DNA from: Terriglobales bacterium
GTDB lineage: Bacteria; Acidobacteriota; Terriglobia; Terriglobales; Acidobacteriaceae
Direction: 5' to 3'
Assembly (NCBI GenBank): GCA_030038475.1
Contig: JASHOU010000052.1
Span: 1 to 32,575 of the forward strand
Length of the DNA stretch: 32,575 bases
A program made the translations under genes and the position numbers. Positions within the stretch are counted from its first letter, which is position 1, and the number at the start of each line of letters is the position of its first letter. Positions 1-32,575 of the stretch are shown piece after piece. The notes under the pieces were generated by a model that did no database searches, was not told where the DNA came from, and was given only the letters and a program-made list of their open reading frames with translations.

Positions 1-3000
1 ATCGTGTCAGTGACGCCGGGGAACGGAAGCGCCCGGGCCAAGCGTTCGGCGCTGGTTTGCGGGATGTGCTCGAAGTCGTAGTCGATGTGATCGGCGTTCA
101 CGGGACCTTGATAAAGCTTGACGATTTCTCCTTTGGAGTTGAGCAGGAATGAAGTTGGAAGTGAGAGATCGCGATGACGGTCGAAGAGATAACGATAAAG
201 AATGTTGTAAATGGCAGCGACATCTTCCGTGCCACGCAGGATTGGAAACGAAAGTTGATTTTTCCCGATCAGTGCCGCGACATTTTGCGTATTGGCGGGG
301 GCGTCCAGGTTCACGGATAGCAGTTGCAGGCCCTGCGACTGCCAGGCGATGTAGTGACGGTTGAAGGTGTTCCAATCTTCTTTGCAACGTTCGGCTAAAG
401 CAGGCTCGGCGCCGGTTGCCCAGAAATTGAGCAGGACGGGATTTCCGCGTAACGAAGATAAAGACATAACGGACGACGAAGAACCGCCTGACTGTCGAGT
501 GAATCGAGGCAGAGAAAAATCGGGAGCTGCGACGGGCGCCAGCAGCCAGGTTTCAGTGGTGATGGGCAGAGTTTCGGTGGTCTGTGGCACGGTGCGTAGC
601 GCGTGCTCGGCGGAACGCTCCCGCGCGGCTGGCGCTTTGAATGCTTCAATACGCGTCGCATCGGAGCCTTCTTCGACCCAGACGCGGCAGTTGATGGGCA
701 GATCGTTGATCGGAAGATTATGGAGTTGTTGCACCAGCCCGCTCGGCCAGCGAATCGAAGCGTGGATCGGGCCTTTTGCGGCCCCGAGACCGAAGAAAAC
801 ATCTTTGCTGTGCTGCGAGAGAAATCCCGACCCGGCTTGCAGCGACTTTATCTGACTGCCGACGTTTGTTTCGATGGTAATGACAGCGCCGATGGCGTCG
901 CGATTGCTTTTTTTGCCGCGGAGGCGGAACGCAATCGATGGAGGCAAACTCTCCATAACATTTTTCAAGAGCCGCAATTGCGGAGCGTTGCGGTTTTTCA
1001 GGAATATTTCTTGACGGCCATCGCGGTCGAAATCGGCGAGAGCAAAGGCGCGGCCGTCCTCCAAAAAGTCGAGGCCGATGACGCCGGAAATATCGGAGAA
1101 GGTTCCGTCGCCATTATTGGCGTAGAAAATATTGCGTTCGTATCCGCTCCAGGTGCGATCGGAGCGGATGAGTTCATTGATGGCGCTCCAGCCTTGTTCG
1201 TAATCCTGGGAGGGCTTCGCTTCATCGGGCGAATTGGCAACGACCTGACGCCAGAAGAAGCTGTTGAGGTCGTCGTCTTTATCCTTGCGCGAAGGGCCGG
1301 AGACCATGCCGTTGAGGATGTAGAGATCGGGGAAGCCGTCATGATCGAAGTCCCAGGCATCGCTCGACCATGCCCAGCGGCCGATTCCGACGCTGGCGGA
1401 ACGAGTCGTATCTTCGAAGCTGGCATCATCACGAGACCGATTTCGAAACAGCGAATTGCCCATGGCGTGCTTGCGATATAGCGCGCGCGTGGCGGCGGGC
1501 GAATCTTTCTTGAAGATGTTCTGCGCGGTAATCCGCTCGCCCGCGGCTGTCCACATATCGGCGACGTAGAGGTCTTCGACGCCGTCGTTGTCATAGTCGA
1601 GCCAGCAGACGCTCATGCCTGCGCCGATGTCTTCGACGCCCGCTTGCGCCGCGATGTCGGTAAAGGTTCCGTTGCCGTTATTACGATAGAGATTCTTGCG
1701 TCCGAAATCGTTGACGACGTAGAGATCGGGCCAGCCATCGCGATTGAAATCGTTCCATCCGCAGCAAAAGCTGTAGCGGGTGTTGTTTTGGTTGAGACCG
1801 GTTTCGGCAGTTACATCGCGGAAAGTGCCGTCGCGATTGTTGCGCATCATGAAATTGGGAGGGCCATTTTCGGCGTCATAATAAGGAGACGGATATTTGT
1901 ACTGGTCGGTGCCCTGGTAATAGACGTAAAGGCAGAAGTAGATATCGAGCCAGCCGTCGCGGTCGTAATCGGCGGCAGCGGCGCCGGTAAATGTGCCTTC
2001 GGGAGGCTTCGCGAACTGGAACGGGTTCGCCTTTTGACGAAACTTGCCGTTGCCGTCGTTGAGGAACAACATGGGGCCGTCGGCGCGCACGACGACTAAA
2101 TCCTGATGCCCGTCATTATCGACATCGATGAAGAGCGCGCATGCAGTGTTTTCGATTACGCCGACTCCGGATGTCTCGGTGATGTCGTCGAAGGTGCCAT
2201 CACCGCGATTGCGAAACAGGCGATTGGGAAGGCCGCCGGGCTGGCACACGTAGAGGTCGTCGAATCCGTCGCCGTCGATGTCGCCGACGGAAACGCCATT
2301 GTGGCCGTAGATATCGATTCCGCAAGCGCCATCGAGAACGGTGCGCCAGTAATCGGTGCCGTGCAAAAGCTGGGCGGAGTAGGACGGATTACCGCCGAGC
2401 GCGGTTGACGCGATGTCGACATAGGCGGGATTGGAACCGGTGTATCGGCTTTGGGTTTCCTCGATCGTCTGCCAGTTTCGCACGCACCAACTTCTTTCGT
2501 GCGACTGGGCCGACCCCGATTGTTGGAGCTGTCGCTCCCAGGTAAGCTGCAAGTAACCGACGCGCTGCTCACGATAGAAATCCCGGCCCGCGGCCACTAA
2601 TTCATAGCGGATGCGAGTTTGGAGCGGGATCTCCACTTCTAGCGGGGAGTCGGCCTCGATGAAGGTGATTTGGAATTCAGCGGTAAGAAGTTTTGAGAAA
2701 CCGGCCTGATTGGACCGCAATTGCTGCAGAAATACATCACGCGCGAGTGTGGCGTCTTGTTTGAATGTGTTCTGATGAATTTCGATTGGCGGACCGGCGC
2801 GCACGACTCGGGACGCAGCAGGAGTTACAGAGGCCGCGGAAAAATTTGGCGAAAGAGATTTTTCGATTGCTGTCAAATCTTGTGGAGAATGCAGTAGGGA
2901 GGAACTCCACTCGGCGAGGATCGTTGCGAGCTGGTCTGCATATTTTTCCGTGACAAAATCGTCGAGGCCGGCTTGCGTTTTAAGCAATAGGGAGTCGAGA

Positions 3001-3233
3001 GGCGCGGGCACGCGGTAGTGAGGATGCAGATGGAATTCGCTGCTCGTGAAATTGGCTTGATCGAGGCCGAAAGCTACACCAGAGGGTAAGCGCAGACCGC
3101 GCAGATCGCGAGAAAAACAGGCGGGAACGAGCGCAGCTGAAACTCCCTGGCAGAAGCGAATGAGAAAGTTGCGGCGATGGACATCGACAGGGTGTGGAGC
3201 TGCCGAATTCCGCGTCTCGACTGCCGGACTCAG
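1..3233 (-). CDS. Secreted FG-GAP/ASPIC-UnbV (CRTAC1-like) protein with C-terminal redoxin-like domain, 3' end outside the window
   Basis: The frame is open without a stop from 3269 to the left edge, so at least 1077 residues are visible. An N-terminal twin-arginine-like signal (RRNFLIRF near residue 20) suggests export. From about residue 310 to 720 there are repeated FG-GAP/VCBS calcium-loop motifs such as DGDGFDDLY, DRDGWLDIY, NRDGWPDLY and DHDGFPDLY. An ASPIC/UnbV domain follows (about 755-835, with the GSGFLSQHSK and RWPSG motifs). The last 150 visible residues are thioredoxin/redoxin-like (NFWATGAEPA near 938), but both cysteines of the usual CxxC are missing. There is no in-frame ATG, GTG or TTG near the N-terminus. 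A CTG at 3231-3233 sits 6 nt after a GGGGAGAG ribosome-binding site, so I chose it. Such proteins are common in Acidobacteriota. The function is unknown; surface or periplasmic binding is likely. Confidence 0.85.
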   Translation of the reverse strand, partial: MSPAVETRNSAAPHPVDVHRRNFLIRFCQGVSAALVPACFSRDLRGLRLPSGVAFGLDQANFTSSEFHLHPHYRVPAPLDSLLLKTQAGLDDFVTEKYADQLATILAEWSSSLLHSPQDLTAIEKSLSPNFSAASVTPAASRVVRAGPPIEIHQNTFKQDATLARDVFLQQLRSNQAGFSKLLTAEFQITFIEADSPLEVEIPLQTRIRYELVAAGRDFYREQRVGYLQLTWERQLQQSGSAQSHERSWCVRNWQTIEETQSRYTGSNPAYVDIASTALGGNPSYSAQLLHGTDYWRTVLDGACGIDIYGHNGVSVGDIDGDGFDDLYVCQPGGLPNRLFRNRGDGTFDDITETSGVGVIENTACALFIDVDNDGHQDLVVVRADGPMLFLNDGNGKFRQKANPFQFAKPPEGTFTGAAAADYDRDGWLDIYFCLYVYYQGTDQYKYPSPYYDAENGPPNFMMRNNRDGTFRDVTAETGLNQNNTRYSFCCGWNDFNRDGWPDLYVVNDFGRKNLYRNNGNGTFTDIAAQAGVEDIGAGMSVCWLDYDNDGVEDLYVADMWTAAGERITAQNIFKKDSPAATRALYRKHAMGNSLFRNRSRDDASFEDTTRSASVGIGRWAWSSDAWDFDHDGFPDLYILNGMVSGPSRKDKDDDLNSFFWRQVVANSPDEAKPSQDYEQGWSAINELIRSDRTWSGYERNIFYANNGDGTFSDISGVIGLDFLEDGRAFALADFDRDGRQEIFLKNRNAPQLRLLKNVMESLPPSIAFRLRGKKSNRDAIGAVITIETNVGSQIKSLQAGSGFLSQHSKDVFFGLGAAKGPIHASIRWPSGLVQQLHNLPINDLPINCRVWVEEGSDATRIEAFKAPAARERSAEHALRTVPQTTETLPITTETWLLAPVAAPDFSLPRFTRQSGGSSSSVMSLSSLRGNPVLLNFWATGAEPALAERCKEDWNTFNRHYIAWQSQGLQLLSVNLDAPANTQNVAALIGKNQLSFPILRGTEDVAAIYNILYRYLFDRHRDLSLPTSFLLNSKGEIVKLYQGPVNADHIDYDFEHIPQTSAERLARALPFPGVTDT

Positions 3234-3247
3234 AAAGATCTCTCCCC
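3234..3247 (-). promoter_or_regulatory. Ribosome-binding site that decides a CTG start
   Basis: On the minus strand GGGGAGAG (3247-3240) is followed by 6 nt and then CTG at 3233-3231. It is the only good Shine-Dalgarno sequence ahead of the twin-arginine signal of the FG-GAP protein, and no standard start codon lies in frame between the upstream stop (3272-3270) and the signal. Confidence 0.45.
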
Positions 3248-3390
3248 GATGGCCACGTGTGGCCTGAAATTAGCACTGGTGTAGGAGAGCGTCAAGGTTG
3301 CACCACTACCGAAAATCTTCAGCGTGGAGGATGGGCGAGGGGTTACAATCGCACCTTCGATTCGCGGGGAACGATCAGCGGGGAAGTGAT

Positions 3391-3807
3391 TTGAGCAAGC
3401 CAACGACAAAGTTGTCAGAGGGCACGCGTGAACGGCTGCTGCGAGCCGCGCGAGCGGCGATGAAAAACGCCTATGCGCCTTTCTCCAAATTTAAAGTCGG
3501 CGCGGCCATTCTTACGGCGAAAGGCCACATCTTTGTGGGATGCAACGTCGAGAACTCGTCTTATGGGATGACTAACTGTGCCGAGCGGACTGCGATTTTT
3601 TCCGCCGTTGCTAAAGAAGGCCCGGGAATGGAGATTCGTGCCGTCGCTGTCGTCAACGATCATGGAGTAGCGTGCTCGCCTTGTGGCGCCTGCCGCCAGG
3701 TGACCTATGAGTTCGGGCCAGACGCTATGGTCTTTTACCAGGGTGAAAAAGGTCCGAAGCAAAGTCTCATCAGCGAGCTTCTGCCGGAGGGTTTTCGCCT
3801 CAAGTGA
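3391..3807 (+). CDS. cdd: Cytidine deaminase
   Basis: This is a 138-residue zinc enzyme that hydrolyses cytidine or deoxycytidine to uridine or deoxyuridine in the cytoplasm. The length matches the homotetrameric bacterial Cdd family. The substrate-binding NVEN motif is at 52-55, the catalytic Cys63-Ala-Glu65 follows, and the second zinc-ligand pair is PCGAC (Cys98 and Cys101). I chose the TTG at 3391, just after a GGGGAAG-type ribosome-binding site. The frame stays open upstream to another TTG at 3298, but that would add a 31-residue tail unlike the family. The stop overlaps the GTG start of the phosphorylase gene by 4 bp (GTGA), so the two are translationally coupled. It is the first gene of a three-gene nucleoside salvage operon. 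Confidence 0.93.
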   Translation: MSKPTTKLSEGTRERLLRAARAAMKNAYAPFSKFKVGAAILTAKGHIFVGCNVENSSYGMTNCAERTAIFSAVAKEGPGMEIRAVAVVNDHGVACSPCGACRQVTYEFGPDAMVFYQGEKGPKQSLISELLPEGFRLK

Positions 3808-5153
3808 GCGAGCCGACTGTGCCGCAGTTTCGCGTCATCGATCTCATCCGCAAGAAGCGGGATGGCGGCGTGTTCTCGCGCGCTGAAATTGAATATCTGG
3901 TCGACGGCTGCACCAAAGGAAGCATTCCCGACTATCAGATGGCGGCCTGGCTGATGGCCGTGGTGCTGCGCGGCATGACGGGCGAGGAGACTGCGGCGCT
4001 GACAAACGCCATGCTGCATTCGGGCGAAGTGCTCGATTTGAGTTTTCTTCCTGCGAAGAAAGTGGACAAGCACTCGACGGGAGGCGTCGGCGACAAGACT
4101 TCGCTGGTGCTGGCGCCGCTGGTCGCCGCGGGCGGGCTTTATGTACCGATGATCAGCGGCCGAGGATTGGGGCATACCGGCGGCACGCTCGACAAGTTGG
4201 AGTCGATTCCGGGGTTTCGTGTGGATTTGGACGCGCGCGAGTTCGAGCGGGTGCTCAAGGCCTGCGGGTGTTCGATGATTGGGCAAACCGAGAAGATTGC
4301 GCCGGCGGATCGAAAGCTGTACGTGCTGCGCGATGTTACGGGGACGGTGGAAAGTCCGTATCTGATCTGCGCTTCGATCATGAGCAAAAAGCTCGCCGAG
4401 GGAACGGACGCGCTGGTACTCGATGTGAAGACCGGCTCGGGCGCGTTTATGAAGAAAGAAGAAGACGCCGTTTTTCTTGCCGAACTGATGGTTGAGACCG
4501 GGGAGCGCATGGGCAAGAAGATGGCCGCGCTCATTACCGACATGAATCAGCCGCTCGGGCGCATGGTCGGGAACGCGCTCGAAGTGCAGGAGTGCATCGA
4601 GGTGTTACACGGCGAGGGGCCGGCGGATTTGCGCGATTTGTGTTTTGAATTAGCGGGCTGGATGTTGTATCTGGGCGGCGCGGCGAAAACGGTAGCGGAG
4701 GGTAAACAGCTTTGCGAGCGGATCATCGCTTCGGGGCAGGCGTTCGAGAGATTCCGGCAGATGGTCGAATTGCAGGGTGGGGATATAAGTGCGATTGACG
4801 ATCCGTCGCGCTTGCCGAGTGCCGAGCATCGCGTTGAAGTGCTGAGTCCGCAATCTGGCTACGTGACCGCGATCGCGACTGAGCAGGTTGGTACTGCGTG
4901 CGTGATTCTCGGCGGGGGGCGCGAAAGGAAGGAAGATTCGGTCGATCCGGCGGTCGGAATTGTTGTCCATAAAAAAATCGGCGACAAGGTTTCTGCCGGA
5001 GAATCGCTCTGCACGATTCACTGCCACTCTTTGGCTGACGCGCAGGCCGCGCGGGCGAAAGCGCTGCTTGAGGAAAGTTACGAAATCGCGGAGGCTCCGC
5101 CTACTTACAAACTACCCTTGATTCATCGCGTGATTTATAAAGGCGAATCCTGA
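3804..5153 (+). CDS. pdp: Pyrimidine-nucleoside phosphorylase (thymidine phosphorylase family)
   Basis: This 449-residue enzyme phosphorolyses uridine and/or thymidine to the free base and (deoxy)ribose-1-phosphate. The phosphate-binding KHSTGGVGDK segment is at 89-98 and the family signature SGRGLGHTGGTLDKLE at 118-133. The C-terminal PYNP domain (about 345-430) is present, and the length is normal. It starts at GTG, overlapping the cdd stop by 4 bp. Placement between a cytidine deaminase and a nucleoside transporter supports a salvage role: cytidine is imported, deaminated to uridine and then cleaved. Whether the preferred substrate is uridine (Pdp) or thymidine (DeoA) cannot be read from the sequence. 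Confidence 0.92.
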   Translation: MSEPTVPQFRVIDLIRKKRDGGVFSRAEIEYLVDGCTKGSIPDYQMAAWLMAVVLRGMTGEETAALTNAMLHSGEVLDLSFLPAKKVDKHSTGGVGDKTSLVLAPLVAAGGLYVPMISGRGLGHTGGTLDKLESIPGFRVDLDAREFERVLKACGCSMIGQTEKIAPADRKLYVLRDVTGTVESPYLICASIMSKKLAEGTDALVLDVKTGSGAFMKKEEDAVFLAELMVETGERMGKKMAALITDMNQPLGRMVGNALEVQECIEVLHGEGPADLRDLCFELAGWMLYLGGAAKTVAEGKQLCERIIASGQAFERFRQMVELQGGDISAIDDPSRLPSAEHRVEVLSPQSGYVTAIATEQVGTACVILGGGRERKEDSVDPAVGIVVHKKIGDKVSAGESLCTIHCHSLADAQAARAKALLEESYEIAEAPPTYKLPLIHRVIYKGES

Positions 5154-5169
5154 GTAAGAAGGAAATCCG

Positions 5170-6399
5170 ATGGGACGTTTTACCGGCATTCTCGGTTTGC
5201 TCACCATGCTGGGGCTGGGCTACATCTTCTCTACCAACCGGCGCGCCATTCGCCTGAAGACGGTGGCCTGGGGGCTGGGGCTGCAAGTTGCCTTTGCCAT
5301 TTTTGTTCTGAAAATTGATCTCGGACGAACTCTCTTTCAAAAAGCCGGAGACGCGGTGAACCGGTTGCTCAGCTACGCGTTTGCCGGGTCGCAGTTTGTC
5401 TTTGGAGATCTCGGCAAACAGGGCTCGCACCTCGGTTTTTATTTTGCGTTTCAGGTTTTGCCCACGGTGATCTTCATCTGCGCACTCTTCGCGGTGCTTT
5501 ATTACCTCGGCGTCATGCAGGTGATCATCAAGGCCGCCGCGTGGTTGATGATCCGGCTGATGGGGGTGAGCGGCGCGGAGTCATTGAATGTGGCCGCCAG
5601 CATTTTTATGGGCCAGACTGAGGCGCCGCAGACGATTCGGCCCTTCCTGCCGGACCTCACCTATTCGGAGCTGATGACGGTGATGACGAGCGGCATGGCG
5701 CACGTTTCCGGCAGCATAATGGCGGCGTACATTGCCTTCGGGATCGAGCCAAAACACCTGCTGAGCGCGGTCATTATGACCGCTCCCGGCACGCTGCTGA
5801 TGGCGAAGATGCTGGTGCCAGAGACTGAAGTGCCCAAAACGGCGGGCCGCGTGGTGATGAGTGAGGAAGAGGTAGAGCTGGAAAAGAACCAGAATCTGCT
5901 GGGCGCGATCGCGCGGGGAACGACCGATGGTTTGCACATGGCGCTGAACATCGCCGCCATGCTGATTTCGTTTCTGGCGTTGGTCGCCTTGTTCGATGGA
6001 ATTATGGGCGGAATTCATGCCCATATCGCGTGGTTTCCCTCCAGCCTTGAGGCCATACTGGGCGCGTTGTTTGCGCCCATTGCCTGGGTGATTGGAGTTC
6101 CCTGGCATGACTGCCGTCTGATTGGCAATCTCTTAGGGGTGCGAATGGTGCTGAATGAACTGGTAGCGTTCTCCATGCTAGGCCCGCAGAAGGCGGTTCT
6201 TGATCCGCGTTCGTTTACGATCGCAACGTTCGCGCTGTGCGGTTTCGCCAACTTCAGTTCCATCGGAATTCAAATGGGTGGCATCGGCGCGCTGGCACCG
6301 AACAAGCGTGGGGATCTGGCGCGGCTCGGGCTGCGCGCGATGCTGGCGGGAACGATGGCCAATTTGATGTCGGCGTCGATTGCAGGGATGTTGCTGTGA
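5170..6399 (+). CDS. nupC: Concentrative nucleoside transporter, NupC/CNT family
   Basis: This is a 409-residue polytopic inner-membrane symporter. The N-terminal membrane domain, central gate domain and C-terminal transport domain of the CNT family are all recognisable. The nucleoside-binding GQTEAP motif is at 148-153. The second binding cluster, NELVAF followed by CGFANFSSIG, lies in the last 80 residues and corresponds to the conserved Glu, Asn and Ser that contact nucleoside and sodium. An AAGGAAA ribosome-binding site precedes the ATG by 5 nt, and only 16 bp separate it from the phosphorylase gene. It presumably feeds nucleosides to the two upstream enzymes. The coupling ion (Na+ or H+) is not determined. 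Confidence 0.92.
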   Translation: MGRFTGILGLLTMLGLGYIFSTNRRAIRLKTVAWGLGLQVAFAIFVLKIDLGRTLFQKAGDAVNRLLSYAFAGSQFVFGDLGKQGSHLGFYFAFQVLPTVIFICALFAVLYYLGVMQVIIKAAAWLMIRLMGVSGAESLNVAASIFMGQTEAPQTIRPFLPDLTYSELMTVMTSGMAHVSGSIMAAYIAFGIEPKHLLSAVIMTAPGTLLMAKMLVPETEVPKTAGRVVMSEEEVELEKNQNLLGAIARGTTDGLHMALNIAAMLISFLALVALFDGIMGGIHAHIAWFPSSLEAILGALFAPIAWVIGVPWHDCRLIGNLLGVRMVLNELVAFSMLGPQKAVLDPRSFTIATFALCGFANFSSIGIQMGGIGALAPNKRGDLARLGLRAMLAGTMANLMSASIAGMLL

Positions 6400-6418
6400 G
6401 TGGGGTTGAGGCTCACAG
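6394..6418 (+). terminator. Possible hairpin terminator of the nucleoside operon
   Basis: CTGTGAG (6394-6400) and CTCACAG (6412-6418) form a 7-bp stem with an 11-nt loop that overlaps the nupC stop codon. It is followed by a short T/G-rich stretch, not a clean T tract, so terminator activity is only possible. Confidence 0.3.
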
Positions 6419-6426
6419 TCCCGTTG

Positions 6427-6463
6427 TTGTTAGAAGATGAGGCCTAGCCTATACTCTGGAATC
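6427..6463 (+). promoter_or_regulatory. Sigma70-like promoter, possibly for a leaderless mRNA
   Basis: TTGTTA (6427-6432) and TATACT (6450-6455) are separated by 17 bp. Transcription would begin about 7 nt later, at or next to the ATG at 6464. No convincing ribosome-binding site precedes that ATG, which fits a leaderless transcript. Confidence 0.45.
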
Positions 6464-7504
6464 ATGCCGAGGCGCCTGGAGACGATTGCGATCATCGCGA
6501 GCGAGGAGTGCAAGCACGGGCTGCCGGAGGGTCGGAGGAAATCATGGTTCCATGTCCGTGAGTTTTTAAATCTGCATTATGAAATGCTGCAGCGCTTTGC
6601 GATTATCTCGACCGACGGTACGGCTGAGATACTAGACGAAACCACTCGGATAAGACAGGGTTCTCATCGGCTCAGTTTTGTTCCGCTCAAAGTGAAGCGT
6701 ATAGGGCCAACTGCTCGTGGCGTATCGCGCTTGGCAGCGATGGTTGCGGAAGGGGAGGTCGGCAGGGTGCTCTTTTTCCAGGATCCGCGTGATTTGGAGA
6801 TGGACAAACCTGAGAACTATGCTCTTTTGCGCAATTGCGATCTGCACGGGAGAATGCTGTGCATCAACGAATCGGCTCAGCTCTGGGCTGAGTATGAGGA
6901 AGCGAAGGGAAAGCCCCTCGCACAACGAGCACCCCGGATAACCGGTAAGGAAACCGTAGCTCTAATTGCGCACGATGGAGAGAAAGAAAGGATGGCCCTG
7001 TTTGTGCAAAGGCACCGTCAGTTGCTCGGTCGTTTCCCCCGGATCGTGGCAACTTCGGGTACTAAGGTATTCGTCGAGAGATTTCTCGAGAAAATCCATG
7101 ATGAATGTGACCGAAACGATTTTATGATTCAGCCGCTCGGTAAGAAGCCGCGAGGGGCCAAGAGGGGACACGGACCTGCTGGCGGCGATGTCATAATCGC
7201 GGACGAGATATACAGGACTTTCGAGGGCCTGTCGGACAAACGAAAAAGGAGGCTGTTGGGCCCACTACACCATATCCTCTTTTTCATGGACCACAAACAC
7301 TCCCAACCCCACGAGCCCGATATTAGAGTCTTGTTAAGGACATGTGTGAACCCTGAGCTTCGAGTTAACTTGATCCTCAACAGTCAGATGGCTAATGAGT
7401 GGATCAAGCGTTATGAACGCCGAGTGCCAGCGCAGAGTATCCCCAGAAGACTAAGAGCAGGAGACCCCAAGGGCTTTGACGCCGCTACGCTCAGGGCTTC
7501 GTAG
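6464..7504 (+). CDS. Tandem methylglyoxal-synthase-like (MGS fold) protein, one domain degenerate
   Basis: This 346-residue protein carries two MGS-like domains, whereas classical MgsA (about 150 residues) has one. Domain 2 (about 163-318) keeps ALIAHD (His170, Asp171), the GPAGGD phosphate/catalytic loop (237-242), FFMD, and PHEPDIRVLLR with His283 and Asp286. These match the catalytic residues of E. coli MgsA, which converts dihydroxyacetone phosphate to methylglyoxal. Domain 1 (about 5-145) shows the same order of elements but has IIASEE for AHD, GPTARG for GGD, and no PHxPD. Domain 2 also has a basic insertion (about 222-236) and a second around 253-266. An in-frame ATG at 6437 is an alternative start. 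AGG/AGA arginine codons are more frequent than in neighbouring genes, a hint of transfer. Function is inferred; enzymatic activity is uncertain. Confidence 0.75.
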   Translation: MPRRLETIAIIASEECKHGLPEGRRKSWFHVREFLNLHYEMLQRFAIISTDGTAEILDETTRIRQGSHRLSFVPLKVKRIGPTARGVSRLAAMVAEGEVGRVLFFQDPRDLEMDKPENYALLRNCDLHGRMLCINESAQLWAEYEEAKGKPLAQRAPRITGKETVALIAHDGEKERMALFVQRHRQLLGRFPRIVATSGTKVFVERFLEKIHDECDRNDFMIQPLGKKPRGAKRGHGPAGGDVIIADEIYRTFEGLSDKRKRRLLGPLHHILFFMDHKHSQPHEPDIRVLLRTCVNPELRVNLILNSQMANEWIKRYERRVPAQSIPRRLRAGDPKGFDAATLRAS

Positions 7505-7576
7505 GGAGGGAGTGGGCATGGGGTGTGTTGAGTTACTGTTGGCCACGAACCCCCGTCGAGCTTTCATATCGCGTGT

Positions 7577-8221
7577 TCACCTTACCGAAACGTCCTTCGA
7601 ATTTGAGTTAGACCTTAGGTTATGAAGGACTTCGTCGGTCGTGGCCACGGCTACTCCGAGACTCTGTAATTCAGCCAGTGCTTTATTCCCCGCCCCCCGC
7701 GCCAAGACCTCAACGGCGTCGGATACCACCGCCACGCGGCGATTTCGTTGCAGCAACCCCTTCACCGCATAGCTGACGCAGTATTCCGTTACTACTCCAA
7801 ACACCACAAATTCTGCGGCGTTGCCCAGGCGTTGGACCAACTCGTCCGCGTGGAGGCTGGCGAAAATATCCAGCGTCTGCTTTTCGAGGATGATCTGTTG
7901 ATACTCGAAAAGGTTCTCGGGGAGTTTCGCGTTGGACTCGTTTTCGATGCGAACAAAATTGTCGGTCATCGCTTCGGGCACAAACTCGGCGCCGGGCGTG
8001 CCTTTTACGCAATGCGGAGGGAAGTGCTGGAACTCGGGATCGTTGGGGGTATGAAAGCAGCCATGCGAAACCAGGAAGACCTCGCCGCGGCGGGCGGCAT
8101 CGGTCAGCTTGCGAATGTTGGGCAGGAGCTTTTCGGCTCCGGGAACGTAGAGTTTGCCGCCGGGCAGCATGAAGTCGGCCTGCACATCCACTTCCCAAAA
8201 AATGTAGTCGCGCGATCGCAT
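7577..8221 (-). CDS. Isochorismatase-family cysteine hydrolase (nicotinamidase-like)
   Basis: This is a 214-residue Rossmann-like hydrolase. The catalytic triad of the nicotinamidase/isochorismatase family is visible: Asp12 in DVQADF, Lys114 in LEKQTLDIF and Cys148 in GVVTEYCVSYA. The HCVKGTPGAEF segment (70-80) is typical of nicotinamidases, which deamidate nicotinamide to nicotinate. At the usual Asp-x-His metal site the sequence is Cys55-Phe-His57, so one expected metal ligand is replaced. Substrate identity is therefore open. It converges with the MGS-like gene (72 bp between stops) and is divergent from the phosphoesterase gene. The ATG at 8221 gives the expected N-terminus just before the first strand. 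Confidence 0.8.
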   Translation of the reverse strand: MRSRDYIFWEVDVQADFMLPGGKLYVPGAEKLLPNIRKLTDAARRGEVFLVSHGCFHTPNDPEFQHFPPHCVKGTPGAEFVPEAMTDNFVRIENESNAKLPENLFEYQQIILEKQTLDIFASLHADELVQRLGNAAEFVVFGVVTEYCVSYAVKGLLQRNRRVAVVSDAVEVLARGAGNKALAELQSLGVAVATTDEVLHNLRSNSNSKDVSVR

Positions 8222-8268
8222 CTGATGCTCTGACTTTGAAATGCCTTCAATATAGATTACGCCGGCGT

Positions 8269-8352
8269 GTGGCCCATTCTAAATTTCATGTTCTTTGCGA
8301 AATTTAGATTGGGGATTTTGCCCATTCAAGGCAAAACCGGGCTTGAATGGGC
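8269..8352 (+). repeat. Intergenic hairpin repeat, copy 1, followed by a second perfect inverted repeat
   Basis: The unit starts GTGGCCCATTCTAA and contains the stem TAAATTTC (8280-8287) / GAAATTTA (8299-8306), then TTGGGGATTTT. Directly after it, GCCCATTCAAG (8320-8330) and CTTGAATGGGC (8342-8352) form an 11-bp perfect stem with an 11-nt loop. Related copies lie at 10369-10419 and, on the opposite strand, at 11939-11983. It sits in the 239-bp gap between two divergent genes, so it cannot be a terminator for either. Confidence 0.7.
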
Positions 8353-8460
8353 CACCCGTCCCTTTAGCTAAACTCGATGTAAAATTGCAAGTACTCTGCG
8401 GCACCAGAACGGGGATAACCAAAATGTGACAACCAAGATGTGAGAACCAGGAGAAACGTT

Positions 8461-10326
8461 ATGGCGAAAATTACGCTTCGATTAGTTGCGTTGCTCACCC
8501 TCTTGACGGCTCTTGCAGCGCATGCGCAGTGGGCTACAGGTCCGAGTTACACGGCGCCGCCACCTTTCAGCCACATCATTTTCATCATTCAGGAAAATCG
8601 CACGCCCGACACTCTGTTTGGCGGTATTGGTCTTAGTGGTAATCCGGCTTGCGCCGGCTGGAACGGATTTGCTTCGGGCGTGGATCTGGCGAACGGTGGC
8701 CCCAATAAAGTGGTCTCAGGTTGCACGGTGCTGCAATCGTGGCCAGACCTTGAGTGCGGCGGTGCGAGCCACTCGCACGATGACTGGGAACTTCAGTACG
8801 ATAAGGGAGCGCTTGACGGGGCCTGCATCTCAGGCACGGGGGCTAACTGCCCAGGGAACAGCAACACTACATGTCCAAATGGCGAGACTGCCCCGCTTTA
8901 TGGTCCGTACATCGCGATCATGGGTCAGCCAAGTCAACCACTCGCGGTGCAGCCGTATTTGAGCATTGCCAGCGCGTATGGCTGGGCTAACTACATGTTC
9001 CAGACCAATCAGGGACCCAGTTATCCGGCACACCAATTTCTGTTCAGCGGCACTTCGGCGGGAACATGGCCGGGCCAAGCTTACTACCAGTATTTTGAGG
9101 CGGCAAACCCTGGCTACACCGGATGCGACGTTGAGGACTACTCCAACGGCAAGACTGGACCCAATCCCTCAGTAACATGGCTCGACCCCACGAGCATAGG
9201 ACATGCGGTTTCGAGCCTCTCCCAATTGCCAAATCAATTCTTGCTCGATGGATACCAGTGTTACGACCACAACACGCTGGTGACTACCTCGCCGAGTCCC
9301 TCCGGAACGGTGACGCCGAGCGGTAACATCACCTGGAGATACTACGCGGCGATACGGGGCAGCCTCTGGGATGCGCCAGAGTCGTTGACGCAGACCTGCT
9401 ACTCACAAAATGGGATACCAACGACAATCGTCAATAACATGACTGTTCCAGCGGCCTGCGGCCCGAATCCCGCGACCGGGCTCGATGAGTTTGCCAATGT
9501 GAGCTTTCCGGTCACCAAGGGTGCCAATAAAACCGGTGCCCCGATCCTGACCGATATCATGAACTGCAACCTGCAACAGATCAGTTGGGTAACACCTGAC
9601 GGTGCGTGGTCAGACCATCCTGGGGACGATGCGAAGGACCTGAACCTGGGGCCCTCCTGGGTTGCAGATATCGTCGATGCCATCGGCAATAGCGGGTCGC
9701 AAAGCCTTGGCGGCGGCCAGTGCGACTACTGGGGCAATAACCCAGGCGATAACGGCAACACCAGCATTGAGCCCACAGCGATCTTTATCACCTGGGACGA
9801 TTGGGGCGGTTTCTACGATCATGTTCCGCCGCCAGGGGTGAATGTCGGAACCAAGCAAGGGACGGGCTTTGCCTGCACCAACACCCAAGGCGGCAGCTGG
9901 GGATGCGGCTTTACCTATGGGTTCCGCGTGCCGCTGCTGGTGGTTTCGGAGTACACACAGCCGGGGACGGTCTCAGGCGCTCTCAGCAGCAACACCGTGC
10001 CCACGCTCGCGCAATACAAGAACATTCCCACGGCATGGGAGCATGATTTTGGCAGCCTGTTGAGCTTTACGGAAAACAATTTCTCGCTCCCGCCAATTGC
10101 GCCGGCTGGCTATAGCTATGCCGATACCAATACGTTCGATGCCACGTACAACGGTTCACCGGTGGTTCCGTTGTGGGAGTTCTTTACTTCTCCGACGGAA
10201 CTCCCGTTTACGCCGATTTCCGCTCCCTACTCCGCCAGCTACTTTGAAGGCTACTATAAGAAGGATGCGGTTACCGGAGAGGAACACGTGCCAAAGCCGC
10301 CGGACGACGACGGCGACGAAGACTAG
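8461..10326 (+). CDS. Secreted phosphoesterase (acid phosphatase / phospholipase C-like family)
   Basis: This is a 621-residue exported protein with a Sec signal peptide (1-22, cleavage after AHA). The metal/catalytic motif ENRTPDTLFG (45-54) corresponds to the ENRSFDHxFG motif of the phosphoesterase family (Pfam PF04185). Further conserved elements follow in order: a QGPSYPAHQFLFSGTS segment around residue 190, TPDGAWSDHPG, and FITWDDWGGFYDHVPPP around 440-460. An AGGAGA ribosome-binding site 6 nt before the ATG at 8461 supports this start over a GTG at 8440. The protein ends in an acidic tail. The family hydrolyses phosphate mono- or diesters, including phospholipids; the true substrate cannot be predicted. 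Many cysteines suggest disulfides after export. Confidence 0.88.
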   Translation: MAKITLRLVALLTLLTALAAHAQWATGPSYTAPPPFSHIIFIIQENRTPDTLFGGIGLSGNPACAGWNGFASGVDLANGGPNKVVSGCTVLQSWPDLECGGASHSHDDWELQYDKGALDGACISGTGANCPGNSNTTCPNGETAPLYGPYIAIMGQPSQPLAVQPYLSIASAYGWANYMFQTNQGPSYPAHQFLFSGTSAGTWPGQAYYQYFEAANPGYTGCDVEDYSNGKTGPNPSVTWLDPTSIGHAVSSLSQLPNQFLLDGYQCYDHNTLVTTSPSPSGTVTPSGNITWRYYAAIRGSLWDAPESLTQTCYSQNGIPTTIVNNMTVPAACGPNPATGLDEFANVSFPVTKGANKTGAPILTDIMNCNLQQISWVTPDGAWSDHPGDDAKDLNLGPSWVADIVDAIGNSGSQSLGGGQCDYWGNNPGDNGNTSIEPTAIFITWDDWGGFYDHVPPPGVNVGTKQGTGFACTNTQGGSWGCGFTYGFRVPLLVVSEYTQPGTVSGALSSNTVPTLAQYKNIPTAWEHDFGSLLSFTENNFSLPPIAPAGYSYADTNTFDATYNGSPVVPLWEFFTSPTELPFTPISAPYSASYFEGYYKKDAVTGEEHVPKPPDDDGDED

Positions 10327-10368
10327 AGACTAATCACTAGCGGCGGCACAAGGATGAGGTGGCCCATT

Positions 10369-10419
10369 CTAACTTTCGCGCTCTTTGCGAAATTTAGTGT
10401 GGGGATTTCCAACTTACCT
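10369..10419 (+). repeat. Intergenic hairpin repeat, copy 2; possible bidirectional terminator
   Basis: About 86% identical over 51 bp to the copy at 8269. The stem TAACTTTCGC (10380-10389) / GCGAAATTTA (10397-10406) has one mismatch. It lies between the convergent stops of the phosphoesterase and cytochrome c genes, where it could end transcription from both sides. Confidence 0.65.
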
Positions 10420-11187
10420 CGAACTTACTCCCGGCCCGAGCCCCGCGCCGTAGTACTCCGAAACTGCCCTCATCTCCTCGGGAGTTAGTTCTTTCGCAAT
10501 GCTTCGCATGCGCACGTTAATATCGTTGGCCCGCGCGCCATTCGAAAAGTGCTCGAGTTGCTCCTCCAGATAAGCGCCGTTCTGCGTCGCCAACGGAGGA
10601 GCGCCTTTCACATAACTCACCGGCCCGTGGCACGACTGGCACGGAGGTATGCCTCGTTGCCCATCTCCGAAAACAACCAGAGTGAGGGCTGTCGAAGCCA
10701 GCGCCGGATCGGCCATCGCCTCAGGAAACACCCTTTGATCCTGTGGATCGCTCGTCGTCGGCAGCATCGCGTAATACGCCGCCAGATCGGCGCCGTCGCG
10801 CGCCGAAAATCCCTCGGCGATCGCCTGCATCACCTGCGCAGTGCGCTTTCCCGCGCGAAAATCCTGCATCTGTTTCCAAAATGACAAGCGGTCCTCGCCC
10901 GCCAGGTTGGGAACGCCGGGAACCGAGCTGAATCCCTCTTCGCCATGACAATGATTGCAGCGCCGCGCGAGAAGCAGTCCGCGAAACGCGTTGCCGCGCG
11001 CAATCAGGGCAAGCGTTTCGTTGGTCCACGCGACGTTCGAAGGTATGCGAAGTGGAGGTTCAGAATTCTCGGGCTGCGCCGAAAAATTTCTCTCCGGCAA
11101 CAGCAAAGCAATTGCGAGCAGAAGCAACAGCGTTCCCACGCAACGAACCCCTATGCGCACACGCGCAGCCCGATTAGCGCGGCTCAC
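10414..11187 (-). CDS. Dihaem cytochrome c (c4/c553-like)
   Basis: This 257-residue exported protein has an N-terminal signal anchor (about 12-30) and two class I cytochrome c domains with CxxCH haem sites at Cys77-Asn-His-Cys80-His81 and Cys183-Gln-Ser-Cys186-His187. Two similar tandem domains are the arrangement of cytochrome c4 electron carriers. I start it at GTG 11187, preceded by AAAGGCGG, so it overlaps the 3' end of the CuA-protein gene by 14 bp. An ATG at 11220 would add 11 residues. The overlap means both genes form one operon, so this carrier probably exchanges electrons with the CuA protein. It acts on the periplasmic side of the inner membrane. Confidence 0.88.
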   Translation of the reverse strand: MSRANRAARVRIGVRCVGTLLLLLAIALLLPERNFSAQPENSEPPLRIPSNVAWTNETLALIARGNAFRGLLLARRCNHCHGEEGFSSVPGVPNLAGEDRLSFWKQMQDFRAGKRTAQVMQAIAEGFSARDGADLAAYYAMLPTTSDPQDQRVFPEAMADPALASTALTLVVFGDGQRGIPPCQSCHGPVSYVKGAPPLATQNGAYLEEQLEHFSNGARANDINVRMRSIAKELTPEEMRAVSEYYGAGLGPGVSSR

Positions 11188-11722
11188 AATTCCGCCTTTC
11201 TCCCGCAAGCAACGGAGCAAACTGCTCTCGCGGCACCACCTCCAGGTGGCCTCTCATCGCGTAATGGCCGGCTCCGCAGAACTCATGGCACGGAATCTTG
11301 AATTGGCCCGGTTTCGGAAAAGTAAAAGTCGCCTCCGTCACCACTCCCGGCACAGCTTTCAGGCCATAATTGGTGCCGAGGAAACTCAGCTTGTGCACCA
11401 CATCGGCGCTGGTGATGCGAAACCTGATCGGAACGCCCGCCGGCACCACGACACACTGCGGCACAAAAACAAATTGCTGCGCGATCATGCGCACGGTAAG
11501 CGATCCGGCCGGACCGTCGGCCGGATCATCGGTCCGATCCTCAGCCGCGCCCAGATTGCTCTCCACGAATTCGCCTTCAAGATGCAAGGTCAGCGGGTCG
11601 GGCCCTTCGCCGCCGCCAAAAAAATGCCACACCGGCAAGTCCACCATATAGTACCGAGTAGATAGCAGCGCCACCCCCAACAGCGTTACCGCCGCCACAA
11701 ACCAGATCTTCTTTTTCTTCAT
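11174..11722 (-). CDS. Cytochrome c oxidase subunit II-like CuA protein
   Basis: This 182-residue protein has one N-terminal transmembrane helix (about 6-23) and a periplasmic cupredoxin domain. All CuA ligands are present: His110, then Cys145, Glu147, Cys149, His153 and Met156 in CHEFCGAGHYAM. The short length with one helix resembles ba3-type subunit II, not the two-helix aa3 form. No subunit I gene lies upstream or downstream; the next gene is a dihaem cytochrome c. The start is ATG 11722; its ribosome-binding site is weak. It probably receives electrons from the co-transcribed cytochrome and passes them to an oxidase encoded elsewhere, or works as a stand-alone electron-transfer protein. 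Confidence 0.87.
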   Translation of the reverse strand: MKKKKIWFVAAVTLLGVALLSTRYYMVDLPVWHFFGGGEGPDPLTLHLEGEFVESNLGAAEDRTDDPADGPAGSLTVRMIAQQFVFVPQCVVVPAGVPIRFRITSADVVHKLSFLGTNYGLKAVPGVVTEATFTFPKPGQFKIPCHEFCGAGHYAMRGHLEVVPREQFAPLLAGERRNCEPR

Positions 11723-11817
11723 CGGTGTTTTCGGCGATTATGCACCCGACCTTGTCTTCCGCGACGGCATCAGATTCGTCCAGTTCGGCCGACGAGTCGA
11801 GTAAGGGCGAAGTATAA

Positions 11818-11943
11818 CGCGGATTGTTCATTGTTGCGCTCGGCGACGTAGCCAAAGCGCGAGGCATGCCAAAGATCGCCCAAGGCGCCGTCCTTGGGAG
11901 GGAAAGTCCGAGCAAAACCCCCAAGTGCAGTTCGCCATCCTAA
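11818..11943 (+). pseudogene. C-terminal fragment of a HigA-type (addiction module antidote) antitoxin
   Basis: The frame reads LFIVALGDVAKARGMPKIAQ and then GAVLGRES, matching the middle and helix-turn-helix entry of HI1420/HigA-like antidote proteins (typical text: LALGDVARARGM.KIA...GLGRES). A stop (11815-11817) immediately precedes it, and the frame ends at TAA 11941-11943 before the rest of the domain. It lacks the N-terminal half. The gene at 12082 carries only the N-terminal half and shares the stretch around DVAKARGM. Confidence 0.55.
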
Positions 11944-11983
11944 TCTAAATCTCGGAAGGAACGCGCGATTTACGATGGGCCAC
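11939..11983 (-). repeat. Intergenic hairpin repeat, copy 3 (reverse orientation)
   Basis: Read on the minus strand this segment matches the copy at 8269 at about 36 of 45 positions, including GTGGCCCAT at one end and GATTTAGATT at the other. Next to it GATGGGC and GCCCATC form a short stem around 11974-11992. Confidence 0.55.
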
Positions 11984-12081
11984 CCGCCCATCTGCCGTTC
12001 AAACACAAGTTTTCTGGGGATTGTGGGCGGCCTGAGTGGGCCATTCCAATATTCAACTGGATACAATCAAAACATAACCTT

Positions 12082-12240
12082 ATGAAGAAAAAGAGAGATT
12101 ACAAACCATTCGAAGCGGCGGCGTATCTCGATAACGATGCGGTCATTGCAGAATATCTTTCGGCGGCTGCCGAAGACCCTAACCCCGATGTATTCCTTGC
12201 CGCGCTCGCCGATGTGGCCAAGGCGCGAGGCATGGGATAG
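12082..12240 (+). pseudogene. Truncated HigA-type antitoxin (N-terminal half only, 52 residues)
   Basis: The frame from ATG 12082 reads MKKKRDYKPFEAAAYLDNDA and continues through AEYLSAAAEDPNPDVFLAAL to ARGMG before a TAG at 12238-12240. This is the N-terminal half of putative addiction-module antidote proteins, which are about 95-105 residues and continue into a helix-turn-helix. The DNA-binding part is absent here. No toxin gene is next to it. It probably is a decayed gene, though a short protein could still be made. Confidence 0.55.
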
Positions 12241-12273
12241 ACCGCACTTATCTCCCTCGACCGAACCGATCTA

Positions 12274-12549
12274 TCAACTACCCCACGGCTGGCGCCGATC
12301 CTTCCTTTGTTCCCACATGAACCTTAACAGCGCCCGGCTGATCCGCGTCTGCCAGCGCGGCCCATCTTTTTTGAACCACGCCAAAATATCGGCATCCATA
12401 TACATTGAGATCCTTACCTTATTCTCCTTGCAGCGCCGCCTTCTCTCCTGCGGTTGGACCACCATACCTTCATTCCACTCCCCCGAAGCCTGCAGTCCGG
12501 AGATCCTCTTCTGCCCTCTCTCTCGTCTAACTCTTTTCTTCTGTTTCAT
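12274..12549 (-). CDS. BrnA-like antitoxin, apparently without a BrnT toxin gene
   Basis: This is a 91-residue basic protein. Its C-terminal half (VRISMYMDADILAWFKKDGP, then RWQTRISRALLRFM) matches the ribbon-helix-helix region of BrnA antitoxins (family text: tiRlDaDVLaWFk..G..YQTRiN.aLR). BrnA normally binds and neutralises the ribonuclease toxin BrnT and represses the brnTA operon. Here the upstream side, where brnT would be expected, holds the parS repeats and no toxin-like frame. The N-terminal 45 residues are rich in Arg, Lys and Gln. It may be an orphan regulator or a remnant of a toxin-antitoxin pair. Confidence 0.65.
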   Translation of the reverse strand: MKQKKRVRRERGQKRISGLQASGEWNEGMVVQPQERRRRCKENKVRISMYMDADILAWFKKDGPRWQTRISRALLRFMWEQRKDRRQPWGS

Positions 12550-12577
12550 ATGCCGCCAATTCCGTACGCGATTATAA

Positions 12578-12628
12578 GTACAATTCTACCCCGACAGAAT
12601 GTTTCACGTGGAACATTTTGTACATATA
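12578..12628. repeat. 51-bp direct repeat, unit 1, containing a parS site
   Basis: It differs from unit 2 (12686-12736) at 3 of 51 positions. It begins with GTACAAT and ends with TTGTACATATA, so GTACAA/TTGTAC arms flank the central parS-like palindrome. Confidence 0.85.
12600..12615. promoter_or_regulatory. parS centromere-like site 1 (ParB binding)
   Basis: TGTTTCACGTGGAACA matches the widespread bacterial chromosomal parS consensus (TGTTNCACGTGAAACA) with a single change and remains nearly palindromic. ParB spreads from such sites to segregate the chromosome, and parS sites usually lie near the replication origin. Confidence 0.8.
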
Positions 12629-12642
12629 AGTTGTATGTACAA
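12618..12642. repeat. Perfect 9-bp palindrome next to parS site 1
   Basis: TTGTACATA (12618-12626) and TATGTACAA (12634-12642) are separated by 7 nt. It has the form of an operator for a dimeric DNA-binding protein; no binding protein can be named. Confidence 0.5.
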
Positions 12643-12685
12643 ACTGTCACGCTAGTCAATCCTAGTCCAGGGCTACTTGTCGTAC

Positions 12686-12736
12686 GTACAATACTACCCC
12701 GACAGAATGTTTCACGTGAAACACTTTGTACATATA
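12686..12736. repeat. 51-bp direct repeat, unit 2, containing a parS site
   Basis: Second copy of the parS-bearing repeat, 108 bp downstream of unit 1 and 94% identical, with the same flanking GTACAA and TTGTAC arms. Confidence 0.85.
12708..12723. promoter_or_regulatory. parS centromere-like site 2 (perfect palindrome)
   Basis: TGTTTCACGTGAAACA is a perfect 16-bp palindrome identical to the canonical parS consensus. Together with site 1 it forms a two-site cluster in an otherwise non-coding 270-bp gap. Confidence 0.85.
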
Positions 12737-12806
12737 TCCCAAACCCCCGCCGGCAGCTCAACCCGGAACGATCCGGCCATCGGGCGCTCAGGAGCTGGTC
12801 ACGGGT

Positions 12807-12820
12807 GCCCGGAGCCGGGC
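12807..12820 (-). terminator. GC-rich hairpin at the end of the GatZ-like gene
   Basis: GCCCGG and CCGGGC form a 6-bp stem with a 2-nt loop directly after the stop codon (12822-12820 on the minus strand). There is no T tract, so it may only stabilise the mRNA 3' end. Confidence 0.25.
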
Positions 12821-14217
12821 TATTGGAGCACGCCGCAAGCGGCGGCGTAGTCGCGGAGGACGCTGCGGATGTGGTGCCGAATCAGGCTCCGCGGCTCGGG
12901 TTCGAGGCTGCCGGTTCGGATCGCCGCATACTCCGATGGCAGGTATTGGCTGACCAGCGGCAGCGGGAGCGGTGAGCCGGAAAGATTCCGGAGCAACTGG
13001 CCAATCTCCTGCTGGACAGCCGGGTCAGTCCAGTAGTAGCGGCAGCGGTCGCTGTAGCTGAAGGCGCGGGCAAAGCGCTGCTCCTCTTCGCTGCCGTGAT
13101 AGTAAGACCGCCAGTGGGCCGGGTTACGCAACATGGCCGCGTCGAACGCCGACCGCACCTCTGATAGCCGCACGCCGCGCCTCGCGCTGTAATAATCGTG
13201 CTCGATCGCGCTCAGGGCAAAGATGGCTTCGCGGTAGGCGAAGGTCAGAGCCGGGCCAACTTTCAGAATCGCGAAGTGATCTTCGACCATCTGCGCCAGA
13301 GCGTCGGGCGTTTGGTAGTCGGTGGAGTGCGCTTCGTACGCCAAATAGGGATGCTCGGGCAGCGCAGCCGAGAGAGCGTGCGCTTTGCTTCGGTCATAGG
13401 CGAAGATCGAGTTGTCACCGAATTCGACTCCGGGCTGGACGACGATGCCGATCACGCGGTCCCATGCGGCAGATAGATTCTGCTCGGCAAAGGCCGCGTG
13501 GAAGAGTTGCAGCGTGCGATGAAGATGGTCGACGGTGGTTACGGCTGGAGGCTCTCCGGGCTGGGTTTCGCCGCCTGGGATGGGAACCTCGCTGCCGATG
13601 ACGTAAAGCGACGGCGCCGATGCGGATGAACGCTCGCGGTGTGCGGTCTCGGCAGCGCGGCAGAGCAGAGCGGCGCGATGGGCGATCAGCTCTTCGGGCA
13701 GGCGCGCGGGATCGTCGGCGCAAGACATGCTGGCGTCGAGGTGAATCTTGGTGTATCCGGCGAGCACGCAGGCGCGCACCAGATCGCAGGCGTTATCGAG
13801 AGCAATCTGCGAGGGCTGATCGCGCCAGGGATACGAGCCGAGATGGTCGCCGCCCAGAATCAGCATGCTTTCGGGAAACGCAGCCGACTGCGCGATGGAG
13901 TGGAGGGAAGCGGCGAACTGCTCGGGAGTTTGTCCGGTGTAACCGCCGAATTGATTGACCTGGCTGGAAGTGGACTCGATCAGGAGGAGTGAGTTATCGG
14001 CGAGGGCTTGTTGCAGGCCGGCATCGATGACGCTGGGATGAGCGGAACAGATGGAATAGACGCCAAGCTGTTCTTTGGCTCGGTGGTTATCCCGTTCGTT
14101 GGATCGTTCTTGGGCACGGTTGCGACGAATGATCTCTTGCAGCCGCGCGCCGGCGTGGATCGGGCGGTCGTTTATACGTAGATCGTCACGTGAGTCGGCA
14201 TGTAAATCTTCGTGCAT
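12820..14217 (-). CDS. D-tagatose-1,6-bisphosphate aldolase non-catalytic subunit-like protein (GatZ/KbaZ family)
   Basis: This 465-residue TIM-barrel protein is of the GatZ/KbaZ family. The family signature GGDHLGSYPW is at 122-131, preceded by LGVYSICSAHP (51-61), and it ends with the usual helical C-terminal region. In E. coli these proteins stabilise the class II aldolase GatY/KbaY, which splits tagatose-1,6-bisphosphate at the end of galactitol or N-acetylgalactosamine breakdown. No GatY/KbaY gene is in the window. It has an N-terminal extension of about 20 residues and a charged stretch (31-50) not typical of the family. The start at 14217 is 28 bp after the GH36 stop, so it belongs to that operon. 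Confidence 0.82.
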   Translation of the reverse strand: MHEDLHADSRDDLRINDRPIHAGARLQEIIRRNRAQERSNERDNHRAKEQLGVYSICSAHPSVIDAGLQQALADNSLLLIESTSSQVNQFGGYTGQTPEQFAASLHSIAQSAAFPESMLILGGDHLGSYPWRDQPSQIALDNACDLVRACVLAGYTKIHLDASMSCADDPARLPEELIAHRAALLCRAAETAHRERSSASAPSLYVIGSEVPIPGGETQPGEPPAVTTVDHLHRTLQLFHAAFAEQNLSAAWDRVIGIVVQPGVEFGDNSIFAYDRSKAHALSAALPEHPYLAYEAHSTDYQTPDALAQMVEDHFAILKVGPALTFAYREAIFALSAIEHDYYSARRGVRLSEVRSAFDAAMLRNPAHWRSYYHGSEEEQRFARAFSYSDRCRYYWTDPAVQQEIGQLLRNLSGSPLPLPLVSQYLPSEYAAIRTGSLEPEPRSLIRHHIRSVLRDYAAACGVLQ

Positions 14218-14245
14218 ATCCGCATTTTTATTGATGTCCAGACAA

Positions 14246-16393
14246 TCACTCTGGCCGGGCTTCGACCATCAGATGCTTATCGAATGCCGCGGAGATGCTG
14301 GCTACGGGGCCGTGCACGGTGCCGAGTTTTTTCGCGTGCTCGTAGTCGAGGAGCTGGTAGGTGCCGTCGCCAAGTCCGCGCAGCTCGATTTTTCCGCGCC
14401 AGTGAGGAGCGAAAAAAGCATAGTACATCTCGCCGTTCTTGCGAATTGCGTGGGTTTCAGGCTTGTCGAAGCCGATGTCGTATAACGCGCCGAGATACTC
14501 TCCGCGGGAAAGCATCGTGTCACGATATATTCCTACCCACTTGGCGAAAATCTTTTCGCGCACAGGAGTGAGATCGTAGTTGCCGTGCTTTTTTACCAGA
14601 GATGGCAGCACGAACTGCGTACCGACGACTCCGCCAACGCCGACCGTGGAAGCGAAGTCGGTTCCTCCGTCGCTGAGCTCGACGTGATCGCCGAAATAGG
14701 GGATGTTGTCGCCCATGAGGGCTTTGAGGGTTTTGCCCTTGGAGCGAATCTGAAATGAGCTCTCGGGATCGGAGGCGACGGACATGTTGAAATGCGGCAT
14801 GGTGAAAAACGAATAGGCGGTTCCGCAGGGGCAGAATTCGACAAGGGCATCGGGTTTGATGCTGCGGGCGGTTTCGTAGATTTCGCGGAAAAAATCGGGC
14901 AGCGCTTCGACCGAATCGTCGGGGCTCTGGTGATGGTGCGCGGGATTGTAGCAGGGCGGGACCGCGTTCATGTGCTGGCCATCGAGCTTGAGGCCATCGA
15001 ATCCCCAGTCGCCGAGAATCTTGCGCACCATGGCTTTTTGCATTTCGACGACGGTGCGCTCGGCGGGGCAGAGATAGACGGAATTCCACCAGGAGATCTT
15101 GCGGGTTGAACCGTCTTGATTGAGCAGAACGAGCTCGGGATGCTGTTTGAGAAGCTCGGAGTTGGGACTGGCCTGCAGCGGCGACCACCAGAGCTGGGCT
15201 TTGAAACCTTCGGCGTGGATGCGATCGACCAGCGCCTTCATGTCGGCATCGCCGTGGGGAAATTTTTTCGGGTCGAGTTGCCAGTCGCCGTAGTTGTTCT
15301 GCCATCCGTCGTCGATGGTGACCCAGGCGAAGCCGAGTTTTTTGACGGTGGGAAGGGTGTCGAGCACCTGTTTGAGCTTGAAGTTGCGATCATACCCCCA
15401 GGCGCACCAGATGGGGCCGAAAGCACTGTCGGGCGCAGAAGCCATTAGAAATCCCTGGCGCATCATGAAGGCGCGATATTGGGTGAGCGTCTGGAAATAG
15501 TCGCCGTGGTGCACGGCGACGAAAGTGCGCAGGGTGTGGAAACCTTCTTGTGGCGCAAGAACGCGGTCTTTGGTGGAGATGACGGCTACGCTCGCATGAT
15601 GGGAGTCGGGCTGCGAGACCGGCAGAGAGATGAGCCGGGGAACAGGCTCGACATGGCCGACGGCCAAGCCGGCATCTTTTCTCCAGACATCGACGACGGG
15701 CGTGCCTCCGCCGTAGTCGCTGGCGTTCATGCCGAGATAATTTTTCTGGTAGAAGCCGGGATGCAAGGGCAGCACCCAGTTCGGGCGCTTTTCATACGAT
15801 CCGCTCTGATAGGACCAAAAGGCAGGCTGCGCTGGCGATTTGGCGTCGATGAGGTAGGAGTTGTTGCGCCAGCCGCGGATGGCGAAGGGAATCGTACCCG
15901 TGTTGGCGTACTCGACATCGAAGATCGCCATGGTGGGAAAAGTTTCATAGATGGTGACGGAGACAGTTTTTCGCATCGGGCCGGCGTCACCGGAAACTAC
16001 GAGGCGATGGCCGCGGCCGAATTTGTCGTTGACCACTTCGTTTCTCTGGTAGCGAAGCGGGAAGTTGCTCCAGACATCCTGTTTGCCGGGAACCGTTTTT
16101 TCGGGCACTATGCTGGCCACGACGCTCTCGGACCAGGAGAAAGGGCCGAGTGGGATTTCTTTTCCGGCAAATAGAGCAACGACGCGGCTGCGGAGATTCT
16201 GGTCGAACTCGATTCTGAGGTCGGAACTGGCGAGCTGCTCGGCGACGTCTTTGCTTGTGGTGCTGGTAGCGCCCTGCTGAAAGTCTGAGTCGGCGACGCG
16301 AGGGGCGGGTTTGCCAGGCGCGGGCAGAGTACGAAACAGTACGAGCAATGCCATGGTCAGGACGGTCGCGGTGAATTGTTTAGTTCGGCGCAT
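14246..16393 (-). CDS. Secreted glycoside hydrolase family 36 enzyme (alpha-galactosidase or alpha-N-acetylgalactosaminidase)
   Basis: This 715-residue enzyme has an N-terminal signal peptide, a beta-sandwich domain and a (beta/alpha)8 barrel of clan GH-D. The likely nucleophile is Asp471 in GFDGLKLDGQ and the acid/base is Asp542 in SVASDPESS. The 71-residue spacing resembles that of characterised GH36 enzymes. The barrel also shows WVTIDDGWQNNYGDW. The family removes alpha-linked galactose or GalNAc. I chose the ATG at 16393 because AGGAG lies 9 nt upstream; ATG 16414 has none. A promoter with AgaR-like repeats lies 130-160 bp upstream. Genomic context (AgaS, AgaR, GatZ) makes an amino-galactoside substrate attractive, but the sequence alone does not decide it. 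Confidence 0.85.
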   Translation of the reverse strand: MRRTKQFTATVLTMALLVLFRTLPAPGKPAPRVADSDFQQGATSTTSKDVAEQLASSDLRIEFDQNLRSRVVALFAGKEIPLGPFSWSESVVASIVPEKTVPGKQDVWSNFPLRYQRNEVVNDKFGRGHRLVVSGDAGPMRKTVSVTIYETFPTMAIFDVEYANTGTIPFAIRGWRNNSYLIDAKSPAQPAFWSYQSGSYEKRPNWVLPLHPGFYQKNYLGMNASDYGGGTPVVDVWRKDAGLAVGHVEPVPRLISLPVSQPDSHHASVAVISTKDRVLAPQEGFHTLRTFVAVHHGDYFQTLTQYRAFMMRQGFLMASAPDSAFGPIWCAWGYDRNFKLKQVLDTLPTVKKLGFAWVTIDDGWQNNYGDWQLDPKKFPHGDADMKALVDRIHAEGFKAQLWWSPLQASPNSELLKQHPELVLLNQDGSTRKISWWNSVYLCPAERTVVEMQKAMVRKILGDWGFDGLKLDGQHMNAVPPCYNPAHHHQSPDDSVEALPDFFREIYETARSIKPDALVEFCPCGTAYSFFTMPHFNMSVASDPESSFQIRSKGKTLKALMGDNIPYFGDHVELSDGGTDFASTVGVGGVVGTQFVLPSLVKKHGNYDLTPVREKIFAKWVGIYRDTMLSRGEYLGALYDIGFDKPETHAIRKNGEMYYAFFAPHWRGKIELRGLGDGTYQLLDYEHAKKLGTVHGPVASISAAFDKHLMVEARPE

Positions 16394-16519
16394 TGGTCGC
16401 TTCTCCTGAAGCATGGGCTCGACAATGATTTTGGGAGATCGTAGTTTTCATTATCTCAGCGGCTGCCTTTGCCCGTTGAGCGCAGTCATTAGTCCGCTAT
16501 ATTGCGGTATATTGCGGAA

Positions 16520-16536
16520 GATTACTTTTACTTTCG
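16520..16536 (-). promoter_or_regulatory. AgaR-like operator of the GH36-gatZ operon
   Basis: On the minus strand the site reads CGAAAGTAAAAGTAATC. It matches the agaS operator (17656-17672) at 14 of 17 positions and covers the -10 element of its promoter, as expected for a repressor site. Confidence 0.6.
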
Positions 16537-16553
16537 GTGTGCGGGATTGTCAA
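16525..16553 (-). promoter_or_regulatory. Promoter of the GH36-gatZ operon
   Basis: On the minus strand TTGACA (16553-16548), 17 bp, then TAAAAG (16530-16525). The spacing and the CGAAAG just before the -10 are the same as in the agaS promoter. The rest of the 16415-16717 gap holds no gene. It includes a copy of the TCCTTCGCTTCGCTCAGGAT type of intergenic motif (about 16611-16630). Confidence 0.6.
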
Positions 16554-16717
16554 GGCGCTTTGAGAAAAGGTAGAGCGATCGCGGAATGCTCGTTGCACAA
16601 GTTGCATAGGTCCTTCGCTTCGCTCAGGATGACAGCTCGTGGAAAACGGGATCCTTTGCTCCCCCCATCGCCAAAGTCGGGCGCGCGATGCGACCGTTGC
16701 GCTACACGAGCCTTAGG

Positions 16718-17479
16718 CTAGACCAGCGTAACTTGAATCCCGGTTTTTTTCAGGGCGGCGAGATCGGACTTGGGGATGCCGCGGTCGGTAATCAGGTGAT
16801 GAACCGCGGTTGGCGGTGCGATGGCGGAAAGAGTGCGACGGCCGAACTTGCTGGAATCGCAGACAGCGACCGTGACCCGGGCGACTTCGATCATGGCGCG
16901 ATTGACTTTGGCTTCGAGGAGATTGGGCGTGCTCAAGCCGTAATGCACGTCGAAGCCGTCGACGCCGAGAAAGAGAATGTCGGCGTTGAGGCGGTGCAGC
17001 GTCTCCTCGGCGATGGGGCCGACGAGGGAAAAGGAGTTTTTTCGTAAGGTCCCTCCGGTGAGAATGACTTCAACCGCGGACCCGGCGAGTTCGGCGGCGA
17101 TGTTCACTGCGTTGGTGACGATGGTGAGATTTTTGCGGTTGCGCAGGGCGAGAGCGATGGCGGTTGTGGTGGTGCCGGAGTCGAGAATGACCACCTGACC
17201 CTCCATGACCATGCGGGCGGCGGCGGCGGCGATCTGCAGTTTTTCCTTGCGATGAAGTTTTTCCTTCTGCTTGAGCGTGGGATCTTCGAGGGCGCTGGCT
17301 TGCGCGGGCAGGGCGCCTCCGTGGGTGCGATGAGCGCGGCCCTGGGCGTGAAGGGTTTCGAGATCCTTGCGGATGGTGACCTGGGAGGTGCGAAAATGGC
17401 GTGCCAGATCGGCGACGAGAACGCGGCCTTCGCGGCGGAGGATTTCGAGGATGGCGCGACGACGCTCTTCGTTCAGCAC
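16718..17479 (-). CDS. agaR: DeoR-family transcriptional repressor (AgaR-like)
   Basis: This is a 253-residue regulator. An N-terminal DeoR winged helix-turn-helix (about 6-57) includes RRRAILEILRREGRVLVADL and the RTHGGA signature after the recognition helix. The C-terminal DeoRC sensor domain has the sugar-phosphate-binding text DSGTTTTAIA (about 100-109), TNAVNIAAEL, TGGTLR and GVDGF. Such proteins repress sugar operons until a phosphorylated intermediate binds. It lies between the GH36 operon and the divergent agaS gene. The AgaR name rests on context and on GAAAN-phased sites at three nearby promoters. Translation starts at GTG 17479; the ribosome-binding site is poor, so the start is less certain. 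Confidence 0.82.
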   Translation of the reverse strand: MLNEERRRAILEILRREGRVLVADLARHFRTSQVTIRKDLETLHAQGRAHRTHGGALPAQASALEDPTLKQKEKLHRKEKLQIAAAAARMVMEGQVVILDSGTTTTAIALALRNRKNLTIVTNAVNIAAELAGSAVEVILTGGTLRKNSFSLVGPIAEETLHRLNADILFLGVDGFDVHYGLSTPNLLEAKVNRAMIEVARVTVAVCDSSKFGRRTLSAIAPPTAVHHLITDRGIPKSDLAALKKTGIQVTLV

Positions 17480-17638
17480 GGGATGGGCTCGGTGGGCAGG
17501 GTCATTTTTTCTGCAATGCTGCGTTTCTGCAATACGCGACGCTCTGTTTTATCGCTCCCGCGCGGCGTTTGTCTACGGAAATCAAGGCGGTCTCGCGCTA
17601 CGGCAGTGTTGGGCACCCTGACATTTTCTCTTTTATGC

Positions 17639-17667
17639 TTGACAGCCATTGCGAGCGAAAGTAAGAG
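17639..17667 (+). promoter_or_regulatory. Promoter of agaS
   Basis: TTGACA (17639-17644), a 17-bp spacer ending in CGAAAG, then TAAGAG (17662-17667). Transcription runs toward the agaS ATG at 17786. The rest of the 17480-17785 gap contains no gene; the divergent promoter for the regulator must lie in it but is not clear. Confidence 0.6.
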
Positions 17668-17696
17668 TATTGAAACGCAAGTAAACGAAAGCAAGC
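17657..17696 (+). promoter_or_regulatory. Phased GAAAN operator array (AgaR-like)
   Basis: Forty bases consist of eight consecutive 5-bp units of the RAAAN type. GAAA occurs at 17657, 17672 and 17687, exactly 15 bp apart, and the core 17672-17691 reads GAAAC-GCAAG-TAAAC-GAAAG. DeoR-family AgaR boxes in enterobacteria are also built of repeated CTTTC/GAAAG-like units. It overlaps the -10 region and transcription start of agaS. Confidence 0.6.
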
Positions 17697-17785
17697 AGGC
17701 TTCGATTCTGGCTTCGATCCTTGCGGGTGCGGTGAAGCGTTGGATTTTGGGGCTGGAATGGGTGCGAAAAGGTGAGTGAAGAGGA

Positions 17786-18976
17786 ATGAACGTTCTGGGC
17801 GAGCTGTTAGAGCTGGCGGAGAACGAGAAGGCAGAGCGAGGCTTGGCGCACACTCCGGCGGAGATCGCCCAGCAGCCGGCCACGTGGGAGTCAACATTTG
17901 CACTGTTCCGGCGGCAGCGCGCGGAGATCCAGGAATTTCTGACGACGGCGGGAGTTGGGGCTGCGGATTTTGGTTTGCGTCCGGCGGTTGTTTTAATCGG
18001 GGCGGGAACGTCGGACTATGTGGGGCAATCGCTCGTTTACCTTTTGCGGCGGATGTGGCAATGCGACGTGGCAGCGGTTCCGAGCACCGATTTGGTGACC
18101 CATGCCGAAGAACTGATTTTGCCGTGGAGGCGCCAACTCTGGATTTCGTTTTCCCGGTCGGGCGACAGTCCGGAAGGCGTTGCGGTACTGCGGGAAGCTT
18201 TGGAGAAGCGGCCCAATGTCGTGCACCTGATTGTCTGTTGTAACGCCAAGGGGCGCATGTTGAGCGAAATTGCGGGGCATCCAAGGGCGCTTGGCATTTG
18301 CTTGGACGATGCGGTGAACGATCGCGGGCTGGCCATGACCAGCTCATTTACCAATATGACATTGTTTGGGCAGTGTCTGGCGCATGTTGGGGATTTGGGC
18401 CGATACGAAGAAATACTCGGGGAACTGACTGCGGCGGGGCAGAGCTTTTTGCCGGTGGCGGCGGAGTGCGCGGCAGAATTGGCAACCATGCCATTCGCCA
18501 AGGCGTGCATGGTGGGGTCGGGCGCGCTGCGCGCAGTGGCGCGGGAGTCGGCGCTGAAGGTTCTGGAATTGACGGCAGGCAAAACGCCAACGATGTCGGA
18601 ATCGGCGCTGGGCTTGCGACATGGGCCGATGGCGGCACTGGATAAAGATACCCTGTTCGTATCTTTTCTTTCGGGAAGCGAACGAGTGCAGAAATTTGAG
18701 ATGGACCTGATGGAAGAAATCGGTGCGAAGCGGCTGGTGCGCAGCCGGGTTGCGGTGGGCGGGGATTTGCCTTCGCGCGCGAAGGCTGTGGCGGAGTATT
18801 GGCTCGCGCCGGCTACGCCGCTGAGAGTGGCGGACGATTACCGTCCGCTGGTGGATGTGATGTTTGGACAACTGCTGGGATTGTTTTTTTCGCTGCGGTG
18901 GAAGCTGCGTCCGGATTCGCCGAGCCCTAATGGGGCGATCAGCCGCGTGGTGCAGAACGTCAATATTCATGCGTGA
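17786..18976 (+). CDS. agaS: AgaS-like SIS-domain sugar isomerase / galactosamine-6-phosphate deaminase
   Basis: This 396-residue cytoplasmic protein has two SIS (sugar isomerase) domains. SIS 1 carries LIGAGTSDYVGQSL (about 70-83) and SFSRSGDSPEG (121-131). SIS 2 carries VGSGALRAVARESALKVLEL from about residue 243. AgaS deaminates and isomerises D-galactosamine-6-phosphate to D-tagatose-6-phosphate in amino-sugar breakdown. Length and domain order fit AgaS better than the longer GlmS, which has an additional glutaminase domain. The GAGGA next to the ATG at 17786 is very close, and AAAGG further up may serve instead. It is divergent from the agaR-like regulator and followed by a PfkB kinase gene. 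Confidence 0.85.
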   Translation: MNVLGELLELAENEKAERGLAHTPAEIAQQPATWESTFALFRRQRAEIQEFLTTAGVGAADFGLRPAVVLIGAGTSDYVGQSLVYLLRRMWQCDVAAVPSTDLVTHAEELILPWRRQLWISFSRSGDSPEGVAVLREALEKRPNVVHLIVCCNAKGRMLSEIAGHPRALGICLDDAVNDRGLAMTSSFTNMTLFGQCLAHVGDLGRYEEILGELTAAGQSFLPVAAECAAELATMPFAKACMVGSGALRAVARESALKVLELTAGKTPTMSESALGLRHGPMAALDKDTLFVSFLSGSERVQKFEMDLMEEIGAKRLVRSRVAVGGDLPSRAKAVAEYWLAPATPLRVADDYRPLVDVMFGQLLGLFFSLRWKLRPDSPSPNGAISRVVQNVNIHA

Positions 18977-19035
18977 ATTCATGCTAGGGAGGCTAATGAA
19001 GACCAACTCCGCGCGACGGGAAGGGAAGATTTCCC

Positions 19036-20025
19036 ATGCATGAGGTTGCGGTCGTGGGGGAGCTCAACCTGGATTTGATTCTTTACGGTTTGCCGAGAGA
19101 CCTGGCGCTGGACCGGGAATCACTGGCGAGCGGGTTGGCGCTGACGCTGGGAAGTTCGTCGGCGATCTTTGCGCATAATCTGGCGAAGCTTGGAACGATG
19201 GTCGGATTTGTTTCAAAGATCGGAGGAGATCCGCTGGGGAAAATTGCTTTGGAGAAGCTGGCGTCGGCCGGCGTGGAGGTGAGCTGCGTCAGGCAGGGTG
19301 GGAAGACGGCGACCGGGCTCACGGTGGTGCTGCCCTATTTGCGGCATCGGTACATTTTGACCTACCCGGGGACGATGTTTGAGATGCAGTACTCGGATAT
19401 CGACACGAGCTATGTAAACAAGGCTCGGCATCTGCATCTCTCGTCATTTTTTCTGCACCGGGCGCTGCGGCCGAGGATTGTGGATTTGTTCCGGCAGGCG
19501 AAGGCGGCGGGGCTGACAACGTCGCTCGATACGAACGACGATCCGGAAGACAAGTGGAGCGCGGACTTGATCGAGGTTCTGAAATATGTGGATCTTTTTT
19601 TTCCGAACGACCGGGAGGCCAAAAGGATCGCGCACACCGAAGACCTTTCGCAGGCGCTGAACGAGTTGGCGGCCATGGTCAAGGTGGTGGCGGTGAAACG
19701 CGGCGCAGTCTCGGCGATTTGCCGGCGGGGCGATGAGCAGTGGAGCGTAGCGCCTCCGAAGGTGAAGGTGGTGGATGACGTGGGCGCGGGAGACACGTTT
19801 GCCGCGGGCTTTGTGCACCTTTATCTGCGCGGCGCCCCGCTGGAGGATTGCCTGGCGTTCGCCAACATTGCGGCTGCGTATTCGGTCACGAAAGAGGGCG
19901 GTACGGAGGCGTTCCGTGATGGGCTGGGACTGGCAAATTTTATCCGGCAGCAGTGGAACCTGATGGGTCGCGGACCGCTGCCGGCGGGAGCTACGGCTGG
20001 CGGCGGGAAGAAGAAGGAAGCGTGA
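19036..20025 (+). CDS. PfkB-family sugar kinase (candidate tagatose-6-phosphate kinase)
   Basis: This is a 329-residue ribokinase-fold kinase. The N-terminal sugar-binding text (VVGELNLDLILYG, then KIGGDPLGKIALEKLASAGV) and the C-terminal PfkB signature DDVGAGDTFAAGF (247-259, catalytic base Asp253) are both intact. Position after agaS suggests it phosphorylates tagatose-6-phosphate to the 1,6-bisphosphate, the substrate of the aldolase to which GatZ-like proteins belong. That role is inferred; PfkB kinases have many substrates. The ATG at 19036 follows GGGAAG by 7 nt. The last 20 residues are a Gly/Lys-rich tail (GGGKKKEA) outside the fold. Confidence 0.82.
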   Translation: MHEVAVVGELNLDLILYGLPRDLALDRESLASGLALTLGSSSAIFAHNLAKLGTMVGFVSKIGGDPLGKIALEKLASAGVEVSCVRQGGKTATGLTVVLPYLRHRYILTYPGTMFEMQYSDIDTSYVNKARHLHLSSFFLHRALRPRIVDLFRQAKAAGLTTSLDTNDDPEDKWSADLIEVLKYVDLFFPNDREAKRIAHTEDLSQALNELAAMVKVVAVKRGAVSAICRRGDEQWSVAPPKVKVVDDVGAGDTFAAGFVHLYLRGAPLEDCLAFANIAAAYSVTKEGGTEAFRDGLGLANFIRQQWNLMGRGPLPAGATAGGGKKKEA

Positions 20026-20048
20026 GGAGAATCTGGTCGCTGGCTTCA

Positions 20049-20187
20049 CAGGTTGTTGAAAAACTCGATACAGCGCCGTGGGCTGCCCCCCAGGCGCTAA
20101 AGCGCCGACGACTTGGAGGGCTTGAAGGGCACGAGTGGAACTCGTGCCCTTCCCATTCATTGCAAGCGTTGAGTTTTCAGCAAACTG
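20049..20187. mobile_element. MITE-like element with imperfect terminal inverted repeats
   Basis: The left end (20049-20066, containing TTGTTGAAAAACTC) and right end (20171-20187, containing GAGTTTTCAGCAA) are inverted repeats matching at about 16 of 18 positions. Inside the 139 bp are two hairpins: GGCGCT/AGCGCC (20093-20106) and a perfect 12-bp stem AAGGGCACGAGT/ACTCGTGCCCTT (20125-20151, 3-nt loop). There is no coding capacity. The strong hairpin could also end transcription of the agaS-kinase operon. Confidence 0.45.
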
Positions 20188-20241
20188 TAAGAGCCGGCCC
20201 TTTCCAGGCGAACTCAAACCGCACCACCGCCGATTTTCCGC

Positions 20242-20270
20242 TTGACTTTGGCTGCATTCGCAACTAATAG
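20242..20270 (+). promoter_or_regulatory. Promoter of the TonB-dependent receptor gene
   Basis: TTGACT (20242-20247), 17 bp, TAATAG (20265-20270). It has the same spacing as the agaS and GH36 promoters and lies 86 bp before the start codon. Confidence 0.6.
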
Positions 20271-20278
20271 TATGGAAC

Positions 20279-20294
20279 CGAAATGATACGAAAG
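20279..20294 (+). promoter_or_regulatory. AgaR-like operator downstream of the receptor promoter
   Basis: CGAAATGATACGAAAG contains three 5-bp units (GAAAT, GATAC, GAAAG) of the same type as the agaS operator. At about +3 to +18 from the predicted transcription start it could block transcription when a repressor is bound. Confidence 0.45.
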
Positions 20295-20356
20295 CTGGCG
20301 AGAGGCAAAAATGCCGGTATTTCGCGGTCAACTCTGCAAGCAACCATGAGGCTCCA

Positions 20357-23300
20357 ATGAACCGGTTTCTGCGCGAGTGTTGTCCTCGAAGCTCACAATA
20401 CTTTTTCCGAGTTCGGGCGCTGTTCCTGGTGCTTGCAGTGATCGGGTTGACCGACCCGCCAAGCATTGCGCAAAAGGACACGGGCGGAATCACCGGAATT
20501 GTCACCGATTCGAGCGGCGCAGTGGTGAGCGGAGCGAAAATCACCGTTACCGATGTGGATCGCGGCACCACGATTACAACCACTACGAATGCACAGGGTG
20601 AATACGCAGCGAGTCCGCTAAAAGTGGGGCGGTATAGCATCACGGTCGAAAAGGGCGGTTTCAAGAAGGAGGTGTTGGGGCCGGTCAAGGTTGATGTGCA
20701 GGAGCGGCCGGCGGTGAACGCGCAACTGAAGGTTGGGAGTATTTCCGAGACGATGACAGTGACGACGGAAGGCCCGCAGCTTGAGACCGACACTTCCGAA
20801 CTCGGGCAGGTGCAGGATAGCCATACGATTGAAACGCTTCCGTTGAACGGGCGGAACTACGCACAACTGGCGTTGCTGAGCGCGGGCGTGGGACCGAGCG
20901 AGCCGGGTTCGCGCGTCGAAACAACATTTGGATTCAGTTCCAATGGGGCGCGATCATTGCAGAACAATTTTCAGCTCGATGGGATCGACAACAATTCCGA
21001 TCTGGGCGATGTTTTGAACGGCAGCGCGTATGTGATTCAACCTTCGGTTGACGCCATTGCGGAATTCAAAGTGCAGACCAACGCATATAGCGCCGAATTT
21101 GGACGCGGCAACGGCGCGGTGATGAACGCCGTGATCAAGTCGGGCACGAACCAATTTCACGGCGATGTTTATGAATTTCTGCGCAACGATAAACTCGATG
21201 CGAGCAATGCGTTCGATGAATTCGGACGACAAGGGTACCAGCAGAATCAATTCGGAGCGACTTTTGGCGGACCGATTATCAGGAACCGAACTTTCTTTTT
21301 TGGCGATTATGAGGGTCTGAGAATCCGTCAGGCTTTGCCGCAACTGAGTCTAGTGCCGACGCCGGCCGAGATTGGAGGAGATTTTTCGTCGTTTTTAACC
21401 ACCACCCAGGCGATGGCGGTGGACATGAACGGCAATCCAACCAATCAGGTGGCGCTGGATTGCAACGGGAACCCCACGTATGTAGGTGAAATATTCAACA
21501 CTTACATGACACAGGTTTCGGGTTTGAATCCGGACGGCTATTGCGGAGTGCCGATCGGAACCGATGCGCACGGCAACCCGACGAACAACTTTACGAGAAA
21601 TGCGGGATTGAACACGGCGATCGATCCGCTGGCAGCGCGGCTATCGGCGCTGTTTCCGACGCCGAATGTGAGCATCAACGGTTCCAACTTTCTGGCGGAG
21701 CCGAAGAGAACCACCGATCAGAACAATTTTGATATCCGGATCGATCACACCCTTACGCAACACGACGCCTTGTTTGGACGATTCAGTTACGAAAGCCAGC
21801 CGAGCTTTATTCCGTCTCCATTCAACAATGCGCTCGACGGGGGCGCATTCCAGGATGGGTATCAGGACGATTCCTATCGCAGCGTGGCGATCAGCGAGAC
21901 CCACACGTTCTCGCCGAACGTGATCAATGAGTTGCGATTCGGTTATAACCGGATCAATTCGCATCGTTTTCAATTGAACTACAACACGAATGTGTCCGGG
22001 CAGCTGGGTTTTCCCGGAGTTCCGTTTGGACCGGGCTACCCCGACAATGGTGGCCTGCCGCAAATCACGATTGACGACGGGACGGCGACGATCGGCAGCT
22101 CGGGTTTTTTGCCGTCGATCGAAAAACAGAACGCGTTTGTGATCGACGAAAACCTGACCAAGGTGCATGGCCGGCATTCGATGAAATTCGGGACGGAGCT
22201 GCGTTTCATCGAGTTCACAATTTTTCAGCCGGCGGCGTCGCGAGGCACGATGGACTTTGCCAGCGATCTAACCGACAACGCGGCCGCTCCCACGACGGGC
22301 GGCGAGGCATACGCGACTTTTCTGCTGGGTATCACCGATGCCGCAACGATAACCAACATGCACAACGTCGACTATCATCGCGGCGACTACGCGTGGTTTG
22401 CCGAAGACGACATTCGCGCGACGCCGAGGTTGACCCTGAACCTGGGACTGCGCTATGAGCTGTTCACGACGGTGAAGGCGCGCTTCAACGAATTAGCCAA
22501 TTTTAATTTCGCCAACGATACGCTGGTGGTTCCTTCGGGCCAGCAGGCGCAATTGACTCCAACGCTGGCGGGCATTATTCCGATTGTACGAAATGGCACA
22601 CCGGGATTGATTAATCCGGACTTGAGAAATTTTGCGCCGCGTGTGGGGCTGGCTTATAAGCTCAGCGACAGCGCGGTTTTGCGCGCCGGCTACGGGATTT
22701 TTTACGGCGGCGAGGAGAACGGACCATTTTCCAACCCGAGTCCGGGTTTTAATCCTCCTTTTTTTGTTACCGAGAACTTTACGCAGCCTTGTGGATTGCC
22801 GGCGGCAAATCCCAATCCGAATCAGCCGAACTGCGCGGTGGTGGGGCCGGGAAACGTTCCTTTGAGTTCTTTGTCGCAGGGATTTCCTGCCAACTCGCTG
22901 GTGGATCCGAATACGCCGACTCTTTTTTCGGAAGACCCAAATTTGAAAACGCCGTTTACGCAGCAATGGCATTTGGGGATCCAGTACCAATTCCCGAGCG
23001 AGATGATGCTGGAAGTTTCTTATGCCGGGTCGCATGGAGAGGATCTGTTCGGGATGTACAACGGCAATCAGGCGCAACCCAATGTGATTTTCTGCACGAC
23101 CAACGGCAACACTCCGGAAAACTGCCCGACAGCGCCGCGGCGGCCGTTTCCCGCGGTTGACGGCCTGATCGACACGCTGCGCGCCAACGACTTTTCCAAT
23201 TACAACTCGCTGCAAGTGCATCTGGAAAAGAGGCTCACGCACGGATTGGAGTTTGGAGCCTCGTACACGTGGTCGCACGGGCTGGACGATGCCTCAAGTG

Positions 23301-23968
23301 CGAGTCTTGGTTCTTTGAACAATGGAGACTTCCGCAACCAACTGTATCCGTGGCTGGAGTATGGCAATGCGGACTTTGATGTGCGGCAGCGCGTCACCAT
23401 CAACTACGCCTATGAATTGCCGTTTGGCCGCGGGAAAATGCTTGGGGGAAATGCCAGCGGCGTTTTGAATCAGATTATCGGGAATTGGCAGGTGGCCGGC
23501 ATCACGACGGCGCAGACGGGCAACTGGTTCACGATCACCGATTCGATCACCAACGTTTCTACCAGCGACGGCGGCGGGACGGTTGGATATTACCAAGTGC
23601 GGCCGAACGTTGTGGGCAATCCGAACGGAAAGCCGTGCGTTCCGGGGACGCTCTTCAACACGTGCGCGTTCGTCGACAACTCCATCTATTTTACCTTTGG
23701 CAATGCGGGCAGGAACATCGTCCGTGGGCCGGGCTTGCAGGATTGGGATTTTTCGGTGTTCAAGATTTTTCCCATCAGCGAGGCGAAACACCTGGAGTTC
23801 AGATCGGAATTCTTCAACATCTGGAACCATGTAAACCCGTTGCTGGGGCCTACCGGCGCGATCAGCGAGGAGCCGGTGGCGGTCGAGTTCGGCACACCGG
23901 AGTTCGGGCAGGCGATCGCGGCGCGCGATCCGCGCTTCATTCAGTTCGCGCTGAAATTCTATTTCTGA
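20357..23968 (+). CDS. Oar-like TonB-dependent outer-membrane receptor
   Basis: This 1203-residue outer-membrane protein begins with a signal peptide (about 1-39, ending SIAQ). A carboxypeptidase-regulatory-like beta-sandwich (about 41-125, starting GGITGIVTDSSGAVVSGA) and a plug domain (about 140-260, with LPLNGRNYAQLALLSAGV and LDGIDNN) follow. The remainder is a 22-strand barrel ending in an aromatic residue (KFYF). Length and layout are those of the Oar-like family expanded in Acidobacteriota. No SusD-like lipoprotein follows, so it is not a classical Bacteroidetes SusCD pair. The ATG follows GAGG by 5 nt. Its promoter and a GAAAN-type operator upstream tie it to the galactosamine cluster, so import of oligosaccharides released by the GH36 enzyme is a reasonable inference. 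Confidence 0.92.
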   Translation: MNRFLRECCPRSSQYFFRVRALFLVLAVIGLTDPPSIAQKDTGGITGIVTDSSGAVVSGAKITVTDVDRGTTITTTTNAQGEYAASPLKVGRYSITVEKGGFKKEVLGPVKVDVQERPAVNAQLKVGSISETMTVTTEGPQLETDTSELGQVQDSHTIETLPLNGRNYAQLALLSAGVGPSEPGSRVETTFGFSSNGARSLQNNFQLDGIDNNSDLGDVLNGSAYVIQPSVDAIAEFKVQTNAYSAEFGRGNGAVMNAVIKSGTNQFHGDVYEFLRNDKLDASNAFDEFGRQGYQQNQFGATFGGPIIRNRTFFFGDYEGLRIRQALPQLSLVPTPAEIGGDFSSFLTTTQAMAVDMNGNPTNQVALDCNGNPTYVGEIFNTYMTQVSGLNPDGYCGVPIGTDAHGNPTNNFTRNAGLNTAIDPLAARLSALFPTPNVSINGSNFLAEPKRTTDQNNFDIRIDHTLTQHDALFGRFSYESQPSFIPSPFNNALDGGAFQDGYQDDSYRSVAISETHTFSPNVINELRFGYNRINSHRFQLNYNTNVSGQLGFPGVPFGPGYPDNGGLPQITIDDGTATIGSSGFLPSIEKQNAFVIDENLTKVHGRHSMKFGTELRFIEFTIFQPAASRGTMDFASDLTDNAAAPTTGGEAYATFLLGITDAATITNMHNVDYHRGDYAWFAEDDIRATPRLTLNLGLRYELFTTVKARFNELANFNFANDTLVVPSGQQAQLTPTLAGIIPIVRNGTPGLINPDLRNFAPRVGLAYKLSDSAVLRAGYGIFYGGEENGPFSNPSPGFNPPFFVTENFTQPCGLPAANPNPNQPNCAVVGPGNVPLSSLSQGFPANSLVDPNTPTLFSEDPNLKTPFTQQWHLGIQYQFPSEMMLEVSYAGSHGEDLFGMYNGNQAQPNVIFCTTNGNTPENCPTAPRRPFPAVDGLIDTLRANDFSNYNSLQVHLEKRLTHGLEFGASYTWSHGLDDASSASLGSLNNGDFRNQLYPWLEYGNADFDVRQRVTINYAYELPFGRGKMLGGNASGVLNQIIGNWQVAGITTAQTGNWFTITDSITNVSTSDGGGTVGYYQVRPNVVGNPNGKPCVPGTLFNTCAFVDNSIYFTFGNAGRNIVRGPGLQDWDFSVFKIFPISEAKHLEFRSEFFNIWNHVNPLLGPTGAISEEPVAVEFGTPEFGQAIAARDPRFIQFALKFYF

Positions 23969-24063
23969 TTACGATCCGGTTCTAATCGCGATTCGGACGC
24001 GCGCGCGTACTTCTTCGCATAAGTCTTCTGTCCGCAGCTCTTGCAAGCGCGAATCACCGGCAT
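23959..24063 (-). CDS. Possible 34-residue CxxC small protein or thioredoxin-2 remnant
   Basis: The frame begins MPVIRACKSCGQK and runs to a stop that overlaps the last 10 bp of the receptor gene. AAGGAG lies 7 nt before the ATG, an ideal ribosome-binding site. The first 13 residues resemble the N-terminal zinc ribbon of thioredoxin 2 (typical MPVIRxCxxCGxKNRVP), but the likeness stops after CGQK. It may be a decayed gene or a short zinc-ribbon peptide. Confidence 0.3.
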   Translation of the reverse strand: MPVIRACKSCGQKTYAKKYARASESRLEPDRNQK

Positions 24064-24429
24064 TACCGCACTCCTTGTCGTCGAGTGAAATGTTCGTCTA
24101 ATGAATTGCTGAGCGACAGACGGCATGGCACGCCCCCGGCTGTACTTATAGATGCGACTCTGTTGGCTAGGATCAGGTAAATGGAACCCTTTGCCTACGG
24201 GGAAACATCGTATATCAGGTAATCTTTTATTGAGTATTTGGCGTGGCGGGCCCGGGGTTTACGAGGGATTGATAGCGCGGCGGGATCACCACTTGCATCT
24301 GGGATTCCACCCCAGCCAGCGAAAACCGCGCTGTCTGGGGGCCCCGGATTCACTTGGCTCGTCGCGGCGCAAAAACCGCTTACTCGGGATGGCAACCGAA
24401 TCTGCACCACTATTCGGGTTCGGGGATTG
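24064..24429. other. Non-coding gap, nothing recognised
   Basis: Between the small CxxC frame and the ATAGTTC repeats no credible gene is seen. Overlapping frames on both strands are short and have no family text. The stretch includes GC-rich segments with GGGCCC- and GGGGCCCC-type short palindromes near 24248 and 24339. Confidence 0.4.
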
Positions 24430-24473
24430 ATAGTTCAATCTTTATAGTTCACTATAGTTCGCTCTGATAGTTC
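24430..24473 (+). repeat. Four ATAGTTC direct repeats before the HdeD-like gene
   Basis: ATAGTTC starts at 24430, 24444, 24454 and 24467, three of the four followed by A(A/C)T. The set lies directly before the ribosome-binding site of the HdeD-like gene and looks like a multi-site operator or a local duplication. Confidence 0.5.
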
Positions 24474-24491
24474 ACTCTTGGAGGAATTCAC

Positions 24492-25067
24492 ATGGCTACA
24501 GATGGGTTGTTGGGAAGTGACAATATCCGACACAAATGGGGATGGTTGCTGGCGCTTGGGATCAGCATGGTGATTCTGGGAACCATCGCGCTTTTTATTT
24601 CTCCGGCGGCGACGCTCGGCACAGTGCTGGTTTTGGGCTGGCTGCTGGTGGTGAGCGGCGTGGTGGAGGCGTTCGAGTCGTTCCGGGTGCGAAGGTGGGG
24701 CGGCACGTTCCTTCACCTGATCGGCGGAGTTCTGGGAGTGCTGGTGGGGTTGCTGGTGGTGACGCATCCTGTGGCCGGCGCGCTGGCGTGGACGCTGCTG
24801 TTTGCGTCGTTCCTGCTGGTGATCGGCATATTCAGGCTGGTGGCGGCGGTCCGACTGAAGTTTCCGAACTGGGGTTGGGCGGCGTTCGATGGGGCGATGG
24901 CGCTTCTGTTGGGCTTTCTGCTGTGGATGGAGTGGCCGGTGTCGGGACTTTGGTTTCTGGGTTTCGCGGTGGGAGTGTCGTTGGTATTGCGCGGCTGGTC
25001 TTACGTGATGTTTGCCATCGCGGTGCGGACTCTGCCCGCGCCGGTTGAAGTGAGACACGCGGCGTAA
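24492..25067 (+). CDS. HdeD-family (DUF308) inner-membrane protein
   Basis: This is a 191-residue protein with six predicted transmembrane helices in three pairs, each with the repeated DUF308 pattern (for example WGWLLALGISMVILGTIALF and GWLLVVSGVVEAFESFRV). In E. coli, HdeD is linked to acid resistance at high cell density; the molecular function is unknown. A GGAGG ribosome-binding site lies 7 nt before the ATG. The ATAGTTC repeats immediately upstream suggest its own regulation. It is not close enough to the next gene (252 bp) to assume an operon. Confidence 0.82.
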   Translation: MATDGLLGSDNIRHKWGWLLALGISMVILGTIALFISPAATLGTVLVLGWLLVVSGVVEAFESFRVRRWGGTFLHLIGGVLGVLVGLLVVTHPVAGALAWTLLFASFLLVIGIFRLVAAVRLKFPNWGWAAFDGAMALLLGFLLWMEWPVSGLWFLGFAVGVSLVLRGWSYVMFAIAVRTLPAPVEVRHAA

Positions 25068-25103
25068 GGCGGCGGGCGCTCAGTGCCTGTGGTGAACTTC
25101 AGC

Positions 25104-25185
25104 GTTGAAGCGGCGCCTGAAGGCGCGCTTGCAACACTTTAGTTGTGGTATGCCTAAAGCAACTTACGCGGCCCTGAATGGCCGC
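25104..25185. repeat. REP-like hairpin block between two membrane-protein genes
   Basis: GTTGAAGCGGCGCCT and AGGCGCGCTTGCAAC (25104-25135) pair with single-base bulges around a 2-nt loop. GCGGCC (25168-25173) and GGCCGC (25180-25185) form a second perfect stem. A GAGTTTTTTCGACAAACCG-like end at about 25264-25282 resembles the right end of the element at 20049, so this may be a decayed relative. Confidence 0.4.
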
Positions 25186-25319
25186 TCTGCCACGATGCCG
25201 CACACATGGGTGAGTTTTTCCGCGGCTAGGTGGATTTCGTGCCCTTCCGATTCGGGCGATGTCGAGTTTTTTCGACAAACCGTTACTGAAACAAATGAAA
25301 TACTGAGGAGAGTCGCTCG

Positions 25320-26033
25320 GTGAGCTCTGTCAGCCCAGCAAATCGAAATGGGGGATTGACTTTGCGGCAGGCGGCGCTGATCGCCGGTTTCGCCTACCTG
25401 TTGTCGCCTGTCACAACGGCTGAATTTTCGATCATGCCCAAGCTCGAGATTGCGGGCAATATCGAGCAGACGGTTCAGAATATCGTCACGCATCGCGGGA
25501 TGTTCGTTGGCGCAATTCTGTGCTACCTGATCACCTTTCTCGAGGACATCGTTATCGCGTGGGCGCTCTATATATTGCTGGCGCCGGTGAACCGAGCGAT
25601 GTCATTGCTCACCGCGTGGTTCAGGTTGATGTATACGGCGGTTGCTCTGGTGGGATGGCTGAACCTGGTGACGGTTTTTCGCCTGTTGAATACTCCGGAG
25701 TATGTGACGCTGTTTGGGACTGGGCCACTGCACGGCCAGGTCAGGCTTCTGCTCGGTTCGTTTCGCTACGATTGGTCGATGAGCCTGGTGATTTTCGGGA
25801 TTCATCTGGTTCTGCTCGGCTATTTGATTTACCGGTCTGGATACATCCCCTGGATTATCGGAGTTTTGCTGGTGATCGATGGATTGGGCTGGGTGATCGA
25901 TAGCCTGCAACCCTACCTTTATCCAAACGCGCATCTGGGATTCCTCTTTATTACATTTTTTGGGGAGTTGGTCTTCATGTTGTGGCTGCTGATCAGGGGA
26001 TGGAAGATTCGGGAGCCGGCAGCGGCGGAATGA
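25320..26033 (+). CDS. DUF4386-like multi-pass membrane protein
   Basis: This 237-residue protein has about six transmembrane helices. Its N-terminal pattern (RQAALIAGFAYLLSPVTTAEF), the NIEQTVQNIVTHRGMFVGAI loop and the later LHGQVRLLLGSFRYDWSMSLVIFG region resemble DUF4386 proteins, whose function is unknown. The GTG start at 25320 follows GAGGAG by about 9 nt. No enzymatic motif is seen. The downstream trehalose operon has its own 210-bp leader, so co-transcription is not evident. Confidence 0.7.
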   Translation: MSSVSPANRNGGLTLRQAALIAGFAYLLSPVTTAEFSIMPKLEIAGNIEQTVQNIVTHRGMFVGAILCYLITFLEDIVIAWALYILLAPVNRAMSLLTAWFRLMYTAVALVGWLNLVTVFRLLNTPEYVTLFGTGPLHGQVRLLLGSFRYDWSMSLVIFGIHLVLLGYLIYRSGYIPWIIGVLLVIDGLGWVIDSLQPYLYPNAHLGFLFITFFGELVFMLWLLIRGWKIREPAAAE

Positions 26034-26083
26034 TGGTTCATAGGTTCTGCACTCAATATTCATTTTCAACATTGGCCATCCGG

Positions 26084-26126
26084 TATAATGCAGATACTCC
26101 TTGCCTTGCGGTGCAAAAAGCAAGGA
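26084..26126 (+). promoter_or_regulatory. Candidate -10 element and leader hairpin before the trehalose operon
   Basis: A consensus TATAAT lies at 26084-26089, but no clear -35 element precedes it. Downstream, TCCTTGC (26098-26104) can pair with GCAAGGA (26120-26126), and a second CCTTGC at 26105-26110 could compete for the same arm. Two alternative stems in the leader would allow switching, but this is speculative. Confidence 0.3.
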
Positions 26127-26243
26127 AACGCCCGCCACTGCATCTTCGCCACTTTCCCTCTTAGATTGTTGAATTTCAATATTTGAATCGACGGCAACCC
26201 GAGGGCGCGCCACAGCGTCAAAATTACGGACAAAGGACCATGC

Positions 26244-28532
26244 ATGCGACTGCTAAGCCTCCGTCTGATCATTTCGCTGATTGTGGGCATCACGCTCGTT
26301 TCGGCTGGTTTTTCCTACTATCAAATGTTGAGTGAAAAGCGCGCGCTGCGGATCGATCTGGAGCGGCGTTCGGAGATGCTGGGAGAAAGTCTTGCCGGCT
26401 ATATAGAGCGGGCGCTGGATGCGGGCGCGGATCAGGGCCTGCCGCAATTGGTGCAACAGTTCTCGAACCGCGAACACCTGCTGGGAGTTGCCATCTATAA
26501 CCCGGAGGGTGGGGTGGTTACGATGACCCCGCAACTGGGAAAGACGCTGAGCGCGACTCCTGCTGAGGTAACGAAGGCGATGGCGCAGAGCCGCGAAGAA
26601 AGTTCATTCGTCAAGCTCGAGACCATGCCGGTTCACATTCTTGCGCTGCCCATTCGCCAGCAGGACGAAGTCGTGGGCGGAGTGGCGGTGGTGCACGATG
26701 CGGGCTACATCCGGGAGCAAAGCCTGCTGGTTTGGCGGAAGAATTTTTTCCCGGTGCTGGCGCAGGTCGTTCTCATCGCATTCATCACGTTACTGATTGT
26801 GCGCTGGAGTATTGCCGGTCCGATTGCGCGTGCGGCGCTGTGGATGCACGGGCTGCGCACGGGAAAGATTTCCTTCCGCCAGGAGGTGCCGGATCTGGAA
26901 ATCTTTCGGCCGCTGGCGAGCGAAGTTGCGACCATGGCCGAGAGCCTAAGCCATGCGCGCAATGCCGCCGAAAACGAGGCGCGACTGCGGGAGGCAGCAG
27001 AATCGGTGTGGACGGCCGACAGGCTGGCGGTGCAGCTGCGCACGCGACTGGACGGCGGACATGTGTTTGTGGTCTCGAATCGTGAGCCTTACCAGCACGA
27101 GCGTGATGGGAAAGAACTGAAAGTGGTGGTTCCGCCGAGCGGGCTGGTGACGGCGCTGGAGCCGGTGCTCGACGCCTGCGACGGCACGTGGATCGCGCAC
27201 GGCAGTGGGACGGCCGACAGGGAAGTGGTGGATACGCAAGACAGGCTGCGGGTTCCGCCGGCCGATCCGCGATACTCATTGCGCAGAGTGTGGCTGAGCA
27301 AAAAAGAAGAGGAAGGTTACTACTACGGATTTGCCAACGAAGGGCTGTGGCCGCTGTGCCACATTGCGCACACGCGTCCGCTGTTTCGCGCCGAAGACTG
27401 GCAGTGTTACCAGGAGGTGAACCGCAAGTTCACGGATGCGGTCATCGAGGAAATCGAGCACGTAGAGAAACCGGTGGTGCTGGTGCAGGACTATCACTTT
27501 GCGCTGTTGCCACGGTTGATCAAGGAAAAACGGCCGGATGCGCGGGTGGCAATTTTCTGGCATATTCCGTGGCCGAATCCGGAGGCGTTTGGCATTTGCC
27601 CGTGGCAGCGCCAGCTGGTGGATGGTTTGCTCGGCGCCGACCTGATCGGATTCCACATTCAATCGCACTGCAACAATTTTCTGGAGACGGTGGACCGCGT
27701 GGTCGAGTCGCGCGTGGATTGGGAACACTTTTCCGCGGTGCGCCAGGAGCATCGCACGATCGTGCGGCCTTTTCCCATCAGCGTCGCGTTTCCTGCCGAT
27801 GACGGAGAGCAGGACAACCCGCATGGGTTCAATTACCACGAACGCGTGGCTCTGCTGCGAAGCGTGGGCGTAGAGGCAATTTTTATGGGGGTTGGCGTCG
27901 ATCGCGTCGATTACACGAAGGGAATTCTGGAACGGTTCAAGGCCATCGAACGTTTCCTAGAAAAATGCCCGAGCTATCAGGGGAAGTTTACGTTCGTGCA
28001 GATCGGTGCGCCCAGTCGCACCCATATCAAGCGCTATCACGATCTGCTGGCGGAAGTGGAGAGCGAGAGTGAGCGCATCAATTGGCGCTTCCAGAGCGGC
28101 AAATGGAAGCCCATCGTGTTTTTGAAAAGGCAGCACAGCCATCGCGAAATCGAGCCCTATTACCGCGCCGCCGATCTCTGCCTGGTGACGTCGTTGCACG
28201 ATGGAATGAATCTGGTGGCGAAGGAATTTCTGGCGGCGCGCAACGACGAACAGGGCGTGCTCATCCTGAGCCGGTTCACCGGCGCGGCGCGCGAATTGCG
28301 GGATGCGCTGCTGGTGAATCCTTACGACGTTGAGCAAACTGCCGATGCCATCCGTGCGGCTTTGGAGATGGAGCCGGAAGACAAGCGGTTGCGCATGCAG
28401 CGTATGCGGAGAGTCATCAAGGAACACAACATTTATCGCTGGGCCGGGAACCTGATCACCGAGCTTTGCGAGCTGCGTTTGGAAGTGCCGGAAGAGGCGC
28501 AGGAGAAGCGGCGTGCAGGTGCGTTCGTATGA
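26244..28532 (+). CDS. otsA: Membrane sensor fused to trehalose-6-phosphate synthase (GT20)
   Basis: This is a 762-residue fusion. Residues 1-250 look like a chemoreceptor or histidine-kinase input module: a transmembrane helix (7-26), a periplasmic domain of about 140 residues, a second helix (168-188) and a HAMP-like stretch (about 189-245). Residues 272-745 are a complete OtsA domain: VVSNREPY (276-283), [32 protein letters not shown] with the catalytic Arg and Lys, and [11 protein letters not shown]. OtsA makes trehalose-6-phosphate from UDP-glucose and glucose-6-phosphate and is normally a soluble protein of about 470 residues. The fusion puts the enzyme at the membrane and perhaps under direct control of a periplasmic signal. 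The stop overlaps otsB by 4 bp (ATGA). Confidence 0.9.
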
Positions 28533-29416
28533 TTTCGAAATTTGCGCAACCTCTGGAAACTGGAGACTGCCAGCCGCAGGAGAGCAACGCATTGAGACCA
28601 GAACTGCAATCCCAGCTAACGCCATTTCTGCAAACTCTTGCGCAATCGGCGGAGGCGGCGCTGTTGCTCGATTACGATGGAACGCTGGCACCTTTTCAAG
28701 TTCATGCGGAGCGCGATAAGGCCTTTCCGTATCCTGGAGTGGCACACATTGTGCAAGAAATCGTGCGCCACGGGCGGACTCGAGTCATAGTTATTTCGGG
28801 GCGCGATGCGCGGGATCTGATTCCGCTGCTCAACGTTCGGCCTCGGCCGGAAGTGTGGGGAATTCATGGGTTGCAGCGCCTGCGAACCAATGGCAGCGCG
28901 GAAATGCTGCGCCTCGATGCGCGAACGCTGGTTGGATTGTCGGATGCCGATCGCTGGCTGGGCTATCAGGAATTGCGTTCTGTGGCGGAATTGAAGGCGG
29001 GAAGCATTGCGGTGCATTGGCGCGGATTGACGGCGATTGAGGCGGAGGATCTGCGATCGCGGGTGATGCTGGGCTGGGGGCCGATTGCCGAATACAGCGG
29101 GCTCGATCTGTTGCAATTTGATGGAGGAGTAGAGATTCGCGCAGCGGAGGCCGATAAGGGCGAGGCGGTGCGCAGCCTGCTGAATGAAATCGGCCCGGAG
29201 ACGGCGGTAGCTTATCTGGGCGACGACAGCAGCGACGAATCTGCATTTAAGGCGCTTGGGAGCCGCGGCCTGAGTGTGCTGGTGCGGCCGGTGTGGCGGG
29301 AGACGAATGCGCAAATGTGGTTGAAACCGCCGGAGGAACTTCTGGATTTTCTCGGCCTCTGGCTGAAAGCGCGCGGCAGGGCGGCGCGGCAAAGGGCAAT
29401 GCGGCCCGGGCGGTGA
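28529..29416 (+). CDS. otsB: Trehalose-6-phosphate phosphatase
   Basis: This 295-residue HAD-superfamily phosphatase converts trehalose-6-phosphate to trehalose. The nucleophile motif is LLLDYDGTLAPF (Asp48, Asp50), followed by VISGR (motif II region), the cap domain, and LGDDSSDESAFKAL (about 230-243, motif IV). The ATG at 28529 overlaps the otsA stop, so the two are translationally coupled; an upstream in-frame start at 28466 would lie deep inside otsA and is unlikely. The first 25 residues vary in the family. It completes the OtsA-OtsB route in this operon. Confidence 0.92.
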   Translation: MISKFAQPLETGDCQPQESNALRPELQSQLTPFLQTLAQSAEAALLLDYDGTLAPFQVHAERDKAFPYPGVAHIVQEIVRHGRTRVIVISGRDARDLIPLLNVRPRPEVWGIHGLQRLRTNGSAEMLRLDARTLVGLSDADRWLGYQELRSVAELKAGSIAVHWRGLTAIEAEDLRSRVMLGWGPIAEYSGLDLLQFDGGVEIRAAEADKGEAVRSLLNEIGPETAVAYLGDDSSDESAFKALGSRGLSVLVRPVWRETNAQMWLKPPEELLDFLGLWLKARGRAARQRAMRPGR

Positions 29417-29420
29417 ATGG

Positions 29421-30101
29421 ATGAGCAGTGCAGCGACTATCGCGCCGGCACGGACGCCGGTGAAACCGTTCTACTTCAATACCTCGGCCCATCTGTTGCG
29501 GATCACGACGCAGAAGGCGAATACGCTGGCCGAGTTTTTGGAAGCTTTGCGCGTGTGCCCGGACGACTCTATTTTTCAACACACCTTTCGCACGCTGCAG
29601 GAGCACCACTTTATACGCGAAGGATTTTCGAACGATTTTGCGCACTGGGCGCTGGCTGCGTGCAACCAGCCCGGCCTGGCGGAACAGTTGGCCAATGTGG
29701 ATGTGCGGGAGTTCACCTCGCTCAGCGAGCTGCGAGAGCGCTTTGTTCAGCTAGTGGACAAGCACCTTGAACTCAACCCCTCCGATGGCGCGCGCGTGGC
29801 GGAGGAGACGTTTTACTTCTGCGCCGCCGACACCGTAATGATGCCAACGAATTTTGTGGCCGCGACGATGCAGGATTTTGCGAAGGGGTTGCGTGAGGTG
29901 AGCGTGCATTCGATTCATCATCATTTTATTGAGGCGCGACTGCGGCTGAAACTCATGTCCAACGATTTTTCGCAGTGGCTGCACGAGGATGTGGGTCTGA
30001 CCGATGCGGCGCGCGCTCTGAACCGGATCGATATCTATACGGCGACGCTCGAAGACGTGCGGCGACAGATCGTTCGAGTTGTAGAACGGGCGCTGGCGTG
30101 A
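29421..30101 (+). CDS. DUF5752-like protein of the trehalose operon
   Basis: This is a 226-residue soluble, mostly helical protein with no catalytic motif that I recognise. It begins FYFNTSAHLLRITTQKANTL and contains FQHTFRTLQEHHFIREGFSNDFAHWA and later HSIHHHFIEARLRL with several histidines. The text matches the DUF5752 family as I remember it, whose members lie beside trehalose-type glycosyltransferases. It starts 4 bp after otsB and ends 40 bp before the TreT-like gene, so it is part of the operon. A helper or regulatory role in trehalose synthesis is an inference from position only. Confidence 0.6.
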   Translation: MSSAATIAPARTPVKPFYFNTSAHLLRITTQKANTLAEFLEALRVCPDDSIFQHTFRTLQEHHFIREGFSNDFAHWALAACNQPGLAEQLANVDVREFTSLSELRERFVQLVDKHLELNPSDGARVAEETFYFCAADTVMMPTNFVAATMQDFAKGLREVSVHSIHHHFIEARLRLKLMSNDFSQWLHEDVGLTDAARALNRIDIYTATLEDVRRQIVRVVERALA

Positions 30102-30141
30102 CAACTACCGGCCCTGAAGAGCTCAAGGCGGCGAAGAAATC

Positions 30142-31485
30142 ATGAACCCAGCGAATTTGCAAACCAACACCGTGCCTATAGACAGCGCGCTCTCGGCGCA
30201 ACCTGCGCCTCGAAGCCCAGAGCGAAGAGCGGCTCCGCGACCGTGGCAGACGCCTCCAGCGCCAGTGCCTGCGCCACATCTCGACGACTACGAGTCTATC
30301 GTGGGCGCGGCTGAGCTAAGCGAATTGCGCTTTCTGGCTCGCGAACTTAAGGGAAAGACAGTGAAGATGGTGAACTCCACCGCGGTCGGTGGAGGCGTGG
30401 CGGAGATGCTGAATCGACTTGTCCCGCTTCTGAGCGAAGTCGAGGTTGCCACACATTGGGATGTGATTACGGGAGGGAACGATTTCTTCGAAGTGACCAA
30501 GGCGTTCCATAATGCGCTGCACGGCGCGCCCTATGAGCTGACGCGGGCAGCGCAGGAGATCTTCCTCGCTTATAACGAACAAAACCGGCAGCGCATGCAA
30601 TTCACCGAAGATACGGTGGTGATTCACGATCCGCAGCCTGCGGCGCTGATTGCTGCACGCAAGGATAGAGAGCCGCAGGCGAACTGGATCTGGCGCTGCC
30701 ACATTGACCTGTCAAATCCGAATCCGCAGGTTTGGGGATTTCTGCGGCCCTTCATCGAACAGTTCGATGTGGCGATTTTTTCTTCGCAGTCATTTGCGCG
30801 GCAGTTGCCGATCCGCCAGTACTTGTTTTATCCGTGCATCGACCCGCTTTCGGAGAAAAACAAGGAACTGGACGAAAGCGTGGTGCGGAAGACGTGCGAC
30901 GAATTCGGCATCGATCGCAGCCGGCCGATTGTGACGCAGGTGTCGCGTTTCGACCGGTTGAAGGATCCAGTGGGCGTCGTGCAGGCTTTCAAGATGGCGA
31001 GAAAATATGTCGATTGCCAGCTGGTGCTGGCGGGCGGCGGCGCCAGCGATGATCCCGAGGGAGCGGCCGTTTTAAAAGAGGTGCAGGAGGCGGCGGGCAA
31101 CGATCCCGACGTCATCATTCTTGATTTACCGCCTTGGTGTGCGCTGGAGATCAATGCGTTGCAGCGCGCTTCGACCATCGTGGTGCAAAAATCGATCAAA
31201 GAAGGTTTCGGGCTCACCGTGACCGAAGCGCTATGGAAAGGAAAACCGACGGTGGCGGGAGCCGTGGGCGGCATTCCCAACCAGATCATTCATAAGCTCA
31301 CCGGCATGTTAGTTCATTCCATCGAAGGATGCGCCTACCAGATCCGCTACCTGCTGACGCATCCGGAGTTTGCGGCGCAACTGGGCAAGAACGGCCGCGA
31401 ACATGTTAAAGAAAATTTTCTCATGACAACCAATGTACGGCGCTGGCTGTTGCTGCTTCGGCTGTTGCAAAACCGAACAAGGTGA
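30142..31485 (+). CDS. treT: TreT-type trehalose synthase (GT4 glycosyltransferase)
   Basis: This 447-residue protein matches trehalose glycosyltransferring synthase along its length: VNSTAVGGGVAEMLNRLVPL (about 76-95), GNDFFEVTKAFHNALHG, VIHDPQPAALI, WRCHIDLSNPNPQVWGF, and EGFGLTVTEALWKGKP near residue 355. TreT makes trehalose in one step from a nucleoside-diphosphate glucose and glucose and can run in reverse. The first 45 residues are Pro/Ala-rich and probably disordered, an addition to the roughly 410-residue archaeal enzymes. In the same operon as otsA and otsB it gives the cell a second route that needs no phosphatase. Confidence 0.88.
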   Translation: MNPANLQTNTVPIDSALSAQPAPRSPERRAAPRPWQTPPAPVPAPHLDDYESIVGAAELSELRFLARELKGKTVKMVNSTAVGGGVAEMLNRLVPLLSEVEVATHWDVITGGNDFFEVTKAFHNALHGAPYELTRAAQEIFLAYNEQNRQRMQFTEDTVVIHDPQPAALIAARKDREPQANWIWRCHIDLSNPNPQVWGFLRPFIEQFDVAIFSSQSFARQLPIRQYLFYPCIDPLSEKNKELDESVVRKTCDEFGIDRSRPIVTQVSRFDRLKDPVGVVQAFKMARKYVDCQLVLAGGGASDDPEGAAVLKEVQEAAGNDPDVIILDLPPWCALEINALQRASTIVVQKSIKEGFGLTVTEALWKGKPTVAGAVGGIPNQIIHKLTGMLVHSIEGCAYQIRYLLTHPEFAAQLGKNGREHVKENFLMTTNVRRWLLLLRLLQNRTR

Positions 31486-31535
31486 CGTGCATCCGATGAA
31501 ACCCACCAGGCGATAGAACCGAGTGTAGAGCAAAA

Positions 31536-31561
31536 CGCCTGTCACAACCTAGCGTCAGGCG
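31536..31561 (+). terminator. Weak hairpin after the trehalose operon
   Basis: CGCCTG (31536-31541) and CAGGCG (31556-31561) form a 6-bp stem about 50 bp after the treT stop, followed shortly by TAATTTTGTTT. It could end transcription of the operon. Confidence 0.25.
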
Positions 31562-31575
31562 CCTGCATCGTAATT

Positions 31576-31606
31576 TTGTTTATGGGTTGCAGACCTGGAC
31601 TATAGT
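31576..31606 (+). promoter_or_regulatory. Candidate promoter of the AsmA-like gene
   Basis: TATAGT (31601-31606) is a good -10 match. The best -35, TTGTTT (31576-31581), is 19 bp away, which is longer than ideal. Confidence 0.3.
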
Positions 31607-31680
31607 GTTTTTCGTGGGTGATTGTCGTTCTCTCCGGGTTCGTATTTTCGAGAATCTCATACCCTCATATCTCGAACCTC

Positions 31681-32575
31681 ATGGTTGAAGTCGAACTGAA
31701 GCCGCCCCGCGATAAGAGATCACGCCCACGCTGGCACTGGGTTGCGGGAATCGGATTGGTGCTGGCGGCCGTGCTCGGCGCAGCAGCTGTTGCGATCTGG
31801 CATGCCGAACCGACTTTGCGCGGAGCGGTGATTGACACTCTCTCGACGCGATTCAAGAGCAAGGTGGAGCTGGATGCGTTCCATGTGTCGCTGTTTAAAG
31901 GCCTGCAGGTTTCGGGCAACGGGCTGAGAATTTTCGGCGAAACCGATCCCAATAACTACGAAGCGGGAGTGCAGCCCATCATCGATGTTGGAGAGTTCCA
32001 ATTCCGCCTGGGAATTCGCGCGTTTCTTCGAACTCCGATTCGTGTGGATACGGTGTACGTGAAGGGGCTGGTATTGAATTTACCGCCGCGGGAGCAGCGC
32101 GGGCAACTGAAGAAGATGGAGCCAAAGGGGAAAAAGATAAGAATCATCGTTGATCGCTTCGTTTGTGAAGATGCGAAGCTGATCGTCAACACGTTGAAGC
32201 CGGGCAAGCTGCCGCTGGAAATCGATATCGAGAGTTTGAACATGAAAACGATTCGTCCGGGCGCGCCGCTGCATTTCGAGGCGAAGCTCACCAATCCGAA
32301 GCCAGTCGGCCAAATCGACTCGACGGGTGAGTTCGGCCCGTGGCAGGCAGATAGCCCACGAGATACTCCGGTGAGCGGGAGCTATTCGCTCAGCCATGCA
32401 GATTTGAGCACGATCAAGGGCATAGGCGGGATGCTCAGCTCGACGGGAACATACAACGGCGTGCTCGACAAGATCGTTGTGGATGGGGAGACTGACACTC
32501 CCGATTTTCGCATTGCGACGGCGGGGCGGCCCGAGCCGCTGCATACCGATTTTCATGCCATTGTCGACGGAACGA
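31681..32575 (+). CDS. AsmA-like envelope protein, 3' end outside the window
   Basis: The frame is open from ATG 31681 to the right edge, giving at least 298 residues. A short basic cytoplasmic tail precedes one transmembrane helix (about 22-42, WVAGIGLVLAAVLGAAAVAIW). The rest is beta-rich and periplasmic, with patterns typical of AsmA/DUF748-type proteins: STRFKSKVELDAFHVSLFKG, then VDTVYVKGLVLNLP, and LSTIKGIGGMLSSTGTYNG. Large AsmA-like proteins are thought to bridge the membranes and move lipids; which subgroup this is cannot be told without the C-terminus. The start has no strong ribosome-binding site but gives the expected N-in topology. Confidence 0.75.
   Translation, partial: MVEVELKPPRDKRSRPRWHWVAGIGLVLAAVLGAAAVAIWHAEPTLRGAVIDTLSTRFKSKVELDAFHVSLFKGLQVSGNGLRIFGETDPNNYEAGVQPIIDVGEFQFRLGIRAFLRTPIRVDTVYVKGLVLNLPPREQRGQLKKMEPKGKKIRIIVDRFVCEDAKLIVNTLKPGKLPLEIDIESLNMKTIRPGAPLHFEAKLTNPKPVGQIDSTGEFGPWQADSPRDTPVSGSYSLSHADLSTIKGIGGMLSSTGTYNGVLDKIVVDGETDTPDFRIATAGRPEPLHTDFHAIVDGT

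Follow-up and report, generated by a model that had tools for sequence, protein, structure and literature searches.

The window analysed here is the whole of a 32,575-nt stretch of DNA from a Terriglobales soil bacterium (Acidobacteriaceae, Acidobacteriota; assembly GCA_030038475.1, contig JASHOU010000052.1, positions 1–32,575, forward strand). At 26244..28532 on its plus strand, which also carries the operon described below, lies one uninterrupted frame with no internal stops that encodes a 762-residue protein, sensor-otsA, in which a receptor module is fused to a trehalose-6-phosphate synthase of the GT20 glycosyltransferase family. The annotated start at 26244 is backed by an MR or MK kept at the first residues of most relatives. 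In order, the protein comprises a first membrane helix (TM1), a periplasmic single-Cache domain, a second membrane helix (TM2), a divergent HAMP-like linker, a coiled coil and the GT20 OtsA domain, and its N terminus is probably on the cytoplasmic side.

TM1 (about residues 6–28; 26259..26327) and TM2 (about residues 164–190; 26733..26813) were recognized by eye as hydrophobic stretches, within helices 2–59 and 154–206 of the structural models. Between them, the periplasmic single-Cache sensor (about residues 29–163; 26328..26732) was placed by a Pfam match to sCache_3_2 that is below cut-off and by superposition on the WalK sensor 4ywz. The HAMP-like AS1 helix (191–205) and a variable connector (206–218) occupy 26814..26897, marked by conserved P193 and R205 and by matches to HAMP chains; AS2, running into the coiled coil (219–255; 26898..27008), was defined by the length from P223 to W256 and a moderate heptad-like periodicity; and the catalytic domain (residues 256–745; 27009..28478) by Pfam, alignment and contact residues. 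In comparisons with five relatives, most nucleotide differences in the N-terminal module (N-module) fell at third codon positions, a bias somewhat weaker than that of OtsA (against locus L053, 67, 41 and 144 differences at the three positions in the N-module, and 74, 45 and 233 in OtsA); the N-module is therefore translated and under constraint at the protein level.

The same fusion was sought in other genomes and recurs in over ten phyla by record title. Within the window's phylum, 106 of 297 genomes gave a match at E ≤ 1e-20, and in 27 of the 297, at 30 places, the match began no later than query residue 30 and extended into OtsA; in genomes G169 and G192 it starts further along the query, yet the module is present (loci L028 and L026, respectively). 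Matches starting at residue 30 or earlier were also found in 40 of 145 Omnitrophota genomes (three with a match ending early towards the C end), 11 of 99 Elusimicrobiota and 4 of 247 Bacteroidota (centre genome included). Two GT20-clade peptide patterns (NEG[LM]...) gave at least 586 matches in genome contigs, of which the best 80 were retained, and the fusion or a shortened form is present in these 80 loci: 38 in Acidobacteriota, 10 in Elusimicrobiota, 8 in Omnitrophota, 4 in Nitrospirota, 3 each in Bacteroidota and Daviesiibacteriota, 2 in Rokuibacteriota, single loci in Verrucomicrobiota, Methylomirabilota, Myxococcota, Edwardsiibacteriota, Gemmatimonadota and Levyibacteriota, and 6 without a phylum, where phyla follow record titles of mostly metagenome assemblies and single placements may be wrong. 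The query matched 359 plasmid records, each over less than 80% of its length.

The alignment comprises 106 of 108 proteins, all distinct and retrieved through their similarity to a query that carries the sensor (the identical L089 and L096 were dropped, L091, with a wrong start, and the split L020 were excluded, and L001 duplicates L002). The N-module is partly missing in six of these, namely L013, L124 and L125 (no sensor), L085 (TM2 region) and L109 and L131 (contig end), and the N-module alignment holds 94 of the 106. The sequence-only reading had allowed that a sequencing error might have joined two genes. Such an artefact of sequencing or assembly has next to no chance of explaining the window, in which we found no sign of one, and it is rejected by the recurrence of the same junction in all 106 aligned proteins across many assemblies and phyla, including the named strain Niastella soli MAH-29 (716-kb contig) and an Elusimicrobiota record titled chromosome, complete genome (L126). 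The fusion claimed in that reading is thus confirmed, with one open frame joining N-module and OtsA in the window and in relatives across phyla. At one locus (L040; G074:C19 14604–16666), the N-module and OtsA occupy overlapping but separate frames of 375 and 473 residues, which may represent a frameshift or a natural split. Among the literature matches listed, judged by title and the start of the abstract and with subscription literature mostly uncovered, no sensor- or HAMP-fused OtsA was found, nor was literature on a Cache domain with trehalose-6-phosphate synthase.

Sensor-otsA is the first gene of an operon with three partners. Its stop overlaps the start of otsB, for trehalose-6-phosphate phosphatase (28529..29416), in the tetranucleotide ATGA at 28529–28532; with the frame scanned from 28571, otsB scored 55.5 bits for Trehalose_PPase and 73.7 bits for T6PP (cut-off 68.05). 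A DUF5752 protein (29421..30101; PF19027, 195.7 bits) and a TreT-like GT4 glycosyltransferase (30142..31485; PF21269, 185.9 bits) follow. Upstream of the operon lies a large outer-membrane beta-barrel protein with a carboxypeptidase-regulatory-like N-terminal domain (20357–23968; OMP_b-brl_4, 802 bits), and Pfam places a SIS-domain protein adjoining a PfkB-family sugar kinase at 17786–20025 on the plus strand. Neighbours were scored in 61 of the 80 named loci, those with at least 4 kb downstream, as same-strand genes within about 3.5 kb on either side: otsB was found at 36 of 61 loci, DUF5752 at 30 and TreT at 31, with all three at 21 and none at 16, detection being by profiles grown from the window's own genes, which may miss divergent copies. 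The DUF5752 and TreT-like GT4 genes co-occur near sensor-otsA, 30 of the 31 TreT loci carrying DUF5752; we found no literature on trehalose with DUF5752.

The catalytic half belongs to the GT20 family by a Pfam match (PF00982) that is far over cut-off (397.8 bits against 32.5) and near full-length, covering residues 274–741 and profile positions 3–471 of 473. The score with the NCBIfam OtsA equivalog TIGR02400 was 423.9 bits, under the cut-off of 564.85; we therefore file the protein as an OtsA-type GT20 synthase rather than as that equivalog, and for the same reason regard synthesis of trehalose-6-phosphate (T6P) by sensor-otsA as likely but not certain. Donor and acceptor contact residues of the Mycobacterium thermoresistibile OtsA, taken from PMC6879718, were mapped through alignment with solved OtsA chains, partly counted by eye. 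By this mapping, R280, Y360, D416, R554, K559, D653 and E661 are invariant in the 106 proteins and R592 is kept in 105, while the M. thermoresistibile Gln146 becomes His418 here (His in 101 proteins and Gln in 5), so the earlier statement that the OtsA motifs are intact holds for the substrate-contact residues, invariant or nearly so.

The missed equivalog cut-off could also be read to mean that this GT20 enzyme makes a related phosphate, for example glucosylglycerol-phosphate, and that the sensor controls another solute, and the NEGLWPLC motif, which differs from the two solved enzymes aligned, could be read likewise. We consider this very improbable, as the OtsA model outscores the glucosylglycerol-phosphate synthase model (423.9 against 312.9 bits), the residues contacting glucose-6-phosphate are kept and otsB is a frequent neighbour of the fused gene. 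In the window's genome, which is 98.4% complete, sensor-otsA is the one GT20 match; TreT has one match, inside the sensor-otsA operon, and TreY has none over cut-off.

In profile searches, sCache_3_2 (Pfam) aligned at residues 32–149 with 24.5 bits in the whole protein and 27.0 on the N-module, below the cut-off of 28.4, and the HAMP family PF00672 had no match in the window protein at E ≤ 1, which is why we write ‘HAMP-like’. Across the 94 aligned N-modules, Pfam matches at E ≤ 0.1 were to SMP_2 (33), sCache_3_2 (30), dCache_1 (15), dCache_3 (14) and PF00672 HAMP (12, best E 4.3e-5), the commonest thus being neither Cache nor HAMP. Models of the WalK kinase (E 4.5e-4 over 9–247; 18.9 bits against a cut-off of 725) and the MtrB kinase (E 3.9e-3 over 165–248; 16.2 bits against 450) matched weakly. 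No DHp or ATPase kinase domain was found, with Pfam at E ≤ 1 giving only GT20, other glycosyltransferase and Cache matches. When a profile of the family was compared with the PDB, all eight matches at E ≤ 0.1 (0.0061 to 0.097) were signalling proteins or HAMP domains: two histidine-kinase sensors and one GGDEF/EAL protein at the Cache position, and, at the HAMP position (E 0.03–0.1), two MCP I (Tsr) chains and three HAMP-type chains, Af1503-type included, one of which (2y20) is titled only ‘uncharacterized protein’. Among these matches, MCP I 8c5v aligned at 167–234 (E 0.031) and HAMP 2y21 at 188–237 (E 0.081). P193 is kept in 93 and R205 in 91 of the 106 proteins.

An AlphaFold model built from the 94 aligned N-modules (mean pLDDT 88.5) has a helix at 2–59, helices and strands of a Cache fold at 63–152, a helix at 154–206, a linker and a helix at 222–254; in the full-length model, pLDDT falls below 50 at 207–231 and 244–253, covering the connector and some of the coiled coil. 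The best PDB match of the N-module model was WalK 9a5d, itself an integrative model rather than a crystal structure, over residues 1–262 (Foldseek E 1.6e-11, TMq 0.77; superposition Z 16.6, rmsd 3.4 over 256 residues). The crystal structure of the WalK sensor, 4ywz, superposed with Z 16.3 and rmsd 2.3 over 135 residues, which assigns the predicted model to the single-Cache fold of WalK type, and Cache domains of other kinases and of chemoreceptors ranked next (Z 12–14), in a list that tests mainly residues 9–179 and covers the HAMP part by few rows. The sequence-only reading, which described a two-helix periplasmic sensor with a HAMP-like linker of the kind that serves signal input, was right in its anatomy: the two membrane helices are there, with a folded Cache domain between them in addition, and the predicted model matches WalK across the N-module, although PF00672 itself is unmatched here. 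Mean pairwise identity was 26.0% for the periplasmic part, 43.3% for AS2 plus coiled coil and 59.1% for OtsA (L013, L124, L125, L085, L109, L131 and L100 left out), a pattern of divergent sensor and conserved linker and enzyme like that of receptors with diverging specificity.

The linker joining sensor and enzyme is variable in one part and nearly fixed in another. The distance from R205 to P223, across the connector before AS2, ranged from 11 to 28 in the 106 proteins, while that from P223 to W256 was 33 in 90 proteins, 34 in 6, 26 in 5, 25 in 4 and 23 in 1. The ten short linkers are those of L022–L031, and those on the tree described below all fall in the second sensor clade; five of the ten are exactly seven residues, or one heptad, shorter, the other five being shorter by eight or ten, so that lengths 25, 23 and 34 (the last in 6 rows) correspond to no whole-heptad offset. 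W256, L261, N279 and R280 are invariant in the 106 aligned proteins. The hydrophobic periodicity is moderately heptad-like (best period 3.35; 119 of 5,000 shuffles were as strong), and E245 and R249 occupy core positions of the predicted coiled coil. A near-fixed length between AS2 and the enzyme, next to a variable connector, would be better predicted by a rigid, coupled helix than by a loose tether, and may reflect the need of a helix that transmits rotation or phase. The sensor-less forms L013, L124, L125 and L149 also keep the 33-residue spacing, and we hold the receptor reading slightly less firmly because of this.

At the end of the linker lies a possible internal start, a GTG at residue 255 (27006..27008) preceded by GGGAGG at 26989–26994. 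An internal start producing only soluble OtsA had been named in the sequence-only reading as what would overturn it. The gene might have two products, the receptor form from ATG 26244 and, from GTG 27006, a soluble OtsA of 508 residues like the stand-alone relatives. The duplex energy with the anti-Shine–Dalgarno sequence is −10.3 at GTG 27006, stronger than the −5.3 of the annotated start; four stand-alone forms (L139, L143, L145 and L146) have the first start codon of their open frame aligned with residue 255, and six homologues have ATG in that column. Yet a Shine–Dalgarno match this strong is to be expected from synonymous codon choice (0.159 for the window and 0.113 to 1.0 in the other eight tested), and only 17 of 106 homologues have a start-type codon in the column. 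Judged from sequence, the internal start may be considered a real possibility for this species; a dual-product gene seems improbable to us, and the internal start as source of the main product is unsupported by the Shine–Dalgarno energies and synonymous resampling.

We placed the sensor form on a quickly built tree of 116 OtsA domains, sampled through their likeness to a query with the sensor, in which 103 sensor rows had been thinned to 85 at 80% identity and from which L147 (cut), L148 (shortened sensor), L041, L047 and L051 were left out; 40 of its 113 inner branches are open, and its long branches (exchanger rows and L153) meet at the root. The sensor form is strongly clustered, requiring 8 changes against a shuffled mean of 26.7. 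In the main clade (84 rows; support 85, not starred), 78 rows have the sensor, five lack it but are membrane-anchored and one (L150) is unlabelled; none of those sampled is fully soluble. A second group, which is starred (99), holds seven sensor rows, L152 with a single anchor helix and L050 with no detected module, and the remaining soluble forms fall outside both groups. The tree fits either of two histories, in which the sensor module was gained early and then lost or was gained twice.

Six sensor-less rows are still anchored to the membrane, L013, L124 and L125 by a hairpin and L149, L151 and L152 by one helix, as judged by eye and hydropathy. They require six changes on the tree, at least five of them forced by starred branches, and would represent losses of the sensor. 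One of them (L152:3782–5596), on plasmid pAA02 of Aminobacter aminovorans, is a second-clade OtsA whose N terminus has a single hydrophobic helix but no sensor and whose annotation says only trehalose-6-phosphate synthase. A different membrane module, Na_H_Exchanger (PF00999), precedes the GT20 OtsA domain in one frame in seven of eight Acidobacteriota proteins checked with Pfam (L044:5795–9430, L045:5507–9055, L046:4086–6842 and, of the set L157–L161, the four L158–L161), whereas L157 gave only GT20 at a cut-off of 1e-5. OtsA domains of these eight proteins are 44–45% identical to that of the window. Membrane modules of quite different kinds have thus become fused to OtsA in Acidobacteriota.

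Because sensor-less anchored forms exist, the strongest rival to a receptor is anchoring alone, in which the N-module holds OtsA at the inner membrane (for example, beside an exporter or the machinery for envelope glycans) while activity is not under control of the Cache domain. The six rows lacking a sensor, with their five forced changes, and the unrelated exchanger module are consistent with this. Against it count the at least 123 residues that 101 of 106 proteins keep between the membrane helices (two of the other five are cut by a contig end, and all were sampled by a sensor-bearing query) and the near-fixed linker length, for which a pure anchor would have no need, though the sensor-less forms keep that too. 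On this evidence we regard anchoring alone as rather unlikely.

We think it somewhat probable that sensor-otsA is a transmembrane one-component receptor, with a biosynthetic trehalose-6-phosphate synthase as its cytoplasmic output. In such a receptor, an external state would be sensed by the periplasmic Cache domain of WalK type that the two membrane helices flank, and the change would travel through TM2, the divergent HAMP bundle and the coiled coil of near-fixed length, which would dimerize the enzyme and set the relative position of its two GT-B halves. T6P output would then go up or down without transcription, and the T6P would pass to OtsB, the product of the next, overlapping gene. Dimerization through the coiled coil, allosteric control and a signal from envelope or water stress are all parts that we infer. 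Weighing against the receptor reading are the missing PF00672 match in this protein, SMP_2 as the commonest match of the N-modules, the small share of HAMP residues in the fold comparison, the low pLDDT of connector and coiled coil, the moderate periodicity with E245 and R249 in the core, the linker lengths off the heptad, and the relatives that manage with membrane helices alone, by which anchoring might be enough. The mechanism of the sequence-only reading, in which trehalose synthesis is switched by an external signal, is accordingly plausible as a proposal, and its choice of osmotic stress or drying as that signal is a guess.

Accounts of how bacteria regulate trehalose synthesis usually centre on gene expression and on metabolites in the cytoplasm. 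In sensor-otsA, the input half of a receptor is part of the enzyme molecule, an arrangement that extends to more than ten phyla as judged from record titles. Were the module to gate activity, T6P synthesis could respond immediately to changes outside the cell, and the protein could serve as a single-protein reporter for what WalK-type Cache domains sense. The natural series of soluble, anchored, sensor-fused and exchanger-fused forms makes the question of gating directly testable. More tentatively, at a little under an even chance, we suggest that these proteins form an undescribed, widespread class of receptor enzymes in which a Cache domain gates synthesis of a protective sugar without transcription or second messengers, GT20 having been wired repeatedly to membrane modules (Cache receptor, bare anchor and Na+/H+ exchanger) as a switch from membrane state to osmolyte.

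Among known systems, soluble OtsA enzymes (E. coli 1gz5 and 1uqu; M. thermoresistibile 5jij) share the GT20 domain and its substrate-contact residues with sensor-otsA, but their chains of 456–487 residues align only from query residue 274–300 on and are without the N-module. Control of the M. thermoresistibile enzyme, as reported in PMC6879718, is by 2-oxoglutarate and 2-phosphoglycerate at a tetramer interface that is unconserved outside its group. S-helix linkers, as presented in PMC1592074, are likewise coiled coils between sensor and catalytic output, but have an ERT signature; the sensor-otsA linker consensus is without it (by eye, columns 223–261), and we rejected identity with the S-helix. 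The terms glycosyl, trehalose and OtsA were absent from the main text of PMC1592074.

WalK (YycG) resembles sensor-otsA in having TM1, a single extracytoplasmic Cache domain, TM2 and HAMP in the same order, with a like predicted fold, and differs in its output, which in sensor-otsA is GT20; across all 762 residues of sensor-otsA, Pfam detects neither a PAS nor a DHp nor a kinase domain. One-component proteins built as sensor, HAMP and output include diguanylate cyclases, adenylyl cyclases and PP2C phosphatases, whose outputs make second messengers or act on proteins. Sensor-otsA shares with them an input module and a helical linker to a cytoplasmic enzyme, but, unlike the cyclases and phosphatases, its output is a biosynthetic enzyme for a compatible solute. 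The sensor–HAMP–output kind is known, and OtsA is an unusual output for it.
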